Source: Amnibacterium sp. CER49 (lineage in GTDB: Bacteria; Actinomycetota; Actinomycetes; Actinomycetales; Microbacteriaceae). From it: 64,000 bases of DNA. The stretch spans positions 248,001 to 312,000 of the forward strand of contig NZ_JARVWQ010000002.1 of assembly GCF_029846255.1 (NCBI RefSeq), given 5' to 3'. A program made the position numbers and the translations under genes. The notes beneath the pieces were generated by a model. That model did no database searches, was not told the DNA's origin, and saw only the letters and a program-made list of their open reading frames with translations. Of this stretch, positions 1 to 64,000 are shown piece after piece. How positions within the stretch are numbered: the first letter of the stretch is position 1; every line of letters begins with the position of its first letter.

Positions 1-306
1 ATCCTGGAAGACGAAGCCGATGCCGCCACCGTGCACGCTGCGGAGCAGCCGTGGCGGGGCCCCGACGAGCTGCGCGGGCTCGCGGCCGCCGTCGGTGAAC
101 CGGCTCGATCCGCCGACGACGGCGCCGGGGGCGTCGAGCAGACCGGTGGCGGCGAGCACCGTCATCGACTTGCCGGACCCGGACTCGCCGACGATGCCGA
201 GCGTCTGGCCGCGGTGCGCGGCGAGCGACACGCCCTGCACGATGCCGGTGCGCCCGATGCCGACGGTCAGGCCGTCGACCGCGAGCACCAGGTCGGGAGC
301 GGTCAT
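1..306 (-). CDS. peptide/nickel-type ABC transporter ATP-binding protein (5' part only)
   Basis: This is the N-terminal ~102 residues of a cytoplasmic ABC ATPase; the rest lies beyond the left edge. It would power the importer encoded by the three genes upstream. The translation begins MTAPDLVLAVDGLTVGIG and contains a Walker A motif (GESGSGKS, about residues 39-46), and the window ends at the Q-loop (FVFQD). The ATG overlaps the TGA of the preceding permease gene (ATGA), so translation is probably coupled. The spacing from Walker A to Q-loop fits DppD/OppD-type ATPases. Whether a second ATPase domain follows cannot be seen. Confidence 0.85.
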   Translation of the reverse strand, partial: MTAPDLVLAVDGLTVGIGRTGIVQGVSLAAHRGQTLGIVGESGSGKSMTVLAATGLLDAPGAVVGGSSRFTDGGREPAQLVGAPPRLLRSVHGGGIGFVFQD

Positions 307-1232
307 CGGCGGGTCCTCGCTTCCAGCACGGTCCGCTGGCGGGGATCGAGGACGTCGCGGAGGCCGTCACCGAGCAGGTTGAACGCGAGCACCGAGACGA
401 AGATCGCCGCGCCGGGGAAGACGCTCATCCACCAGGCGAGGCCGAGGAACCCCTGCGCGGTGAAGAGCATCCCGCCCCACGAGGGCTGCGGCGGCTGGAT
501 GCCGAGACCGAGGAACGACAGCGCCGCCTCGGAGAGGATCGCGAACGCGAGCGACAGCGACGTCTGGACGAGCACAGGACCGGAGATGCCGGGCAGCACG
601 TGCCGGACGAGGATCGCCCAGGTCGGGGTGCCCATGGTCCGGGACACCTCCACGTACGGCTCGACGCGCACGGCGAGGGTGCTCGCCCGCGCGACCCGCG
701 CGAAGATCGGCGTGTACACGACGCCGATCGCGAGGATCGTCGTGACCATCCCGGGCTGCAGGATCGCGACGATGGCGAGCGCGAGCAGCAGCACGGGGAA
801 GGCGAACATCACGTCCGCGATGCGCATGATCACGGTGTCGACCCAGCCGCCGAGGTAGCCGGCGAGCACGCCGGCTGCGGTGCCGACGATGAGGGCGAAC
901 GCGACGGAGACGACCGCGACGGTGAGCGACACCTGCGCAGCGCCCACCGTGCGGACGAGGATGTCGCGGCCGAGGTCGTCGGTGCCGAACCAGTGCTTCC
1001 CCGAGGGGCCCTGCAGGGCGTGCAGCACGTCGGTGTGGTTCACACCGGCCGCAACGAGTGGGGCGGCGACGACCGCGACGAGCACGAGCACGAGCAGCAC
1101 AACCGCGCTCGCGACGGTGACCGGGCTCCGCAGCAGCAGCCGCCATGCGGCGATGCGCGTGCCGGCGGCGGCGATCGGCGCGGCCTCGGGCAGCGGCACC
1201 GGGACGGGCTTCGAGGCGTCGACGTTCGTCAT
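303..1232 (-). CDS. peptide/nickel-type ABC transporter permease (DppC/OppC-like)
   Basis: A 309-residue inner-membrane permease subunit that should pair with the DppB-like protein upstream to import oligopeptides or a similar solute. After a cytoplasmic N-terminal segment the first membrane helix lies at about residues 35-60. The conserved GTDDLGRDILVR motif of the DppC family follows, and the EAA loop reads EAALSFLGLGIQPPQPSWG near the C terminus. A longer open frame runs upstream, but the ATG at 1232 gives the family's usual length and overlaps the stop of the previous gene (ATGA). Its own stop overlaps the start of the ATPase gene in the same way. Confidence 0.9.
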   Translation of the reverse strand: MTNVDASKPVPVPLPEAAPIAAAGTRIAAWRLLLRSPVTVASAVVLLVLVLVAVVAAPLVAAGVNHTDVLHALQGPSGKHWFGTDDLGRDILVRTVGAAQVSLTVAVVSVAFALIVGTAAGVLAGYLGGWVDTVIMRIADVMFAFPVLLLALAIVAILQPGMVTTILAIGVVYTPIFARVARASTLAVRVEPYVEVSRTMGTPTWAILVRHVLPGISGPVLVQTSLSLAFAILSEAALSFLGLGIQPPQPSWGGMLFTAQGFLGLAWWMSVFPGAAIFVSVLAFNLLGDGLRDVLDPRQRTVLEARTRR

Positions 1233-2245
1233 GCGAGCCGGATCCGTGGGTCGGCGACGGCGTAGAGCACGTCGACGAGGAAGTTGATGAGCAGGAACAG
1301 GGCGGCGATGAGCAGCACCGCGCCCTGGATGAGCGCGTAGTCGCGTGCGGCGACGGCGCTGTAGACGAGCAGGCCGAGTCCCGGCCAGGCGAAGACGACC
1401 TCGACGACGATGACGCCGCCGAGGATCGTGGCGAGCTGGATGCCCGTGATCGTGAGCATGGGGATGAGCGCGTTGCGGACGATGTGGCGCAACACGACGA
1501 CCCGCGGGGCGAGGCCCTTCGAGCGGGCGGTGCGGACGTGGCCGAGGTCGGCGACGTCGAGGACGGCCGCGCGGATGTAGCGGGTCATGATCGCCGCGGC
1601 GACGACCCCGACCGTGGTGCCGGGCAGGATCACGCGGCGCAGCCACTCGACCGGGTCCTCGGTGATCGGCACGTAGCCCGACGAGGGCAGCAGCCGCAGC
1701 AGCGACGAGAAGACGGTGATGAGCAGCATGCCGACCCAGAAGTCGGGCACCGAGACGCCGAGCTGGGACAGCGCGCGGACGACCGCGTCGGAGGCGCGGC
1801 CCTGGTGCAGCGCCGACCAGATGCCCGCAGGCACGGCGATGGCGAGCGCGATCACGATGCCGACGAGCGCGAGCGACGCGGTCGCGGGCAGCCGGCCGAG
1901 CAGCGTCATCGTGACGGGCTCGCCGTCGCGGAAGCTCGTGCCGAGGTCGCCCGAGAGCGCGTGGCCGATGTAGGTGACGAACTGCAGCCACAGCGGCCGG
2001 TCGAGGCCGTTCGCCGCGCGGAGCGCGTCGTACGACTCCTTCGTGTACCGGGTGCCGAGCGCGATGCGCACCGGGTCGCCGGGCACGAGGTGGATGAGCA
2101 CGAAGACGACCACCATGACGCCGAGCAGCACCACGAGGGACGAGCCCAGACGGTGGAGCAGGAAGCGCACGAGCGGGTGCGCCTGTCGCCGGCGGGCCGG
2201 GGGAGCGACGTCCCCCGGCCCGCCGGCGACACGGGCGTCAGCCAA
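1229..2245 (-). CDS. peptide/nickel-type ABC transporter permease (DppB/OppB-like)
   Basis: A permease of about 338 residues with the DppB signature: an N-terminal helix (VRFLLHRLGSSLVVLLGVM), the stretch HLVPGDPVRIALG, and the C-terminal EAA-type loop with VVVEVVFAWPGLG. I chose a TTG start at 2245 because AAGGA lies 8 nt upstream and the start overlaps the end of the binding-protein gene. A GTG at 2170, directly before the first helix, and an ATG at 2281 are alternatives. It acts with the DppC-like subunit as the membrane pore of the importer. Confidence 0.85.
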   Translation of the reverse strand: MADARVAGGPGDVAPPARRRQAHPLVRFLLHRLGSSLVVLLGVMVVVFVLIHLVPGDPVRIALGTRYTKESYDALRAANGLDRPLWLQFVTYIGHALSGDLGTSFRDGEPVTMTLLGRLPATASLALVGIVIALAIAVPAGIWSALHQGRASDAVVRALSQLGVSVPDFWVGMLLITVFSSLLRLLPSSGYVPITEDPVEWLRRVILPGTTVGVVAAAIMTRYIRAAVLDVADLGHVRTARSKGLAPRVVVLRHIVRNALIPMLTITGIQLATILGGVIVVEVVFAWPGLGLLVYSAVAARDYALIQGAVLLIAALFLLINFLVDVLYAVADPRIRLA

Positions 2246-3791
2246 GCGAGACGTCCTTGAAGCGGATCGCTCGGTCGCCACGCACGGTGTAGCCCTTGAC
2301 CTTGCTGTCGTAGGCCTGGATCACGGTGGGGTTGTACAGGTAGATGTAGCTCGCGTCGTCCGCGATCTGCGTCGCGGCCTGCGCGTAGTCCTGCTTGCGC
2401 TTCGCCTGGTCGGTCTCGGTCCGGGCCGCGTCGAGCAGCTTGTCGACCGTCTTGTTCGAGTAGCCCTGCGCGTTGCTTCCACCGCCGGTGTGGTGCTGGT
2501 TGTAGTAGAAGTCGTCCGGGTCGATGTTGCCGAGCCAGCCCATCATGAGCATGTCGAACTTCCCGGAGTTCTGCTGCTGCAGCCAGGTGGCGAAGTCGGG
2601 GGTCCTGATCGACACCTTGATGCCGAGCGGCTGCAGCTCATCGGCGATGACCTGCGCGGCCGAGACCGTCTCGGGGTAGTCCGACGTGGCGAGGAAGTCG
2701 AGCTTGACGGTGCCGGAGACGCCCGCCTGCGAGAGCAGCTGCTTCGCCTTCGCGATGTTCGTGGAGTACTTGTCGTACGACGTGTACCAGGCGCTCTGCT
2801 TCGGGATCGCGAGCTCGTTGACCTGGGCGTTGCCGTACTTCGCGACCTTCACGATGTCGTCGCGGTTGATCGCGTACGCGATCGCCTGGCGCACCCGCAC
2901 GTCGTTCCAGGGCTTCCGCTTCTCGTTGAGCGCGAGGTACCAGTAGTCGTTGCTCGGGACGTTGCCGAGGGTGATGCCGCTCGCCGACTTGAGCGTGGAC
3001 ACCTGCTGCGCGGGGATGGAGTCGGTCCAGTCGATCTCGCCGCTCTTCAGCGCCGCGATCGCGGTGGCACCGGAGGAGATGAAGCGGTAGGTGATGCCGG
3101 CGACCTTCGGTGCGCCGCCCCAGTACTTCGGGTTCGCCTTCAGGGTGATCGAGTCGCCCTGGGTCCACTTCGCGACCGAGAACGGGCCGGTGCCGATCGG
3201 CTGCGTCGCGATCTTCTTGTCGGTGACGTTCGACTTCTCGACGATCGCCATGCCCTTGAAGCCGCCGAGGTTCGACAGGAGGTTCGGGGTCGGCTGCTTC
3301 AGGCTGATGACGACCGTGCTCGGGTCCTTCGCCGTCACCGACTTCACGTTCGCGAACTTGTACGCGTTCGACAGCTTGTCGTCGATGATCCGGTTGTACG
3401 AGTAGACGACGTCGCTCGCGGAGAACTTGCTGCCGTCCTGGAACGTCACGCCCTGCCGGAGGGAGAAGGTCCAGGTCAGCTGGTCCGTGCTCGTCGTCCA
3501 CGACTTCGCGAGCGCCGGCTGCATCGTGAGCTTCGCGTCGGGCTCGACCAGCGTGTCGAAGACGTTCTCGAGCACCTCGAACGAGAAGTACGACGACGTC
3601 TTCTGCGGGTCGAGCTGGTCGGGCTCACCGGCGATGGCGACCTTCAGGGTGCCGCTCGCGCCGCCGGCGCCGCCGCTGCCCTTCACGTCGACCTTCGATC
3701 CCGTCGAGCAGCCCGCGAGCAGCAGCGCTGCCGCGACCGCGCCGGCGATGACCGCCGGGCCTCGTCCTCTCGATACCGCTACGCGCGCCAT
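2238..3791 (-). CDS. ABC transporter substrate-binding lipoprotein (SBP_bac_5 family)
   Basis: A 517-residue extracellular solute-binding protein of the oligopeptide/nickel (family 5) class. The N terminus is a lipoprotein signal (MARVAVSRGRG, a hydrophobic stretch, then the lipobox LLAGC with Cys28). The mature part has family 5 features such as GEPDQLDPQKTSSYFSFEVL near the start, LVEPDAKLTMQPALAKSW, and the FDMLMMGWLGNIDPDD region. It captures the substrate for the two permeases and ATPase downstream. Its ATG is preceded by GAGGGG. A likely promoter lies 38 nt upstream (see 3829-3857). The substrate cannot be read from sequence; peptides are the default guess. Confidence 0.92.
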   Translation of the reverse strand: MARVAVSRGRGPAVIAGAVAAALLLAGCSTGSKVDVKGSGGAGGASGTLKVAIAGEPDQLDPQKTSSYFSFEVLENVFDTLVEPDAKLTMQPALAKSWTTSTDQLTWTFSLRQGVTFQDGSKFSASDVVYSYNRIIDDKLSNAYKFANVKSVTAKDPSTVVISLKQPTPNLLSNLGGFKGMAIVEKSNVTDKKIATQPIGTGPFSVAKWTQGDSITLKANPKYWGGAPKVAGITYRFISSGATAIAALKSGEIDWTDSIPAQQVSTLKSASGITLGNVPSNDYWYLALNEKRKPWNDVRVRQAIAYAINRDDIVKVAKYGNAQVNELAIPKQSAWYTSYDKYSTNIAKAKQLLSQAGVSGTVKLDFLATSDYPETVSAAQVIADELQPLGIKVSIRTPDFATWLQQQNSGKFDMLMMGWLGNIDPDDFYYNQHHTGGGSNAQGYSNKTVDKLLDAARTETDQAKRKQDYAQAATQIADDASYIYLYNPTVIQAYDSKVKGYTVRGDRAIRFKDVSLG

Positions 3792-3828
3792 GGCGTCCCC
3801 TCGTCATCAATACGGTGATGGAATCGTC

Positions 3829-3857
3829 ATTCTGTCGACCGATGAAACGTGCGGCAA
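3829..3857 (-). promoter_or_regulatory. candidate sigma-70-type promoter of the peptide importer operon
   Basis: On the minus strand TTGCCG (3857-3852) and CAGAAT (3834-3829) are separated by 17 bp. Each matches the sigma-70 consensus at four of six positions. Transcription would start about 35 nt before the ATG of the binding protein. Between them lies ATCACCGTATTGAT, a short imperfect dyad that could be an operator. Inferred from sequence only. Confidence 0.45.
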
Positions 3858-3906
3858 GGGGCACGCGAGGACGAAACACAACCGTCACACGGCGACCGTG
3901 GGCGCG

Positions 3907-4491
3907 TCAGGACTCGAACGGCGTGACGGCGCCCAGGACGACGGTCTCGGCGCCGGTCGGGTTCGCCCACCAGTGCGGCGTCGAGCACCCGTACGTGATC
4001 GTGTCTCCAGGCGCGAGCTCGACCCGGCGCTCGCCGTGCACCACCAGCAGTCCGCCGGACTCCACGGTCACGGTCTCGGTGCCCAGGTGGCGGTAGGGGC
4101 GGCCCTCGTTGCTGAACCCGGGCGGCAGCGTGCTGCGGATCAACTGCAGCACCGTCTCGCTCGGCGGCGTGAGCAGCTCGCGGCGCGCCTGCCGCTCCGC
4201 CGGCTCGTCGGCCGATGTGGGGAGCAGCGGCCGCTCCGAGGCGCGGACGACCATCGAGTCCTCGACCACGCCGGAGAGCAGCTTCGGCAGGGGCAGGTTG
4301 AGCGCCGCGGCGATCCTGCTGAGCGACGTGAACGACGGGTTGCCGTGCCCCCGCTCGAGCTCGCTGATGAGGCCCGAGCTCACTCCGGCGCGCTGCCCGA
4401 GCGCCTGAACCGAAAGGCCCTGCCGTTGCCGCTGCACGCGGACCGTGGCCCCGAGCGTGCTGACCGCCAGGCTCTCCTCCGCGTCCACCAC
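3907..4491 (-). CDS. XRE-family transcriptional regulator with C-terminal cupin domain
   Basis: A 194-residue DNA-binding regulator. The N-terminal HTH_3 domain (about residues 12-70) contains LSVQALGQRAGVSSGLISEL, a typical helix-turn-helix with a Ser-rich recognition helix. The C-terminal half (about 120-190) is a small cupin with YRHLGTETVTVESG and the HWWANPTG segment, which probably senses a small ligand. It stands directly upstream of the peptide importer on the same strand, so it is a likely local regulator of that operon. The GTG start has no Shine-Dalgarno but has TAGCCT 7 nt upstream (4499-4504), suggesting a leaderless mRNA. Confidence 0.88.
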   Translation of the reverse strand: MVDAEESLAVSTLGATVRVQRQRQGLSVQALGQRAGVSSGLISELERGHGNPSFTSLSRIAAALNLPLPKLLSGVVEDSMVVRASERPLLPTSADEPAERQARRELLTPPSETVLQLIRSTLPPGFSNEGRPYRHLGTETVTVESGGLLVVHGERRVELAPGDTITYGCSTPHWWANPTGAETVVLGAVTPFES

Positions 4492-4498
4492 ACGGCTC

Positions 4499-4504
4499 AG
4501 GCTA
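4499..4504 (-). promoter_or_regulatory. -10 box (TAGCCT) of a probable leaderless XRE-cupin transcript
   Basis: TAGCCT on the minus strand, 7 nt before the GTG at 4491, in a gene without a Shine-Dalgarno sequence. I see no clear -35 element. Confidence 0.4.
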
Positions 4505-4525
4505 GTTGCCGAGCCCGTCCCGTCC

Positions 4526-5788
4526 TCAGGGCAGGCCGGGACGGGCGGTGTCCGGCCCCGAGGCGGAGCGGCCCAGCCCGCCCCGTTCGCCGCCCTCCGG
4601 GCGGAGGCGACGGAGCCCGACGACGCCGGCGACGGCGGCGAGCAGCCCCGCCGCGACAGGCACCGCGAAACCGGTGCGGGCGCCGAAGCCGTCGATGATC
4701 GCGCCGGTGACCGCGGCCGAGAGGGCGTACGTGATGTTCAGGGCCGTGCCGGTCCAGGCGAGGCCCTCGGTGAGCCGCGCGGGCGGCACGAGCGCCTCGA
4801 CGAGCGTCGTGCCGCTCGCCATGACGGGGGCGATGAAGGCCCCGGCGACGAGGAAGACGACCGCGAGCAGCGGCACGGTCGGCACGAGCAGCATCGGCAC
4901 CGTGCCGAGGCCGAGCAGCACGAGCACGGCGACGAAGCGGCGGTCGACGCGGCTGCGCCACCGGATCGCGCCGTAGACGAGCCCGGACGTCATGCTCCCG
5001 ATCGCCCAGAGCGACAGCACCGCACCTGCGGCAGCCGGCACGTGCTCCGCCCGGGTGAACGCGGCCACGGTCACCTCCGCGCCGCCGAACAGCACGCCGC
5101 AGGCGAGGAACGCGGTGACGAGCACGAGCACCCCGCGCATCCGCAGCACGGACCCGCCGGCCGCGTGCCGGCGCAGGTGCGGGTGGTCACGGGCGGCGGG
5201 CGGCTGGGTGCGGGCCTGGGCGGCGAGCAGGAACCCGCCGGCCACGGCGGACGCGGCGGCGACGAGCAGGCCGACCGCCGGGTGCACGAGCGTCGCGAGC
5301 AGCACCACGACGATCGGGCCGACGATGAAGACCACCTCGTCGAGGACGGACTCGAGCGCGAACGCGGTCTGCATCCGCTCGGTGCCGCTGAGGAGCGCGG
5401 CCCAGCGTGCCCGAACGAGGGAACCGACCGACAGCTGCGAGGCGCCCGCGAGGGCGGAGAAGACGAACAGCAGCACCGGGGGCGCCGAGAGCACGGCGGC
5501 GAGCACGAGGGCGAGCAGCATCGCGGCGTGCACGGGGGCCGCGAGGCGGAGCATGCGCGCCTGCCCGTGTGTGTCGACCTGCCGGGCGACGAACGGGGCG
5601 ACGACCGAGCAGCTCACGCCGAATGTCGCGGAGACGGCGCCGCCGAGCGCGTACGACCCCGTGAGCCGCTGCACGAGCAGCACGGACCCGAGGCCGACCA
5701 TGGCGATCTCGAGGCGCGCGAGCAGGCCGGCCGCGGAGAACGCGAGCGCGCCGGGCAGCACGAGGATCGAACGGTACGGCGAGAGCAC
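4526..5788 (-). CDS. MFS transporter
   Basis: A 420-residue integral membrane protein with about twelve predicted hydrophobic helices, typical of the major facilitator superfamily. It begins MLSPYRSILVLPGALAFSAAG and has the charged loop between helices 2 and 3 (FVARQVDTHGQARML). The second half repeats the six-helix pattern. The family contains proton-coupled exporters of drugs and small metabolites; the substrate is not identifiable. The GTG start lacks a Shine-Dalgarno but has TAGGTT six nt upstream (5795-5800), consistent with a leaderless transcript. Its 3' end lies 35 bp before the XRE-cupin gene, so its own -10 element and that of the regulator imply separate transcription. Confidence 0.88.
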   Translation of the reverse strand: MLSPYRSILVLPGALAFSAAGLLARLEIAMVGLGSVLLVQRLTGSYALGGAVSATFGVSCSVVAPFVARQVDTHGQARMLRLAAPVHAAMLLALVLAAVLSAPPVLLFVFSALAGASQLSVGSLVRARWAALLSGTERMQTAFALESVLDEVVFIVGPIVVVLLATLVHPAVGLLVAAASAVAGGFLLAAQARTQPPAARDHPHLRRHAAGGSVLRMRGVLVLVTAFLACGVLFGGAEVTVAAFTRAEHVPAAAGAVLSLWAIGSMTSGLVYGAIRWRSRVDRRFVAVLVLLGLGTVPMLLVPTVPLLAVVFLVAGAFIAPVMASGTTLVEALVPPARLTEGLAWTGTALNITYALSAAVTGAIIDGFGARTGFAVPVAAGLLAAVAGVVGLRRLRPEGGERGGLGRSASGPDTARPGLP

Positions 5789-5794
5789 CGCAGG

Positions 5795-5800
5795 AACCTA
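5795..5800 (-). promoter_or_regulatory. -10 box (TAGGTT) of a probable leaderless MFS transcript
   Basis: TAGGTT on the minus strand, exactly 6 nt before the GTG at 5788. No -35 element is evident. Confidence 0.4.
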
Positions 5801-5846
5801 CCGGCGGACCGCCGGGCCGTGCCTGGTGAGGGCCCCCGCGCCGGGA

Positions 5847-7364
5847 TCAGCGCCGGTGCGCCGAGCGGGCGGGATGACGTTGCTGCGGGTGCGTCTTCGC
5901 GGCGTGCCGGTGCTGCGTCGTCGGCTGGTGCTTCGCGTGGTGCCCGGCGTGCCCCGCGCCGTCGTGCTTCCCGTGCCTCTCGCCGTGGTGCTTCCCGTGC
6001 CCTTCGCCGTGCCCCTTGTCCTTCTTGCCGCCGCCCTTGTGGCCGCCCTTGCCCTTCGATCCCTTGTTCTTGCCGGTCCCGCCCTTCGAGGACGCCTTCG
6101 GTTTCGCGGGCGCGGTGTGAGCGGTCGCCGCCGCGGTGCCCCTGCCCGAGGTGCTGCGCGCGGCGGACGGGCCCGTGGAGGTGGCGCTGCGGAGGGAGAC
6201 GGTGCGGGCGACGGCGGGCACGGCGGCGATCGAGGACGGCGCACCGCTCGACGGGCTCGGGAGGGCGGTCGGACCGCCCGCGACGGCACCGGCGGCGGCG
6301 TCGGCGGCGCCACCCTGCGTCGGCGCGGGCACGCCGCCCAGGGCGAGGGCGCTGCCGGCGGTGATGGCCACCGCCACCGCCGCGGCGGCGCCGAGGAGCC
6401 GCAGCGCCGCGGGCCGGGTCGAGCGCGCGGGCAGGAACCCCGTGAGCTGCGGCTCGAGCTCCGGCAGCGGCTCGAGGAAGGCGGGGACCATGAGACCGCC
6501 GGTCAGCCCGGCCTCCTCGGCGGTCATCGCACCGACGAGCGCGTCGAGCCGGTCGCGGACCTGGGCGGCTCGAGGGCGCTGGTCGGGGTCGAGCGCGGTC
6601 ATCGCCGAGAGCAGGTGCGCGAGCGCCGGCGACGCCGTCGGGGGCAGGGCGGGCGGGCGGTGCAGGCGCGCGACCGCCGACTCGGCGAGGCTGCCGCGGT
6701 AGGCCCGCTCGCCGGTCAGCGCCTCGATGAGCACGAGCCCCAGGGCGTAGACGTCGCTGGCGGTGCCGACCGTCGCGCCCCGCACCTGCTCGGGACTGAG
6801 GTAGGCGGCGGTGCCGACGATCGTGCCCGTGCCGGTGACGCGGGTCGCGCCGATCTCGAGCGTGATGCCGAAGTCGGTGAGCTTCGCCGACGGCCCGATC
6901 AGGCCGTCGGAGCCGTCGCGGACGAGGATGTTCGCGGGCTTCACGTCGCGGTGCACGAGGCCGCGCTCGTGCAGCGCGGCGAGGGCGTCGGCGACGTCGG
7001 CGACGATGCGCCGAACGCGCTCCGGCTCGAGCGGGCCCTGCTCGTGCACGAGCGCGCCGAGGTCGGCGCCGCGGACGAGCTCGAGGACGAGGTACGGCAC
7101 GGAACCCGGGTCGGCCGACGCGTTCAGCACCTGCACGAGGGTCGGGTGCGCGACATCGGTGAGCACCTGCATCTCGCGGGTCGTGCGCGACGGGTCGAGC
7201 GCCTCCGCGACGTCGCGCCGGTAGACCTTCACCGCGACGTCGCCGCCGTGCACGAGGTCCTGGGCCTCGAAGACGTCGGACATGCCGCCGCGCCCGAGCC
7301 GATCGAGCAGGTGGTAGCGGCCGTCGAGCACGTCGCCCGGGCCGGGGCGCCGGTCGTCCTCCAT
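5847..7364 (-). CDS. membrane-anchored serine/threonine protein kinase with His/Lys/Gly-rich tail
   Basis: A 505-residue PknB-like kinase. The catalytic domain (about residues 15-280) has the glycine loop GRGGMSDV, Lys46 in VAVKV, the catalytic loop HRDVKPAN (138-145), DFG (164-166) and SPEQ (190-193) where most kinases have APE. A single membrane helix lies at about 321-344. The outer part is Ala/Ser/Pro-rich and then becomes a Lys/Gly and finally His/Gly/Lys-rich tail (about 420-505). No PASTA domain is present. I chose the ATG at 7364 because GGAGG lies 7 nt upstream and the kinase domain begins right after; the frame stays open far upstream but has no kinase-like content. It stands alone, so its targets are unknown. 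Confidence 0.93.
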   Translation of the reverse strand: MEDDRRPGPGDVLDGRYHLLDRLGRGGMSDVFEAQDLVHGGDVAVKVYRRDVAEALDPSRTTREMQVLTDVAHPTLVQVLNASADPGSVPYLVLELVRGADLGALVHEQGPLEPERVRRIVADVADALAALHERGLVHRDVKPANILVRDGSDGLIGPSAKLTDFGITLEIGATRVTGTGTIVGTAAYLSPEQVRGATVGTASDVYALGLVLIEALTGERAYRGSLAESAVARLHRPPALPPTASPALAHLLSAMTALDPDQRPRAAQVRDRLDALVGAMTAEEAGLTGGLMVPAFLEPLPELEPQLTGFLPARSTRPAALRLLGAAAAVAVAITAGSALALGGVPAPTQGGAADAAAGAVAGGPTALPSPSSGAPSSIAAVPAVARTVSLRSATSTGPSAARSTSGRGTAAATAHTAPAKPKASSKGGTGKNKGSKGKGGHKGGGKKDKGHGEGHGKHHGERHGKHDGAGHAGHHAKHQPTTQHRHAAKTHPQQRHPARSAHRR

Positions 7365-7486
7365 GAGGAAGCCTCCGATCGGCGCGGGGTGGGGTGGCTG
7401 CGCCGAGCATTCATATCGGAGGACGCTGGGTGCGCACTCGCCGATGCCTGCACGGTAGCCGATCAGCACGTCGACGCCCGGCGAGT

Positions 7487-7503
7487 GGTATCGGATCGAT
7501 ACC
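7487..7503. promoter_or_regulatory. perfect inverted repeat, candidate operator
   Basis: GGTATCG-GAT-CGATACC: 7-bp arms with a 3-bp spacer, all matching. It lies between the end of the gene at 7550 and the start of the kinase gene at 7364. A dimeric repressor site is the simplest reading. Confidence 0.4.
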
Positions 7504-7549
7504 GACGGGGAGGTGACGGCCTGCTCGCCCGCCGGGGTGGGAAGTCCCG

Positions 7550-8476
7550 TCAGCCCGTGCGCCCGCGCAGCGACCGCAGGTACGCCTCGCCCTGCGGGGT
7601 GATCCGCAGCCGCTGGTCGCGCAGCGAGCGGGTCACGTAGCCGGGACGCCGGAGGGCGTCGTGGTGCACGCCGACGTGCTTCGCGAGCACGCCGTCGCCG
7701 TAGCGGTCGGTGAGCCACTCGATGCCTCGGTTCGACAGCGCATCGATGCCCGCTTCCTTCGCCGCGGCGAGCACCCAGAGCACCCGGTCGCGCTTCAGCG
7801 GCACCTCGTGGAACGCGGGCATGCCCGGCGGCACCCCGGGCAGCTCGTCGAGCGACTCGAGCTCCGGGGGCGGGGTCGGGCGCCCCCGGCCGCCGTGAGC
7901 GGAGGACCGCTGCCGAGGCGGCCGCCCGTGCACGGCGCCGAAACCCGACTCGAGCGCCGTCTCGGCCTGCCCGGTGAGGAAGAACTCGCCCGGCGCACCG
8001 GCCGGCGCGACGAAGCCGGCCCGGATCGCGGAGTCGACGTCGCGGTTCAGGTTGCCGGGCAGCGGCTCCCGGGCCCGACGGAACACCTGACGCACGTCGT
8101 TCACGGTGAAGGTCTCCGCCGTGTCGTTCCGCGTCAGGTAGCCCGCGAAGGCGACGATCTTCTCCACGTTCGTCTTCGCGCCCGTCGACTGCAGCAGCTC
8201 GCGAGGCGTCGACGGCGGTCCGGGAACCGGTTCGGGTGCCGGTGCCGGCGCCGGTGCGGGTGGGTGAGCGGGCTGATCGGGGGAGGGGGAGACCGTCGGC
8301 GTCGCGGCGCTGCGGGAGGTCTCGGAGCGGAGGTCGAGCACGGCCTCCTGGCCGACGCCCGCGGGGTGCTCCTGCCCGGTCAGATACGCCAGGATGTGCG
8401 CGGCCTGCGCCAGGCTGATGTCGTCCTCGAACACCATCCGGCCGGACAGGACCAGGTGGACGCTGGTGTCGCTCAT
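7550..8476 (-). CDS. protein of unknown function with two winged-helix-like regions
   Basis: A 308-residue protein I do not recognise. The first 35 residues form a compact segment (MSDTSVHLVLSGRMVFEDD). A Pro/Ala-rich linker follows (about 50-90), then a globular region with KTNVEKIVAFAGYL, FTVNDVRQVFRRA and FFLTGQAETALESG, which reads like a winged helix. After a second Pro-rich linker, a C-terminal region (DRVLWVLAAAKEAG ... LRITPQGEAYLRSL) has a similar helix-helix-strand pattern ending in a wing-like LRITPQGEAYL. It may bind nucleic acid or protein. An ATG at 8500 would add eight residues; neither start has a good ribosome-binding site. Confidence 0.65.
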   Translation of the reverse strand: MSDTSVHLVLSGRMVFEDDISLAQAAHILAYLTGQEHPAGVGQEAVLDLRSETSRSAATPTVSPSPDQPAHPPAPAPAPAPEPVPGPPSTPRELLQSTGAKTNVEKIVAFAGYLTRNDTAETFTVNDVRQVFRRAREPLPGNLNRDVDSAIRAGFVAPAGAPGEFFLTGQAETALESGFGAVHGRPPRQRSSAHGGRGRPTPPPELESLDELPGVPPGMPAFHEVPLKRDRVLWVLAAAKEAGIDALSNRGIEWLTDRYGDGVLAKHVGVHHDALRRPGYVTRSLRDQRLRITPQGEAYLRSLRGRTG

Positions 8477-8698
8477 GATGACGCCCGGTATACCAGCCAT
8501 ACCCCAGAGCGCGCCGGTGGAGGATGCTCCCGGTACGTGGGTCGACCAGGCGGAGTCGACTGACGCTGGTCCGGCGGCTCGTCCGACCAGGGCTGCGTGA
8601 GGCGAGCCAGCGGGAGCGCGCGGCGCGCTGATCGCGGCGCGGGTGGGCGGAGTGGGTCGAGGGTCCCGCCGAGGTGGCTGCGCGCCGAAGCGGCCGGC

Positions 8699-9853
8699 TC
8701 AGCGGTCGGCCGCAACCTCCGCGGCGAACCGACGCGCCTCGGTGCCGATCTCGTGCAGGACGCCGCCTAGCGAGACCGTGTAGCCGAGGAACGCGAGGCC
8801 CGGTGCGGCTGCACGGCCGCCGCGGATCCGCGGCAGCCCGGTCGGCGTGAGGACGCCGAGGTGCCCGACGAGCGGCTCGAGGCCGGGGCGGTAGCCCGTG
8901 GCGGCGATCACGACGGAGGGCGAGATGCGGCGTCCGTCGGCGAGGCGCACCTCGTCGTCCTCGAAGGCCGTCACGCCCGGTACGGGTTCGACCGCGCCGC
9001 TGCGGATCGCCGCCACGATGCCGACGTCCTGGGTCGGAATCGCTCCGTCGAGGCGCAACCGGGTCCCGAGGCCGTCGCGCGCTCGGGGCAGGCCGTACGT
9101 CCCGAGGTCGGGGACCGTCAGTCGGATCTGCACGGCGCCGAGCAGGTCGACGACCGGGTCGGGGAGCCTGCCGGCGGCGAGGCCGACGATCTGGGCGGGC
9201 AGCGGCCCGGTCTGCCGCCGCACGAGGTGCGGCGGCGTCCGGACCGCCAGCCGGACGCGGGCGGCGCCGTGCTCGGCGAGGTCGACGGCGATGTCGGTCC
9301 CGGTGTTGCCCGGGCCCACCACGAGCACGTCGAGGCCGCGGAAGGGCTCGCCGTTCCGGTACTGCGCGGCGTGCAGCAGGCTGCCGCGGTAGTCGTCCGC
9401 GCCCGGCCACGGCGGCAGGAACGGCACGCCGTTCCGGCCGGTGGCGACAGCGACGGTGCGGGCGCGGAGCACCTCCGCGTCCTCGGTCGTCACCGTCCAC
9501 CGCGTCCCGGTCCCGGACGGGGCGGCATCGATCCGGGCCGCCCGGGTGTCGGCCCGCACGTGGAGCGCGAAGCGGGTCGTGTACCGCTCGAGGTAGCGGA
9601 CGAGCTCGCCGGACGCGACCCACCGGCCCGCCTCGCGGGGGATGCGCAGGCCCGGCAGCCCCGACAGCGAGCGGACGGTGTGCAGCGCGAGCCGGTCGTA
9701 CGCCGAGCGCCAGCTCGAGCCGACCGCGGTTCCCGCCTCGAGCACGAGGGCGTCGACGCCGCGGCGCCGCAGCTGGGCGGCGGCCGCGAGGCCCGCCGGC
9801 CCCGCGCCGACCACGACGACGGGACCGGCGCTCGCACGGGTGCGTCCCTGCAC
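8699..9853 (-). CDS. flavin-containing monooxygenase-like FAD/NADPH oxidoreductase
   Basis: About 384 residues with two dinucleotide-binding motifs: GAGPAGLAAAAQL near the N terminus for FAD, and GPGNTGTDIAVDLAEHG in the middle for NADPH. It also has the ATGYRPGL motif near the C terminus, which is usual in class B flavin monooxygenases of the CzcO/YUCCA type. It would oxygenate a nucleophilic N, S or carbonyl substrate in the cytoplasm; the substrate is unknown. A GTG at 9871 gives six more residues. I prefer the GTG at 9853 because a CAGCAT box sits six nt upstream, matching the leaderless pattern elsewhere in the window; neither start has a Shine-Dalgarno. Confidence 0.87.
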   Translation of the reverse strand: MQGRTRASAGPVVVVGAGPAGLAAAAQLRRRGVDALVLEAGTAVGSSWRSAYDRLALHTVRSLSGLPGLRIPREAGRWVASGELVRYLERYTTRFALHVRADTRAARIDAAPSGTGTRWTVTTEDAEVLRARTVAVATGRNGVPFLPPWPGADDYRGSLLHAAQYRNGEPFRGLDVLVVGPGNTGTDIAVDLAEHGAARVRLAVRTPPHLVRRQTGPLPAQIVGLAAGRLPDPVVDLLGAVQIRLTVPDLGTYGLPRARDGLGTRLRLDGAIPTQDVGIVAAIRSGAVEPVPGVTAFEDDEVRLADGRRISPSVVIAATGYRPGLEPLVGHLGVLTPTGLPRIRGGRAAAPGLAFLGYTVSLGGVLHEIGTEARRFAAEVAADR

Positions 9854-9907
9854 GGCCCGATGCTGCCGCACCCGCGGGGCGGACGGAACAGGTACGGGGA
9901 CCCCGGT

Positions 9908-10267
9908 TCAGGTCGAGGTGCCGAAGCGGGCGCGCAGCAGGGCGACCGCGCCCGCCGCGTCGAGGCCCTGCGCCCTCGCGGCGGCGACGAACGCGTCGGC
10001 GGCGCGGCGCACCGCCTCGTCGGAGGCCCGGGTGGCCCGCACCCGCGTGCCCTTGCCGCGGTTCGTCTCGACGAGCCCGGCGGCCTCCAGCTCGGCGTAG
10101 GCGCGGGCCACGGTGCCCGGGGCGAGGTGCAGGTCGGCCGCCAGCTGCCGGATGGGGGGCAGCCGGCTGCCGGTGGCGAGCGAGCCGTCCGCGATCCGAC
10201 CGGCGATCTGCTCGCGGATCTGCTCGAACGGCGGCACCGGGCTCGTGACGTCGACCGCGAGGATCAC
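9908..10267 (-). CDS. short GntR-family transcriptional regulator (YtrA-like)
   Basis: A 119-residue regulator with an N-terminal winged helix (PFEQIREQIAGRI ... SRLPPIRQLAADLHLAPGTV) followed by GTVARAYAELEAAGLV and the wing NRGKGTRV. The tail is a short helical segment (ADAFVAAARAQGLD), which is characteristic of the small YtrA subgroup rather than FadR or HutC types. The GTG start overlaps the stop of the upstream membrane-protein gene (GTGA), so the two are co-translated. A dyad overlapping the operon promoter (11168-11189) is the likely autoregulatory binding site. Confidence 0.9.
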   Translation of the reverse strand: MILAVDVTSPVPPFEQIREQIAGRIADGSLATGSRLPPIRQLAADLHLAPGTVARAYAELEAAGLVETNRGKGTRVRATRASDEAVRRAADAFVAAARAQGLDAAGAVALLRARFGTST

Positions 10268-11157
10268 GGGCGTGCCGCGGGGACGGGGCGGCCGGCGCGG
10301 ACGGTGACCGCACGGACTGCCGCCCGGACGACGAGCACGCAGGCGGCGACGAGCGCCACGGGCGCCAGCGCGAGCAGCACGGTGCCGCCGACGCGCGCCG
10401 CATCGGTGCCCGTGGTGAGCCCGACGGTCAGCATCGGCTCGCCGGCGGCGGCGAGCACGCCGGTGAGGTGGAGCAGGAGGCCGGCGGACGTGAGCAGCGA
10501 GACCGCGGCGGTGGCGTCGCGGCGCCACATCCGGTCGCCGTCGGCAGCGCCCGGCACGGAGGGCAGTGCCGCGATGCGTCGCAGGGCGAGCATGGTCGCG
10601 CCGACGACGAGCGCGGTGGTGAGCAGCAGCGGCAGGGCGTAGTACCAGCCGGGGTAGGGGCCGGCGGTGCCGACGCCGGCCGCGGTGCCGATCGCGTACT
10701 CGCGGAGGCGGCCGGCCTCGTCGGGGGCGCCGGTCGCGCCGGTGAGGACGAGCAGCACGGCGAGCAGGGTTCCGAGTGCCGCGGGGACCAGGTAGGCGCG
10801 ACGGTCGCCGACCGTGAGCGGCCCGCGGGTGTCGAGACTCGCCGTCCGGACGGCGCTCGGCTCGACCGGCGCTGCCGGCACGGCGGCGAAGACGAGCAGG
10901 CCCGCTGCGGTGGCGAGGCCGGGCGCGACCGCGAGGGGCAGTCCGAGCCACGACGGCACCGCGGTGCCGAGCGCGAGGAGGGCGACGAGCACGACGCCGC
11001 CGGTCGCGAGGCCGCAGAGCAGACCGAGGCGCACGCGGCGCAGCCCGCGGTCCGTGGGCCGGTCCGCGACGAGCCGGCCGGCGAGCGCGAGCAGCACGGC
11101 GACGACGACCGCGAGCGCGGTGAGGGCGCCGAGGGCGAGCAGCAGGATCAGTGCCAT
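10264..11157 (-). CDS. multi-pass membrane protein of unknown function
   Basis: A 297-residue hydrophobic protein with about eight predicted helices. The first is at residues 3-28 (MALILLLALGALTALAVVV), with others around 45-65, 70-95, 130-150, 175-200, 220-245 and 265-290. I do not recognise a named family, but proteins of this kind often precede YtrA-like regulators and are part of stress- or envelope-responsive units. I chose the ATG at 11157 because AAGGAGG lies five nt upstream; a longer frame runs through the promoter. The gene is first in a two-gene operon with the GntR regulator. Confidence 0.82.
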   Translation of the reverse strand: MALILLLALGALTALAVVVAVLLALAGRLVADRPTDRGLRRVRLGLLCGLATGGVVLVALLALGTAVPSWLGLPLAVAPGLATAAGLLVFAAVPAAPVEPSAVRTASLDTRGPLTVGDRRAYLVPAALGTLLAVLLVLTGATGAPDEAGRLREYAIGTAAGVGTAGPYPGWYYALPLLLTTALVVGATMLALRRIAALPSVPGAADGDRMWRRDATAAVSLLTSAGLLLHLTGVLAAAGEPMLTVGLTTGTDAARVGGTVLLALAPVALVAACVLVVRAAVRAVTVRAGRPVPAARP

Positions 11158-11167
11158 GAGGGCCTCC

Positions 11168-11189
11168 TTGTACTGCCGTGACGGTACAA
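11168..11189. promoter_or_regulatory. dyad operator TTGTAC-N10-GTACAA
   Basis: A 22-bp inverted repeat with 6-bp perfect arms located just before the Shine-Dalgarno of the membrane-protein/GntR operon. It covers the predicted -10 box (11181-11186), so a bound dimer would block transcription. Best read as the GntR protein's own operator. Confidence 0.55.
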
Positions 11190-11210
11190 GCGGTCCCGCT
11201 CCTGTGTCAA
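11181..11210 (-). promoter_or_regulatory. promoter of the membrane-protein/GntR operon
   Basis: On the minus strand TTGACA (11210-11205, full consensus) and TACCGT (11186-11181) are separated by 18 bp. The -10 lies inside the dyad at 11168-11189. Confidence 0.55.
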
Positions 11211-11281
11211 TCAGGTGATACAAGCGTGTCGCCGCGAGCGAGGTCCCGGCCGGTCTGCAGGACCGCGAACAGTCGGCCGGG

Positions 11282-12271
11282 TCAGGCGCGGGGAGCGAAC
11301 CGGTCGAGCATCCAGCGCCAGATCGGCAGGTACCGCGGGGTCCCGTCCGCGGTGAGCGGGGTCGAGTCGTCGGCGAGCTTGATGTGCGCGTCGCGCATCG
11401 GTTCGTCGACGAGCAGCAGGCGTCCGGACAGCCGGTCGTTGGGGGACACCGTGCGTGGCGTGCCGAGTCCGAGGGCCTGCCACGACGCGCGGATCTGGGA
11501 GTAGTAGCCGTCAGCCGTGTTGTCGAAGGCGACGTAGCGGCCGACGGGCGTCTTGCCGGGGGTGCCCGTCCAGGTCGCCACGCCCGTGCCGTTCGTGAGG
11601 ATCGGGGCGCCGACGAGCAGCACGCCCGTGACGCGGTGCTCGTGGGCGATCCACGCGGCCTCGCCGCCGCCCTGGCTGTGGCCCGCGACCACGACGTCGC
11701 TCCAGCCGATCGCGCCGCGCGTGCGGTAGTGGTCCCACCCGCCCTTCGGGTCGATCTGCTCGAGGTGGTCGAGGGCGGCCCCGAGCCGGGCGAGGACGCC
11801 GTTGCGCGGCGTCACGGCGCTCACCTTCGAGGGCGCCGAGCCGTCGAAGCGGTTCTGCTCGAGCCTGCCGTAGCAGGCCTGATCGGCGCCGCACGCGTCG
11901 GAGGGGGCGGGGCCGAGGTTGTAGTAGTCGAGCCCGAGAACGTGGTAGCCGGCCTGCGTCGCGGCGGTGAGGAACCGCTCGTAGTTCTTCGGCCGCAGAC
12001 CCGTGGCGGCGAGGAAGAGCAGCAGCGGCCCCGAGGCGGTGGTGCGGGCGCCGTACGTGCTGCGGTCGGGGTCGAGCGGCTTCCCGTCGCGTCCCGTGAG
12101 CTTGAACCAGTGCGAGCCGGCCGGGGTGGTGGGGCTCGTGCTCGCCGTCGGCCCCTGCGCTTGCGCCGGGTGGGTGCCCGCGTACCAGACGGCGGTCGCC
12201 CCCGCGGCGACGACCACGACGAGGGCGGCCGCGAGCAGCACGAGCACCAGCCGCCGCGCACCCCGTCTCAT
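11282..12271 (-). CDS. membrane-anchored or secreted alpha/beta hydrolase
   Basis: A 329-residue protein with an N-terminal hydrophobic helix (residues 6-32, RLVLVLLAAALVVVVAAGA) and no lipobox, so it is anchored outside the cytoplasm or secreted. The catalytic part has an alpha/beta-hydrolase fold signature: LLLFLAATGLRPKNY near the oxyanion strand, the nucleophile elbow VVAGHSQGGGEAAW, and a late His in MRDAHIKLADD. The family hydrolyses esters; the natural substrate is unknown. The upstream frame is open but has no structure. The ATG at 12271 has a TACCGT box seven nt upstream (12279-12284) and no Shine-Dalgarno, suggesting leaderless transcription. Confidence 0.85.
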   Translation of the reverse strand: MRRGARRLVLVLLAAALVVVVAAGATAVWYAGTHPAQAQGPTASTSPTTPAGSHWFKLTGRDGKPLDPDRSTYGARTTASGPLLLFLAATGLRPKNYERFLTAATQAGYHVLGLDYYNLGPAPSDACGADQACYGRLEQNRFDGSAPSKVSAVTPRNGVLARLGAALDHLEQIDPKGGWDHYRTRGAIGWSDVVVAGHSQGGGEAAWIAHEHRVTGVLLVGAPILTNGTGVATWTGTPGKTPVGRYVAFDNTADGYYSQIRASWQALGLGTPRTVSPNDRLSGRLLLVDEPMRDAHIKLADDSTPLTADGTPRYLPIWRWMLDRFAPRA

Positions 12272-12278
12272 CTGCAGC

Positions 12279-12284
12279 ACGGTA
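12279..12284 (-). promoter_or_regulatory. -10 box (TACCGT) of a probable leaderless hydrolase transcript
   Basis: TACCGT on the minus strand, 7 nt before the ATG at 12271. Confidence 0.35.
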
Positions 12285-12339
12285 GCGGCGGCGCGGCGGG
12301 CGGCGGAGGGTCGACCCGCGCCTGTGGACGGCGTCCGGG

Positions 12340-13140
12340 TCACGGTCCGGCATCGATGAGCCGGCGCACCGCCTCGAGGTCGAGCTCGTAGGGGCCGACC
12401 CGGGTGAGCACCCACGTCGCGCCGGCGTCCGCCCACGGCGCCGGGTCGACCCCGGGCTGCAGGTCGATCACGACGTCGTACGGCGCGGGGCTGCTCGCGC
12501 GCAGCGCCGCGACGGACTCGAGGATCCCCCCGACCGCCGCGGGCTCGGGCACGCCGATCGGGAAGAACCCGTCGTACCGCGCCGCGCGCCGCAGCGGGGC
12601 GGCGTTCGGGTGGCGCCCGGCGACCCAGACGGGGATCGGCCGGCCCGGCGACGGCAGGAACGTCACGTCGGTCGCGGCGTAGTGCTCGCCGTCGTGGTGC
12701 ACGCGCGCGCCCGAGAGCAGCGTGGTGAGCAGGTCGAGGCCTTCGTCGAGCATCCGGCCGCGCACCTTCGGGTCGGCCTCGTCGCGGAAGCGGCTGAACT
12801 CGCCGGCGCCCCAGTCGTCACCGATGCCGAACCCGAGGACGAGGCGCCCCCTGGAGAGCACGTCGAGGCTCGCCGCCTGCCGCGCGAGCACGTGCGGGCG
12901 CCGGCGGGGCAGCGGCGTCACCATCGGTCCCATCAGCAGCCGCTCGGTGCGGAGCGCGATCGCGGCGAGGCAGATCCAGGGGTCCGCGATCGCCCGGACC
13001 GGCTCGCTGTAGAGCATGTGGTCCCAGAGGAAGAGACCGTCCCAGCCGGCGGCCTCCGCCTCGGCAGCGAGGTCGCCGACGAGCCGCGGGTCGGCGAGCA
13101 CGTCGAACGGGGCGAGGAACAGTCCGCGGCGGGCCGGCAT
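12340..13140 (-). CDS. LLM-class flavin/F420-dependent oxidoreductase
   Basis: A 266-residue luciferase-like TIM-barrel protein. Family features are GLFLAPFDVLADP at strand 1, AAEAEAAGWDGLFLWDHM after it, TERLLMGPMVTPLPRRRP, and the motif LSRGRLVLGFGIGDDW with the following ERSRF-type segment. Members use FMN or, very often in actinobacteria, coenzyme F420. The product would be a cytoplasmic oxidoreductase of unknown substrate. It is divergent from a PPOX-class gene, another flavin/F420 family, with 124 bp between the starts. The ATG at 13140 gives the usual N terminus. Confidence 0.9.
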   Translation of the reverse strand: MPARRGLFLAPFDVLADPRLVGDLAAEAEAAGWDGLFLWDHMLYSEPVRAIADPWICLAAIALRTERLLMGPMVTPLPRRRPHVLARQAASLDVLSRGRLVLGFGIGDDWGAGEFSRFRDEADPKVRGRMLDEGLDLLTTLLSGARVHHDGEHYAATDVTFLPSPGRPIPVWVAGRHPNAAPLRRAARYDGFFPIGVPEPAAVGGILESVAALRASSPAPYDVVIDLQPGVDPAPWADAGATWVLTRVGPYELDLEAVRRLIDAGP

Positions 13141-13264
13141 GCGGCCATCCTGCAGCCGACGGACTGGAGGGATACGCGGATTCCCGTATGGAGCAGGCCG
13201 CGGCAGCAGTCCTACGCTGCGCCGATCGAGACGGACGGCCGATCGAGGACGATGGAGGGGACCG

Positions 13265-13726
13265 ATGACCGATCAAGGGGATGTGGCGCTGCTCGAGGAC
13301 CCTGTGGCGCAGGAGCTGCTCACGTCGGCGAACCCGGCGCGGTTCGCGTACACGTGGCGGGACGGCTCGCCGCGGGTCGTGGCGATGTGGTTCCAGTGGA
13401 GCGACGGGCGGCTCGTCATGGGCACGCCGCCGAGGGCGCCGAAGCTGAAGGTGCTGCAGGAGCGGCCGGAGGTCGCCGTCACGATCGACAACGGCAACTC
13501 GTACCCGTACCACGAGCTCATGCTGCGGGGCCGGGCGCAGGTCGAGCTGCAGGACGACGTGGTGCCCGAGTACGCGCAGGCGGCGATCCGCTACTTCGGG
13601 AAGGAGCAGGGCGAGGCGTGGCTGTCGCAGCTGCGCGGCATGCCCATGGCCCGGATCACGGTCAGACCGACGTGGGTCGGCCTGCTCGACTTCGAGACCC
13701 GCTTCCCGAGCGCGCTCGCCGCCTGA
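13265..13726 (+). CDS. pyridoxamine 5'-phosphate oxidase-family (PPOX class) FMN/F420-binding protein
   Basis: A 153-residue split-barrel protein. The N-terminal part reads LLTSANPARFAYTWRDGSPRVVAMWF, typical of the PPOX family, followed by RAPKLKVLQERPEVAVTIDN and LRGRAQVEL. The C-terminal segment has VRPTWVGLLDFETRFP. Actinobacterial members bind FMN, F420 or heme-related ligands. The ATG at 13265 is preceded by GGAGGGG. The neighbouring divergent LLM-class gene suggests a shared redox theme, but the substrate is unknown. Confidence 0.88.
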   Translation: MTDQGDVALLEDPVAQELLTSANPARFAYTWRDGSPRVVAMWFQWSDGRLVMGTPPRAPKLKVLQERPEVAVTIDNGNSYPYHELMLRGRAQVELQDDVVPEYAQAAIRYFGKEQGEAWLSQLRGMPMARITVRPTWVGLLDFETRFPSALAA

Positions 13727-13982
13727 GGGCGCCCGCTCCGACCGATAGGGGCCGTCGGTGCTTCCTCCTCGTGCAGCTGCGACCCGCGACGCCGGCACCT
13801 GCCCGAGCGCGGATCACCTGCACGCGGTCGGGGTCGTGCCGCGGCTGCGCCGGGCATCGGCCCCGCTCGCTGGGACGGCCGCACGTGCTGACCGCACCGC
13901 CGGGCACCGCACTCCGTGGAACCACGGATCTTCGGATCCAGGGCTGGCGGCGGAGGTCAGGACGCGATAACACTGACCCGCG

Positions 13983-16580
13983 ATGGCACTGCTCGAGCGG
14001 CAGGTGCCGATGGAGGCACTCAACGATGCCGCCGGCGACGCGCGTGCCGGCGCGGGCAGACTCGTCCTCCTCGCGGGTGAGGCGGGCGCCGGCAAGACCG
14101 CGCTGCTCGAGCGCTTCCGGCGCGCCGTGCCCGACGCCGTCTGGTCCGAGGGCGCCTGCGACGGTCTGACGACGCCGCTGCCGCTCGGTCCGCTCTACGA
14201 GGTCGCGGCCCAGCTCGGCGGCGACCTCGGCGAGCTGATCCGCAGGAGCCCCGCCCGCATCGACCTCTTCGCGACCCTGCTCCGGCGCCTGGAGGACCCC
14301 CGCACCTTCGACGTCGTCGTGCTCGAGGACCTGCACTGGGCGGACGAGGCGACCGTCGACCTCCTCCGCTACGTCGCGCGCCGAATCCGAAGCGCGCGGT
14401 CGCTCGTCGTCGTCACCTACCGCTCCGACGAGCTCGCGGAGCGCCATCCGCTGCGGCTCGCCCTCGGTGAGCTGGTCGTCCGCCAGTCGACGCGGCGGAT
14501 CGAGCTGCAGCCGCTCTCGGCCGAGGCCGTCGCCCGGCTCGCCCACCTCGCCGGGGTCGACGGCGGCGAGCTGCACGCGGTCACCGGCGGCAACCCGTTC
14601 TTCGTCACCGAGGTGCTCCGCTCCGGCCTCACGACGCTCCCGCCGTCGGCTCGCGACCTCGTGCTCGGCCGCGCCCTCCGGCTCGGTCCCGCGGCGAGCA
14701 CGGCGCTCGAGACCGCGGCGCTCATGGGCCGCGTCATCGAGGTCGCGACGCTGCAGGCGGTCACGGGCGCCGACGGCGACGTGCTCGCCGAGCTGCTCGA
14801 GGTCGGCCTGCTCGTCGACGCGGGCGGCGTGCTCACCTTCCGCCACGAGATCGCCCGGCGCGCGGTCGAGGAGGCGATCCCACCGCACCGCCGCGTCGCG
14901 ATCCACCGTCGGCTCCTCGACGCGCTCCTCGCGCAGGGCAGCACGGACGCCACGCTGCTCGCCTTCCACGCCGCCGCCGCCGGTGACGACCCGGTCGTGC
15001 TCGAGCAGGCGCCTCGCGCGGCCGACGCCGCCCTGCGCCTCCGCTCCCACCGCGAGGCGGCGACGCACCTCGAGCGCGCGGTGGCGGCCGCTGCCGTGCT
15101 GCACGACCCGCGGGAGGCGGCGCTCTGCGACGCGCTCGGCCTCGAGCTCGCCACGATCGATCGGGTCGAGGAGGCCGAGCGGATGCGGCGCCGCGCGCTC
15201 GCGCTCTGGCACGCCCGCGGCGAGCCGTACCGGGAGGGCGACACGCTCCGCCACCTGTCGCGGGTGCTCTGGCGGCTCGCGCGCAGCGACGAGGCGGTCG
15301 AGGCCGCGGAGGGAGCGATCCGGATCCTCGAGCCGCTCGGCCCGTCCGTCGAGCTCGCGTGGGCCACCGCCGCCCTGGCCGGGCACCGGATGGTGCACGG
15401 CGGCAACGAGGCCGCCATCGACCTCGCGCGCCGCGCCGAGTCGCTCGCGGAGCGCTTCGACCTGCCCGCGGTGCTGAGCGACGCGCTGAACGCCGAGGCC
15501 TGCGCGCTCGCGAACGAGGAGCGCCCGTGGGAGCCCGTGATGCGCCGCGCGCTCGACGTGGCGGTCGGCATCGGCACCGAGGACCAGGCTGCCCGCGCCT
15601 ACGCGAACCTCGCCTGGCTGCTGTGCGCCGAGTACCGCTTCGAGGACGCGCGACCCGTGCTCGCCGAGGCGACCGCCTACTGCGAGGGCCGCGACCTCGA
15701 GACGTACGGCACCGTGATCCGTGGGCTCCGGGCGCTCGTCGCCCTGCGCCGTGGCCGGTGGAACGACGCCGCCGCCATCGCCGACCACGTGCTGCGCACC
15801 GCCGGGGCGTCACCGATCAACCGGATGACGCCGCTGCTCGTGCTCGGCCTCATCGCCGCCCGTCGCGGCGACGACGACGCCTGGCGGCACCTCGACGAAG
15901 CCCTCGCGATCGCCCGCGGCTCCGACGAGCCCGACCGCCTGATCGACGTGCGGCTCGCGCGGGCGGAGGCGTGCTGGCTCGAGCGGCGGGTGCCGCAGGC
16001 ACGGCAGGAGGTGGGCGCGATCGTGCCGTTGATCCGCGGCTCGTCGTCGTGGCTCGCCGGCGCCGTCGCCGTCTGGTGCCGCCGGCTCGAGCTGCCGGTA
16101 CCGGCCGGTGCCGTCGCCGAGCCCTTCGCGCTCGAGCTGCGCGGGCGGTTCACGGACGCGGCGGGGATCTGGTTCGACCGGCGCTGCCGCTACCTCGCGG
16201 CGCTCTCCCTGCTCGGCTCGGACGGGGAGGCCGACCTCCGCCGCGCCCTCGAGGTGCTGCACGAGCTCGACGCAGTGGCCGCGCAGCGCATCGCGCGCGA
16301 ACGGCTGCGGGGGATCGGCGCCCGGGCGATCCCGACCGGAGCCCGTGGGGCGGCCCGCGAGCATCCCGCCGGGCTCACCGCACGTGAGCAGGAGGTGCTC
16401 GCCGAGCTGCGCGCCGGGCGCACGAACGCGGAGATCGCCGCCCGGCTCGTCATCTCGATGAAGACCGTGGACCACCACGTCACGAGCGTCTTCGCGAAGC
16501 TCGGCGTGCACAGCCGCGAGGAGGCCGCGCTGATGGGGGAGCCCGCCGCGCTCGGGGACCAGGTCCGCCCAGGGTTCTGA
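13983..16580 (+). CDS. large LuxR-family transcriptional regulator with AAA ATPase domain (LAL type)
   Basis: An 865-residue regulator. The N-terminal ATPase has Walker A LLAGEAGAGKTALLE (about residues 29-43) and a Walker B-like VVLEDLHWADE near residue 115. A long central helical region (about 330-750) looks like TPR-type repeats. The C-terminal LuxR helix-turn-helix (about 795-855) has GLTAREQEVLAELRAGRTN and VDHHVTSVFAKLGVHSREE. Such proteins are ATP-dependent activators of catabolic or secondary-metabolite genes. It stands alone, with a GATAACACT stretch close before the ATG and no Shine-Dalgarno. The targets are unknown. Confidence 0.92.
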   Translation: MALLERQVPMEALNDAAGDARAGAGRLVLLAGEAGAGKTALLERFRRAVPDAVWSEGACDGLTTPLPLGPLYEVAAQLGGDLGELIRRSPARIDLFATLLRRLEDPRTFDVVVLEDLHWADEATVDLLRYVARRIRSARSLVVVTYRSDELAERHPLRLALGELVVRQSTRRIELQPLSAEAVARLAHLAGVDGGELHAVTGGNPFFVTEVLRSGLTTLPPSARDLVLGRALRLGPAASTALETAALMGRVIEVATLQAVTGADGDVLAELLEVGLLVDAGGVLTFRHEIARRAVEEAIPPHRRVAIHRRLLDALLAQGSTDATLLAFHAAAAGDDPVVLEQAPRAADAALRLRSHREAATHLERAVAAAAVLHDPREAALCDALGLELATIDRVEEAERMRRRALALWHARGEPYREGDTLRHLSRVLWRLARSDEAVEAAEGAIRILEPLGPSVELAWATAALAGHRMVHGGNEAAIDLARRAESLAERFDLPAVLSDALNAEACALANEERPWEPVMRRALDVAVGIGTEDQAARAYANLAWLLCAEYRFEDARPVLAEATAYCEGRDLETYGTVIRGLRALVALRRGRWNDAAAIADHVLRTAGASPINRMTPLLVLGLIAARRGDDDAWRHLDEALAIARGSDEPDRLIDVRLARAEACWLERRVPQARQEVGAIVPLIRGSSSWLAGAVAVWCRRLELPVPAGAVAEPFALELRGRFTDAAGIWFDRRCRYLAALSLLGSDGEADLRRALEVLHELDAVAAQRIARERLRGIGARAIPTGARGAAREHPAGLTAREQEVLAELRAGRTNAEIAARLVISMKTVDHHVTSVFAKLGVHSREEAALMGEPAALGDQVRPGF

Positions 16581-16727
16581 TGGGGCCGAAGGACATCGGG
16601 TGGCAAGAGGGGGTGCCGCGGATCCCGATCTCGGGTGCCGTCCCCGATCCTCGGCTCTCGGCCTGATTCCTACCGTCGTCGACGAGCCGGTGCACCGCGC
16701 CGGCTGACGGATCGGAGGAGCAGGACG

Positions 16728-17063
16728 ATGAGCCTCTACCACCAGGACTTCGCCGCGGCCACCTGGCACGAGCACGAGCGGCGCAACCGCGAGCGCAACC
16801 GCGGACGCGACCTGAGCGCCCCGCGCGGACCCTCGCGCGCCGGCCTGCTGCTCGCGCGGATCGGCCGGGCGCTGACGCCCGCACCGAAGCCGGCTCTGCC
16901 GGTCGTGCCGATGGCGCCGATCGTGAACGACGTGCCCGTGCCGGCGATCCCGGTCGTCGCCGACCTCGTCGCGCCGGTCGTGGACGGCCTCGTCCGCCCG
17001 GTGGTCGAGGAGGTCGCCGCTGCGGTGCAGCCCGAGGCGCCCCGGGTCCCGCAGCACGCCTGA
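16728..17063 (+). CDS. small Val/Pro-rich protein of unknown function
   Basis: A 111-residue protein with a strong ribosome-binding site (GGAGGAGCAGGACG before the ATG). The first 35 residues are charged (MSLYHQDFAAATWHEHERRN), followed by an Arg-rich stretch and then a Val/Pro repeat-like segment (PVVPMAPIVNDVPVPAIPVV). I recognise no domain. No signal peptide or membrane helix is evident. The clean start and codon use support a real gene; it is followed 82 nt later by another small gene on the same strand. Confidence 0.6.
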   Translation: MSLYHQDFAAATWHEHERRNRERNRGRDLSAPRGPSRAGLLLARIGRALTPAPKPALPVVPMAPIVNDVPVPAIPVVADLVAPVVDGLVRPVVEEVAAAVQPEAPRVPQHA

Positions 17064-17145
17064 TCCCCATCGAGGACCTCCGCCGCGTCGGCGCCGTTGG
17101 ACCCGGCGCGGCGGACCCCTGCCGCCGCCCCGCGAGGAGGAAGCC

Positions 17146-17619
17146 GTGACGCTGCTCGCGTCGCTCGCCGGCCTCGCCGCGCGACCGGTCGCGCCGCTGG
17201 AGCCGAGCGTCGTCGAGTACCGGACGGCGTCGCACTCGGGACCGCCACCGCTCGTGCCGCGGCTCGTGCTCGTCGGCAGCCGGGTCACCCCCGGGCGGCA
17301 TCCGGTCGTCGCTCTGACCTGGCGAACCGAGGGCGGTCGGCTCGCGGCACGGCCGGTGCTGCTCGTGCTCGAGCGGCACGGCCGCCGGCGCACGCTCGCG
17401 TTCCGGACCGATGCCGCGAGCTGGGCCGGCGGTACGACCACGGCGACGCTCACGGTGCGCGGGCTGCGCCCCGGCGCCTACCGCGCGTACCTCTCGCTGC
17501 CGTACGCCGACCGCCGCAGCCGGCGCGACCCGGCGCTCGCGCTGCGCGCCGCGAACAGCGGCACCTGGGACGCGAAGGACGGCCTGAACGCGCTGCACCA
17601 GACGGTGCTCGTGACCTGA
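17146..17619 (+). CDS. small beta-rich protein resembling the C-terminal domain of DUF4832 proteins
   Basis: A 157-residue protein starting at GTG after GAGGAGG. The second half has LRPGAYRAYLSLPYADRRS, RRDPALALRAANSGTWDAKD and GLNALHQTVLV. This pattern is like the last beta-sandwich domain of DUF4832 glycosidase-like proteins, where an ALRLAN-type strand is followed by GxWD. The catalytic domain that normally precedes it is missing, so this is either a free-standing domain or a remnant. There is no signal peptide of normal length; residues 1-15 are only mildly hydrophobic. The family assignment comes from recall of motifs, not a search. Confidence 0.6.
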   Translation: MTLLASLAGLAARPVAPLEPSVVEYRTASHSGPPPLVPRLVLVGSRVTPGRHPVVALTWRTEGGRLAARPVLLVLERHGRRRTLAFRTDAASWAGGTTTATLTVRGLRPGAYRAYLSLPYADRRSRRDPALALRAANSGTWDAKDGLNALHQTVLVT

Positions 17620-17643
17620 GCCGCATCGACGGCACGACCGCGT

Positions 17644-17668
17644 GCAGGGGATCCACCCTGCTGCAGGG
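17644..17668. repeat. alternating GCAGGG/CCCTGC hairpin cluster
   Basis: GCAGGG-GATCCA-CCCTGC (17644-17661) forms a perfect 6-bp stem and is followed by another GCAGGG (17663-17668); a further CCCTGC lies at 17706-17711. It sits between the gene ending at 17619 and the DUF805 gene. It could be a weak terminator or an operator. Confidence 0.3.
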
Positions 17669-17781
17669 ACGACACGCGGCGTCAGCACCTGCACTCGGGC
17701 GGATTCCCTGCATGAGGCGGCTCGGCGACGGGCACGGCCCGAGCGGCCCTATGAGACCCTGGGACCTGCTGGAATCGTCGC

Positions 17782-18123
17782 GTGCACATCGGTCAGGCCG
17801 TCTCGATCTGCTTCGTCAAGTACGCCGACTTCCGCGGACGCGCGAGCCGCCCGGAGTACTGGTGGTTCACGCTGTTCGTGACCATCGTCTCCCTGATCGC
17901 GCTCACCTTCGACACGCTCGCGCGCAGCGGGCTCTACTCGACGATCTGGAACCTCGCGGTGCTGCTGCCGACCCTCGCGGTCACGGTCCGGCGGCTGCGC
18001 GACGCCGGCCTGCACTGGGCGTGGATCCTCATCGGCCTCGTGCCGCTCGTCGGCTGGCTGATCCTCGTCGTGCTGCTCGCTCGACCGAGCGTCGAGGAGC
18101 GAGGCGTCCCGGCGGCCGCCTGA
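17782..18123 (+). CDS. DUF805 family membrane protein
   Basis: A 113-residue inner-membrane protein. The N terminus has the DUF805 hallmark KYADFRGRASRPEYWWFTLF, in which the FxGRASRxEYWWF motif precedes the first helix. Helices follow at about 25-45, 50-70 and 80-100, and RRLRDAGLHWAWIL matches the second family motif (RRLHDxG). The function of the family is unknown. The GTG start has a TGGAAT box six nt upstream and no Shine-Dalgarno. Confidence 0.9.
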   Translation: MHIGQAVSICFVKYADFRGRASRPEYWWFTLFVTIVSLIALTFDTLARSGLYSTIWNLAVLLPTLAVTVRRLRDAGLHWAWILIGLVPLVGWLILVVLLARPSVEERGVPAAA

Positions 18124-18145
18124 CGAGCAGTCGCGCGCCGTCGCT

Positions 18146-18952
18146 CTAGCGGGTTCCGGTCGCGAGCAGCGCCCGCATGAGCAGTACGCCGGAGCGCGCG
18201 CGGACCAGCTCCGCGAACCGCGCCGCGGCGGACGCCACCGCGCCCTCATCGAGCCGGCGGAACACCGGGCGGAGCGGTGCCGACCAGCCGGGGATCGACC
18301 GGAACAGCGCCTCGGCGTCATCGATCCGCCAGCCGTGCTCGACCTCGCGCACCTCGACGTCGCGGAAGCCCGCGTCCTCGAGCAGCGCCCTCAGCCGGAC
18401 GGAGTCGCTGAGCCGGAACGCGGCGGGCGTCGGCCGGCTCGGGTCCGGGACGCGATCGAGGGCCTCGAGCGCGAGGTCCTGCAGCGGGAAGCCCCCCGGC
18501 GCCCACGCCGTGACCGCGACCGTGCCGCCGTCCCGCAGCACCCGGTGCAGCTCCGCCGTGCCCGCGGCGAGGTCGGGGAAGAAGATCAGCCCGAACAGCG
18601 AGGCGGCGGCATCGAAGCTCGCGGGCGGCAGCGCGAGCGCCTGCCCGTCCATCACCTCGACCCGGCCATGCAGCTGCTCGTGCGCGAACCGCCGCTGCAG
18701 GTGCTCGACCATGCCGAGCGCGAAGTCGGTGGCGAGCACCTCCGCGCCGGCTCGCGCCGCCGCGAGCGCGAGCACCCCGGTCCCGGCGGCGACGTCGAGG
18801 AACCGCACGGTCGGCCCGAGCGCGAGCGCCTCGACCACGTCGCCGGCGAAGCGGCCGGTGAGCGGCGCGAACCACTCGTCGTACGCTGCGGCGGCGTCCG
18901 ACCACGCCTCCGGCTCCTGGTCCGGGGAGATCCGCTGCTCGTCCTGGCTCAT
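18146..18952 (-). CDS. class I SAM-dependent methyltransferase
   Basis: A 268-residue methyltransferase with motif I as FLDVAAGTGVLALAAARAGA (about residues 50-70), a motif II acidic region VLATDFALGMVEHLQ, and the post-motif stretch VEVMDGQALALPPASFD. It resembles ubiquinone/menaquinone-type and small-molecule methyltransferases (Methyltransf_11/25). The substrate is unknown. The ATG at 18952 has GGAGAAG upstream; a longer in-frame extension overlaps the next gene. It lies 13 nt downstream of the LysR-like sensor gene on the same strand, so the two are probably co-transcribed. Confidence 0.88.
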   Translation of the reverse strand: MSQDEQRISPDQEPEAWSDAAAAYDEWFAPLTGRFAGDVVEALALGPTVRFLDVAAGTGVLALAAARAGAEVLATDFALGMVEHLQRRFAHEQLHGRVEVMDGQALALPPASFDAAASLFGLIFFPDLAAGTAELHRVLRDGGTVAVTAWAPGGFPLQDLALEALDRVPDPSRPTPAAFRLSDSVRLRALLEDAGFRDVEVREVEHGWRIDDAEALFRSIPGWSAPLRPVFRRLDEGAVASAAARFAELVRARSGVLLMRALLATGTR

Positions 18953-18965
18953 GCGCTGCTTCTCC

Positions 18966-19628
18966 TCACCGGCCGTTCGTGCGACGCCGCGTCGACGTCG
19001 CACCGCGGCGCTGGCGCCCCTGCCGCTGCGCGGCCTGCTTCGGTTGCGGCTGCTTCGCCGGCTTCGGCGCGGGCGGCTCCACGGGCGCCGCGCCGCGCGA
19101 GCTGTTCGCCGTGCGGCCGCGGACGATCCCGATGAACTCGTCGATCAGCGGGCCCTCCGTCGTCCTGCGCCAGACGAGCCCGACGCGCGTCGGCTCGGCG
19201 TCGCTGATCGGTCGGCCGACGACGTCGCGACGGCCGGTGGCGCGCAGCACCGACTGCGGCATCCGCGCGATGCCGTGGCCCGCGGCGACCAGATCGAGCA
19301 CGCCGTCGTCCCATCCCGGGTAGAGCTCCTCGCCGTCGAGGTCGGCGAGCATGACCGTGTCGAACACCTTGATCGGGTGGTCCTTCGCCGCGACGACGAT
19401 CGGCGTCTCCTCCCAGAGGGGGATGACGTGCAGCTCGCCCGCGTCGATGCCCGCGACGGGCAGCCGGGCGAAGGCGAGGTCGAGGGACGCGAGCAGCGCC
19501 GGTCCGACCTCGTCGTCGGGCAGCGCCTCGATGCGGAGGGGCGCGTCGGGCATCCGCTCCGCCCAGGTGCGCACCCAGCGGTCCGGGGTCACGCCGGGCA
19601 CGACGCCGACCACGAGTCCGTCCGTCAC
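18966..19628 (-). CDS. LysR-type substrate-binding domain protein lacking an HTH
   Basis: A 220-residue protein that starts directly with the periplasmic-binding-protein-like sensor of LysR regulators (MTDGLVVGVVPGVTPDRW), with LDLAFARLPVAG, IPLWEETPIVVAAKDHPI and AGHGIARMPQSVLRA. The N-terminal winged helix is absent. The tail (about 175-220) is Pro/Lys/Gln/Arg-rich and could bind nucleic acid or the neighbour. It is divergent from the DUF5997 gene, an association I know from actinobacteria. It probably senses a small molecule and works through a partner. The GTG has TACCGT seven nt upstream and no Shine-Dalgarno. Confidence 0.87.
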   Translation of the reverse strand: MTDGLVVGVVPGVTPDRWVRTWAERMPDAPLRIEALPDDEVGPALLASLDLAFARLPVAGIDAGELHVIPLWEETPIVVAAKDHPIKVFDTVMLADLDGEELYPGWDDGVLDLVAAGHGIARMPQSVLRATGRRDVVGRPISDAEPTRVGLVWRRTTEGPLIDEFIGIVRGRTANSSRGAAPVEPPAPKPAKQPQPKQAAQRQGRQRRGATSTRRRTNGR

Positions 19629-19635
19629 CGTGCCG

Positions 19636-19645
19636 ACGGTAGCGT
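19636..19645. promoter_or_regulatory. overlapping divergent -10 boxes (minus TACCGT, plus TAGCGT)
   Basis: Within the 23-bp gap between two divergent genes, TACCGT on the minus strand (19641-19636) lies 7 nt before the GTG at 19628. TAGCGT on the plus strand (19640-19645) lies 6 nt before the GTG at 19652. The two hexamers share the TA at 19640-19641. Both genes would be leaderless, and each -35 region would fall inside the opposite gene. Confidence 0.5.
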
Positions 19646-19651
19646 GACGGG

Positions 19652-20029
19652 GTGGCGCAGGAGCAGACGATGAAGCCCGAGACCGCGGCGAAGAAGCTCG
19701 GCGTGCTGCTCGAGGCGACCCCGGAGGAGTTCCGGGCGGCGCCAGTCACGCGGAGCCGGCTGAACGAGCTGCAGGAGACGCCGCCGGAGTGGCTGCAGGA
19801 GCTGCGCCGCACCGGCCCGCATCCGCGACCCGTCGTCGCGGCGCGACTGGGCGTCTCGATCGCCGGCCTGAAGCGCGGCGGCGTCGAGGAGCCGATGACC
19901 ACCGAGCAGATCCAGGAGCTGCTCCGTGAGAAGCCGGAGTGGCTCGTCCGGGAGCGCGCGACGCACGCCGAGGTCATGGCCGAGAACGCGCGCGTCAAGC
20001 GCGAGCGCGCCGCCAAGACCGCAGGCTGA
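19652..20029 (+). CDS. DUF5997 family protein
   Basis: A 125-residue cytoplasmic protein. It reads MAQEQTMKPETAAKKLGVLL, then TPEEFRAAPVTRSRLNELQE, PPEWLQELRRTGPHPRPVVA, a helix-turn-helix-like stretch AARLGVSIAGLKRGGV, and LLREKPEWLVRERATHAEV. This matches my memory of DUF5997, which is commonly encoded next to a LysR-type substrate-binding-domain protein. The internal HTH-like segment suggests it may supply the DNA-binding function that the divergent LysR-like protein lacks; this is inference. Confidence 0.85.
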   Translation: MAQEQTMKPETAAKKLGVLLEATPEEFRAAPVTRSRLNELQETPPEWLQELRRTGPHPRPVVAARLGVSIAGLKRGGVEEPMTTEQIQELLREKPEWLVRERATHAEVMAENARVKRERAAKTAG

Positions 20030-20061
20030 CCGCGGCAGGTCGGCCCGCTCGTCTGCATTGC

Positions 20062-20178
20062 GTGCGACTCGACACCCTCGTCGGGCGGACGCTGCTCGTG
20101 CCGGCGCTCGTGCTGATCACCGGCGACCGCTTCTGGTGGCCGTCGCAGCGGCGCGGGGCCGGCGTCGAGGCCGGTTAG
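20062..20178 (+). pseudogene. remnant of the C terminus of an MMPL/RND-family transporter
   Basis: An open stretch of 38 codons translating to VRLDTLVGRTLLVPALVLIT and GDRFWWPSQRRG. This is the last membrane helix and terminal motif of MMPL transporters, which typically end in LDTFVVRTLLVPAL followed by xxWWPS. Nothing upstream encodes the remaining ~700 residues; the preceding DNA belongs to the DUF5997 gene. It is probably the residue of a deletion, though a translated fragment is possible. Confidence 0.65.
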
Positions 20179-20181
20179 CCT
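20176..20181 (+). promoter_or_regulatory. -10 box (TAGCCT) of a probable leaderless small-membrane-protein transcript
   Basis: TAGCCT 7 nt before the GTG at 20189; it overlaps the stop codon of the MMPL remnant. Confidence 0.4.
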
Positions 20182-20188
20182 CGAGCCC

Positions 20189-20395
20189 GTGTTCCAGCAG
20201 CGACTGTGGGGGCGGCCGTTCATCGGCTGGGCGCTCGACGGCGGCGTCGTCGTGCTGGCGATCCTGTTCCTGATCGGCGGCGACCCGACGCTGCGCCTCC
20301 TCGCGGTGCTGCTCGTGGTGTGGCGCGCGGTCAGCGTGGTGACGGGCGTACTCGTGTGGCGGCGGACCCAGGGGCGGACGCCCGACGGGCGCTGA
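20189..20395 (+). CDS. small two-helix membrane protein of unknown function
   Basis: A 68-residue protein starting MFQQRLWGRPFIGWALDGG with hydrophobic helices at about 18-34 (VVVLAILFLIGG) and 38-58 (LRLLAVLLVVWRAVSVVTG), ending in a basic tail RRTQGRTPDGR. No family is recognised. The GTG lacks a Shine-Dalgarno but has a TAGCCT box at the leaderless distance. Confidence 0.62.
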   Translation: MFQQRLWGRPFIGWALDGGVVVLAILFLIGGDPTLRLLAVLLVVWRAVSVVTGVLVWRRTQGRTPDGR

Positions 20396-20475
20396 GAACA
20401 CACCTCGGCCTGTTGCGGCGAGGCTCGGCGGCGGAGTTGGTTACCGCTCGAGTGACGCCGACGAGGAGGCTGCAC

Positions 20476-20823
20476 ATGCCCGCGAACATGAACTACTTCG
20501 AGATCGGCTCGCCCGACCCGGAAGGAGCGAAGGCGTTCTACGGATCGCTCTTCGACTGGGCGATCGGTGAGCCGTCGCCCGCGGCATACAGCACGGTCGA
20601 CGGCGGCAAGGGCGGCCTCTGGGACACGAGCGGCATCGGCGGGGCCTCCTGGGCGATCTTCTACGTCCAGGTCGACGACGTACCGGCTGCGATCACGAAG
20701 GCGGAGCGCCTCGGCGCGACCGTGCTGATGCCCCTCGTCGACAACGGCGCGATCGAGTTCGCGCACCTTCGCGATCCGCAGGGCAACCGGTTCGGCGTGT
20801 GGAAGCCGAAGGCAGAGCGCTAG
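20476..20823 (+). CDS. VOC-family (glyoxalase/bleomycin-resistance-like) protein
   Basis: A 115-residue single-module vicinal-oxygen-chelate protein. It has MNYFEIGSPDPEGAKAFYGS, a typical first beta-alpha unit, FDWAIGEPSPAAYSTVD, and the final unit FAHLRDPQGNRFGVWKP with DPxGNxFG. Such proteins bind a metal and a small ligand, acting as isomerases, dioxygenases or resistance proteins. The ATG has GAGGAGG upstream. Its stop codon lies in the palindrome GCGCTAGCGC (20817-20826), which also gives the stop of the convergent helicase gene. Confidence 0.9.
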   Translation: MPANMNYFEIGSPDPEGAKAFYGSLFDWAIGEPSPAAYSTVDGGKGGLWDTSGIGGASWAIFYVQVDDVPAAITKAERLGATVLMPLVDNGAIEFAHLRDPQGNRFGVWKPKAER

Positions 20824-23800
20824 CGCAAGGACGCCGGCTCGGGTTCGGGCGCCGTCAGCCGCAGGAACCCGCTCAGCTCGGCGACGCCTTCCGCGTCGTG
20901 CGGCAGGTAGTCGGCGAGCGCGGGGGAGTGGACGAGGAACGTCGCCCACTGCGCCCGCGAGATCGCGACGTTCAGCCGGTTGCGGTTCATCACGAACGCG
21001 ACGCCACGCGGCACGTCGATCGGTGACGAGGCCGTGAGCGAGACGATCGCGAGCACCGCCTCCTGCCCCTGGAACCTGTCGACCGTGCCGACGCGGACGT
21101 CCCGGTAGCCGGCGGCGTCGAGGCGGTCGCGGATCAGCGCGACCTGCGCGTTGAAGGGCGCGACCACGATCACGTCGGAGGGACGCAGCGGATCCTGCCG
21201 GCGCCTGCAGTCCGGATCCGTCCACGGCGGCCCCACGTGCCGCCGCACGAGCTCGACCACCGCCTCCGCCTCGGCCTCGGAGCTCACGGAGTCGCCGTCG
21301 TGCAGCACCGGGACCGGGTGCACGCCGGGCTCGGCTCCGTCGAGGTGCCGCCGCGTCGTCTCCGGCTTCTTCGACGTGAGGCGTCCCTCGTAGGACAGGT
21401 CGGAGACGGCCGCGCTGAGCGCCGGATGCATGCGCCAGCTCTCGGCGAGGAAGTAGCCGAGCTCGGGTGGCAGCACGTCGTGCCCGTCGGACAGCCAGCC
21501 GAGCGCCGAGGTGTCGACGGGCTCGGGGTGCAGCCCCTGACTCACCTGCGGCAGCTGCTGCGGGTCACCGAGCAGCAGCAGGTTCCGGGCGCTGGCCGCG
21601 ACCGCGATGGTGTTCGCGAGCGAGTACTGGCCGGCCTCGTCGACGACGAGCAGGTCGAGCTGTCGGCGCGGCACCTTCGACGCGTTGCTGAAGTCCCACG
21701 ACGTGCCACCGAGCACCAGCCCGTCCGACGTCCGCTGCGTGATGAAGGCACGGACGTCCGAGTTGCTCTTCACGGGCGTCCAGCGGCCGGTGCCGCCCTT
21801 GCCGTCCGGGCGCTTCGCGACCCGGCCCGCGTCGACGCCTGCCGCGATGACGCCCTCGAGCAGGTGCTCGACGACCGCGTGCGACTGCGCGACCACGCCG
21901 ACGCGCCAGCCGTGCCGCTGCACGAGCTCGGCGATCACCCGGGCGCCGAGGTGCGTCTTGCCGGAGCCGGGAGGTCCCTGCACCGCGAGGTAGGACTCAT
22001 CGAGGCGCAGCGCGGCACGGACGATCGCCGAGGCCCGGTCGTCGCCGGCCTCCGGAAGGCCGCCGTCGCCGGTGAGGCGCGGGGGCCGACGGCGCAGCAG
22101 GTCGAGCACCGCGTCGCGGCGGGTGGGGGAGTCGGCGAGGGCCTCGCCCTGCTCGAGGATCGCCTGACGCTGCGCCATGGTCGCGATGGGCGGGGGCGGC
22201 GTGATGGCGATCGGCAGGGCCGCCCAGGGCTCGTCGGGGATGCCGTCGTCCGCGCCGACGCGCTCCTCGATGCGCACCGCGGTGCTGCCGTCGCGCAGCG
22301 TCTCGACCGCGAGCACGGTCGTGCGGGCGTGCTCGCCGCGCTGCCCGGCGGGCGTGGGGCCGCAGCCGGCCGGTGCCGGGTCGTCGTACATGAGGAACGG
22401 GCGCTGACCGACCCGGAGCGAGCCGCCCGGCGCGAGCGAGCCGATGATGCGCAGGACGCGGCCGTCGACGCGGTCGCCGTCCTGGCGGCCCCAGTCGCGC
22501 TCGACCTCGACCGAGTCGGCGACGAGCACCTCCTTCTGCTCGGCCCACTCCTCCACGGGTGCGACCTCGCGGTTGAAGTGCTCCCACCAGTACGTCTTGT
22601 CCTCGCGGCGGTGGTACTCGATCGCCGCAGCGGCGAGCGCGAGCGCGGTCTCGTCGGGGGTGCGGTCACCGGCGGGGATGCCGCTGACCGTCGCGAGCAG
22701 CGCGTCGCGGGCCGCGTCCTCGCGCCGGGCGAGCTGCGTGTCGCGGCCCGGCTCGTCGTCCGGCAGCGGCGGCCGGCGACGGACACGGAGCTCGTCGCCG
22801 CGGGCGAGCAGCCAGTCGCGCAGCTGCAGCGTGGAGACGCAGTCGTACTCGTTGTAGTCGGCGATCTGCCCGAGCAGCGCCTCCGCCTCGGCCTCGGCGC
22901 CGCGCTCGAGCAGGGCGCGGTACTCCACGTAGGCGTCGACGGACGCCGCCGCGTTCGTCACGTCGCCGTTGCGGAGCCGGCCGCCCATGTAGAGCGGCTC
23001 CAGCTTCTTCAGGCTGTACGAGCGCTCGGAGATGCGCAGGGTGCGGAGCACGATCGGGTAGAGGTCGACGAAGACGTGGTCGCGGAGCAGGTCGTCGAGG
23101 ATCGGCTCGCCGACGCCGTGCCGCGCACAGAGCTGCTGCAGGTGGCTGCGCTCGTAGTCGGCGTAGTGGTAGATGTGCAGATCCGGGTACTGCCGCCGCC
23201 GGTCGCGCACGTAGGTGAGGAAGTGGAGCAGCGCCCGCTTCTCCTGCGCGCGGTCGTGCGCCCAGAACGGCCTGAAGTGTTCGCGCCGCCCGTCGTGGTC
23301 GATGACGCCGAACAGGTACTCGAGGCCCCAGTTGCGGCCGTCGTCGCTCCAGAGCGGGTCGCCCTCGAAGTCGAAGAAGACGTCGCCGGGGCTCGGCTCG
23401 GGCAGCGCCGCGAGGCCCTCGGCGTCGATGATCTCGAAGCGGACGCGGTGCTCACCCGTCTCGGACCGCTCGGCCCGCAGCTGCAGCTCGGCCTGCAGCC
23501 GCAGCCGCTGCAGGGCGGCGGAGCCGATGCCCGGTACAGGGCCGGTGCTCGCGGCGAACTCGTCGACCGTGCGGATGCCGACCTCGCGGAGCCGGAGCCG
23601 CTGCCCGACCGTCAGCCGGCCGACGAGCAGCACGTCGCGCGTGGCCTCCACCTGCGCCGTGCACTCCGCGCAGCGACCATCGGCGGCGACGCCCTCGGCG
23701 CCCCACTCGATCGCGGCGTGGGCGGCCAGCCGGTCGTCGACGAGCCGGCGGAGCCGCGTCATCCGCAGGTCGAACACCGGCTCGATGTCCTGCAGCCGGT

Positions 23801-24356
23801 GCGTCGAGGACGTGCCGTCGCCGAGCAGCAGGTGCACCTGCTCGCCGACCGCGACGCCGAGCGCCTGGAGCTGCCGCGCGTACGCGGCGAGCTGCAGCAG
23901 CGCCGTCACCTTCGCGCGTCGCGCGAGCTTGGTGTCGAACACCTCCCAGTGGTCCCCGCCCCGGACGAGGAAGTCGGCGAAGCCGAGGAACGAGCCGTCG
24001 AACAGCGTCGCCTGGAACACCACGTCGGCGCCGCCCGTCATCGCCGCGAGCGTGCGGTCCTGCGCGGCCCGGAGCTGCGCGAAGTCCCTCGAGTCGTCCG
24101 GCCGCTCGATGCTCGCGACGCCGCCCGCGCGGCCGGGCGTCCACTCGCCGAACGTCTGGAGGTAGGCCTCCAGCTGCCGCTGCTCGTGCACGTCGCCGAG
24201 CGCGGCGGCCCGCCGGTTCATCGGATCCTCGGGCTCGGGCACCGCATCGACCCGGCCGAGCTTCGCGTCGAGGCGGCGCATCAGGCCCCACTCGCACTCG
24301 ACCGCCGCCTTGAGATCGGAGGCGCTGCACACCACCGTGCCGTTCTGCACGAACAT
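20820..24356 (-). CDS. TM0106-type RecB-like nuclease fused to SF1 (Dna2/UPF1-like) helicase
   Basis: An 1178-residue protein. The N-terminal third (about 1-330) is RecB-like, with VCSASDLKAAVECEWGLMRR, LGDVHEQRQLEAYL, ADFLVRGGDHWEVFDTKLA (an ExK-type nuclease motif DxK) and CAEC. A RNase H-like region follows (about 345-540: FFDFEGDPLW, YHYADYERSHL, YNEYDCVSTLQLRDWL). The C-terminal half is an SF1B helicase with Walker A VQGPPGSGKTHLGARV, Walker B LLVVDEAGQY, GDPQQLPQV, and the final motifs VDRFQGQEAVLAIVS and NVAISRAQ. Probably a DNA repair or defence enzyme. The ATG at 24356 lacks a clear Shine-Dalgarno. Confidence 0.9.
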   Translation of the reverse strand: MFVQNGTVVCSASDLKAAVECEWGLMRRLDAKLGRVDAVPEPEDPMNRRAAALGDVHEQRQLEAYLQTFGEWTPGRAGGVASIERPDDSRDFAQLRAAQDRTLAAMTGGADVVFQATLFDGSFLGFADFLVRGGDHWEVFDTKLARRAKVTALLQLAAYARQLQALGVAVGEQVHLLLGDGTSSTHRLQDIEPVFDLRMTRLRRLVDDRLAAHAAIEWGAEGVAADGRCAECTAQVEATRDVLLVGRLTVGQRLRLREVGIRTVDEFAASTGPVPGIGSAALQRLRLQAELQLRAERSETGEHRVRFEIIDAEGLAALPEPSPGDVFFDFEGDPLWSDDGRNWGLEYLFGVIDHDGRREHFRPFWAHDRAQEKRALLHFLTYVRDRRRQYPDLHIYHYADYERSHLQQLCARHGVGEPILDDLLRDHVFVDLYPIVLRTLRISERSYSLKKLEPLYMGGRLRNGDVTNAAASVDAYVEYRALLERGAEAEAEALLGQIADYNEYDCVSTLQLRDWLLARGDELRVRRRPPLPDDEPGRDTQLARREDAARDALLATVSGIPAGDRTPDETALALAAAAIEYHRREDKTYWWEHFNREVAPVEEWAEQKEVLVADSVEVERDWGRQDGDRVDGRVLRIIGSLAPGGSLRVGQRPFLMYDDPAPAGCGPTPAGQRGEHARTTVLAVETLRDGSTAVRIEERVGADDGIPDEPWAALPIAITPPPPIATMAQRQAILEQGEALADSPTRRDAVLDLLRRRPPRLTGDGGLPEAGDDRASAIVRAALRLDESYLAVQGPPGSGKTHLGARVIAELVQRHGWRVGVVAQSHAVVEHLLEGVIAAGVDAGRVAKRPDGKGGTGRWTPVKSNSDVRAFITQRTSDGLVLGGTSWDFSNASKVPRRQLDLLVVDEAGQYSLANTIAVAASARNLLLLGDPQQLPQVSQGLHPEPVDTSALGWLSDGHDVLPPELGYFLAESWRMHPALSAAVSDLSYEGRLTSKKPETTRRHLDGAEPGVHPVPVLHDGDSVSSEAEAEAVVELVRRHVGPPWTDPDCRRRQDPLRPSDVIVVAPFNAQVALIRDRLDAAGYRDVRVGTVDRFQGQEAVLAIVSLTASSPIDVPRGVAFVMNRNRLNVAISRAQWATFLVHSPALADYLPHDAEGVAELSGFLRLTAPEPEPASLR

Positions 24357-24453
24357 GCGGCCTCCCTCTCGAGTCGAGCCACGGTATGCCGGGGCTCCGA
24401 CACGTCGGGGTACGCAATCCGTCAGTCCACTCCAACAGGCCCTTCCCTTAATC

Positions 24454-24470
24454 CCTACTGAACCAATAGG
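24454..24470. promoter_or_regulatory. imperfect dyad CCTAC...ATAGG, candidate operator overlapping the -10
   Basis: CCTACTGAACCAATAGG reads CCTA-N9-TAGG with a near-symmetric flank. It overlaps TAGGTT (24467-24472), which lies 6 nt before the GTG of the sulfonate-binding protein. The Rrf2 protein encoded three genes downstream is a candidate ligand-responsive repressor. Confidence 0.4.
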
Positions 24471-24478
24471 TTCCGGTC

Positions 24479-25543
24479 GTGATCCGGATCCGTCACCTCG
24501 CCGCCGTCGCGACCGCGGCCGTCCTCGCCGTGGGCCTGACCGCCTGCGGCGCCTCCTCGAAGGCCGGCGCGCCGGCCGCCGACACGAAGTCGAGCTCGAG
24601 CGCGAAGGCCCCCGCGCTCCGCCTCGGCTACTTCCCGAACTTCACCCACGCTCCCGCCATCGTCGGCGCGGAGAAGGGGCTCTTCCAGAAGGAGCTCGGC
24701 GCCACGAAGCTGACGACGAACCTGTTCGACGCCGGCCCCGCCGCCAGCGAGGCGCTGCTCTCGGGCTCGATCGACGCCGCGTTCATCGGCCCCGGACCGA
24801 CCACCAACGCCTACGTGAAGAGCAAGGCGATCGAGGTGATCGCCGGCGCGGCCGCGAACGGCGCCGAGCTCGTCGTGAAGCCCTCCATCACCTCGGTCGC
24901 GCAGCTGAAGGGCAAGAAGCTCGCGACGCCGCAGCTCGCGAACACCCAGGACATCGCGCTGCGGCACTACCTCAAGCAGAACCACCTCACCGCGACCGCG
25001 ACCGGTGGCGGCGACGTCTCCATCGAGCCGCAGGCGAACGGCGACGCGGTGAAGGCCTTCCAGCAGGGCCAGATCGACGGCGCCTGGGTGCCGGAGCCCT
25101 ACGCGACGATCATGCAGAAGGCCGGCGGCAAGGTCCTCGTCGACGAGCGGTCGCTGTGGCCGGATCACCGCTTCGTCGTCACGAACCTCGTCGTCACGAA
25201 GGACTTCGCCTCGAAGTACCCGGGCAGCGTCACCGACCTGCTGAAGGGGCTGCTCGACGCCGAGGACGCCATCGCGAAGGACCCCGCCGGCGCCCAGACC
25301 ACGACGAACGCCGTGCTCGAGAAGGTGACCGGCAAGCAGATCGATCCCGCCGTGCTGAAGACCGCCTGGTCGAACGTCGAGTTCACGGTCGACCCGGTCG
25401 CCGGAAGCCTCGTCGAGGGGGCGAAGCACGCGCAGGACGTCGGGCTGCTCACCGGCACCGTCGATCTCAAGGGCCTCTACGACCTCGGGCCGCTGAACGC
25501 GCTGCTCAAGGCGAAGGGGAAGGCCGAGGTGAAGGGGGAGTGA
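24479..25543 (+). CDS. SsuA/NrtA-like ABC substrate-binding lipoprotein
   Basis: A 354-residue lipoprotein. The signal has RHLAAVATAAVLAVGLTAC with the lipobox LTAC and Cys23. The mature part begins LRLGYFPNFTHAPAIVGAEK, a typical NMT1/SsuA-type start, with GSIDAAFIGPGPTTNAYV and GQIDGAWVPEPYATIM. It should bind an aliphatic sulfonate, taurine or a related anion outside the cell and deliver it to the ATPase and permease encoded next. The GTG start has no Shine-Dalgarno and a TAGGTT box six nt upstream. Confidence 0.9.
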   Translation: MIRIRHLAAVATAAVLAVGLTACGASSKAGAPAADTKSSSSAKAPALRLGYFPNFTHAPAIVGAEKGLFQKELGATKLTTNLFDAGPAASEALLSGSIDAAFIGPGPTTNAYVKSKAIEVIAGAAANGAELVVKPSITSVAQLKGKKLATPQLANTQDIALRHYLKQNHLTATATGGGDVSIEPQANGDAVKAFQQGQIDGAWVPEPYATIMQKAGGKVLVDERSLWPDHRFVVTNLVVTKDFASKYPGSVTDLLKGLLDAEDAIAKDPAGAQTTTNAVLEKVTGKQIDPAVLKTAWSNVEFTVDPVAGSLVEGAKHAQDVGLLTGTVDLKGLYDLGPLNALLKAKGKAEVKGE

Positions 25544-26310
25544 CGCTCATCACCGACGTCCGCACCCCGGTCCGCATCGAGGCTGTCAGCAAGGTCTTCG
25601 GACGGGGCGCCGACGCGACGGTCGCGCTCGACAACGTCGACCTCACCGTCGAGGAGGGCGAGTTCGTCTGCCTCCTCGGCGCCTCCGGCTGCGGCAAGAG
25701 CACGCTGCTCGCGATGATCGCCGCGCTCGACGAGCCGACCACCGGGGTCATCGACCTCGGCGGCCGGCGCACCGCCGTCATGTTCCAGGACGCGAACCTG
25801 TTCCCGTGGCTCACCGTGCAGGGCAACATCGAGCTCGCGCTGCGCTTCTCAGGCGTACCGCGGTCCGACTGGGCCGCGCGGGTCCGCGAGCTGCTCGCCG
25901 TCGTCCGCCTGCCCGGCGCCGCGAGGAAGCGCCCGCACGAGCTGTCCGGCGGCATGCGCCAGCGCGTCGCGCTCGCCCGGTCGCTCGCGCAGGAGGCGGA
26001 GGTGCTGCTCATGGACGAGCCGTTCGCCGCGCTCGACGCGATCACCCGCGACGCCCTGCACGCGGAGCTCGAGCGGATCGTCCGCGAGCGCGGGCTGACC
26101 GTCATCTTCGTCACGCACAACGTGCGGGAGGCGGCCCGCCTCGGCGACCGGGTGCTCGTGATGAAGCCGTCGCCCGGCCGGATCGTCCACGAGGAGCGGA
26201 TAGACCTGCCGCGGCCCCGGCAGATGGAGGACCCCGCGGTCGCCGTGCGCGCAGGCCTCCTCCGCGACGAGCTCGAGACCCAGGACGCCGGTACGGAGGT
26301 GCAGGGATGA
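25540..26310 (+). CDS. SsuB-like ABC transporter ATP-binding protein
   Basis: A 256-residue ABC ATPase with Walker A LLGASGCGKSTLLAMIAALD (about 45-65), Q-loop VMFQDANLFPW, signature LSGGMRQRVALARSLA, and Walker B VLLMDEPFAALDAITRD with H-loop VTHNVREA. These match the nitrate/sulfonate/taurine family. The GTG start overlaps the TGA of the binding-protein gene (GTGA) and the stop overlaps the permease start (ATGA), so the three subunits are translationally coupled. Confidence 0.93.
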   Translation: MTLITDVRTPVRIEAVSKVFGRGADATVALDNVDLTVEEGEFVCLLGASGCGKSTLLAMIAALDEPTTGVIDLGGRRTAVMFQDANLFPWLTVQGNIELALRFSGVPRSDWAARVRELLAVVRLPGAARKRPHELSGGMRQRVALARSLAQEAEVLLMDEPFAALDAITRDALHAELERIVRERGLTVIFVTHNVREAARLGDRVLVMKPSPGRIVHEERIDLPRPRQMEDPAVAVRAGLLRDELETQDAGTEVQG

Positions 26311-27188
26311 GCGCCGTGACCGATCGCGACGCCGCAGCGCGCCCCGCACCCGCCGTCCGCGCCCCCGGCCGCGCGGCGGAGGCGACGAACCGCGGCCGAG
26401 CCCTCCTCCTCGGGCTACCGAAGCGCCTGCTCCCGCCCGTCATCGCGATCGTCGTCGCGCTCGTGGTCTGGGAGGCGCTCGTCCTCACCGGCTGGAAGCC
26501 GGCGTACGTGCTGCCCGACCCGCCCACCGTGTTCGCGCGCCTCTTCCAGATGGTCGGCGACCCGACGTTCCTCGGCGGCGTCGCGACCACGATGACCCGC
26601 GGCATCGTGGGCTACCTCATCGCCCTCGTGATCGGCACCGCGATCGGCCTCGCGGTGAGTCGCTTCCCGTTCGTGCGCAGCGCGATCGGATCCCTGCTCA
26701 CCGGCCTGCAGACCATGCCGTCAATCGCGTGGTTCCCGCTCGCGATCCTCTTCTTCGGCCTCTCCGAGCAGGCGATCCTCTTCGTCGTCATCCTCGGCGC
26801 GGCGCCTTCGATCGCGAACGGCCTGATCGGCGGCGTCGACGAGGTGCCGCCGCCGCTGCTCCGCACGGCGCGCAGCCTCGGCGCCCACGGCTTCGACCTC
26901 TATCGCCTCGTGATCATGCCGGCGGCGTTCCCCGCCTACCTGTCGGGGCTGAAGCAGGGGTGGGCCTTCGCGTGGCGCTCACTGCTCGCCGGCGAGCTGC
27001 TCGTGATCATCAGCAGCGCGACGAGCCTCGGGCAGGCGCTGTCGTTCTACCGGCAGCTCTCGGACGCCCCGAGCCTGTTCGCGACGATGATCGTGATCCT
27101 CGTCATCGGCATGGTCGTCGACCGCGTCTTCGCCGTGATCACGAACGGCGTGCGCGCCCGCCGCGGCCTCGGCGCGCTCCGCAGCTGA
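26307..27188 (+). CDS. SsuC-like ABC transporter permease
   Basis: A 293-residue permease. A cytoplasmic Ala/Arg/Pro-rich N terminus (1-40) is followed by about six helices, with WEALVLTGWKPAYVLPDPPT at the start of the family domain. The EAA-like loop reads ARSLGAHGFDLYRLVIMPAA and contains the family's xAFPAYLSGLKQGWAFAWRS. It forms the pore of the sulfonate-type importer. The ATG overlaps the ATPase stop codon. Confidence 0.92.
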   Translation: MSAVTDRDAAARPAPAVRAPGRAAEATNRGRALLLGLPKRLLPPVIAIVVALVVWEALVLTGWKPAYVLPDPPTVFARLFQMVGDPTFLGGVATTMTRGIVGYLIALVIGTAIGLAVSRFPFVRSAIGSLLTGLQTMPSIAWFPLAILFFGLSEQAILFVVILGAAPSIANGLIGGVDEVPPPLLRTARSLGAHGFDLYRLVIMPAAFPAYLSGLKQGWAFAWRSLLAGELLVIISSATSLGQALSFYRQLSDAPSLFATMIVILVIGMVVDRVFAVITNGVRARRGLGALRS

Positions 27189-27270
27189 GGTGACCACGAC
27201 CGTCGTCGCCGGTCCGCAAGGCAGCGCTAGCCTTCGAACCGGAGGCCGCCCGATCGGGCGGGACGCGTGC

Positions 27271-27723
27271 ATGCAGGTGACCGCCCAGATCGACTACGGC
27301 GTGCGGGCGATGATCGAGATCGCCGCCGGCGAGGGCCGCGCGAGCGGCAGCGAGATCGCCGCCGCGCAGGGCATCCCGGCGAAGTTCCTGGAGTCGATCC
27401 TGCTGCGGCTGCGTCGCGGCGGCCTGCTGGTCGCGCGACGCGGCGTGGCCGGCGGCTATGAGCTCGCGCGACCCGCCGACACCATCTCGGTCGCCGACGT
27501 CATCCGGGTGCTCGACGGACCCCTCGCGGCCGTCCGCGGCATGCCGCCCGAGGACGCCGAGTACCCCGAGTCCGCCGCCCGCCTGCGCGACCTCTGGGTC
27601 GCGCTGCGCGCCGCGATGCGCGAGGTGCTCGAGGCGACGACCCTCGCCGACATCGCGGGCGGCGCCCTGCCACCGCACGTGCAGCAGCTGCTCGCGAGCG
27701 ACGACGCGTGGGTGCGGCGCTGA
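27271..27723 (+). CDS. Rrf2-family transcriptional regulator
   Basis: A 150-residue regulator with the family start MQVTAQIDYGVRAMIEIAAG. It then has the winged helix GSEIAAAQGIPAKFLESILL, RLRRGGLLVARRGVAGGYEL and ISVADVIRVLDGPLA. There is no Cys triplet as in IscR, so it is not an Fe-S sensor of that type and is more like CymR, a cysteine/sulfur regulator. It follows the sulfonate importer, and sulfur control is the natural guess. A GTG at 27190 would add 27 residues without family similarity, so I take the ATG at 27271. TAGCCT at 27228-27233 may be its own promoter. Confidence 0.88.
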   Translation: MQVTAQIDYGVRAMIEIAAGEGRASGSEIAAAQGIPAKFLESILLRLRRGGLLVARRGVAGGYELARPADTISVADVIRVLDGPLAAVRGMPPEDAEYPESAARLRDLWVALRAAMREVLEATTLADIAGGALPPHVQQLLASDDAWVRR

Positions 27724-27808
27724 GCACGCGGACCCGTCGCCTTCGGTTCCGCTGGAACGACCCGCGTGGGGTGTCGCTGCGTCCGCCGAAGGGTCCACAC
27801 TCGTCGGC

Positions 27809-28276
27809 ATGATCGACGGAGGAGGCGTGCAGCGGTCCGACGACGTGATCCGCTGGTTCTTCGCGGAGCAGCGACGGCAGTCCACCAGCCGGCGGCTCGC
27901 ACGCCTCGAGCGGGCCGAGGCGGACCTCCGCCTGTGCCTCGAGCGGTTCGCGGGGGAGCTGCTCACCCGGCAGGAGCTCGCCCTCCTCGCGCTGGAGCGG
28001 CAGTTCGTGCCCGAGGGCGCCGTCGCGCGCATCGCGGGTGTGGACGCCGTGCTCCTGCTGCTGCCGATCTACCTGGACGAGCCGCGCTACCACGGCGAGG
28101 ACCTCGAGGACCGCAAGCTGCGCATCCGCCTGGCCGACGCGATGGCGCGTGAGGTGCTGCGGGTGCCAGCGCTCCGTGAGCCCGCGATCGCCCGCGCGGC
28201 GTGGATCGTCGACGCCGCGGTGCAGCACGCCACGTGGCTGTACCGGCAGGAGCGCGAGGCCTCCCGAGACTGGTGA
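27809..28276 (+). CDS. alpha-helical protein of unknown function
   Basis: A 155-residue protein I do not recognise. It is strongly helical and charged: RSDDVIRWFFAEQRRQSTSR, RRLARLERAEADLRLCLERF, AGELLTRQELALLALERQFV, then VDAVLLLLPIYLDEPRYHG and IVDAAVQHATWLYRQEREA. There is no signal peptide or clear membrane helix. A GTG at 27827 preceded by GGAGGAGG is an alternative start. It stands between the Rrf2 and cold-shock genes. Confidence 0.68.
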   Translation: MIDGGGVQRSDDVIRWFFAEQRRQSTSRRLARLERAEADLRLCLERFAGELLTRQELALLALERQFVPEGAVARIAGVDAVLLLLPIYLDEPRYHGEDLEDRKLRIRLADAMAREVLRVPALREPAIARAAWIVDAAVQHATWLYRQEREASRDW

Positions 28277-28288
28277 CGAGGCCTCGCG

Positions 28289-28316
28289 TTGCGGACCGCC
28301 GTGAAGCGAGTAGCCT
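28289..28316 (+). promoter_or_regulatory. promoter of the cold-shock gene
   Basis: TTGCGG (28289-28294) and TAGCCT (28311-28316) with a 16-bp spacer, about 135 nt before the ATG, implying a long leader. Confidence 0.45.
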
Positions 28317-28320
28317 GGGT

Positions 28321-28372
28321 CCTGCATTTCTAGTTGTTGCAGGTGGCTCAGGTTCCCTCGGGATTCTCCCGA
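28321..28372 (+). promoter_or_regulatory. two hairpins in the cold-shock 5' leader
   Basis: CCTGCA-N11-TGCAGG (28321-28343) and TCGGGA-TTC-TCCCGA (28358-28372) are both perfect 6-bp stems in the predicted leader. Cold-shock mRNAs often have structured leaders controlling stability and translation; that role here is inferred. Confidence 0.45.
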
Positions 28373-28451
28373 TGTCCTCGAACGCGTGTGTTCAGCGTGG
28401 TGTGACGGCGTGGACGACCGCGCCGTGCAAGTCGAGAGAGACGAGGTCGAT

Positions 28452-28655
28452 ATGGCTACAGGTACCGTGAAGTGGTTCAACGCTGAGAAGGGTTTCGGGT
28501 TCATCGCTCCCGATGACGGAGGTGCCGACCTGTTCGCGCACTTCTCCGCCATCACGGGCGGCGGATACCGCTCCCTCGACGAGAACCAGAAGGTGGAGTT
28601 CGACGTCGCCCAGGGCGACCGCGGACCCCAGGCCGCGAACATCCGCGCGCTCTGA
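28452..28655 (+). CDS. cold-shock protein (CspA family)
   Basis: A 67-residue single-stranded nucleic-acid-binding protein with both RNA-binding motifs, [20 protein letters not shown] (KGFGFI, RNP1) and DLFAHFSAI (LFAHF, RNP2), and ending [20 protein letters not shown]. It acts as an RNA chaperone during cold or growth transitions. GAGG precedes the ATG. The leader of about 130 nt contains two stable hairpins, and a strong terminator follows. Confidence 0.96.
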
Positions 28656-28673
28656 GTTCTCACCAGAAGTAGC

Positions 28674-28703
28674 GAAGGGCCCGGCGGCGACGCCGGGCCC
28701 TTC
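28674..28703 (+). terminator. intrinsic terminator after the cold-shock gene (bidirectional)
   Basis: GAAGGGCCCGGCG-GCGA-CGCCGGGCCCTTC: 13-bp perfect stem with a 4-nt loop. No long T run follows. It separates the convergent cold-shock and secreted-protein genes. Confidence 0.75.
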
Positions 28704-28720
28704 GTGTTCCTACGGGCGGA

Positions 28721-29494
28721 TTAGCAGCCGTAGTCGAGGTCGTTCAGGTGCCCCTGGCCGATCCACTGCACGACCTGGATTGGGCCACCGGTGAAGCTCG
28801 TCGCCTTGCAGGCCTGCTGGAGCTGACTCGTGGTCTGGTTCCGTGCGCCGGTCGCGTACCAGACCGGCCAGCCGCTGGTCCCGAGGCCGGTGCCGGTGAT
28901 TGTCGCCCACTGGGCCGGCCGTGCGTAGACGCCAACCGTTGCGGTCGAGCCGGCGTTCTTCAGACGGCCGCTGATCGCGTCATACTCGCCCTGGATGTCC
29001 TGCACGTTCAGCGCCGTGTTGGTGCTCCAGGGATTCGTGGTCTCGACGTCCAGCCACCAGGTCTGCGCGTTCAGCAGGTTCGCCTTGGTGGCGGACGTGT
29101 CGTAGGCGTAGATCCCCGCGAGGTAGCCGTACTGGTATGCCGCGCAGCTCGCTTCACCGACCGGGCAGTTCGCCTGCGCGAGCTTGTAGTTCGGGTTCGC
29201 GGTGTTGTAGCCCGTGTTCACGTAGATGCTCACGTTCGCCGGGTCGAACCCGCCGACCGTCGCCTCGGCGTTCGCGCAGCCGTTGTCGGTGAAGTCGCTG
29301 CCTCCCTGCACGCCCACGATGCGGAACTCGCCGCTTGGTACCGCGTTGGCGCAGCTCGGGAAGCTGAGGTCGATGCCGCTGTGCCCTGTCGGGTACTGCC
29401 CGAGCGCCTGTGCCGCCATCGGCACGAGCACCGCCCCTGCTAGGGCGGCCACCGCCGCACATGCGCCCACTCCCGCGCGTTGAACCCTGTTCAT
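28721..29494 (-). CDS. secreted glycoside-hydrolase-like (DUF1906-like) protein
   Basis: A 257-residue exported protein. The signal peptide is about residues 1-31 (RAGVGACAAVAALAGAVLVP ... AQA). The mature part has GHSGIDLSFPSCANAV, RIVGVQGGSDFTDNGC, WWLDVETTNPW, a DxE motif like that of GH25-type TIM barrels, and GGPIQVVQWIGQGHLNDLDY near the end. I compare it with actinobacterial secreted GH25/DUF1906-like proteins; the exact family is uncertain. Several Cys residues could form disulfides. GAGGGGGG precedes the ATG. Confidence 0.75.
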   Translation of the reverse strand: MNRVQRAGVGACAAVAALAGAVLVPMAAQALGQYPTGHSGIDLSFPSCANAVPSGEFRIVGVQGGSDFTDNGCANAEATVGGFDPANVSIYVNTGYNTANPNYKLAQANCPVGEASCAAYQYGYLAGIYAYDTSATKANLLNAQTWWLDVETTNPWSTNTALNVQDIQGEYDAISGRLKNAGSTATVGVYARPAQWATITGTGLGTSGWPVWYATGARNQTTSQLQQACKATSFTGGPIQVVQWIGQGHLNDLDYGC

Positions 29495-29821
29495 CCGACC
29501 CCCCTCGGTATGGCCGCCGCACCCCCAAGGCGGACAGGGAGATCGTGTCGCGCGAGGAGTGCCGAGAGCCGGAGTCGCGCGTGCCGGAAGGTGCCGCAGT
29601 GGGAGTGCCAGGAGTGTCGCAGCGACGGGAGGAGCCGCGGAGGCCGTCGCCGTCGTTACGTGACGCGATAGTTGACCGCGTAGCGCTACGTCCGTTGATG
29701 CGACACTTCACTGCTCATGGCAAGCGTTGGGATTGCTGAACGGGCCATCGGATCGGCTGGTCGCAAGTCAATACCATCGGGCCGAACCTCGTTATCACAA
29801 CAACTTCCTGGACGTGCCCTT

Positions 29822-30778
29822 ATGCCCCTCGTCGCCACATCCGTGCGCCTAAAGCGTTCCCTAGGCCGACTCTCCTCTTCGCTCCGACTCGCCGCAGGAC
29901 TTGTGGCCGCAGCCGCCATCGTTAGTGCCTTACTGCCCGCTACGTCGGCGTCGGCCCAGACGGTCACACCGCCGCCTGGAAGCGTGGCGGTCTCGTTCGC
30001 GTGGGGCGGGATCAACGGAACGAGCGGTCGCACGTCAGCGGCAGTGATGTCTCGTTCTCTGCGTGTGCAATTTGGCTTCTACAAGCAATCGTCAACCGCA
30101 GACGGCCAGACAGCGCTGGTGGTGGGGCGCCTGCAGAAGCGCTACAGCAGCACGGGAACGTGGAGTGACACCGGTCAAACATCCTCCACTGCGGCGACTT
30201 TATTCGACTTCCGCATCAATCCGTACTCGTCGAGCTCAACCATGCACGATGTCTCGGTCTACTACCGACTCGTCGTACCGACCGGTGGTGTCATCGGGCG
30301 GGGGAGTGTGTCTCCTCAGATCCGCGTCGATTACCAGAACCCGAGCCTTTACACGGGTTGGAAACGTTCTCTTTACCTGGACATGCGCCAGTTCTGTCCC
30401 GATGCCGCGATCCGCGGACTCTCATCCCTTCCGGTCGCTTGGGCGGCGGCTGTGACACCGCGAGGTCTTTATGAGATCGACGTCCTCAGCAGTGATCGCG
30501 TGACCATGACCGCCAGCAACCAGAAAGCGATGATGTTGCACGAGTGCGGCCACCATCTGCAGTGGCAGAATTATGGAGCGAGCGGGACTGGCTGGAATCT
30601 TATGAGTCAGCAGGCGACCAAAATCTTCGGCACGAATCATTCCCAGCCGATTGAGCACATGGCGGACTGTGTCTCCCACGCTGCCTATTCAGCCGGGTAC
30701 CTCGGCTACGGCGGCGTCTGCACCACGACGCAGCTCTCCTACGCTGCCCGCATCCTCGCCGGCAAGGAGCTCTATTGA
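29822..30778 (+). CDS. secreted zinc metallopeptidase-like protein (HExxH)
   Basis: A 318-residue exported protein with a long signal peptide ending near ATSASA-Q (about 45/46). The middle is beta-rich (VSVYYRLVVPTGGVIGR). The C-terminal part has MMLHECGHHLQWQNYG with the zinc-peptidase motif HECGH (240-244) and PIEHMADCVSHAAYSAGYLG. In the latter, Glu278 and the xxADC stretch match the third-ligand region of YpfJ-like neutral metallopeptidases. The gene is noticeably less GC-rich than its surroundings, which suggests later acquisition. The start is uncertain; an ATG at 29717 adds a poor N terminus. Confidence 0.72.
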   Translation: MPLVATSVRLKRSLGRLSSSLRLAAGLVAAAAIVSALLPATSASAQTVTPPPGSVAVSFAWGGINGTSGRTSAAVMSRSLRVQFGFYKQSSTADGQTALVVGRLQKRYSSTGTWSDTGQTSSTAATLFDFRINPYSSSSTMHDVSVYYRLVVPTGGVIGRGSVSPQIRVDYQNPSLYTGWKRSLYLDMRQFCPDAAIRGLSSLPVAWAAAVTPRGLYEIDVLSSDRVTMTASNQKAMMLHECGHHLQWQNYGASGTGWNLMSQQATKIFGTNHSQPIEHMADCVSHAAYSAGYLGYGGVCTTTQLSYAARILAGKELY

Positions 30779-31082
30779 CGCGGCGTCGGCAGCCAGGCGC
30801 CTTGAGCGCCACTCGAATTTCAGGCGTTGCTAGTAGGCCGACGCGGGGTCCCTTCGCTTCACTGTGTCGAGCGGCGGTGTCTGAGGAAGCAGTTAGCACT
30901 TACGAAAGAACCAGACCGAGCCAACGACACTGGCCGCGGTCTGATCCGGCGAGGGTAGAGCGGATCCTTGCACCTGATCCGCCGCGCATCAGAAACGTGC
31001 GCGCGTTGGCGGGCGCGGACCATGGGCTGATTGAGTAGCAGATGCGCGGGCCACCGCGGAACGTGCCCCGGGGGTGTCGAAC
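30779..31082. other. intergenic stretch without a recognisable gene
   Basis: About 300 bp of moderate GC between two genes that converge here. I see no coding sequence or RNA, and no clear terminator. Confidence 0.5.
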
Positions 31083-33653
31083 TCAGCGGGGGAGCGCTGG
31101 GACTGCGCCGACGTCCGTCACCCGCACGACCGCCGTCCCCGCCTCGTCGCTCGCCGCGAGGTCGACCATCGCACTGATGCTCCAGTCGTGGTCGCCCGCG
31201 GGATCGTCGAGGATCTGCCGCACCCGCCACTCGGTCGGCGTCTCGGTGATGAGCAGCAGCGCCGCCCCGCGGGCGTCCGGCCCCGTGCCGATCGTGTCGT
31301 GCTCGTCCCAGTACGGATCCATCGCGTCGGCCCAGGCGTCCGCGTCGAAGCCGGCCGCGGCGTCGAGCTCGCCGAGTGCGTCCCAGTTGCGCAGCGCGGC
31401 GAGCTGCACCCGTCGGAAGAGCTCGTTCCGCACCATCACCCGGAATGCGCGCACGTTCGCAGTCAGCCGCCGCGGCGCCGGCGGCACGATGGCCTCGTTC
31501 GTTTCGTGCAGCGAGGGGTTGCTCAGCTCCTCCCACTCGTCCACGAGCGACGAGTCGACCTGCCGCACGAGCTCGCCGAGCCACTCGATGAGGTCGTGCA
31601 GCTCCTCGTTCTTGACCTCGTCGGGGATCGTCTGCCGGGCCGCGCGGAAGGCGTCGGAGAGGTAGCGGAGCACGAGGCCCTCGGAGCGCGAGAGCTTGTA
31701 GAAGGCGCAGTACTCGCCGAACGACATCGCCCGCTCGACCATGTCGCGGACGACCGACTTGGGGGAGAGGGCGAAGTCGAGCACCCACGGCTGCTCGGCG
31801 GCGTACGCCTCGAAGGCGGCGTCGAGCAGCTCCTTGAGCGGCTGGGGATGCGTGACGTCCTCGAGCAGCTCCATCCGCTCCTCGTAGTCGATGCCCTCCG
31901 CCTTCATCGCCGCTACGGCCTCGCCACGGGCAACGAACTGCTGCTGGGACAGGATCGGCCGCGGGTCGTCGAGCGTCGATTCGAGGATCGAAAGCACGTC
32001 GAGCGCGAAGGTCGGCGACTCGGGGTCGAGCAGCTCGAACGCGGCCAGCGCGAAGGGGGAGAGGGGTTGGTTCAGCGCGAAGTCCGGCTGCAGGTCGACG
32101 GTGAGCCGGATCGCGACACCGCCGTCCGCATCCGGCACCTGCTCGACCACGCCAGCCGCCCGGAGCGTCCGGTAGATGCCGAGCGCGCGCCGGGCGAGCT
32201 GCAGCTGGCGCCGCCACGGCTCGTGGTTGTCGAACACGAGCGCGTGGACGTTCGCGAACACGTCGCCGCCCCGCCCGATGACGTTGAGCAGCATCGCGGA
32301 CGTGATCTGCATGTGCGGGGTCAGCGTCTCGGGCTCGGCCGCGACGAGCTTGCGGAAACTCGGGTCGCCCCACGACACGAAGCCCGCCGGCGCCTTCTTC
32401 GCCACCCACTTGCGGCGCTTCTTGGGGTCGTCGCCCATCTTCGCGAGGGCCTTGCGGTTCTCGGACTCGTGCTCCGGCGCCTGCACGACGACGGTGCCGG
32501 CGGTGTCGTAGCCGGCCCGACCCGCGCGGCCCGCGACCTGGTGGAACTCGCGGGCGGTGAGCTGCCGCATCCGCGTGCCGTCGTACTTCGTGAGCGCGGT
32601 GAGCAGCACCGTGCGGATGGGCACGTTGATGCCGACGCCGAGGGTGTCGGTGCCGCAGATGACGCGGAGCAGCCCCTGTTGCGCGAGCTGTTCGACGAGC
32701 CGGCGGTACTTCGGCAGCATTCCGGCGTGGTGCACGCCGATGCCGAGGCGAATCAGCCGGCTCAGGGTGCGGCCGAAGGCGGTGGTGAAGCGGAAGCCGC
32801 CGATCTCGGCGGCGATCCGATCGCGGAGCTCGCGGCTCGCGACGCCCGCGCTCGCGAGCGCCTGCGCCCGCTCGAGCGCGGCGAGCTGCGCGAAGTGGAC
32901 GATGTAGATCGGCGCCTGGTCCGAGTGCAGGAGCAGGTCGATCGATTCGTGGATCGGCTCGAGCTCGTAGACGTAGGTGAGCGGCACGGGGCGCTCGACC
33001 CCGGTGACGCGGGCGGTCTCGCGTCCCGTGCGGCGGGTGAGGTCGGCGGCGAGGGCGGTGACGTCGCCGAGGGTCGCGGACATCAGCAGGAACTGCGCCT
33101 GCGGCAGCGTGAGCAGCGGCACCTGCCACGCCCACCCGCGGTCGGGGTCGCCGTAGAAGTGGAACTCGTCCATCACGACCTGCTGCACGGGTGAGTCCGA
33201 GCCGTGCCGGAGGGCGAGGTTCGCGAGGATCTCGGCGGTGCAGCAGATGATCGGCGCCTCCGGGTTTACGGAGGAGTCGCCCGTGACCATGCCGACGTTC
33301 GCCGCACCGAAGACGTCGACGAGCGCGAAGAACTTCTCGCTCACCAGCGCCTTGATCGGTGCCGTGTAGAAGCTCCGCTGGCCCTGCGCGAACGCGACCG
33401 CATGAGCGCCGATGGCGACGAGCGACTTCCCCGTGCCGGTGGGCGTCGAGAGGATCACGTTCGCGCCGGAGACGATCTCGATCATCGCCTCGTCCTGCGC
33501 GGGATAGAGGGCAAAGCCGCGGTCCTTGGCCCAGTCGGCAAAGGCGGTGTACGCGGCGTCCTCGTCGAGGCCGGTGCCGGCTGCGGGCGAGGGCATGCGG
33601 TCGAGCAGCGAGGGGTCCAGCTCGGTCTCCTTCGGCAGGCGCGGCGCGACCAC
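31083..33653 (-). CDS. Ski2-like DEAD/DEAH-box helicase with DUF3516
   Basis: An 856-residue RNA helicase. The helicase core has Walker A STPTGTGKSLVAIGA (about 70-85), DEFH box VVMDEFHFYGD, SAT motif LLMSATLGDVTAL and motif VI HQVAGRAGRAGYD (about 370). The long C-terminal region (about 430-856) corresponds to DUF3516 of actinobacterial helicases. It probably remodels structured RNA; the detailed role is unknown. The ATG at 33653 gives the usual length for the family. Confidence 0.92.
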   Translation of the reverse strand: MVAPRLPKETELDPSLLDRMPSPAAGTGLDEDAAYTAFADWAKDRGFALYPAQDEAMIEIVSGANVILSTPTGTGKSLVAIGAHAVAFAQGQRSFYTAPIKALVSEKFFALVDVFGAANVGMVTGDSSVNPEAPIICCTAEILANLALRHGSDSPVQQVVMDEFHFYGDPDRGWAWQVPLLTLPQAQFLLMSATLGDVTALAADLTRRTGRETARVTGVERPVPLTYVYELEPIHESIDLLLHSDQAPIYIVHFAQLAALERAQALASAGVASRELRDRIAAEIGGFRFTTAFGRTLSRLIRLGIGVHHAGMLPKYRRLVEQLAQQGLLRVICGTDTLGVGINVPIRTVLLTALTKYDGTRMRQLTAREFHQVAGRAGRAGYDTAGTVVVQAPEHESENRKALAKMGDDPKKRRKWVAKKAPAGFVSWGDPSFRKLVAAEPETLTPHMQITSAMLLNVIGRGGDVFANVHALVFDNHEPWRRQLQLARRALGIYRTLRAAGVVEQVPDADGGVAIRLTVDLQPDFALNQPLSPFALAAFELLDPESPTFALDVLSILESTLDDPRPILSQQQFVARGEAVAAMKAEGIDYEERMELLEDVTHPQPLKELLDAAFEAYAAEQPWVLDFALSPKSVVRDMVERAMSFGEYCAFYKLSRSEGLVLRYLSDAFRAARQTIPDEVKNEELHDLIEWLGELVRQVDSSLVDEWEELSNPSLHETNEAIVPPAPRRLTANVRAFRVMVRNELFRRVQLAALRNWDALGELDAAAGFDADAWADAMDPYWDEHDTIGTGPDARGAALLLITETPTEWRVRQILDDPAGDHDWSISAMVDLAASDEAGTAVVRVTDVGAVPALPR

Positions 33654-33857
33654 GGTAGTCGGGCTTCCTCCGGGTGCCTCGTGACGAGCACAGCAGTTAG
33701 ACGGGTCACAAATAGTGCACGAAGCCGACGTTCCTCAGCGTGCTTGAGCACCACGGTTGAGCCCGGCTGGCAGTCTTCGCCTCGGGAGTGCCGCCCACGG
33801 GGTAGACATGCCCGGTTTCAGAAGACGCGCATCGCGAATCGCGACTTCTTCCGGGAG

Positions 33858-34742
33858 TTAGGACTTGGCTAGGAAGCTCTCGTAGCGCCTCGCTAAGCCG
33901 TCCCTATCAGGCTTGTCAGCTCTTCGCTCCGGAACCGCGAACCTGGCCCCGTCCATACCCTGAATGCCGTGGCGAAGCATCGGTCCGTCCACTTCGCGCA
34001 TCACTGCCTCGTTCACGTGAACCGTGTAGTCAGGAGAGAGCCCAATCACATCACGGTCGTACGCGGCGTGATGGAGCTTGCAGAGCGCGAGCCCGTTGCT
34101 TACCTCGGGTCTCCCCAGCTCGTCCCTATCGGGAATGATATGTGCCGCGTCTAGAAGATCGACATGTCGCAGCGAGCAGACTGCGCACCTGTCCTCATAC
34201 GCGTGCATGACCTTCGCGCGAAAGACTGGCTGGTGTAGTCGTTGCCGGGTTAAGCGCTCCACATAGGACCGCTGGGGGGCGGTCATTCTTTCGGGTTCTC
34301 CGAACGCTCTGAGGTCTTCGCCGAGCGCAAGCAACACCGCCTGCTCTCCAGGTATGTCGTATGCGTACACGGGGTAGTGCGCAACGAATGCCTTGGGTCG
34401 CACGCCACGGAAGTAGATCATGGGGGCGGCAAGCTCGGCTGCTCGTCGCAGCTTGACGTTGTCAGCGCTGTCGTCGCGCCTGTAGTCGTAGCGAAAGAGT
34501 CCATTCGCGACGACCTCATCCTTGTATCGGCCCTTTGGTGTCGTCAGCACGCTGAGAGTTGCAGAGAAACTCTTTGGATTGCGGATGCCGCGGCTCTGAT
34601 CAATAAGCTTGAGTCGCTCACCTTCAAACTCGAAGCTCTCGAGCTCTGCCCGGCTTAATTCAGGTTGGCCTGACTCGAGCTTCGTTCTCAGCCAGTCAAA
34701 AGCGGCCTGTCGTGCTCTTGTCTCTTGGTCGTGATCGAACAC
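33858..34742 (-). CDS. HNH endonuclease, restriction-type
   Basis: A 294-residue nuclease. The N-terminal part (about 1-150) is a probable DNA-recognition or effector region (RKxx-rich, with AFVAHYPVYAYDIPGEQAVL). The C-terminal HNH domain has HAYEDRCAVCSLRHVDLLDA, the AHIIPD first His, SNGLALCKLHHAAYD and DRDVIGLSPDY, matching putative restriction endonucleases of the HNH family. I prefer the GTG at 34742 because GGAGG lies 8 nt upstream; a GTG at 34757 adds five residues. It is the first of the accessory-island genes and points away from them. Confidence 0.85.
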   Translation of the reverse strand: MFDHDQETRARQAAFDWLRTKLESGQPELSRAELESFEFEGERLKLIDQSRGIRNPKSFSATLSVLTTPKGRYKDEVVANGLFRYDYRRDDSADNVKLRRAAELAAPMIYFRGVRPKAFVAHYPVYAYDIPGEQAVLLALGEDLRAFGEPERMTAPQRSYVERLTRQRLHQPVFRAKVMHAYEDRCAVCSLRHVDLLDAAHIIPDRDELGRPEVSNGLALCKLHHAAYDRDVIGLSPDYTVHVNEAVMREVDGPMLRHGIQGMDGARFAVPERRADKPDRDGLARRYESFLAKS

Positions 34743-34757
34743 CTCTGTATCCTCCAC

Positions 34758-35092
34758 GAGCTAGCGGTGATGCGCGCGGCGACGCGCTGGCGCCGAGCAG
34801 CTCGCGACCCCACTTCACATGACCGGGTCCCGCAGGGGCCCGAGCCGGGCAGCCTCGGCATCCCAAGCACGCGCAACGTCTGGCAACAGCAGGGCTGGCG
34901 GTGTGTCTTCGGGCGCGGGTCGCGCAAAACCTCGCGTTCATATCAGCGTGTCACAAGAGCCCGGGTTGTCATCGCGATGATGATGATGTCGTATGAGAAG
35001 CCAGGTGGCGACCGGCGACCTACTCGAATGCGCTCGGATACAAGTAGCAGAACTGGGACAAGTGTGATCGCCGAATTCAAAATGAGGGCCTC
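34758..35092. promoter_or_regulatory. divergent intergenic region of the island
   Basis: A 335-bp gap between the HNH gene and the first helicase gene. It has no clear ORF. It contains the perfect 12-bp palindrome TCATCGCGATGA (34969-34980), followed by GATGATGATG. A TTGTCA at 34966-34971 is 17 bp from TCGTAT, a weak promoter candidate for the plus strand. Confidence 0.35.
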
Positions 35093-37744
35093 TTGAATAA
35101 AGACGAGCTTCGAGCGCTGCGCACCCGCATCGACGAGTTAGAGTCCTGGTCGCAGCGGGCCCAGGGGCTCGAGAGCGACCGGAAGAGGGTTGCCGGGGCC
35201 GCTGAGGCTGCGTCGGCAGCGGTGCGCAGCCGAGTGGGCGTTGTCGCGCTCGGCAGCGGTCGTACCTACTCATTCCTGCCGCTTTCGCCTGACGAAGCGC
35301 CTCTGCTCGGCGCACTCGCCCAGCGGGCTGCGCTAACCGCCTTGACTGAAGCCGAAGCGATCGGCGTAAGCGAGTTCGTCTCCTCGGTGCCGGAGGCTAC
35401 GCGCCAGGCGAAGGCGCTCTTTGGACTACGCCGCGTGTTCAGCAGTTACGAGTCGCGTGATGCGAATGAGCGGGCGGCTGAATTCCTGACAGTGTTTCAT
35501 GCGTGGGCGACAGCCGCCGATGTGCCGTCACTCTTCGACCGAATTCGTGCAAGCCTGGCGCCGCTTCCACCAGTCGCTTCCTCTGAGGCACTGGCTGAGT
35601 GGGTCGGTCTCAAACCGCTCCTTCAACAGCTGGGAATTCCCACGCTCATGTCAACGGGTTCGCTAGCAGCGTTGCCGGCTGCGATACGAGCGATTGAGGG
35701 CGCGGTCAGCCGCGAGCAGGTGGTTAGGCAGCGTGCTGTGGAGGCTGGCGTCGCTTTGCGCAGGGCGGAGACGGACCGAGTAATCGCAGAGATGCCCATC
35801 GACCGGTTGAAGGATGCGACCCGCGAACGCATACGGGTCGCACCGCTTACGGCGGTGGGGATGAAGACGGTGCGCGACGTCTTCATCCATTCGGCTCGGA
35901 TCGGCTCGCTGCCCGGTGTCGGGACGGTCACAGCGCAGCGCATCCGGGGCGCGGCTCGCACGCTGTGGCAGTCGACCTATGACGAGATGCCGGTCCGGAT
36001 TGACGTCAACAAGCCTTCGGAGGCGACGCAGGGTCTCGTCCGAGCGTTAGCCGATTGGGACGGCAGCAGGCGAACCAGGAACGCTGCAACAGACATCGCC
36101 AGGGCCGAGGCATTAGTGCCACTCGTGAAGCCGTTGACGGAGGGTGCCACTCATCTCGTGTTGATCTGCCCCACGATCGATGGCGAGGGAGATCTCCTGC
36201 AGGCGGTCGACGCCGTCGTGGCACGAGCGCGCACAATCGCAGAAACCGTCGCGCGTGGTGCGGCGGCAGACGCATGGCAAGACTTCAGATCTCGGGCCGC
36301 CGACTATTTCGCGATGCTCGCGGAACTCGGATTCCTCACTGAGGACGAGGACGTCGTCGCGGGCGGTCTACCCGAAGAAATCGTGAGGGCGGCGCGCGAG
36401 TTCGAACTTGAGACACGGCATCTTACTGTCTCCCTGCGCGGGTACCAAGCCTTCGCAGCTCGCTTCGCGCTGGTGCAACGCAAGGTGATCATCGGGGATG
36501 AGATGGGCCTTGGGAAGACCGTCGAATCTCTCGCCGTGATGGCGCACCTTGCAGCGAAGGGTTTCGGTCACGCCATGGTCGTCTGCCCTGCAGCTGTGGT
36601 GACGAACTGGGTGCGCGAGGTGGAGGAGAGATCGAGGTTGCGCCCGCATCGGCTCCACGGCACGGGCCGCGAGAATGCTCTGCGCAGCTGGCGTCGTCAG
36701 GGCGGCGTTGCTGTCACTACCTACGAATCCCTGGGCTGGCTGCAGCCTCACCTCGCATCGCTCGACGAGCTTCCCGTCGTCGTCGTGGACGAAGCGCATT
36801 ACATCAAGAACCCTAGTTCTTTGCGCGCCAGGCGAACCGCCTCACTCGTGGGTCGGGCTGATCGCGCGGTTTTGCTGACTGGGACGCCGCTTGAGAACCG
36901 GGTGGAGGAGTTTAGAAATCTCATCCGCTACTTGAGGCCGGATCTTGCCGTCGACGCTACCGATCTCCGCCCTCGACTCTTCAGACAGCAGGTTGCGCCG
37001 GCGTACCTGCGGCGAAATCAGGAGGACGTGCTCACCGAGCTGCCCGAGTTGGTTGAAGTCGAAGAGTGGTTACCGATGTCGTCGGCGGACAAAACTGCAT
37101 ATCGCGAAGCAGTCTATTCCGGCAACTTTCACGCCATGCGGCAGGTATGCATGCTGCAGCACTCTCAGTCGGAGAAGATCTCTCGCCTTGTCGAGATCGT
37201 AGAGGAGGCGGAGGAGAACGGGCGGCGCGTGCTCGTCTTCTCTCATTACCTGAATGTGCTCGACGCTGTCGTACGTGCGCTACCGGGAAAGGTGTTCGGC
37301 CCTTTGACTGGTGCGGTGCCGGCGAAGATGCGACAGCAGATGGTGGACGACTTCTCTGGTTCCGACTCGGGCGCCGCACTGGTCGCTCAGATATCCGCTG
37401 GTGGTGTCGGTCTCAACATCCAGGCCGCATCCGTGGTCATTCTTTGTGAACCGCAACTCAAGCCGACGACTGAGTGGCAAGCCATCGCACGGGCGCAGCG
37501 CATGGGACAGGTGCTGACCGTTCAAGTGCACCGGCTGTTGTCGGAGGAGGGCGTCGATCTGAATGTCCGAAATATCCTCTCGAGGAAGAAGGCAATCTTC
37601 GCTGACTTCGCGGCAGTGAGCGATATGGCGGCGAGCGCGCCGGAGGCGTACGACGTCTCGGAGGGAGAGCTCGTGCGCGAAGTAATCGAGGCGGAGCGGC
37701 AACGCCTGTTCACTGGCCTTCCGGATCTCGAAGCTTCCGAGTGA
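35093..37744 (+). CDS. SNF2-family helicase with N-terminal helix-hairpin-helix
   Basis: An 883-residue protein. The N-terminal ~400 residues are helical; HhH-like segments occur in MPIDRLKDATRERIRVAPLT and SLPGVGTVTAQRIRGAARTL. The C-terminal part is a SNF2 ATPase with GDEMGLGKTVESLAV (Walker A), VVVDEAHYIKN (DEAH), LLTGTPLENRVEEF and the C-terminal lobe FSHYLNVLDAVVRALPG, SAGGVGLNIQAASVVI and ARAQRMGQ. It would translocate on or remodel DNA. The start is a TTG with GAGG 7 nt before it. GC is lower than the surroundings. It probably opens the island's operon. Confidence 0.88.
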   Translation: MNKDELRALRTRIDELESWSQRAQGLESDRKRVAGAAEAASAAVRSRVGVVALGSGRTYSFLPLSPDEAPLLGALAQRAALTALTEAEAIGVSEFVSSVPEATRQAKALFGLRRVFSSYESRDANERAAEFLTVFHAWATAADVPSLFDRIRASLAPLPPVASSEALAEWVGLKPLLQQLGIPTLMSTGSLAALPAAIRAIEGAVSREQVVRQRAVEAGVALRRAETDRVIAEMPIDRLKDATRERIRVAPLTAVGMKTVRDVFIHSARIGSLPGVGTVTAQRIRGAARTLWQSTYDEMPVRIDVNKPSEATQGLVRALADWDGSRRTRNAATDIARAEALVPLVKPLTEGATHLVLICPTIDGEGDLLQAVDAVVARARTIAETVARGAAADAWQDFRSRAADYFAMLAELGFLTEDEDVVAGGLPEEIVRAAREFELETRHLTVSLRGYQAFAARFALVQRKVIIGDEMGLGKTVESLAVMAHLAAKGFGHAMVVCPAAVVTNWVREVEERSRLRPHRLHGTGRENALRSWRRQGGVAVTTYESLGWLQPHLASLDELPVVVVDEAHYIKNPSSLRARRTASLVGRADRAVLLTGTPLENRVEEFRNLIRYLRPDLAVDATDLRPRLFRQQVAPAYLRRNQEDVLTELPELVEVEEWLPMSSADKTAYREAVYSGNFHAMRQVCMLQHSQSEKISRLVEIVEEAEENGRRVLVFSHYLNVLDAVVRALPGKVFGPLTGAVPAKMRQQMVDDFSGSDSGAALVAQISAGGVGLNIQAASVVILCEPQLKPTTEWQAIARAQRMGQVLTVQVHRLLSEEGVDLNVRNILSRKKAIFADFAAVSDMAASAPEAYDVSEGELVREVIEAERQRLFTGLPDLEASE

Positions 37745-37896
37745 TGCAGCGGCTGCAGTGCGCGAGTCTGGCGGTGTGCTGATTCATGGCGCTCAGCTGC
37801 CGCTGCGCGCTACCGCGCAAGACGGGACGGCGTGGGGGACGGTGAGAGCCGTACTGCTCGCTAGCCTTCACCGCGGCCCACGATCGAGAGGTACTC

Positions 37897-40800
37897 GTGC
37901 GACTTGAAGAGATTGCGCCGCGCACTCGCCTGGCCGGCATCGTGCCGACTCGGCCGGTGGAGGTGCTGGCTGCGATGAAGCACGGCGCCGACGCGCTCGA
38001 GGTCACCTACCGTGACGACAACGGAGCGCTCGGTCAGGTCGTGCTGTACCGAGCCGATGAGTCACGGGTCGAGCCGCACCTCGAGGCCGGGCGTCCCTTC
38101 GACGCAGATGCTCGCGACTTCCGCCTCGCCGCGGAGGCGCAGCGCATCATGCTCGCCGGCCTGCACGACCCCATGCTCGCTGTCGCGACAAGCGACGTGC
38201 AGCCGCTGCCGCATCAGATCCGCGCCGTCTACGGCGAGCTGCTCCCGCGTACGCCGCTGCGGTTCCTGCTCGCCGACGACCCCGGCGCCGGTAAGACGAT
38301 CATGGCGGGCCTGTACATTAAGGAGCTCATCCTCCGCGAGGACGTTCGCAGCTGCCTCGTGGTCGCTCCCGGTGGGCTGGTCGAGCAGTGGCAGGACGAG
38401 CTGGCGCTGAAGTTTGGCCTCGAGTTCGAGATCCTGGCTCCCGGTGCGGAGGACAGCGGCGCAGGACGCACGGTGTTCGAGCAGAAGCCCCTCCTCATCG
38501 CTCGCATGGACCAGCTCGCCCGGAACGAGCTGCTCCTTGACCAGCTCGAGCAGTCCGAGTTCGACCTGGTCGTCGTCGATGAGGCCCATCGAATGAGCGC
38601 GAGCTGGTTCAGCGGCGAGCTGAAGGCGTCCAAGCGGTTCGCGCTCGGCGAGCTGCTCAGCGAGCGCACAAGGCACTTCCTCCTCATGACTGCGACGCCG
38701 CACAACGGCAAGGAGGAGGACTTCGAGACCTTCCTCTCGCTCTTAGATCGCGACCGTTTTGCCGGTCCTGGCGACAGGCGTGCTCAGCCAGGCACGGTCG
38801 ACGGGCTGATGCGCCGCATGGTCAAGGAGCGGCTCGTCACGTTCGACGGACGGCCGCTCTTCCCGGAGCGCATCGCCGACACGGTCGCCTACCGGCTCTC
38901 GCCCGCGGAGCAGAGCCTCTACGAGGAGGTCACCGAGTACGTCCGCAACGGGATGAACCTTGCCGACCGGCTCGACGGCAAGCGCAGGAACACGGTCGGT
39001 TTCGCGCTCACCGTCTTGCAGCGGCGGCTCGCCTCGAGCCCCGAGGCGATCTACCAGTCGCTCCGGCGCCGCGCCGAGCGACTCGAACGCCTCCGCCTTG
39101 AGGCGGTGCAGGGGGTAAACCATGGACCCGAAGCAGCACCTGTGCTCTCGGGGGAGGACGTCGATGTCGACGAGCTCGATGCCGCGGAGCTCGAGCGCAC
39201 CGAGGACGAGCTCGTCGACGCTGCCACTGCGGCCCGGACGGCAGAGGAACTTCAGACGGAGGTGCTGGAGCTGCGCCGGCTCGAGGGGCTCGCGAGTCGG
39301 CTCCTCGCAAGCCAGCAGGACGTGAAGTGGCGCGAGCTCCGCGGCGTGATCGAAGGAGAGGTGCTTACGCACCAGGACGGTTCGCCGCGCAAGCTCATCG
39401 TGTTCACCGAGCACCGTGACACGTTGAATTACCTGCATCGGCGCATCACTGCGCTGCTGGGGCGCGGTGACGCCGTCGTAGCCATTCACGGAGCGGTCCC
39501 GCGGTACGAGCGCCGCCGGATCACGACTGACTTCACGACGAACCCTGACGTGCAGATCCTGATCGCGACGGACGCCGCTGGCGAGGGTTTGAACCTGCAG
39601 GCCGCTCACCTGATGGTGAATTACGACCTGCCCTGGAACCCGAACCGCATCGAGCAGCGGTTCGGCCGCATCCACCGCATCGGCCAGACCGAGGTGTGCC
39701 GGCTCTGGAACCTGGTCGCCGAGGACACGCGCGAGGGCGAGGTGTACATCCGGCTGCTCGACAAGATCGAGGAGCAGCGCGCCGCGTACCAGGGGGAGAT
39801 CTTCAACGTCCTTGGTACCTCGCTCGGGAACCTGTCGCTCACCTCGGTGCTCCGCGAGGCGATCCGGTACGGCGAGCAGCCCGAGGTCAAGGCGAAGATG
39901 TGGGAGGTCATCGACGCGGGCGTGTCCGCCGGGCTGCGCGAGCTGCTCGATGACGAGGCATTGGCGACCGAAGCGTTGGCTCCGAGCGAACTCGAGGTGC
40001 TGCGCCGCCAGATGGAGGACGCGAAAGCAAAGCGCCTCCAACCACACTTCATCCGCGACGCGTTCCTTGAGGCGTTCGACCGCGCGGGCGGGCGCATCGA
40101 ACGGCGCGAGCGCGGCCGGTACGAGATCACTCACGTTCCGGCGCAGGTACGGGAGCGCGCAGGACGCGCGCCGGTTGCCCGACGCTACGAACGGGTCACC
40201 TTCGACGTCACGACGATCGATGTCCAGGGCACGCCTCGAGCGGAACTGCTCGCTCCGGGTCACCCGCTGCACGACGCCGTGCTGCAACTCGTGATCGACC
40301 AGTTCGGTCCGATGCTGGATCGCGGCACGGTGCTGACGTCGGATGCGATCACCGAGCCGACGCTGCTGGTCGGGGTGTTGAACGAGGTCCGTGACGCCAC
40401 TGGCGAGACCGTCAGCAAGCGCTTCGGGTACTCCGTCGTTGGTGCCCATGGAGCGGTGCGCGAGGGCGGTTCTGCCCCGTATCTCGACTACGCGCCTGCC
40501 ACTGAGGCGGAGCGCTCCGCAGGCGTGGGGCTTCCATGGCTCGCCAGCCGCGAGAAGGACGCCGTCTCGTGGGTGATCGCCGAGCAGCTGCCGGTGTTCG
40601 CTGAGGAGGTCACGAGCCGGCGCTCCTTCGAGTACGAGCGCGTGCGCCAGCGGGTGATCATTCGGCTGACCAGGGAGGTCAACCGCCTGTACACCGAAGC
40701 GCTGAAGACCGACGCGGACGCCGCGGCCGGCAAGAAGGTCCGCTACTCCGCCGACACCCTCCGCCGGCGTGCCGAAGAGCTGGAGCAGCGCAGGGAGAGC

Positions 40801-41322
40801 CGGGTCGCGCTCATCGACCAGCAGCTCACCATGTCGCCGGTCACGCCTCGCATCACAGCGATCGCCCTAGTTGTGCCGGCAGCGACCAGCGAAGCGTCCA
40901 TCGGTGGAGCTGCAAGCGCCGCTGCACGCGCAGCGATCGAGCGCCGCGGAGTCGATGCAGTTTTGGCGGCCGAGCGTGCTCTGGGGCGTAAGCCGGAGGA
41001 GCAAGCGCACAACAACCCCGGCTTCGACGTGCTCTCGCGGACCACCGAGGGCGCTAGTCTCCGGATCGAGGTCAAGGCTCGGATCGAAGGCTCCGACACC
41101 TTCACGATCACCCGCACAGAGGTGCTGACTGCACTGAACGCGTCACCCAACCACCGGCTCGCCTTGGTCCGGGTGAGCAATCGTGGCCCACAGCACGATC
41201 AGGTGCGGTACATCGGCAACGCCTTCAACGGAGTCGAGCCCAGCTGGCTCACCGACTTCGACGTTGTCTCCCAGAACCTTTCGTGGGACGACTGGTGGGC
41301 ACGCGGAGCGCAGCCGTTCTGA
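37897..41322 (+). CDS. SNF2/RapA-like helicase with C-terminal DUF3883
   Basis: An 1141-residue protein. The ATPase has Walker A LADDPGAGKTIMAGLYIKEL (DDPGAGKT at 127-134), VVVDEAHR (DEAH 228-231), LLMTATPHNGKEEDFE, and the second lobe RKLIVFTEHRDTLNYLHRRI, DAAGEGLNLQAAHLMVNYD and RFGRIHRIGQTE. The last ~120 residues contain NPGFDVLSRTTEGASLRIEV followed by KA, the GFDxxS and IEVK pattern of DUF3883, a PD-(D/E)XK-like nuclease fold. The start is GTG after GAGAGG. It has a known recurrent neighbourhood with DUF1156 methyltransferases and DUF499 ATPases. Confidence 0.9.
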   Translation: MRLEEIAPRTRLAGIVPTRPVEVLAAMKHGADALEVTYRDDNGALGQVVLYRADESRVEPHLEAGRPFDADARDFRLAAEAQRIMLAGLHDPMLAVATSDVQPLPHQIRAVYGELLPRTPLRFLLADDPGAGKTIMAGLYIKELILREDVRSCLVVAPGGLVEQWQDELALKFGLEFEILAPGAEDSGAGRTVFEQKPLLIARMDQLARNELLLDQLEQSEFDLVVVDEAHRMSASWFSGELKASKRFALGELLSERTRHFLLMTATPHNGKEEDFETFLSLLDRDRFAGPGDRRAQPGTVDGLMRRMVKERLVTFDGRPLFPERIADTVAYRLSPAEQSLYEEVTEYVRNGMNLADRLDGKRRNTVGFALTVLQRRLASSPEAIYQSLRRRAERLERLRLEAVQGVNHGPEAAPVLSGEDVDVDELDAAELERTEDELVDAATAARTAEELQTEVLELRRLEGLASRLLASQQDVKWRELRGVIEGEVLTHQDGSPRKLIVFTEHRDTLNYLHRRITALLGRGDAVVAIHGAVPRYERRRITTDFTTNPDVQILIATDAAGEGLNLQAAHLMVNYDLPWNPNRIEQRFGRIHRIGQTEVCRLWNLVAEDTREGEVYIRLLDKIEEQRAAYQGEIFNVLGTSLGNLSLTSVLREAIRYGEQPEVKAKMWEVIDAGVSAGLRELLDDEALATEALAPSELEVLRRQMEDAKAKRLQPHFIRDAFLEAFDRAGGRIERRERGRYEITHVPAQVRERAGRAPVARRYERVTFDVTTIDVQGTPRAELLAPGHPLHDAVLQLVIDQFGPMLDRGTVLTSDAITEPTLLVGVLNEVRDATGETVSKRFGYSVVGAHGAVREGGSAPYLDYAPATEAERSAGVGLPWLASREKDAVSWVIAEQLPVFAEEVTSRRSFEYERVRQRVIIRLTREVNRLYTEALKTDADAAAGKKVRYSADTLRRRAEELEQRRESRVALIDQQLTMSPVTPRITAIALVVPAATSEASIGGAASAAARAAIERRGVDAVLAAERALGRKPEEQAHNNPGFDVLSRTTEGASLRIEVKARIEGSDTFTITRTEVLTALNASPNHRLALVRVSNRGPQHDQVRYIGNAFNGVEPSWLTDFDVVSQNLSWDDWWARGAQPF

Positions 41323-41488
41323 CATTCGCAGCCACGTCAACGGGCGCAGGAGTCGCTTAAGCGCTGCCCAGCGTGGAGCGGCGAGACCGAGTCCTGATGA
41401 CACGCTCACTCAGCCGGGCAATGTCGCACCGCGCCCGTAGGCTCGGACGTCCCGCGCTGCGGCTGCGCGCGGCCATCGGAGGAACGCA

Positions 41489-44311
41489 TTGGCACTGAAG
41501 CGGAAGCTGATCGAGGTATCGATCCCGCTCGATGAAATTAACAAGCAGTCGGCGCGTGAGAAGTCGATTCGCCATGGGCATCCCAGCACCTTGCACCTTT
41601 GGTGGGCGCGGCGCCCCCTCGCGACCGCGCGAGCGGTGCTGTTCGCGCAGTTGGTGGACGACCCGTCCGTGCGTGAGGACGAATTCCTCGCCGAGGCACG
41701 CGAGAGCGGTTACGAGGACGCGGCGGGCTGGGCCAGTCATCGGATCAAGCAGGAGCGTGAGCGCCTGTTCGACCTGATGGCGCGCATGGTCAACTGGGAT
41801 AACCTCAGCGATGACGCCCTGTTCGACGCCGTGCGCGCCGAGATTCTGAAGTCGACCAACGGCAACCCCCCGGCAATCCTCGACCCCTTTGCAGGCGGCG
41901 GCACCATTCCGCTGGAAGCGCAACGCCTTGGGCTCGAAGTCCATGCGAGTGACTTGAACCCAGTTGCGGTTCTGATCAACAAGGCTCTTATCGAGATCCC
42001 GCCGAGGTTTGCTGGGCACGAGCCTGTGTTTCCCGGCGCAGCAGCCACACGTACCAGTTGGCCTGAGGCAACCGGCCTCGCAGAGGACGTCCGGCGATAT
42101 GGCAAGTGGATGCGTGACGAGGCACAAAGGCGCATTGGGCGCCTCTACCCGAAGGCGAAACTGCGGGGCGGTGGGGACGCGACCGTCATCGCCTGGATCT
42201 GGGCACGCACCGTGAAATGTCCGAACCCGGCATGTGGCATCGAGATGCCACTGGTGAGTTCCTGGTGGTTATCTCGACGGGGCGGGCAGGAGTCATTCAT
42301 AGTCCCGTTGGTCACCTCTCGAGAAATCCAGTACTCCGTATCGCACGACCCGTCCACGGCGACGTTTGACATCGCGGCCGGAACGGTTAGTCGAACTGGT
42401 GCGGTGTGCATTGCCTGCGGTGGCGCAGCATCTCTGCAGTACATCCGTCAGCAGGGGTCCTCGGAGGGGCTTGGAAGGACGCTTATCGCGCAGGTTGCGG
42501 AGGGTGATCGCCGCCGTCACTATATTCCACCGACTGTCGAAATGTCCGCCGCTGCCGATGTGCCAATTCCTGAGGGCGCTCCGGATGAACCTCTCGGATA
42601 CTACCCGCGCGATATCAAGGCTCCCATCTATGGGCTAACGACGTTCAGCAAACTGTTCACGCCGCGTCAATTGACAGCGCTTCTGACGCTTGTTCAGCTC
42701 GTGCATGAGCTGACGGACCGTATTGAGCGGGACTGCAAGAACTTAGTGGTTGCTGGCCACCCGCATGCTCATGAGATGGATCAACTGAGTCGCGAGTATG
42801 CGTCAGCGGTCGCTACCTACCTCGGAATGGCGGTGAGCCGGACCGCCGACCGCTCGTCGACGATTAGTACATGGGACAATTCCATGGGTAAGATTCGGAA
42901 CACGTTTGGTCGCCAGGCGATCCCGATGACATGGGACTTTGCTGAGGCCAACATCTTCTCATCGTCTACTGGAAACTTCTTGAGTCAGGTCGAGTGGACG
43001 GTTGAGTCGCTTGAGGCGTGGAGGGGTGGGCGCGTTGCTCACGTCAGTCAGGCCGATGCGTCATCACGGAACTATGACCACCTGATTCTTTCGACTGACC
43101 CGCCGTACTACGACAACATAGGGTATTCCGACCTGTCGGACTATTTCTATGTGTGGTTGCGAAGAGCGCTACGGCCTACCCACCCGTCTCTGTTTGAGAC
43201 GGTAGCGGTGCCGAAGGGTGATGAGCTTGTAGCCAATCGTTACAGGCACGGCACGCAAGAAGCGGCGAAGCAGTTCTTCGAGACTGGCTTCAAGCGCGTA
43301 TTCGAGCGAGCGAGGCGGTCGGCATCGGACGAATACCCAATCACTGTTTACTACGCGTTCAAGCAGTCCGAGAGTGATGCGACCGGTACCAGCTCGACCG
43401 GTTGGGAAACCATCCTGGGCAGCATGGTCGGCGCTGGATGGGCCGTGACCGCGACTTGGCCAGTTCGTTCGGAATTGAGCAATCGTATGATGGCGTCAGG
43501 GATGAACGCCCTTGCATCTTCCGTGGTGCTGGCACTACGTCCGCGGGGTGAATCTGCTCCCATAACTGATCGGCGTGGGTTCATCGCTGCCATGAAGCGG
43601 GAGTTGGGGCCCGCTCTTCGGGAATTGCAGCAGGGCGGGATCGCGCCAGTGGATTTGCCTCAGTCTGCTATCGGCCCCGGCATGGCTGTGTTCTCTCGGT
43701 ACGCAAAGATCATCGAGTCGGACGGCTCCGAGATGACCGTGCGTGCGGCGCTTGGGCGGATAAATGAGGTACTGGATGAGTTGCTGACCGAGCAGGAGGG
43801 CGACTTCGACTCAACCACACGTTTCGCAATAGCTTGGTATCGGGGCAACGGATACGAGGCAGGTGCCTTCGGTAACGCCGAGGACCTGGCGCGAGCCCGG
43901 GCTACCGCGGTGACGGTGATGGAACGCAGTGGCATCCTGGTTGCCCGAGCGGGGAAGGTGCGGCTCTTCAAGCCCGATGAGTTGCCCCAGGATTACGACA
44001 TCGCGACTGACCCACACACGTCCGCCTGGGAGGCGTTGCAGCACACGATCCGCATCCAGGAGACAAAGGGCATCCCGGCAGCGGGCTCGTTCCTGCACGA
44101 GGCGAGCCGTCGCTCGGACGGGGCGGTGGATCTAGACCTCGTGAAGGAGCTGGCATATTTGCTGTTCCAGGTAGCCGAGAAGAACGGCTGGACGCGTGAC
44201 GCGATATCGTTCAATGGAGTGGCGACCTCATGGTCAGAACTGCTTGATTCGGGTCGAACGGCTTATCCTGCGGCAACCGACGCCACGCTCGACTTTAGTG
44301 ACTTGATCTAA
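41489..44311 (+). CDS. DUF1156-containing DNA methyltransferase
   Basis: A 940-residue N-type methyltransferase. Near the N terminus are HPSTLHLWWARRPLATARAV, the DUF1156 signature, and SAM motif I as LDPFAGGGTIPLEA (131-144). A zinc ribbon seems present (C244-x4-C249 and C307-x2-C310). The catalytic motif IV is TDPPYYDNIGYSDLSDYFY (DPPY at 537-540). The C-terminal part (about 700-940) is a target-recognition or partner region. It would modify host DNA to mark self. The start is TTG, preceded by GGAGGAA. Confidence 0.92.
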   Translation: MALKRKLIEVSIPLDEINKQSAREKSIRHGHPSTLHLWWARRPLATARAVLFAQLVDDPSVREDEFLAEARESGYEDAAGWASHRIKQERERLFDLMARMVNWDNLSDDALFDAVRAEILKSTNGNPPAILDPFAGGGTIPLEAQRLGLEVHASDLNPVAVLINKALIEIPPRFAGHEPVFPGAAATRTSWPEATGLAEDVRRYGKWMRDEAQRRIGRLYPKAKLRGGGDATVIAWIWARTVKCPNPACGIEMPLVSSWWLSRRGGQESFIVPLVTSREIQYSVSHDPSTATFDIAAGTVSRTGAVCIACGGAASLQYIRQQGSSEGLGRTLIAQVAEGDRRRHYIPPTVEMSAAADVPIPEGAPDEPLGYYPRDIKAPIYGLTTFSKLFTPRQLTALLTLVQLVHELTDRIERDCKNLVVAGHPHAHEMDQLSREYASAVATYLGMAVSRTADRSSTISTWDNSMGKIRNTFGRQAIPMTWDFAEANIFSSSTGNFLSQVEWTVESLEAWRGGRVAHVSQADASSRNYDHLILSTDPPYYDNIGYSDLSDYFYVWLRRALRPTHPSLFETVAVPKGDELVANRYRHGTQEAAKQFFETGFKRVFERARRSASDEYPITVYYAFKQSESDATGTSSTGWETILGSMVGAGWAVTATWPVRSELSNRMMASGMNALASSVVLALRPRGESAPITDRRGFIAAMKRELGPALRELQQGGIAPVDLPQSAIGPGMAVFSRYAKIIESDGSEMTVRAALGRINEVLDELLTEQEGDFDSTTRFAIAWYRGNGYEAGAFGNAEDLARARATAVTVMERSGILVARAGKVRLFKPDELPQDYDIATDPHTSAWEALQHTIRIQETKGIPAAGSFLHEASRRSDGAVDLDLVKELAYLLFQVAEKNGWTRDAISFNGVATSWSELLDSGRTAYPAATDATLDFSDLI

Positions 44312-44388
44312 CCACTCCGCTGCCAACCCAACGTCGTCGAACTACGTTCGGCGGCAATGAACCGCCCTGCTGTGCAGAAAGTATCTAT

Positions 44389-47300
44389 ATGGCGACATCA
44401 AATCGGGATCGCATCGGACGGATGTTCGAAATTCTTGCGGAGGCACTCGATCCCTTCATCACGGAGCTGCTGTCACCGCAGATCGGTGACTCCGACTGGG
44501 TTCTCGTGGTCAAGCTGGCCGACCAGGAAAAGGGAATCACCGGCAAGTCTTACAGTCGAAAGGACCCTGGGCTTCAGCTCCGAATGCTGACTGAGGGGCT
44601 GACGGGCAGAGTCAAGCCGGGCTGGTACCCCTTCAAGGGTGTGGTCACCAGAGAGCATGAGGCGTACGCCAGCCTCCTTCGCGAGACCCGTAATCAATGG
44701 GCGCACAACGCTTCGTTCGACGACGACTCTGCGCTTCGCGCGCTCGACTACGCCCGACTGCTCCTGACGGCTGTCGGACGAACATCCGCCGCCGGCAAGG
44801 TTGATGCCATCCGCCTTGATCTCCGCCGCATCGCTACGGAGAAGCAGGACTCCCGAACGCTGAAGACGTTGACCGTCGTGCCAGGCACTTCCGGCGTTGC
44901 GCCCTGGCGTCAGGTGCTGAAGCCGCGAGACGAGGTGGCAACCGGCAACTTTCAGTCGAGCGAGTTCGCGGCGGACCTCTACAAGGTTGCGCGGGGCTCA
45001 GGCTTGACGAGCGGCGAGTACGCCGACCCGGCTCAGTTCTTCGCACGCACGTATCTCACGGAGGGGTTGCAGGACCTGATTGGCCGAGCGGTGCGTCGGC
45101 TGTCCGGGGACGCCAACGCGTCGCCAGTGGTGAACCTGCAGACGAATTTCGGCGGCGGCAAGTCGCACTCGATGCTCGCGCTGTGGCACCTGGCCGGTCG
45201 CTTGCCGCTTGAGCGGTTCCCGCAGGCCGCGCAGGAGCTGCTAACGGCGAACGGGTATCCCGCCGAGGGCATCGCCGCGACACGAGTAGCGCTCGTTGGT
45301 AACCACTTCGCACCTCAAGGGGAGGCGAAGGCCGACGGCACTCGGGTGCACACGCTCTGGGGCGAGCTCGCCTGGCAGCTCGGCGGGCGGGACGGCTACG
45401 AGATCGTTCGTGAGCATGACGAGAAGCACACGAATCCTGGCGGCGATCTTCACGTGCTGCTGGCGAAGTACGCACCCGCCGTCATCTTGATCGACGAGTG
45501 GGTCGCCTACGCACGTCAGCTTTATGGCCGAGAGGATCTCGCGGGCGGCACCTTCGACACGCAGTTCACCTTTGCGCAATCGCTCACCGAGGCCGCGAAG
45601 TCCACTCCGGGCGTGCTGCTGGCCATCTCCATCCCTGCCTCGCACGACGGTGACGACAGCGCTGAGGTACCTGGCGCGGCGGAAGAGGTAGGCGGCTCGA
45701 ACGGCATGGAGGCGCTCAAGCGTCTGCAGAATGTGGTGCGTCGAGTAGCCGACCAGTGGCGGCCCGCCTCGAGCGACGAGGCCTACCGCATCGTGAAGCA
45801 GCGCCTGTTCGAAGCGGAGGACGCGAAGGCGCTCGCCCAGATCGCCGCGACATCGAAGGCGTTCGGCGAGTTCTATCGCGCAAATCAGCTGGAATTTCCG
45901 AAGGAGGCGCGCGACCCGCAGTACGAGCGACGGATCCAGCAAACCTACCCGCTGCATCCGGAGCTGTTCGACCGGCTGTACGAGGACTGGTCATCGCTCG
46001 AACGGTTCCAACGTACCCGCGGCGTGCTTCGGTTGATGAACGCTGTCATTCACGCGCTCTGGGCCGGAGAGGACCAGGGACCGCTCATCTTGCCGGGCTC
46101 CGTCCCGCTCGCTGTCGCTTCGGTGAACGCTGAGCTGACCCAGTACCTGCAGGACTCATGGAAGGCCGTCATCGATGCCGACGTGGACGGCGAGAACTCC
46201 GAGCCGGCGCGCATCGACGGCGACAAGCCGGTGCTTGGGCAGCGGTCGGTGACCAAGCGTCTCGCGCGCACCGTCTTCTTCGGCGCGGCACCCACCATCG
46301 GCACCGCGCACAAGGGCATCGACACGCAGCGGGTGTTCATCGGCGCTGCGGTCCCTGGCGACATCGTCGGCAACTTCCACTCCGCGCTGACGCAGCTCGG
46401 CGATCGGACGACCTACTACTACTCGTCCGCCGGCAAGCACTGGTACGACACCCACGCCAACATCACCCGCCGAGCGAAGGACGCAGCGGAGGCTCTGCAC
46501 CAGGAGGACGTCTGGGCGGAGATCGTCAAGCGTCTGCGCAGCGAGGAGCGCCTTCGGTCCGACTTCGCGGGCGTGCATGTCGGCCCGACCGACTCAGCGG
46601 ACATCCCGGACATCGACCAGGCCAGGCTCGTCGTCCTGCACCCGAGGTTCCCTCACCGGCGCAAGATCGCCGATTCCGCGGCCCTCAACTTCGCTCAGCA
46701 AGCGACGGAGCGGCGCGGAACGGGGAACCGGACCAACCGCAACATGGTTGTGTTCCTCGCGCCCGACGAGGAGCGCCTGGCCGAGTTGGACCAGGCAGCG
46801 AGGTCCTTCCTGGCCTGGAAGGAGATCACCGCGAAGGCGAACGAGCTCAATCTCACGCCGCAGCAGCTGTCTCAGGCCGAGGAGAAGTGCCAGCAGTTCA
46901 GCCGCACCGTGGACGATCGCCTAGCGCTCACCTACGTGTGGGTGCTGAACCCGGTTTCGCCCGACCCCGGCTCGCCGTTCCAGCTGGAGGAGGTGAAGGT
47001 CGACGGGCAGGCTGGCTCGCTTGCGGAGCGCGTCGCCAAAAAGCTCGGCAGTGCCGGCGCCTACTCGACGCAGCATGCGGCGCGGTCGATCCGCCTGGCG
47101 CTAGATACCCAAGTGCCAGCGGCTTGGTCGACGGGCCACATCTCCATCGGCGCGCTGTGGAGCCTCTACGCGCAGTACCCGTACATGCCGCGGCTTCGGT
47201 CCCGTGACGTCCTGACCGACGCGATCGACGGTCAACCGCTGCTCTGGCAGCTCGAGGGATTCGCTGTTGCCGATGGGTATGACGAGTCAGCAGGCCGCTA

Positions 47301-47745
47301 CACGGGGCTCTGGCTCCCTGGCGAGACCGGACGAAGCCCGTTGTCCGATGCGAGTCTGATCGTCAAGCCGGGGCCTGCCGAGGCACAGCGCAACACTGAC
47401 CGCGCGTCCATTTCGTCCGATCGTGAGCGGGATGTAGTTGCTCCTGCGGACCCAAGTACTCCGCCACGGTCGTTCGTCGGCGATCAACCGCCAACGCACC
47501 CTGCGAAGCGGGTCCCGACCCGATACGTCGGCAGCGTACCCATCAATGCGGATCGCTACTCGGCCGACTTCGCCAAGGTCGCAGCCGAGGTGCTGGCGAA
47601 CCTCGCAGCGTCCGGTGCGCAATTAAAGATCTCGCTCGCGATTGACGCTGTTCTCCCTGGAGGTTTCACCGAGCAGCAGCTCAGGACCATCCGGGAGAAC
47701 GCATCCACGTTGAAGTTCACCACCAACGAGTTCGAAACGGAGTAA
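44389..47745 (+). CDS. Swt1-type HEPN / DUF499 ATPase
   Basis: An 1118-residue protein. Residues 1-130 resemble the Swt1-type HEPN domain (MATSNRDRIGRMFEILAEAL, SLLRETRNQWAHN) with an RX4H motif RNQWAH at 101-106, the usual HEPN nuclease signature. The DUF499 ATPase has Walker A NLQTNFGGGKSHSMLALWH (GGGKS 255-259) and Walker B VILIDEWVAYARQ (365-377). The C-terminal half has YPLHPELFDRLYEDWSS and FLAPDEERLAELD. It likely senses or acts on foreign nucleic acid with the helicase and methyltransferase. The ATG has only a weak GAAAG as ribosome-binding site. Confidence 0.9.
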   Translation: MATSNRDRIGRMFEILAEALDPFITELLSPQIGDSDWVLVVKLADQEKGITGKSYSRKDPGLQLRMLTEGLTGRVKPGWYPFKGVVTREHEAYASLLRETRNQWAHNASFDDDSALRALDYARLLLTAVGRTSAAGKVDAIRLDLRRIATEKQDSRTLKTLTVVPGTSGVAPWRQVLKPRDEVATGNFQSSEFAADLYKVARGSGLTSGEYADPAQFFARTYLTEGLQDLIGRAVRRLSGDANASPVVNLQTNFGGGKSHSMLALWHLAGRLPLERFPQAAQELLTANGYPAEGIAATRVALVGNHFAPQGEAKADGTRVHTLWGELAWQLGGRDGYEIVREHDEKHTNPGGDLHVLLAKYAPAVILIDEWVAYARQLYGREDLAGGTFDTQFTFAQSLTEAAKSTPGVLLAISIPASHDGDDSAEVPGAAEEVGGSNGMEALKRLQNVVRRVADQWRPASSDEAYRIVKQRLFEAEDAKALAQIAATSKAFGEFYRANQLEFPKEARDPQYERRIQQTYPLHPELFDRLYEDWSSLERFQRTRGVLRLMNAVIHALWAGEDQGPLILPGSVPLAVASVNAELTQYLQDSWKAVIDADVDGENSEPARIDGDKPVLGQRSVTKRLARTVFFGAAPTIGTAHKGIDTQRVFIGAAVPGDIVGNFHSALTQLGDRTTYYYSSAGKHWYDTHANITRRAKDAAEALHQEDVWAEIVKRLRSEERLRSDFAGVHVGPTDSADIPDIDQARLVVLHPRFPHRRKIADSAALNFAQQATERRGTGNRTNRNMVVFLAPDEERLAELDQAARSFLAWKEITAKANELNLTPQQLSQAEEKCQQFSRTVDDRLALTYVWVLNPVSPDPGSPFQLEEVKVDGQAGSLAERVAKKLGSAGAYSTQHAARSIRLALDTQVPAAWSTGHISIGALWSLYAQYPYMPRLRSRDVLTDAIDGQPLLWQLEGFAVADGYDESAGRYTGLWLPGETGRSPLSDASLIVKPGPAEAQRNTDRASISSDRERDVVAPADPSTPPRSFVGDQPPTHPAKRVPTRYVGSVPINADRYSADFAKVAAEVLANLAASGAQLKISLAIDAVLPGGFTEQQLRTIRENASTLKFTTNEFETE

Positions 47746-47802
47746 GGCCCGGGCGCCGGTACTGGCCATCCTGTCTACCCCATCTGTTGAGAGGATCAAA
47801 TC

Positions 47803-48114
47803 CTGTCCGAAGAACTGTCCTTATTTGAAGCGAGCCCGGAGGAAGTGGGCAATGCGCCGAAACGGATGTCGGATCGGCAACGGGCAGCCCTGCGAGATGC
47901 GTTTGCCCGCCTCGGTGTGGCAGCTGCGAAGGATCAGTTCGCGCTGGTTGAGACACTCACGGGTCAGCGCATCACCTCGCCACAGGATCTCGACAACCGA
48001 CAGGCCCAGGCGCTCCTGATTCAACTCAACCGGCGCGCTGACCAGGCAACGCGGGTCTCGACCGGCAACGCATGGGCGGATCGTGAGGAGGAGACCTGGA
48101 TCGACAAGTTGTGA
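47803..48114 (+). CDS. small island protein, probable CTG start
   Basis: A 103-residue protein. A start at CTG 47803 gives MSEELSLFEASPEEVGNAPK, a natural N terminus, with AGAGG 8 nt upstream; the next start is a GTG at 47845. The body has MSDRQRAALRDAFARLGVAA, FALVETLTGQRITSPQDLDN and RQAQALLIQLNRR. This resembles the helical C-terminal module of some phage single-strand annealing or accessory proteins (ITSxxDLTxxxAxxLI). It follows the ATPase by 57 nt and is probably a fourth component of the same system. The function is unknown. Confidence 0.65.
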   Translation: MSEELSLFEASPEEVGNAPKRMSDRQRAALRDAFARLGVAAAKDQFALVETLTGQRITSPQDLDNRQAQALLIQLNRRADQATRVSTGNAWADREEETWIDKL

Positions 48115-48250
48115 CGTGAGACGGGCGAGCTCGAGCACCTGCTCCGCGCCGGCGCCGCCCCCATTCACGATCGCGAGCGTGCAGGAGCAATTCTCGTCGA
48201 GGTTGAAATCGCCTCTTCTATGCAAGCGCGTTCCCTGGTATGAACAACGC

Positions 48251-48898
48251 GTGCGTCGGACAGCGAGGCCCGGGGATGTTCTTTCGACTCGGTCGCCGAG
48301 CGAACGGAGGACCGGTCCTCGGGCCCCCGCCACGACGGTGGCTGTCCTCGCTAAAGAGCTTGGCCTTCCTCAACCAGTAATACTGCGTACCCTCCGCAGC
48401 GGGGGGTTCAGCGTCCGGTTGGTCGATTCCCCGCTGTCACGGTCTGCCGTCGCCTGGGTGCGCAAGTCGCTGGCTGCGAGGAGTGCTGCGACCGGACGCG
48501 GCAAGGCAAAGAGCAAGCAACAGGGCGCTCGACGGCACCGCACGATGAAGAGGGAGATCGCTACGGCGCTGTCCACTCGCGCTCCGAGGACGGCCGCCGA
48601 CTCGATCGCATGGGTCCGGGATAAGCACCGGCAGTCGCTCAAGCAGTGCGAATCGCTCCCGCTCAACAGTCCGGTCCGCGCGACACGGCTACGTGAAGTC
48701 TTGAAGCTGCAGGCTGCTTTTGAGCTGGCGGTGCGGCAGACGTGGGGTTCCAGGTTCCGCTCCGTGAGGACGCCACAGGCGACGCCCACGGTTGGAGCTG
48801 CGGGAGCGGACGCAGTGCGACCGTTCGCGGGACTGCCCGCCGTCACATACGGGCCAAAAAGCGACCAGTACTACGACAACCCGGTTTACGACAAGTGA
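48251..48898 (+). CDS. protein with IF2 N-terminal-like domain, unknown function
   Basis: About 215 residues. The recognisable part is VAVLAKELGLPQPVILRTLR followed by SGGFSVRLVDSPLSRSAVAW, which matches the small IF2-N domain (LAKELGVxxxxxLxxLxxxGxxV ... S.L). After a basic Lys/Arg/Gln stretch there is a helical region (KHRQSLKQCESLPLNSPVRA) and a tail rich in Tyr/Asp (KSDQYYDNPVYDK). The true start is unclear: GTG at 48251 or 48338, or further upstream. The gene lies at the island's right edge; whether it belongs to it is uncertain. Confidence 0.55.
   Translation: MRRTARPGDVLSTRSPSERRTGPRAPATTVAVLAKELGLPQPVILRTLRSGGFSVRLVDSPLSRSAVAWVRKSLAARSAATGRGKAKSKQQGARRHRTMKREIATALSTRAPRTAADSIAWVRDKHRQSLKQCESLPLNSPVRATRLREVLKLQAAFELAVRQTWGSRFRSVRTPQATPTVGAAGADAVRPFAGLPAVTYGPKSDQYYDNPVYDK
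48307..48320. repeat. 14-bp perfect palindrome GAGGACCGGTCCTC
   Basis: Self-complementary sequence near the start region of the IF2-N-like gene. It could form a hairpin or be a protein site. Confidence 0.3.
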
Positions 48899-48996
48899 GG
48901 CGCTCACGCACGAGGTGAGCGAGGAGACGGTTGACGTTAGTCGAGTAGCGCGCCCGGAGCGTTTCTGCTGCGAAAGCAGGGCAGACAGCGTGGCGT

Positions 48997-49881
48997 TCAG
49001 TGCCGTAGGAGCGGCGTCTCGGCCGCAAGCCGTGCGAGCTTCTCCGGGTTGCGGACGTAGTAGAGGCCCGAAATGCGGCCCGACTCCACTCGTGCTGCCA
49101 GCACCCCATCCACCTCGCCGTCGAGCGCGACCACGAGAGCCGGGCCGCCGTTCACCGTTGCGGCGTCGACGGTGACCATGCCGCCGGCCTTGCCGAGTGC
49201 GCCGAAGAGGAACCGAACCACCTTGTCCGCGCCGAGGATGGGACGCAGCGCCGCCTGTCGGATCCCGCCGCCGTCGGCCACCAGCGTGACGTCGGGGGCG
49301 AGCACATCGAGGAGACCCTGGACGTCGCCGGTCTCCATCGCTCGCCGGAAGGAGTCGAGCGCGGTCCGGACCTCGCTCGAGGGAACGTTCACCCGCGGAC
49401 GGCGAGCGGCGACGTGCTCGCGCGCCCGATGGGTGATCTGCCGGACGGCAGCGGGGGAGCGGTTGACCGCGGCGGCGATCTCGTCGTAGCCCACGTCGAA
49501 CACCTCACGCAGCACGAACACGGCCCGCTCGAGCGGCTCGAGCGTCTCGAGCACCAGCAGCATCGCCAGTGACAGCTGCTCGGCCAGCTCCGCGTCCTCG
49601 GCGACGTCTGGCCCGGTGAGCAGGGGCTCCGGGAGCCACTGCCCGATGTAGGTCTCGCGGCGCCGCTGCGCGGTCCGCAGCCGGTTCAGCGCCTGCCGGG
49701 TCGTGATGCGGACGAGGTACGCGCGCTGATCGCGCACCTCCGCGAGGTCCACCTCGGACCAGCGCAACCACGTCTCCTGCAGCACGTCCTCCGCGTCCGC
49801 GGCCGAGCCGAGCAGCTCGTAGGCGACCGTGAAGAGCAGGTTGCGGTGCGCTACGAATGCGTCTGTGGCTGGGTCAGTCAT
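48997..49881 (-). CDS. ECF41-type RNA polymerase sigma factor with SnoaL-like C-terminal domain
   Basis: A 294-residue sigma factor. Sigma2 (about 10-75) has FTVAYELLGSAADAEDVLQE and RAYLVRITTRQALNRLR. Sigma4 (about 110-165) has LEPLERAVFVLREVFDVGYD and EIAAAVNRSPAAVRQITHRA. The C-terminal SnoaL-like domain has VLAPDVTLVADGGGIRQAAL and ends RNPEKLARLA. The DGGG and NPxKL motifs are the ECF41 hallmarks; in this group the tail tunes activity instead of an anti-sigma factor. The ATG overlaps the oxidoreductase stop (ATGA). Confidence 0.93.
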   Translation of the reverse strand: MTDPATDAFVAHRNLLFTVAYELLGSAADAEDVLQETWLRWSEVDLAEVRDQRAYLVRITTRQALNRLRTAQRRRETYIGQWLPEPLLTGPDVAEDAELAEQLSLAMLLVLETLEPLERAVFVLREVFDVGYDEIAAAVNRSPAAVRQITHRAREHVAARRPRVNVPSSEVRTALDSFRRAMETGDVQGLLDVLAPDVTLVADGGGIRQAALRPILGADKVVRFLFGALGKAGGMVTVDAATVNGGPALVVALDGEVDGVLAARVESGRISGLYYVRNPEKLARLAAETPLLRH

Positions 49882-51104
49882 GCGTCCCCGCTCGTCGCCA
49901 CCGCGTGCTCATGGACGTCGAGCATGGCGATCGTGGCGTCGTGCTGCACGTCGGCGACGCGGTTCCCGCGGGCGGGCTCGCGCAACCACCAGCGGAAGGC
50001 GCCGGGGTGACGGGCCTCCATCGCGAGCTCCCAGCGGATGCTGCCGCAGATCGTCCGCTTCAAGGCCGCGCCGCCGCGGCTCCGGATCACGAGGGGCGTC
50101 GGGACGTCGTCCCGCCCCGACACCTGGAAGAGCCCGCCTCTGCGGCCGAGGCTGAGGCATTGGCCGGCGAAGGCGACCTCGACCGGGCGTGGCGCCCTGC
50201 CGTCGATCCGGCTGAGCACGGTCTCGGCGGCCTGCGGACCGAGCTGCATCGCCGCCTGGCAGCTCATCCGGTACGGCGCGTCCGAGGGGGACGCCGCGTC
50301 GCCGGTCGCGACGATCCGCGGGGCGTCGATGCTCGTCAGCGTCTCGTCGGTGAGGAGGCGGCCTGCGGCATCCGTGGCGAGGCCGCTGCGGCGGGCGAGC
50401 TCTGGGACGCCGAAGCCGGTGGCCCAGGCCGTGATGCCGCTCGGGATTGTTCGCCCGTCGGCGAGCGTGACGCTGTGCGCGTCGACCGCGATCACCTCGG
50501 TGCCGTCGCCCTGCAGCACCGTCACGCCGAGGTCAGCGAGTCGTTGCGCGACAGCGTCACGGCCGCGAGTGTGCAGGGAGGGGGCCAGCAGGGTGCCGCA
50601 GAGCAGGGTTACCCGGCGGCCGGACTCTGCGAGCTCGGCCGCGAGCTCGATCCCGGTCGGGCCGGCACCGACGACCGTCACCAGAGCGTCCGGGGACGCC
50701 AGCAGCGCCTCCCGGAGCCGGCGGGCCTGCTCGAGGCCGGCGAGTGGCAGCGCGTGCTCCGCCGCACCGGGCACCCGCGGAGCGGCGGACGTGCTGCCGA
50801 CGGCATAGACGAGGTAGTCGTAGGGGAGCGCGTCGCCGTCCTCCAGCTCCACCATGCGGTCGGCGCTGTCGATGCGCGTCGCGCTCCCGACGTCCAGCCT
50901 CACGCGGGGGTTCAGGATCCGGGCGAAGTCGAGCTCGGCCTCGGAACCGCGGGCGACGTGCTCGTGCAGCCGGATCCGGTCGACGAAGCGCGGCCGCGGG
51001 TTGAGCAGCGTCACGGTCAAGTCCTGGTGGCTCGTGAGGCGGTTCGCCGCCATCACGCCGGCATAGCCGCCGCCGATCACAACGACGGAGATGGGGTTCG
51101 ACAC
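49878..51104 (-). CDS. NADH dehydrogenase-like FAD-dependent oxidoreductase, ECF41 partner
   Basis: A 408-residue flavoprotein of the NDH-2/pyridine nucleotide-disulfide class. It has SVVVIGGGYAGVMAANRL (FAD-binding GxGxxG), a second dinucleotide motif VTVVGAGPTGIELAAELAES (NADH), ATGFGVPELARRSGLATD and IVATGDAASPSD (second FAD motif). ECF41 sigma factors are typically encoded next to such enzymes (COE-type), and here the two genes overlap. GTG at 51104 has AAGGAG 5 nt upstream; the long upstream frame runs through the promoter and is not coding. Confidence 0.92.
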   Translation of the reverse strand: MSNPISVVVIGGGYAGVMAANRLTSHQDLTVTLLNPRPRFVDRIRLHEHVARGSEAELDFARILNPRVRLDVGSATRIDSADRMVELEDGDALPYDYLVYAVGSTSAAPRVPGAAEHALPLAGLEQARRLREALLASPDALVTVVGAGPTGIELAAELAESGRRVTLLCGTLLAPSLHTRGRDAVAQRLADLGVTVLQGDGTEVIAVDAHSVTLADGRTIPSGITAWATGFGVPELARRSGLATDAAGRLLTDETLTSIDAPRIVATGDAASPSDAPYRMSCQAAMQLGPQAAETVLSRIDGRAPRPVEVAFAGQCLSLGRRGGLFQVSGRDDVPTPLVIRSRGGAALKRTICGSIRWELAMEARHPGAFRWWLREPARGNRVADVQHDATIAMLDVHEHAVATSGDA

Positions 51105-51152
51105 GGGGTCTCCTTGTCCTGAGAACCAGACTGTCTTGGGGTTCGAACACGA

Positions 51153-51179
51153 GACACCGGCGGAGCCGTCGGTGTGACA
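51153..51179 (-). promoter_or_regulatory. ECF41-type promoter TGTCACA-N16-TGTC
   Basis: On the minus strand TGTCACA (51179-51173) is followed after 16 bp by TGTC (51156-51153), about 45 nt before the GTG of the oxidoreductase. The -35 is identical to the published ECF41 consensus and the -10 differs by one base from CGTC. This supports autoregulation by the sigma factor. Confidence 0.65.
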
Positions 51180-51334
51180 GGTCGGCCGGAAAGAGGCCGA
51201 CGGCCCGCCTCGGCCCTGGCAGTCCGCTGCGAGCCCCCTCCGCCTGTGGAGAGGCGCGCTGCTTGTCCGGTCCGGTCCGGAACACTGGCTGCCGCGTCGG
51301 GACAGCACCCGGCGACGACGACGAGGAGCCCTTC

Positions 51335-52366
51335 ATGACCGCACCGACCGATTCCGGGCGGCGTCGCCTCGCGGCCGTCGTCTACAACCCCGTGAAGATC
51401 GAGGTGAACGAGCTGCGCCCGATCGTCGAGGCGGAGGAGCACGCGGCCGGCTGGGAGCCGACCCTCTGGTTCGAGACCTCGGAGGAGGACCCGGGCGGCG
51501 GGCAGGCCCGTGAGGCCCTCGAGGCCGGTGCGACCATGGTGCTCGCCGCCGGCGGCGATGGGACGGTCCGCGCGGTCGCCGAGGTGCTGGAGGGCTCGGA
51601 GGCGTCCCTCGCCCTGCTGCCCTCCGGCACGGGGAACCTGCTCGCCCGCAACCTCGACCTCACGCTCAACGACGTGCAGCACTCCGTGCACGCGGCCTTC
51701 GCGGGCGGCGACCGCTCCATCGACGTCGCCCTCGCCGACGTGTACCGCGAGGACGGCAGCCACACCCGCCACGCGTTCCTCGTGATGGCCGGCTTCGGCA
51801 TCGACGCGAAGATGCTCGCCGCCACCGACGACGAGCTGAAGGCCAAGGTCGGCTGGCTCGCCTACGTGAAGGCGCTCGTCACGGTGCTCCGCGACAAGAA
51901 CGTCCTGCGGCTCCGCTTCAAGCTCGACGACGAGGGCGTGCGGCGGTACCGCGCCCACACGATCATCGTCGGCAACGCCGGCTCGCTGCCCGGCAACATC
52001 CTGCTGCTGCCCGACGCGGCAGTCGACGACGGCCAGCTCGACGTCGTGATCCTCCGCCCGGAGCAGATCATCGGCTGGCTGCAGGTGATCGTGAAGGTGG
52101 TCTGGGAGAACGGCGTCCTGAGCCGCACGCCGCTCGGGCGGCGGTTCCGCACCCGCGAGGTGAAGGCGCTCAACTACCTGCGCGGGAAGACGCTCCGGAT
52201 GCGGCTGAGCCGTCCCGAGGAGGTCGAGCTCGACGGCGACCCCTTCGGGAAGGCGGTCGGCCTGGTCATCCGCGTCGCCGCGGGCGGGCTCACCGTCCGG
52301 GTGCCCGCGGACGTCGCAGAGAAGCCTCAGCAGCCGGCGGAGGAGCTCGCCCCAGCCGAAGCCTGA
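51335..52366 (+). CDS. diacylglycerol kinase-family lipid kinase
   Basis: A 343-residue DAGK_cat-domain enzyme with RRLAAVVYNPVKIEVNELRP, the nucleotide-binding loop MVLAAGGDGTVRAVAEVLEG (GGDGT), LALLPSGTGNLLARNLDLTL and VMAGFGIDAKMLAATDDELK. The C-terminal part has VELDGDPFGKAVGL, the EVDGE-like motif of the family. It phosphorylates diacylglycerol or a related lipid at the membrane. The ATG is preceded by GAGGAG. Confidence 0.92.
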   Translation: MTAPTDSGRRRLAAVVYNPVKIEVNELRPIVEAEEHAAGWEPTLWFETSEEDPGGGQAREALEAGATMVLAAGGDGTVRAVAEVLEGSEASLALLPSGTGNLLARNLDLTLNDVQHSVHAAFAGGDRSIDVALADVYREDGSHTRHAFLVMAGFGIDAKMLAATDDELKAKVGWLAYVKALVTVLRDKNVLRLRFKLDDEGVRRYRAHTIIVGNAGSLPGNILLLPDAAVDDGQLDVVILRPEQIIGWLQVIVKVVWENGVLSRTPLGRRFRTREVKALNYLRGKTLRMRLSRPEEVELDGDPFGKAVGLVIRVAAGGLTVRVPADVAEKPQQPAEELAPAEA

Positions 52367-52375
52367 GCTCCGCGC

Positions 52376-52822
52376 CTATCGCGCGGTCGCGAGCGCCAGC
52401 AGGAACTGGCCGCCGCCGGGCTGGATCGTCGTTGCGACGCGGAGCTCGGGCGCGAGCCGGGACAGCCGGTCGATGAGCCACTCGCCGGCCTGCTCGGCGT
52501 CGTCACGCGTGGGGCAGCGGGCGACGACCTCGCGGCCGCCCTTGCGGGACAGCCGTTCCACGGTCTCCACGATGGGCGCGGGATCGACGACGAAGAGCTG
52601 CGACGGCCACGGCACGACCGCCTTCACCGCACCCTTGCGGGTGTTGCAGGCGCGGTGCGCGAGCCGCTCCGGTGCCGGCGCACCCTTCTTCGGCTTCGCG
52701 CTCGTGACGGCGTCGATGCTGGGGCCGCGCGGATCGTTCACGCTTCTGTCGGGATCCACCGGCTCGTCGCACAGCCAGCAACGCCAGCCCTCGCGGTCGC
52801 CCACCTCGGTCAGGGTGCTCAC
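52376..52822 (-). CDS. small HNH-like zinc protein of unknown function
   Basis: A 148-residue protein whose N-terminal half is HNH-like: REGWRCWLCDEPVDPDRSVN (CxxC), DPRGPSIDAVTSAK and ERLAHRACNTRKG, a His-Asn-Lys pattern close to HNH nucleases. The C-terminal half (about 75-148) is a small alpha/beta region without known family. It could be a nuclease with a partner domain or a degenerate HNH protein. It is convergent with the lipid kinase gene. Confidence 0.75.
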   Translation of the reverse strand: MSTLTEVGDREGWRCWLCDEPVDPDRSVNDPRGPSIDAVTSAKPKKGAPAPERLAHRACNTRKGAVKAVVPWPSQLFVVDPAPIVETVERLSRKGGREVVARCPTRDDAEQAGEWLIDRLSRLAPELRVATTIQPGGGQFLLALATAR

Positions 52823-52960
52823 GGCGTCGACGCTACGGGGTCACGGCACCCCCGTTCGTCGTGCGTCGCTCGACGGAGGGCGTCATCCGCGCAGCGTCCT
52901 CGGCGGTTCCGTCGAACATGGAGGGATGACCGTCCGACCCGCCTCCCCGGCAGGGCAGCG

Positions 52961-53617
52961 TTGAACCTCGAGGACCTCGCCCTGCGCCTCCGCGCCGCCG
53001 ACGGGTCCGCCCGGATGCGCGCCGCGATGGACGCCGGCTCGAGCCCGTACCCGCCGGCCGCGGAGCTGCTCGTCGAGCGCTGCGGCATCGAACCGGACTT
53101 CTTCGTGCGGGACATGCTCACCTGGGCGCTCACGCGCCTCCCCGCGGATCGCACCGTGCCGCTGCTGGTCGAGGAGCTGTCGTCACCGTTCCCGCAGGCG
53201 CGCAGCCAGTCGCTGCACACGCTGTCGAAGATCGGCGACCCGCGGGCGCTGCCCGCGCTCACCTCTGCGCTGCTGCACGACGAGGAGGACGAGGTCGCTC
53301 GCGCCGCCTGGCGCGCCGCTGTCGCCCTGACGCCGATGGGGGAGCGTCCTGCGCTCGCGGCCGCCCTCGCGACGGAGCTCGGGCTCCGCAGCAGGGAGTG
53401 CTGGCGCACCCTCTCGGACTCCCTCGTGCGCCTCGGCGAGTCCGCCCGGGATCCGCTCGAGCACCGCGCCGCCACCGGCGCCTTCCTCGTGCGCGTGCAC
53501 TCGCGCGCGACGCTGCTCCTGCTCGACGGTCTCGCACCGAGCTTCCCGACGGCGGTGGAGGAGGCCGAGCGTCTCGCGCTCGAGGTGGCCGCGCCCCCGA
53601 GGAGCACCGCCGACTGA
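52961..53617 (+). CDS. HEAT-repeat protein
   Basis: A 218-residue protein with PBS/HEAT-type helical repeats: PAAELLVERCGIEPDFFVRD, DRTVPLLVEELSSPFPQARS, QSLHTLSKIGDPRALPALTS and ALLHDEEDEVARAAWRAAVA. Such proteins are scaffolds or bind other proteins. Only a TTG start fits the frame (52961, with AGGG 6 nt upstream); an ATG at 53014 is the alternative. No partner is suggested by the context. Confidence 0.78.
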   Translation: MNLEDLALRLRAADGSARMRAAMDAGSSPYPPAAELLVERCGIEPDFFVRDMLTWALTRLPADRTVPLLVEELSSPFPQARSQSLHTLSKIGDPRALPALTSALLHDEEDEVARAAWRAAVALTPMGERPALAAALATELGLRSRECWRTLSDSLVRLGESARDPLEHRAATGAFLVRVHSRATLLLLDGLAPSFPTAVEEAERLALEVAAPPRSTAD

Positions 53618-53698
53618 CGCCGCCCGTTCCCGCAGCCCGGCATCACGAGCCGTGCCGAGGAGAACGGGGCTCGCGGCTGACCCTCCGACTGGCCCCGC

Positions 53699-53704
53699 CA
53701 CAAT
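53699..53704 (+). promoter_or_regulatory. -10 box (CACAAT) of a probable leaderless glycosidase transcript
   Basis: CACAAT exactly 6 nt before the ATG at 53711, with CTGACC 16 bp upstream as a possible -35. Confidence 0.4.
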
Positions 53705-53710
53705 CGGTGC

Positions 53711-55174
53711 ATGCCGCGGAACTCGAGCGACCTGCGACGCGACGCCGCGACCGTGATCCAGCCGGGCTTCGCCGGCGCTGCGCTGCCGGACTGGGTGGAG
53801 CGGCGACTCCGCGACGGCCTCGGCGGTGTCTGCCTGTTCGCGGAGAACGTCGGCACGCCGGAGGAGGTGCGGGCGCTGACCGACCGCATCCGCGCCGCAC
53901 GGCCGGACGCCGTCATCGCGATCGACGAGGAGGGCGGCGACGTCACCCGCCTCCACGCCCGCGGCGGCTCGCCGGAGCCCGGCAACGCGGTGCTCGGGCG
54001 GCTCGACGACCTCGTCGCGACCGAGGCGTCCGCGCGGCGGATCGGCCTCGAGCTGGTCGCTGCGGGCGTGAACCTCGACTACGGGCCGAGCGCCGACGTG
54101 AACGTCGACCCCGACAACCCCGTGATCGGCACCCGCAGCTTCGGCGACGACGCGGAGCTCGCCGCCCGGCACGTCGCGGCGTGGATCCGGGGGCTGCAGT
54201 CGACGGGCGTCGCGGCGAGCGCGAAGCACTTCCCGGGTCACGGCGACACGGCGGTCGACTCGCATCACGGGCTGCCGGTCGTCGGCGTGCCGCTGTCCGT
54301 GCTCGAGGCGCGTGAGCTCGTGCCGTTCCGGGCGGCGATCGCCGCCGGCGTCGCGACGATCATGACCTCGCACATCGTGCTGCCGGCGCTGGACCCCACG
54401 ACGCCGGCGACGATGAGCCGCGCGATCCTCACCGACCTGCTGCGCGAACGCCTCGGCTTCGAGGGCGTGATCGTGAGCGACGCGCTCGACATGGCCGGCG
54501 CCTCGGGCGAGATCGGGATCCCGGCGGCCGCCGTGCGGTCGCTCGCCGCGGGCGCGGACCTGCTCTGCATCGGCATTCGGAACACCGACGAGCAGATCCA
54601 GGGCATCGAGGACGCGATCGTCGCGGCGGTCGGATCGGGCGAGCTGGCGGAGGAGCGGCTCGCGGATGCCGCGCGTCGGGTGCGCGGGCTGGCGGTACCG
54701 CACACCCCGTCCGATGCGACCGGCGTGCTCGATCCGGGCCGGATCGCCTCGACGTTCGACGTGTCGGAGGGCGCCCGGCGGCGGCTGCACCAGGGCGGCG
54801 ACTGGGCGGTGCTGCGGCTCGAGACGAAGCCGAACGTCGCCGTGGGGGAGTCGGTCTGGGGGCCGTTCGCGGCAGTCGCCGCCGATCCGGGGTCCGACGC
54901 CGCCCGGCGGTTCGGCGGCTGGCCCGTCGTGCCGGTGGATGCGACGACCGAGCACCGCATCGAGAGCCCGTTTCCGCGGGTGCTCGTGATCGGCCGCGAC
55001 AACCACCGGCACCCGGCGGTGCGCTGGATCGTCGACGACCTGCGGGAGCGCGGGATGGAGGTCGTCTCCGTCGACATGGGCTGGCCGTCCCCGGACCGGC
55101 GCTACGCCGACATCGCGACCTTCGGCGCCTCGCGGGCCGTGGGGCAGGCGCTGCTCGAGCTGCTGACCGCCTGA
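53711..55174 (+). CDS. glycoside hydrolase family 3 (beta-N-acetylhexosaminidase-like)
   Basis: A 487-residue enzyme of the NagZ/GH3 type. It has GLGGVCLFAENVGTPEEVRA, AIDEEGGDVTRLH, the general-base region KHFPGHGDTAVDSHHGLP and the nucleophile region VIVSDALDMAGA. The C-terminal part (about 320-487) is an extra alpha/beta domain common in actinobacterial NagZ homologues. It cleaves N-acetylglucosaminyl bonds, probably in cell-wall turnover, and has no signal peptide. The ATG has a CACAAT box six nt upstream and no Shine-Dalgarno, so a leaderless mRNA is likely. Confidence 0.9.
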   Translation: MPRNSSDLRRDAATVIQPGFAGAALPDWVERRLRDGLGGVCLFAENVGTPEEVRALTDRIRAARPDAVIAIDEEGGDVTRLHARGGSPEPGNAVLGRLDDLVATEASARRIGLELVAAGVNLDYGPSADVNVDPDNPVIGTRSFGDDAELAARHVAAWIRGLQSTGVAASAKHFPGHGDTAVDSHHGLPVVGVPLSVLEARELVPFRAAIAAGVATIMTSHIVLPALDPTTPATMSRAILTDLLRERLGFEGVIVSDALDMAGASGEIGIPAAAVRSLAAGADLLCIGIRNTDEQIQGIEDAIVAAVGSGELAEERLADAARRVRGLAVPHTPSDATGVLDPGRIASTFDVSEGARRRLHQGGDWAVLRLETKPNVAVGESVWGPFAAVAADPGSDAARRFGGWPVVPVDATTEHRIESPFPRVLVIGRDNHRHPAVRWIVDDLRERGMEVVSVDMGWPSPDRRYADIATFGASRAVGQALLELLTA

Positions 55175-55178
55175 GCGC

Positions 55179-55397
55179 CTACTCCGGCGTCTCCTCGACG
55201 ACCCGCTCCGGAGAGGCCGCGCCGCCGGGGAAGAGCGGCAGCTCGTCCCGCTCCTCGCGCGAGCGCCCCGCGCTCGTCAGCGTGTCGTTCGCCTCGGCGG
55301 GCTCGCCGTGCGGCTCCTGCACGGGCGCGTCGCGGTGCTCGTCGCCGGCGGTGTCCGGGTCCTCGGGATGCGGCATCAGCGGTTCGGCCATCGACAT
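55179..55397 (-). CDS. small acidic protein of unknown function
   Basis: A 72-residue, Glu/Asp/Pro-rich protein (MSMAEPLMPHPEDPDTAGDE ... EERDELPLFPGGAASPERVV) without a predicted fold or signal. It is convergent with the glycosidase gene, 4 bp apart. It is likely real but low in information. Confidence 0.5.
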   Translation of the reverse strand: MSMAEPLMPHPEDPDTAGDEHRDAPVQEPHGEPAEANDTLTSAGRSREERDELPLFPGGAASPERVVEETPE

Positions 55398-55401
55398 GGG
55401 G

Positions 55402-56370
55402 TCAGGCTGCGGCGTCCGCGTGAACAGCGGCTGGACGCGGCGCCTCGAGGGTCTGGGGACGGGTCCGCAGCACGAGGAGGACGGCCGCGGCGACGGCGGC
55501 GAGCAGCGCGGTCGCCGCGCTCACCGTGAGCAGGTCGGGACGCAGGAGTGGCTGGCCGCGCAGCGCCTGCCAGGCGAGCAGTCCGATGACGCTCGCGTAG
55601 CCCGCCGCCGCGACGCGCACCAGGCGGACCCGGGTCCGCAGGTCGAGCGGGGTGAACGCGGCGAGCAGCCACGCGAGGATCGGCAGCGCCTGCAGCGCGT
55701 GGAGGCCGGCGAAGTGACCGATGCGCAGGTCGCCGTGCAGCGTGCTCCAGTCGGTGAGCGGCAGGCCGGGACCGCCGTCGGGCGCGCCGATCGTGTGGCC
55801 GCCGCCCGGGTTCCAGGTGGTGTTCGCGATCATCAAGCCGGCCTCGGCCATGCCGAGCAGCGCGAGCAGCAGCCCCCAGCGCAGGCCCGACGCGATGCCG
55901 GCGTCGGTGCCCCGGATGCGGATCGCGAGCAGCGCGAGCGCCGCGGTCGCGAGGAAGACCAGCGAGACGAAGCCGCCCATCGACTCCCAGACGACGGCGT
56001 CGAACGGGCTGCTCACGTTGAAGTGGCTCGTCGTGCCGCGCAGCACCTGCAGGTCGATGAGCACGAGCTCCGCCGTGAGCCCGACGCCGAGCGTCGTGCC
56101 GATCGCGAGCAGGAGGCGCCGATGGCCGCGCACGAGCGAGGCGATCCACTGCAGCGTCGCCATGTAGATCGTGATCGAGATCCCGAACTTCGCGGGCTTG
56201 AGCCAGGCGGGTGCGCCCTGGATCGTCCGCGCGTCGAGCACGAGGCCCGCGAGCGCGACGACGAGGGAGACGGCGGCGATGCCGGCGCCGAGGAGGAACA
56301 CGGTGCGCGGCTCGAGGCGGCGTGCGCGCAGCAGGGCGGCCGTGGCCGGCAGCAGGGGCGAGGTGGTCAT
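55402..56370 (-). CDS. multi-pass membrane protein of unknown function
   Basis: A 322-residue integral membrane protein with about eight helices. The stretch APAWLKPAKFGISITIYMAT, with a conserved-looking KPAKFGIS, and HFAGLHALQALPILAWLLAA recur in actinobacterial membrane proteins I have seen annotated as hypothetical. The first helix is at about 24-45. I chose the ATG at 56370 because it begins MTTSPLLP just before the charged N terminus; a longer frame is open upstream. It lies 5 bp upstream of the small acidic protein gene and is probably co-transcribed with it. Confidence 0.8.
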   Translation of the reverse strand: MTTSPLLPATAALLRARRLEPRTVFLLGAGIAAVSLVVALAGLVLDARTIQGAPAWLKPAKFGISITIYMATLQWIASLVRGHRRLLLAIGTTLGVGLTAELVLIDLQVLRGTTSHFNVSSPFDAVVWESMGGFVSLVFLATAALALLAIRIRGTDAGIASGLRWGLLLALLGMAEAGLMIANTTWNPGGGHTIGAPDGGPGLPLTDWSTLHGDLRIGHFAGLHALQALPILAWLLAAFTPLDLRTRVRLVRVAAAGYASVIGLLAWQALRGQPLLRPDLLTVSAATALLAAVAAAVLLVLRTRPQTLEAPRPAAVHADAAA

Positions 56371-56477
56371 GGGGCGAGGCTGCTCTCGCGCCGCACCGGG
56401 CACATCGGCCCTCGGGGCAGGGGCGTCTCCGTCTGCGGGACGAGGCGGATCCGCCCCGGATGCGGGACGCTGGGCGC

Positions 56478-57611
56478 ATGAACGGCCAGGATCCCGACGC
56501 CGCGAGTGACGCCGACGGCCTGCGCACCGACCGCATCTACGCGGCTTTCGCGGGCCTCGCCGGTGCCCTCGCGGTCGTCGAGGCGGCCGGTCGCTGGTGG
56601 GAGCTGCCGCTGATCGCGCTCGCGCTCCTGCCGTGGGCGCTCGCCGCCGCCGGCCGCGGCCCGCGCCTCTGGCTGTTCACGCTCCTCGCCATCGCTCCCG
56701 TCGTCCCGGTGGTGCTCGGGAACCACGCCGGCGTCGTCACCTTCCTCACCACGGGTGCGGTGAGCCGCTTCGCGGTGCGCTCGGACGACCGACGGCTGCT
56801 CGTGCTCGTCACCGCGGTGGTCGTCGTCCTGCCGTTCCTGCCGGCGCTCGGACACATCGACCCGTGGGCGTACGGAGCGCCCTACTTCGCGTTCGGCGAC
56901 CTGTTCGGCGCGCTCATCGGGTTGCTCCTGCGGCGCGCGAACCGCCTCGCGGCCGAGCTCCGCGCGGTGAACGGGCGGCTGGCGACCGCGGCGGCGCGCG
57001 AGGAGCGGCAGCGCATCGCCCGCGACGTGCACGACCTCGTCGCGCACTCGCTCACCGTCGTCGTGCTGCACGTCGGCGGCGCGCGACGGGTGCTCCGCGC
57101 GGACCCCGGAGCGGCCGAGGAGGCGCTCGCCGAAGCGGAACGCGTCTGCCGCGAGGCGCTCGACGGCATCCGCGGCGTCGTCGGGCTGCTGCGCGAGGAG
57201 GGCGACCGGCCCGTCGTCACGCTCGAACTGGCCTCGATCGCGGACGCCTACCGCGCGGCCGGTCGGTCCGTCGAGCTCCGCGTCGACGGCGATGAGGACG
57301 CGCTGCCGCTCGCGGTCCGGGTCGCGGTCTACCGGGTGGTGCAGGAGGGTATCGCGAACGCGGCGCGGCACACCAGGCAGGGCGAGCGGATCGAGGCCGA
57401 GGTCGCGGTCGGCGGGGATGCGGTGGAGGTTCTGGTGCGCAATCCGATCGGTTCGTCCGAGGCCCGGCCCAGCGCCGGCGGCTACGGCCTCGTCGGGCTG
57501 CGGGAGCAGGTCGAAGCGCTCGGCGGCCGCATCACGGGCGCCGCCGTCGCCGGCGAGTGGGTGCTCTCGTGCTCGCTGCCGCTGCGGGTGGCGGCCGGGA
57601 GCGCGGCGTGA
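56478..57611 (+). CDS. sensor histidine kinase (HisKA_3 type)
   Basis: A 377-residue NarL-type sensor kinase. The N-terminal half has about five membrane helices (about 20-150) without a large extracellular domain. The dimerisation domain is ARDVHDLVAHSLTVVVLHVG with phosphoacceptor His185, and the ATPase part has YRVVQEGIANAARHTRQGER and SAGGYGLVGLREQVEALGGR. It autophosphorylates and passes phosphate to the response regulator encoded next. The GTGA overlap with that gene shows co-translation. Confidence 0.9.
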   Translation: MNGQDPDAASDADGLRTDRIYAAFAGLAGALAVVEAAGRWWELPLIALALLPWALAAAGRGPRLWLFTLLAIAPVVPVVLGNHAGVVTFLTTGAVSRFAVRSDDRRLLVLVTAVVVVLPFLPALGHIDPWAYGAPYFAFGDLFGALIGLLLRRANRLAAELRAVNGRLATAAAREERQRIARDVHDLVAHSLTVVVLHVGGARRVLRADPGAAEEALAEAERVCREALDGIRGVVGLLREEGDRPVVTLELASIADAYRAAGRSVELRVDGDEDALPLAVRVAVYRVVQEGIANAARHTRQGERIEAEVAVGGDAVEVLVRNPIGSSEARPSAGGYGLVGLREQVEALGGRITGAAVAGEWVLSCSLPLRVAAGSAA

Positions 57612-58264
57612 GCCGGCTGCGGCTCGTGCTCGCCGACGACCAGGCGATGGTGCGCGCCGGTCTCGCGCTCATCCTCCGCGCCGAGGACGACCTGACCGTG
57701 GTCGCCGAGGCGCCCGACGGCGCGGCCGCGCTCGTCGCGGTCGCGCGGCACGCACCCGACCTCGTGCTCATGGACGTCCGGATGCCCGGCACCGACGGGC
57801 CCACGGCGACGCGGCGCCTCAAGGCCGAGCCGGGCGCCCCGGCCGTGCTGATGCTCACCACCTTCGACGATGACGAGGTGCTCGAGGCCGCGCTCGACTC
57901 GGGCGCCGACGGCTTCGTGCTGAAGGACAGCCCGGCCGAGGCGCTCATCGCGGCGGTCCGGGCGGTCGCAGCCGGCGGCTCGTGGATCGACCCGCGGGTG
58001 CTGCCGCGCGTCATCGCTCGCGCGCGGCGCCCCTCCGGGCCCGGCGGGCACGACGCGCGGCTGCTGCAGTCGCTGACCCCGCGGGAGACGGACGTACTGC
58101 GACGCATGTGCCGGGGCGACAGCAACCAGGAGATCGCGGACGCGCTGCGGATGGGGGAGCGGACCGTGAAGACGCACGTCTCCGCGGTGCTCCTGAAGCT
58201 CGGGGCGCGCGACCGCGTCGGCGCCGTGGTCGCGGCGCTCGACGCCGGGCTGCCGCGCGACTGA
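57608..58264 (+). CDS. NarL/LuxR-family response regulator
   Basis: A 218-residue response regulator. The receiver domain has VLADDQAMVRAGLALIL, phosphoacceptor Asp56 in LVLMDVRMPGTDG, and LTTFDDDEVLEAALDSGADG. The LuxR-type DNA-binding domain has SLTPRETDVLRRMCRGDSNQ and EIADALRMGERTVKTHVSAV. It overlaps the kinase gene by the GTGA motif and is its cognate partner. Targets are not evident. Confidence 0.93.
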   Translation: MSRLRLVLADDQAMVRAGLALILRAEDDLTVVAEAPDGAAALVAVARHAPDLVLMDVRMPGTDGPTATRRLKAEPGAPAVLMLTTFDDDEVLEAALDSGADGFVLKDSPAEALIAAVRAVAAGGSWIDPRVLPRVIARARRPSGPGGHDARLLQSLTPRETDVLRRMCRGDSNQEIADALRMGERTVKTHVSAVLLKLGARDRVGAVVAALDAGLPRD

Positions 58265-58265
58265 G

Positions 58266-58736
58266 TCAGGACTCCTCGACGCCCGCACCCGGGACCCGCC
58301 CGTCCCACGACCACTGCTGCACGGGAAGGTCGCGGGGGCCCTCGTCGGTGGATCCGTGGTGCCGGTACATCGAGTTCCAGGTGGCCCAGGCGAAGTAGTC
58401 GTGCAGCACGGTCGCGAGCCGCTCGTCCCGATCGAGGCCGACGTCCCTGAGCGCGGCGTCGAAGCACGCGACGGCGCGCTCGTTCATCTCGTCGTGCGGC
58501 CCGTTGCCGCTGTGCAGGCGGACCACGTCCGCCTCTGTGCCGTAGCGCTCCGTGTACTCCGGCGGTCCGCCGAGCGCCTCCGCCCAGTAGGCCGCCAGCC
58601 GCTCGATGTGGTCGTCCCGGAAGCCGTGCGAGAACGCGTGCGACACGACCGGGTCGGCGAGCACGCGCGCATGCCACGCGTCGGCGAGGCGGCGCAGGCC
58701 GGGTAAGCCGCCGGCGCCCTCGAAGAGCGTGGGCAT
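58266..58736 (-). CDS. truncated hemoglobin (group II-like)
   Basis: A 156-residue globin. It starts MPTLFEGAGGLPGLRRLADA, followed by WHARVLADPVVSHAFSHGFR, with the AWAxxxxRLAAYWAEALGGPPEY region and ATWNSMYRHHGSTDEG near the end. The proximal His is probably in SHGFRDDHIERLAAYWAEAL. Group II globins bind O2 or NO. The ATG has a CACTGT box six nt upstream and no Shine-Dalgarno. Confidence 0.85.
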   Translation of the reverse strand: MPTLFEGAGGLPGLRRLADAWHARVLADPVVSHAFSHGFRDDHIERLAAYWAEALGGPPEYTERYGTEADVVRLHSGNGPHDEMNERAVACFDAALRDVGLDRDERLATVLHDYFAWATWNSMYRHHGSTDEGPRDLPVQQWSWDGRVPGAGVEES

Positions 58737-58818
58737 GCAGGAACAGTGCCACGAGGGCGCGACGAAGGGCAGGGGGGTGAGCCGAAGGGCTGTCGGAGGG
58801 GGATGAGAAGGTGAACAC

Positions 58819-60252
58819 ATGTTCGAAGAACGGGCTGCGCAGGCCGAGCGGCCGCGCGCCGACGTGCCTTCGGACCTGCTCTGGCTCGAGGCCTCCCTGC
58901 ACTCGATCGAGCTCGCGTACTGGGCCGACACCGCGCGCTGCGACCCGGAAGCGCTGAAGGCCGAGCTCGAAGACCACGACGACCCGATCCACGCCGTGTT
59001 CAACACGCTCAAGGCCGCCGAGCGCGAGGTGCGGCGCGCGGAGGCGACTCGCGTCGAGGCGCTGTTGGCGGCCTACGACCTCACCCTCGCCGATGTCGTC
59101 GCGCGGTTCGGCCGTACCCACGGCGGCCGCGGCGGTTCCGCCGCGCGATCGTTCCTCAAGCAGGCGGCCGCCGAGGTCGGCACCACCGAGGGCGCGCTCG
59201 GGCGACAGCTCGACACCGCGATCGAGGTCCGCACGACCATGCCGCTCACCTGGCGCGCGTTCCTCGAGGGCCGGGCGCCGTGGCGCGCGGTCGACCTCGC
59301 CGTGGCGCAGAACCTCGGCGTGCCTCGGGACCGGATGCCGGAGTACGACGCGGTCGCCGCAGAGCTCGTCGAGCGCACGCACGCCGCGCGGCTCAAGGAC
59401 CGCCTGCGCCGCGCCCGCGAGCGCCTGCTCATCGACACCGCGACCGAGCGGCGGAAGGCGGCCGACGCGGGGCGGCGCGTCGACTTCGAGCCGCTCGACG
59501 ACGGCCAGGCGGTGCTCACGATCCGCGGCCCGGCACCCGAGCTCGTGGCGATCGACGCCGCACTCACCGCATCCGCCGTGGCGGCGAAGGGCGAGGCCGG
59601 CGAGACCCGGTCGATCGGCCGGCTCCGCTTCGACATCGTCGTCGACCTCGTGAACGAGTGGCTGCAGGCCGGCATGCGGCTGCCCGAGGCGGACGCCATG
59701 GTGACGTGCCGTCGGGGTGTCGCGGTCCAGCTCTTCCTCACCGTGCCGGTGCTCTCCCTGCTCGGCAAGGACACGGCACCCGCGGTGCTCGAGGGCTACG
59801 GCCCGATCGACCTCGAGCAGGCCCGCGAGCTCGCCGCCTCGGCCCCCAGCTTCACCCGGGTGCTCACCGACCCCATCCGCGGCATCCGCCTCACGATGGA
59901 CCGCACCACCTACCGGCCCCCTGCGGACCTCCGCAGATGGATCCGCCTTCGAGATCCCGAGTGCCGCGACGCCGGGTGCCCTCGGTGCGGGCGCCTCACC
60001 GATCTCGACCACGCCGAGGAGTGGCAGCACGGCGGCGGCACGAACGCCGCGAACCTCGTCGGCATCTGCCGCAGCATGCACCTGCTGAAGTCGATGGGTC
60101 TCTGGTCCGAACGGCTCGAGCCCGATGGCTCCGTGGTCTGGACATCGCCGTGGAGGCGGACGATCACCGACCCGCCGCTCGAACCCGGCGAGCCCGCGCC
60201 GCGCGAGCTCTGGCCGACCGGCGTCTTCGCCGACGACGACTGCCCGTTCTGA
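58819..60252 (+). CDS. DUF222 domain HNH endonuclease-like protein
   Basis: A 477-residue protein of the DUF222-HNH class that is common and often multi-copy in actinobacteria. The central DUF222 region is helical (about 30-370; RLKDRLRRARERLLIDTATE). The C-terminal HNH has CPRCGRLTDLDHAEEWQHGG, NAANLVGICRSMHLLKSMGL. The usual CRxHHxxKT reads CRSMHLLKS, so the first of the two conserved His is replaced by Met and activity is uncertain. Function of the family is unknown. Confidence 0.9.
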   Translation: MFEERAAQAERPRADVPSDLLWLEASLHSIELAYWADTARCDPEALKAELEDHDDPIHAVFNTLKAAEREVRRAEATRVEALLAAYDLTLADVVARFGRTHGGRGGSAARSFLKQAAAEVGTTEGALGRQLDTAIEVRTTMPLTWRAFLEGRAPWRAVDLAVAQNLGVPRDRMPEYDAVAAELVERTHAARLKDRLRRARERLLIDTATERRKAADAGRRVDFEPLDDGQAVLTIRGPAPELVAIDAALTASAVAAKGEAGETRSIGRLRFDIVVDLVNEWLQAGMRLPEADAMVTCRRGVAVQLFLTVPVLSLLGKDTAPAVLEGYGPIDLEQARELAASAPSFTRVLTDPIRGIRLTMDRTTYRPPADLRRWIRLRDPECRDAGCPRCGRLTDLDHAEEWQHGGGTNAANLVGICRSMHLLKSMGLWSERLEPDGSVVWTSPWRRTITDPPLEPGEPAPRELWPTGVFADDDCPF

Positions 60253-60270
60253 GATCGATCTTGCGGCGGG

Positions 60271-60297
60271 TGTCCTCCGGCCGGTGTGCTGTCCGTC
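60271..60297 (+). promoter_or_regulatory. candidate ECF-type promoter TGTCCT-N17-CGTC
   Basis: TGTCCT (60271-60276) and CGTC (60294-60297), before the DGPF gene. The TGTC/CGTC pairing is typical of ECF sigma factors and the downstream ECF42-type factor is a plausible user. Confidence 0.35.
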
Positions 60298-60343
60298 GTA
60301 CGGATGAGCGCCCCTGCGGGCGCGACGATCCGAGGAGGAACCC

Positions 60344-61045
60344 ATGCAGTACCTGATGCTCGTCCGCGTCGACCCCGACCTGCCCGTGGCCGCCGACGCC
60401 GATGTCGAGCCCTGGGTCGAGGAGGGCGCCCGCACCGGGATGCGCCTCGACGGCAACCCGGCCGAGGACCCGAGCACCGCGACCACCGTGCGCGTCCGCG
60501 ACGGCGAGACCCTCGTCTCCGACGGCCCGTTCGCCGAGGTCAAGGAGTACGTCGCCGGCTACGACCGGTTGCAGGCCGACAGCCTCGAGCAGGCCGTCGC
60601 CTACGCCGCGAAGCACCCGGTCGCGAAGTTCGGTGCCATCGAGGTGCGGCAGGTGTGGGAGGGCTTCGTCGACGACGCCGACGACGTGCCCGCGCCGCGC
60701 GAGTCCGGCGTCGACTACCTCTTCCTGCACGTGCCCGACCGCGAGCTGATCAAGACCGCGACCCGGGAGACCGGCGACCCGACGGAGTGGGTGCGCAGGA
60801 TCGAGCAGCGCCGCGCCACGCTCGGCGGCGACCGGCTCCGCGACGAGCCCGACACGAGCGCGACCGTCCGGGTACGCAACGGCGAGACGCTCATCACCCG
60901 CGGACCGTTCGCCGAGACGGCGGAGCAGATCGCGGGCTTCGACCTCGTGCGCGTCGACGACCTCGACGAGGCCCTCGAGCTCGCCGCCACCCACCCCACG
61001 TCGCGCATCGGGGCGATCGAGGTCCGCCCGCTCGTGATGTCGTGA
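60344..61045 (+). CDS. YCII/DGPF-domain protein (two repeats)
   Basis: A 233-residue cytoplasmic protein made of two YCII-related domains. The first has MQYLMLVRVDPDLPVAADAD, TLVSDGPFAEVKEYVAGYDR with the DGPF motif, and KHPVAKFGAIEVRQVW. The second has LITRGPFAETAEQIAGFDLV and IGAIEVRPL. DGPF proteins are the standard partners of ECF42 sigma factors, encoded next. Its biochemical role is unknown. GAGGAGG precedes the ATG. Confidence 0.92.
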   Translation: MQYLMLVRVDPDLPVAADADVEPWVEEGARTGMRLDGNPAEDPSTATTVRVRDGETLVSDGPFAEVKEYVAGYDRLQADSLEQAVAYAAKHPVAKFGAIEVRQVWEGFVDDADDVPAPRESGVDYLFLHVPDRELIKTATRETGDPTEWVRRIEQRRATLGGDRLRDEPDTSATVRVRNGETLITRGPFAETAEQIAGFDLVRVDDLDEALELAATHPTSRIGAIEVRPLVMS

Positions 61046-61069
61046 CGGCTGGATCATGAAGCTGTCGTC

Positions 61070-62314
61070 GTGACGGAGCCGCTTGCTGCCGCGTTCGCGG
61101 ACGAGTGGGGGCGCGTCGTCGCCACCCTCGTCCGCGTCACCGGCGACTGGGCGCTCGCCGAGGACGCCGCGGCCGAGGCGTTCGCCGCGGCCGCCGTCAC
61201 CTGGCAGCGCGACGGCGTGCCCCGCTCGCCCGGCGCGTGGCTCACGACCGTCGCGCGCAACCGCGCGCTCGATCGGCTCCGGCGCGCCGCCACCGAACGC
61301 TCGGCGCTCGAGTCCATCGCGGCGCTGCAGGAGACCCGGGGCAGCGGAGGGGAGGAGGACGCCGTGGAGCCCGACGACGTGCCCGACGACCGCCTGCGCC
61401 TGGTCTTCACGTGCTGCCACCCGGCGCTGCCGCTCGAGACGCGGGTCGCGCTCACGCTGCGCACCCTCTGCGGCCTCACGGTCGACGAGATCGCGGCGGC
61501 CTTCGGCGTCGCCGAGCCCGCGATGGCGAAGCGGCTCGTTCGGGCTCGGCAGAAGATCCAGCGCGCGCACATCCCGTACCGGGTGCCGAGCGGCGCCGCC
61601 CTGCCCGAGCGGCTCGCCGGCGTGCTCGCGGTGCTCTACCTGCTCTTCACCGAGGGCTACGCGCCGAGCGGCGGCGACGACGTGGTGCGGCCGTCGCTGT
61701 CGGGCGAGGCGATCCGCCTCACGCGGGTGCTCGCGACGCTGATGCCGGGGGAGCCGGAGGTGCTCGGCCTCCTCGCGCTCGAGGTGCTGCAGGACTCGCG
61801 CCGCGCGGCGCGGACCACGGCGGACGGCGCGCTCGTCCCGCTCGAGGAGCAGGACCGCGGCCGCTGGGACGCGGACCGGATCGCGGAGGGCCGGCGCGCG
61901 CTCGAGGCCGCCGACCGGCTCGGCGGCCCGGCGGGTCCCTACCTGCTGCAGGCGCGGATCGCGGCTGAGCACGCCCGCGGCGACGCGGCGGACAAGCACG
62001 CGATCCTCCGCTCGTATGACGCACTCGTGTCGCTCACGCCGTCGCCCTACGTGGCGCTCGCGCGGGCGATCGCGGTCGGGGCCGCCGACGGGCCCGACGC
62101 GGGCCTCGGCGCGCTCGCCCGGCTCCGCGCGACGGGTGCGCTGCCCGGCAACCACTACCTGCCCGCCGCGGAGGCGGACCTGCTGCGCCGCGCGGGCCGG
62201 CACGGCGAGGCGGCGGCCGCCTACCGCAGCGCGCTCGACCTCGTGCGCAACGGGGCCGAGCGCGACTTCCTCGAGCGACGGCTCGCGGAGGTCGCGCCCG
62301 GCCCGCGTCCCTGA
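61070..62314 (+). CDS. ECF42-type RNA polymerase sigma factor with TPR-like C terminus
   Basis: A 414-residue sigma factor. Sigma2 has DWALAEDAAAEAFAAAAVTW and PGAWLTTVARNRALDRLRRA; sigma4 has RVALTLRTLCGLTVDEIAAA and EPAMAKRLVRARQKIQRA. Between and after them are the ECF42 features VFTCCHPALPLETRVA and LYLLFTEGYAP. The C-terminal half (about 240-410) forms TPR-like helices (YALxxL, HGEAAAAYRSALDLVRN). In the group this tail is needed for activity. It follows the DGPF gene by 24 nt and is probably in the same operon. The GTG has a GAAGCT box six nt before it. Confidence 0.93.
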   Translation: MTEPLAAAFADEWGRVVATLVRVTGDWALAEDAAAEAFAAAAVTWQRDGVPRSPGAWLTTVARNRALDRLRRAATERSALESIAALQETRGSGGEEDAVEPDDVPDDRLRLVFTCCHPALPLETRVALTLRTLCGLTVDEIAAAFGVAEPAMAKRLVRARQKIQRAHIPYRVPSGAALPERLAGVLAVLYLLFTEGYAPSGGDDVVRPSLSGEAIRLTRVLATLMPGEPEVLGLLALEVLQDSRRAARTTADGALVPLEEQDRGRWDADRIAEGRRALEAADRLGGPAGPYLLQARIAAEHARGDAADKHAILRSYDALVSLTPSPYVALARAIAVGAADGPDAGLGALARLRATGALPGNHYLPAAEADLLRRAGRHGEAAAAYRSALDLVRNGAERDFLERRLAEVAPGPRP

Positions 62315-62345
62315 GCAGGTCCTGCGCCGGCGGGTTCGGGCGGCG

Positions 62346-63755
62346 TCAGAGCAGCGGCAGCGCCGCCTCGGCCGGCTCGCCGGAGGGCAGCTGCACGGCG
62401 TGCCCGAACCGCATCAGGTTGTCCGGGTCGTAGCGGCGCTTCGCCTTCGTGATCGCGTCGTAGGCGTCCGGGCTCCAGGCGCGGGCCCGATCCTCGGCGT
62501 CTCCCGGTCGCCCGTGGAAGTTCACGAGCGTCCGCCCGGTCGACCAGGGGCGGAGCGCCTCGAGGAACGCGGCGATGGCGTCCGGCACCATCGCGGCGAT
62601 CGGCGGCGCGAGCACCCCGACCGCCTGCGTGATCCACGCGGCGTCGCGGCCCGAGACCGCGTCGAGCACCGGCGACGGCTTCCCGAGGGCACCGCCGAGC
62701 AGGCGCAGCTCGACGAGCAGCGCCGGGAACTGCTTGCCGGGCCCCGCGACGTCGAGCAGCGCGCGCTGCGCGTCCTCGTCGAAATCGGTGAGCAGCGCAC
62801 CGCCGTTCTCGAAGGGCAGGGGGTCGGCCGGATCCATGCTCACGAGGTCGACCTGCTCGTAGCCGAGCGGTCCGACCATGTCCATGACGGGCGTCGACAC
62901 GTGGCGCATCGGGGCGATGAGACGGTCGCCCTCCTCGGCGGTGCCGGGGTAGGCGAAGCGGAGGTGCACGAGGAACCGGCCGCGGATGGGCTCGGGGATG
63001 AACTCCTCCGGCGGCAGCCGCAGGAGCGCGATCGACGGGCACGCGTCGTCGGGCAGCCCGGCGACCCAGGCGCGGAAGGCGGTGAACACCTCCTCGGCGT
63101 CCTCGCCGGGGTACATGATGCTGCCGCCGTAGAAGTCGGTCAGCGGGATGAGGTCGAGCTCGAGGCCGGTGACGACGCCGAAATTGCCCTTGCCGCCCTT
63201 CAGCACGGCGAAGAGGTCGGCGTCGTGGCCGGCGTCGACGGTGCGGCTGCGGCCGTCCGGGGTGACGACGTCGATGCTGCGCACGAAGTCGGCCGCGAAG
63301 CCGAACGCGCGGCCGAGCACCGGCAGGCCCCCGCCGAGGATGTAGCCGACGATGCCGACGTCGCTGCTCGAGCCGTTCAGGGCGATGAGGCCGTGCGGCA
63401 CGATCTTCGGCAGCAGGTCCTTCCACTGCACGCCGGCGCCGACGCGGGCGGTGCGGGCGGCGATGTCGACCTCGACGTCCTTGAGCAGCCGGGTGCTGAT
63501 GAGGAGCCCGTCGTACATCGCGTCCGTGACACCGTGCCCGGTGGACTGCGCGGCGATCGGCAGCTTCTGCGCCGCCGCCCAGCGCACGCCGGCCGCGACG
63601 TCCGCGGCGCTCGCGGCCTCGAGCAGGGCGTCGGGCTCGTGCTGCACGGCGACGTTCCAGGGCCTCGCGGCTTCCGCGAAGCCCTCGTCCCCGGGCCGGA
63701 GCACCCGGCCCTCGACCTCGTCCTGCAGATCCGCGATGGCCATGGCGACCGTCAT
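62346..63755 (-). CDS. BBE-like FAD-binding oxidoreductase
   Basis: A 469-residue flavoprotein of the berberine-bridge-enzyme/FAD_binding_4 class. It has QKLPIAAQSTGHGVTDAMYD, where the His of GHG carries covalent FAD in relatives, GSSSDVGIVGYILGGGLPVL and GHDADLFAVLKGGKGNFGVV. The second FAD-attachment Cys of bicovalent members is replaced by Ser in GSSSDVG. The C-terminal BBE motif reads AYDAITKAKRRYDPDNLMRF. The substrate is unknown, perhaps a sugar or phenol. ATG at 63755 has GGGAG 6 nt upstream; longer extensions are unlikely. Confidence 0.92.
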   Translation of the reverse strand: MTVAMAIADLQDEVEGRVLRPGDEGFAEAARPWNVAVQHEPDALLEAASAADVAAGVRWAAAQKLPIAAQSTGHGVTDAMYDGLLISTRLLKDVEVDIAARTARVGAGVQWKDLLPKIVPHGLIALNGSSSDVGIVGYILGGGLPVLGRAFGFAADFVRSIDVVTPDGRSRTVDAGHDADLFAVLKGGKGNFGVVTGLELDLIPLTDFYGGSIMYPGEDAEEVFTAFRAWVAGLPDDACPSIALLRLPPEEFIPEPIRGRFLVHLRFAYPGTAEEGDRLIAPMRHVSTPVMDMVGPLGYEQVDLVSMDPADPLPFENGGALLTDFDEDAQRALLDVAGPGKQFPALLVELRLLGGALGKPSPVLDAVSGRDAAWITQAVGVLAPPIAAMVPDAIAAFLEALRPWSTGRTLVNFHGRPGDAEDRARAWSPDAYDAITKAKRRYDPDNLMRFGHAVQLPSGEPAEAALPLL

Positions 63756-64000
63756 CCGTGCTCCCGCGATGCTCAGGTGCGGCCGCGTCGCCGCACGCCG
63801 CACCGACGCTAGGGGCGCGGCGCAGGGCGAGGCCATACGTGGTTCTGCGTATCCCGGGACCTTCGGCCCTCTTGCGGCGCCTGCGCGGCGGGTCCAGCGT
63901 GACGACGGCTCCGCGGCCGCGTGCCCGGCGCCGATTGTGAGGCGTGGATGGGTGGAGCGTCGCGCGCGGCGGTCTGAGGACCGGGACCACGCGTCGGCGG
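63756..64000. other. right-edge stretch without a recognisable gene
   Basis: Non-coding or edge sequence; only low-complexity frames are open here and none looks like a gene. Confidence 0.4.

Follow-up and report, generated by a model that had tools for sequence, protein, structure and literature searches.

A Swt1-type HEPN domain with a near-invariant RX4H motif at the N terminus of the DUF499 ATPase HmaC, a candidate RNase arm of an Hma (Type-1 BREX-related) defense operon

In the window, that is, the whole stretch of 64,000 nucleotides of Amnibacterium sp. CER49 that was analyzed, the DUF499 ATPase HmaC begins with a Swt1-type HEPN domain whose RX4H motif is almost invariant among relatives, and in the sample examined here this domain is a constant feature of a single HmaC clade. 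Judged from sequence comparison, the domain most likely serves as an RNase arm under the control of a DNA-sensing ATPase. The fuller reading, which we hold with moderate confidence, is that HmaC is a BrxC-like AAA+ protein of an Hma (Type-1 BREX-related) system equipped with a Swt1-type HEPN RNase, and that its assembly on DNA triggers the cleavage of cellular RNA. The architecture, the operon, and the idea of abortive infection are already in print (PMC3710099; PMC12839542), and the window locus is an ordinary example of its kind; the clade-wide retention of HEPN and a lineage lacking the motif arginine were not met in the accessible text of the later paper (PMC12839542).

An HEPN-DUF499 fusion beside restriction-modification (R-M) genes was described, and marked as active, in 2013 (Anantharaman 2013, PMC3710099). 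This Ava_2192-type fusion, a member of the Abi2/Swt1 HEPN clade, joins a Swt1-type HEPN to a DUF499 AAA+ ATPase as HmaC does, and its operon, like that of the window, includes an SNF2 helicase with DUF3883, along with R-M genes; no difference between the window protein and this architecture was found in the accessible text (PMC3710099). More recently, HEPN-fused forms were reported in 1370 of 2446 Type-1 BREX-related taxa, with a proposed role as a last-resort suicide effector, and the variant described there shares with the window a DUF499 ATPase with N-terminal HEPN, a DUF1156 methylase, and an SNF2 helicase with a C-terminal nuclease (PMC12839542, 2026). Whereas that work, in its accessible text, casts HEPN as a backup effector carried by a subset of systems, here the domain emerges as a constant feature of a single HmaC clade, one side lineage of which lacks the arginine. 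The experimental paper on the Hma helicase that it cites is Liu 2024, on Halomonas (PMC12839542). Experiments on the HEPN domain of an HmaC/DUF499 fusion (RNA cleavage, toxicity, or phage) were not found in the open-access literature.

HmaA, HmaB, and HmaC are three consecutive genes on the same strand, HmaA and HmaB lying upstream of the HmaC reading frame (44389-47745, +; 1118 amino acids, ATG start). HmaA (37897..41322, +; PADLOC HmaA, 1282 bits) is an SNF2/DEAD helicase (Helicase_C, E 6.5e-23, Pfam) with a C-terminal NOV_C domain at residues 1014-1103 (E 6.3e-15), of which we take DUF3883 to be the older name; a D-X14-E-V-K stretch is present, and the nuclease is putative, assigned by family match. 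HmaB (41489..44311, +; PADLOC HmaB, 1036 bits) is a DUF1156 DNA methylase (E 1.6e-26) with a DPPY motif at residues 537-540. Since HmaC also matches its model (854.6 bits), the three adjacent genes constitute an Hma (HmaABC) system as defined in PADLOC (PMC8565338), and the combination of a DUF499 ATPase, a DUF1156 methylase, and an SNF2 helicase with a C-terminal putative nuclease (NOV_C) would likewise class the locus as Type-1 BREX-related, a kind of system whose ATPase is further marked by an RRM-like domain at the C terminus. The PADLOC HmaC model aligns to the window protein from residue 170 onward, so the HEPN domain falls outside it, and no mention of HEPN was met in the accessible text of that paper (PMC8565338). 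The same text labels HmaB an m5C methylase, whereas the PADLOC model and the DPPY motif of the window HmaB suggest an amino-methylase of the adenine type.

Among 63 loci of 9 kb or more, HmaC is adjoined by HmaB in 58 and by HmaA in 49. A further SNF2 helicase (35093..37744, +; best PADLOC model DpdE, 842.6 bits) directly precedes HmaA in the window. In six of these long loci (L038, L039, L040, L043, L047, and L061) a homologue is found near HmaA or, in divergent orientation, upstream of it, while a seventh match (L075) sits inside HmaA; it is possible that this gene belongs with the Hma operon. An HNH_2 endonuclease gene (33858-34757, −) also adjoins the operon, and no homologue of it occurs in the 63 long loci. 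Elsewhere, gaps of approximately 1-1.9 kb between HmaA, HmaB, and HmaC in L035, L037, and L156 leave room for embedded genes, for which the HEC genes offer a comparison (PMC12111858); the window operon has no comparable gap.

The HEPN domain spans residues 1-162 of HmaC (44389..44874, +), as delimited by the Pfam match and an AF2 model. The original prediction that the protein begins like Swt1-type HEPN domains is upheld: residues 11-130 align to the full length of the HEPN_Swt1 profile (PF18731, positions 1-115 of 115) at E 2.1e-26 and 92.9 bits, against a curated cut-off of 27.5. The profile is matched by 65/65 aligned relatives, while the source genome has it in one place (HmaC) and 14 control genomes have none. 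The model of residues 1-172, built from 65 aligned sequences (mean pLDDT 93.7), consists of seven predicted helices (5-32, 37-47, 60-68, 71-74, 88-105, 112-128, and 132-162) and no strand, a count that for HEPN domains varies with the naming of small helices. As in the HEPN superfamily, where RX4-6H sits at the end of helix 3, the predicted domain is all-helical, and residues 101-106 close helix 88-105 and run into the next loop, the same helix-end place at which the RX4-6H motif of HEPN domains has been described (PMC3710099). The span first proposed (44389-44706) lies inside the domain but stops mid-domain at His106 and covers roughly two thirds of it, the domain continuing to about residue 162. 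Residues 160-172 (44866..44904, +), modeled at low confidence (pLDDT below 50 at 160-166 in the full-length model; blocks of 66 and 53 in the domain model), probably form a flexible linker between HEPN and ATPase.

The domain is identified as HEPN because of the Pfam match, not because of fold searches. Foldseek against the PDB returned 446 matches at E<=10 and none at E<=0.001, with no HEPN among the 50 matches listed. Of the 17 rows listed by VIA-align with at least 84 aligned residues, eight are HEPN-superfamily chains (8vz6 AbiF, 1wwp, 6m6u, 8xeh, 8xdj, 8yuf, 7bxo, which we take to be such a chain, and 6kcr MtlR), with Z scores of 4.6-6.1 that unrelated helical proteins equal; even the best of them, 8vz6 (Z 6.1, 139 aligned residues) and 1wwp (Z 5.7), fall in the chance range for helical bundles. 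AbiF is itself a member of the Abi2/Swt1 clade (PMC3710099). When the HEPN alignment was compared with solved structures by sequence, 9lys_A (molecule 'dAIT03') appeared at E 0.0036 over 49 long-helix residues and was taken as chance, three others at E 0.74-0.99 were not convincing, and the full-length alignment returned just 9lys_A, at E 0.25. As far as the model goes, the all-helical predicted domain gives no sign of a fold other than HEPN, the outcome that was to count against the original prediction, with the PDB fold search itself lacking a significant match.

The RX4H motif of the original prediction, R101-N-Q-W-A-H106 (RNQWAH; 44689..44706, +), occupies the HEPN active-site position at the end of predicted helix 88-105. 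It is conserved in homologues, contrary to the second outcome that would have counted against the prediction: among non-redundant relatives (<80% identical), His106 is found in 79/79, Arg101 in 78/79, and Asn102 in 72/79. Positions 99, 100, 103, and 107-109 vary widely in this 79-row set, and RX4H is kept despite changes at W104 and A105 (RNRAQH, RNDVMH, and RNKAMH). A second count gave both Arg101 and His106 in 79/79 contig-search rows and 42/45 genome-search rows. Asp59 (44563..44565, +), an invariant acidic residue (D in 78/78 non-redundant rows), is a possible active-site helper, and Asn5, Arg8, and Arg147 are nearly invariant, about as conserved as the dyad. The conserved R and H of RX4-6H that mark catalytic HEPN domains are thus present in HmaC, with activity itself a prediction; both residues are required by HEPN RNases such as the KEN domain and PrrC (PMC3710099). 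The pattern alone is weak, as at least one RX4H turns up in 15% of shuffled versions of residues 1-130, and further examples occur in HmaC (a second, at 746) and, two in each, in HmaA and the upstream SNF2 protein; it is the conservation that makes the motif more than chance. An accidental pattern in an unrelated helical domain, which the shuffles and the lack of a significant Foldseek match might suggest, is exceedingly improbable, being contradicted by the full-length HEPN_Swt1 match and by near-invariance across 16 named phyla.

These counts derive from several overlapping samples. The conservation alignment comprises 97 rows, namely the window, 78 of 80 contig-search loci, and 18 genome-search loci, which an 80% identity filter reduces to 79; L036 (without N terminus), L100 (split), L007, L015, L016, L017, and L019 were left out, and L003 is the window itself. 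The 65-row HEPN alignment consists of the window and 64 members of the 97-row set (L103 was dropped as short), and the 42-row HmaC alignment of the window and 41 others. The second motif count omits second copies (L001, L140-L147, and L156-L158) and domain pieces under 60 letters, and the window counts among its 45 genome-search rows, as do the near-identical L015 and L016. The contig-search loci, which span 16 named phyla (37/80 Actinomycetota, 3/80 without a phylum), rank as the top 80 among more than 586 relatives and were gathered with an alignment of HEPN-bearing HmaCs; because this biases them toward HEPN carriers, counts of HEPN presence or absence are taken from the genome-search sets only. 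The two kinds of set are not independent, as their sources overlap: L065 and L016 come from equally long contigs, and so do L057 and L121.

Fusion of the domain to a DUF499 ATPase with Walker motifs, the other part of the original prediction, is borne out. The HmaC/DUF499 core covers residues 170-1116 (44896..47736, +; PADLOC HmaC, E 2.6e-257), with the Pfam DUF499 match at residues 314-934 (E 8.4e-27), and sequence and alignment place the Walker A stretch NLQTNFGGGKSHSM, which contains TNFGGGKSHS, at residues 249-262 (45133..45174, +) and the Walker B stretch AVILIDEWVAYAR, which contains ILIDE, at residues 364-376 (45478..45516, +). The P-loop has Thr in place of the textbook first Gly; since T252, F254-K258, and H260 are invariant in 42 aligned HmaCs, the Thr-type P-loop is the usual form of the family. 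HmaC represents a family related to but different from NCBIfam DUF499_antiphage (NF042962), as it scores 160.4 bits against a cut-off of 1200. The full-length model (pLDDT 86.0, pTM 0.57) has a single PDB fold match at E<=0.001, BrxC of BREX (9zn5_A; E 1.1e-4, prob 1.00; TM-score 0.27 by query, rmsd 12.2 over 672 columns), in agreement with the BREX relationship reported in PMC12839542. Relative to BrxC, HmaC adds HEPN, and the window operon matches Hma rather than BREX models.

HmaC is patchily distributed, occurring in 4/60 near relatives (the window's genome included), 38/396 genomes of the phylum, and 32/394 of the class. The genome searches yielded 62 near-complete HmaC cores, 46 scoring above 1000 bits on the core profile and 16 at 510 bits or below; HEPN is present in 44/46 of the former and 0/16 of the latter, and the HEPN-less pair among the high scorers comprises L126, whose sequence begins at the edge of a contig, and the truncated gene L017. 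In a tree of the ATPase region (78 rows), all HEPN carriers fall in one 62-row clade (SH-aLRT 100) that holds 59 members with HEPN and three without, namely L126, L017, and L100, the last with a split frame and its HEPN in a separate upstream frame. The distribution requires four changes, one gain and three apparent losses in these same loci, and a single gain is likely, though midpoint rooting and the length of the branches beyond the clade leave it short of proof. Across 4465 pairs drawn from 95 sequences, HEPN and ATPase-core identities are correlated (r 0.90), an argument against exchange of the domain. Directly upstream of the truncated L017 gene (L017:1-1200) lie MNT/HEPN-like and PIN-like toxin-antitoxin frames, named by eye, an arrangement that is either a rearrangement or an assembly join. 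HmaC frames are disrupted or shifted in L149, L019, L133, and L135, through sequencing error or decay; L135, with Arg at 106, Tyr at 59, and core matches in two pieces, is probably decaying.

Replacement of Arg101 by Ala, with His106 and the HEPN domain kept, marks one lineage of five actinobacterial genomes (L170-L173 and L025; L115/L174), in which the motif reads A-N-x-x-H-H in L025 and A-N-R-L-Y-H-H in L115, sisters in the ATPase tree (support 93). A survey of 295 genomes of L025's genus found seven HmaC-type HEPN places in six genomes, 4/7 of them Arg-less, in four genomes. HmaA and HmaB are intact beside HmaC in four of the Arg-less genomes; in the fifth (L115/L174), HmaB is cut off by the contig end and only weak helicase matches mark HmaA. 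Within the four, identities are 0.90-0.98 for HEPN and 0.87-0.97 for the core, and to the fifth they are 0.50-0.53 and 0.52-0.53. Because Arg101 is Ala in a stable five-genome lineage, the full Arg/His dyad is not needed everywhere.

HEPN enzymes act as dimers, two RX4H motifs forming the site, and the catalytic RNases among them cleave RNA independently of metal. In the favored model, self DNA would be methylated by HmaB, DNA would be sensed or scanned by HmaC, and foreign DNA would be attacked by the helicase and nuclease domains of HmaA; HmaC assembling on foreign DNA, or on DNA where restriction has been disabled, would bring HEPN domains together, and the clustered domains may then cleave cellular RNA (host, phage, or both) and stop growth or the phage. 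From these comparisons we infer the RNase activity, the trigger, the target RNA, and the abortive outcome alike. DNA promotes BrxC heptamers and larger forms (PMC13326643), and if HmaC behaves like BrxC, its DNA-bound assembly would draw HEPN domains together and could activate them against RNA. BrxC formed oligomers whichever DNA was used (PMC13326643), a point against the model in so far as it calls for foreign DNA to be told apart.

A possible, if less probable, alternative is the published one, put forward in both 2013 and 2026 (PMC3710099; PMC12839542), in which restriction by HmaA is the main activity and the RNase is a guard, held by the intact complex and freed when a phage disables or overwhelms it. 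It is argued by analogy with PrrC-EcoprrI (PMC3710099), fits the description of HEPN as a last-resort or backup effector (PMC12839542), and accords with the nuclease-type NOV_C domain that HmaA itself carries. The PrrC/RloC anticodon nucleases, like HmaC, tie an HEPN RNase to an ATPase and R-M genes (PMC3710099), but they combine an ABC-type ATPase with a C-terminal HEPN, an architecture HmaC lacks, having a DUF499 AAA+ ATPase and an N-terminal HEPN, and the comparison is one of mechanism only. One might expect a mere backup to be lost or swapped, and HEPN is neither in this sample, a point that is suggestive only, as a guard within one polypeptide could itself be hard to lose. Clade-wide retention thus leans slightly toward an integral role over a guard.

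That HEPN is mainly structural, a dimerization or docking module of HmaC whose RX4H is kept for folding, RNA binding, or regulation, seems unlikely: the Arg-less lineage does retain the domain, with HEPN and core identities alike, and N5, R8, and R147 are conserved to much the same degree as the dyad, yet loss of the arginine is exceptional against the 42/45 and 79/79 rows with both residues, and His106 persists even where the arginine is gone. In a more speculative extension of the favored RNase reading, which we regard as rather doubtful, the HEPN RNase of this clade would be no spare suicide switch: it would be integral to the DNA-sensing ATPase as its obligate output, acquired a single time and retained since, with a second, non-catalytic job, such as joining HmaC subunits, exposed by the Arg-less lineage. 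That lineage offers a natural comparison by which RNase activity and a structural or non-catalytic role could be told apart.

If the HEPN domain of HmaC is active, as the favored reading holds, the sensing of DNA and the destruction of RNA are linked within a single polypeptide in a restriction-like system that is very common. Such coupling, if true, would bear on whether these systems protect the cell or the population.
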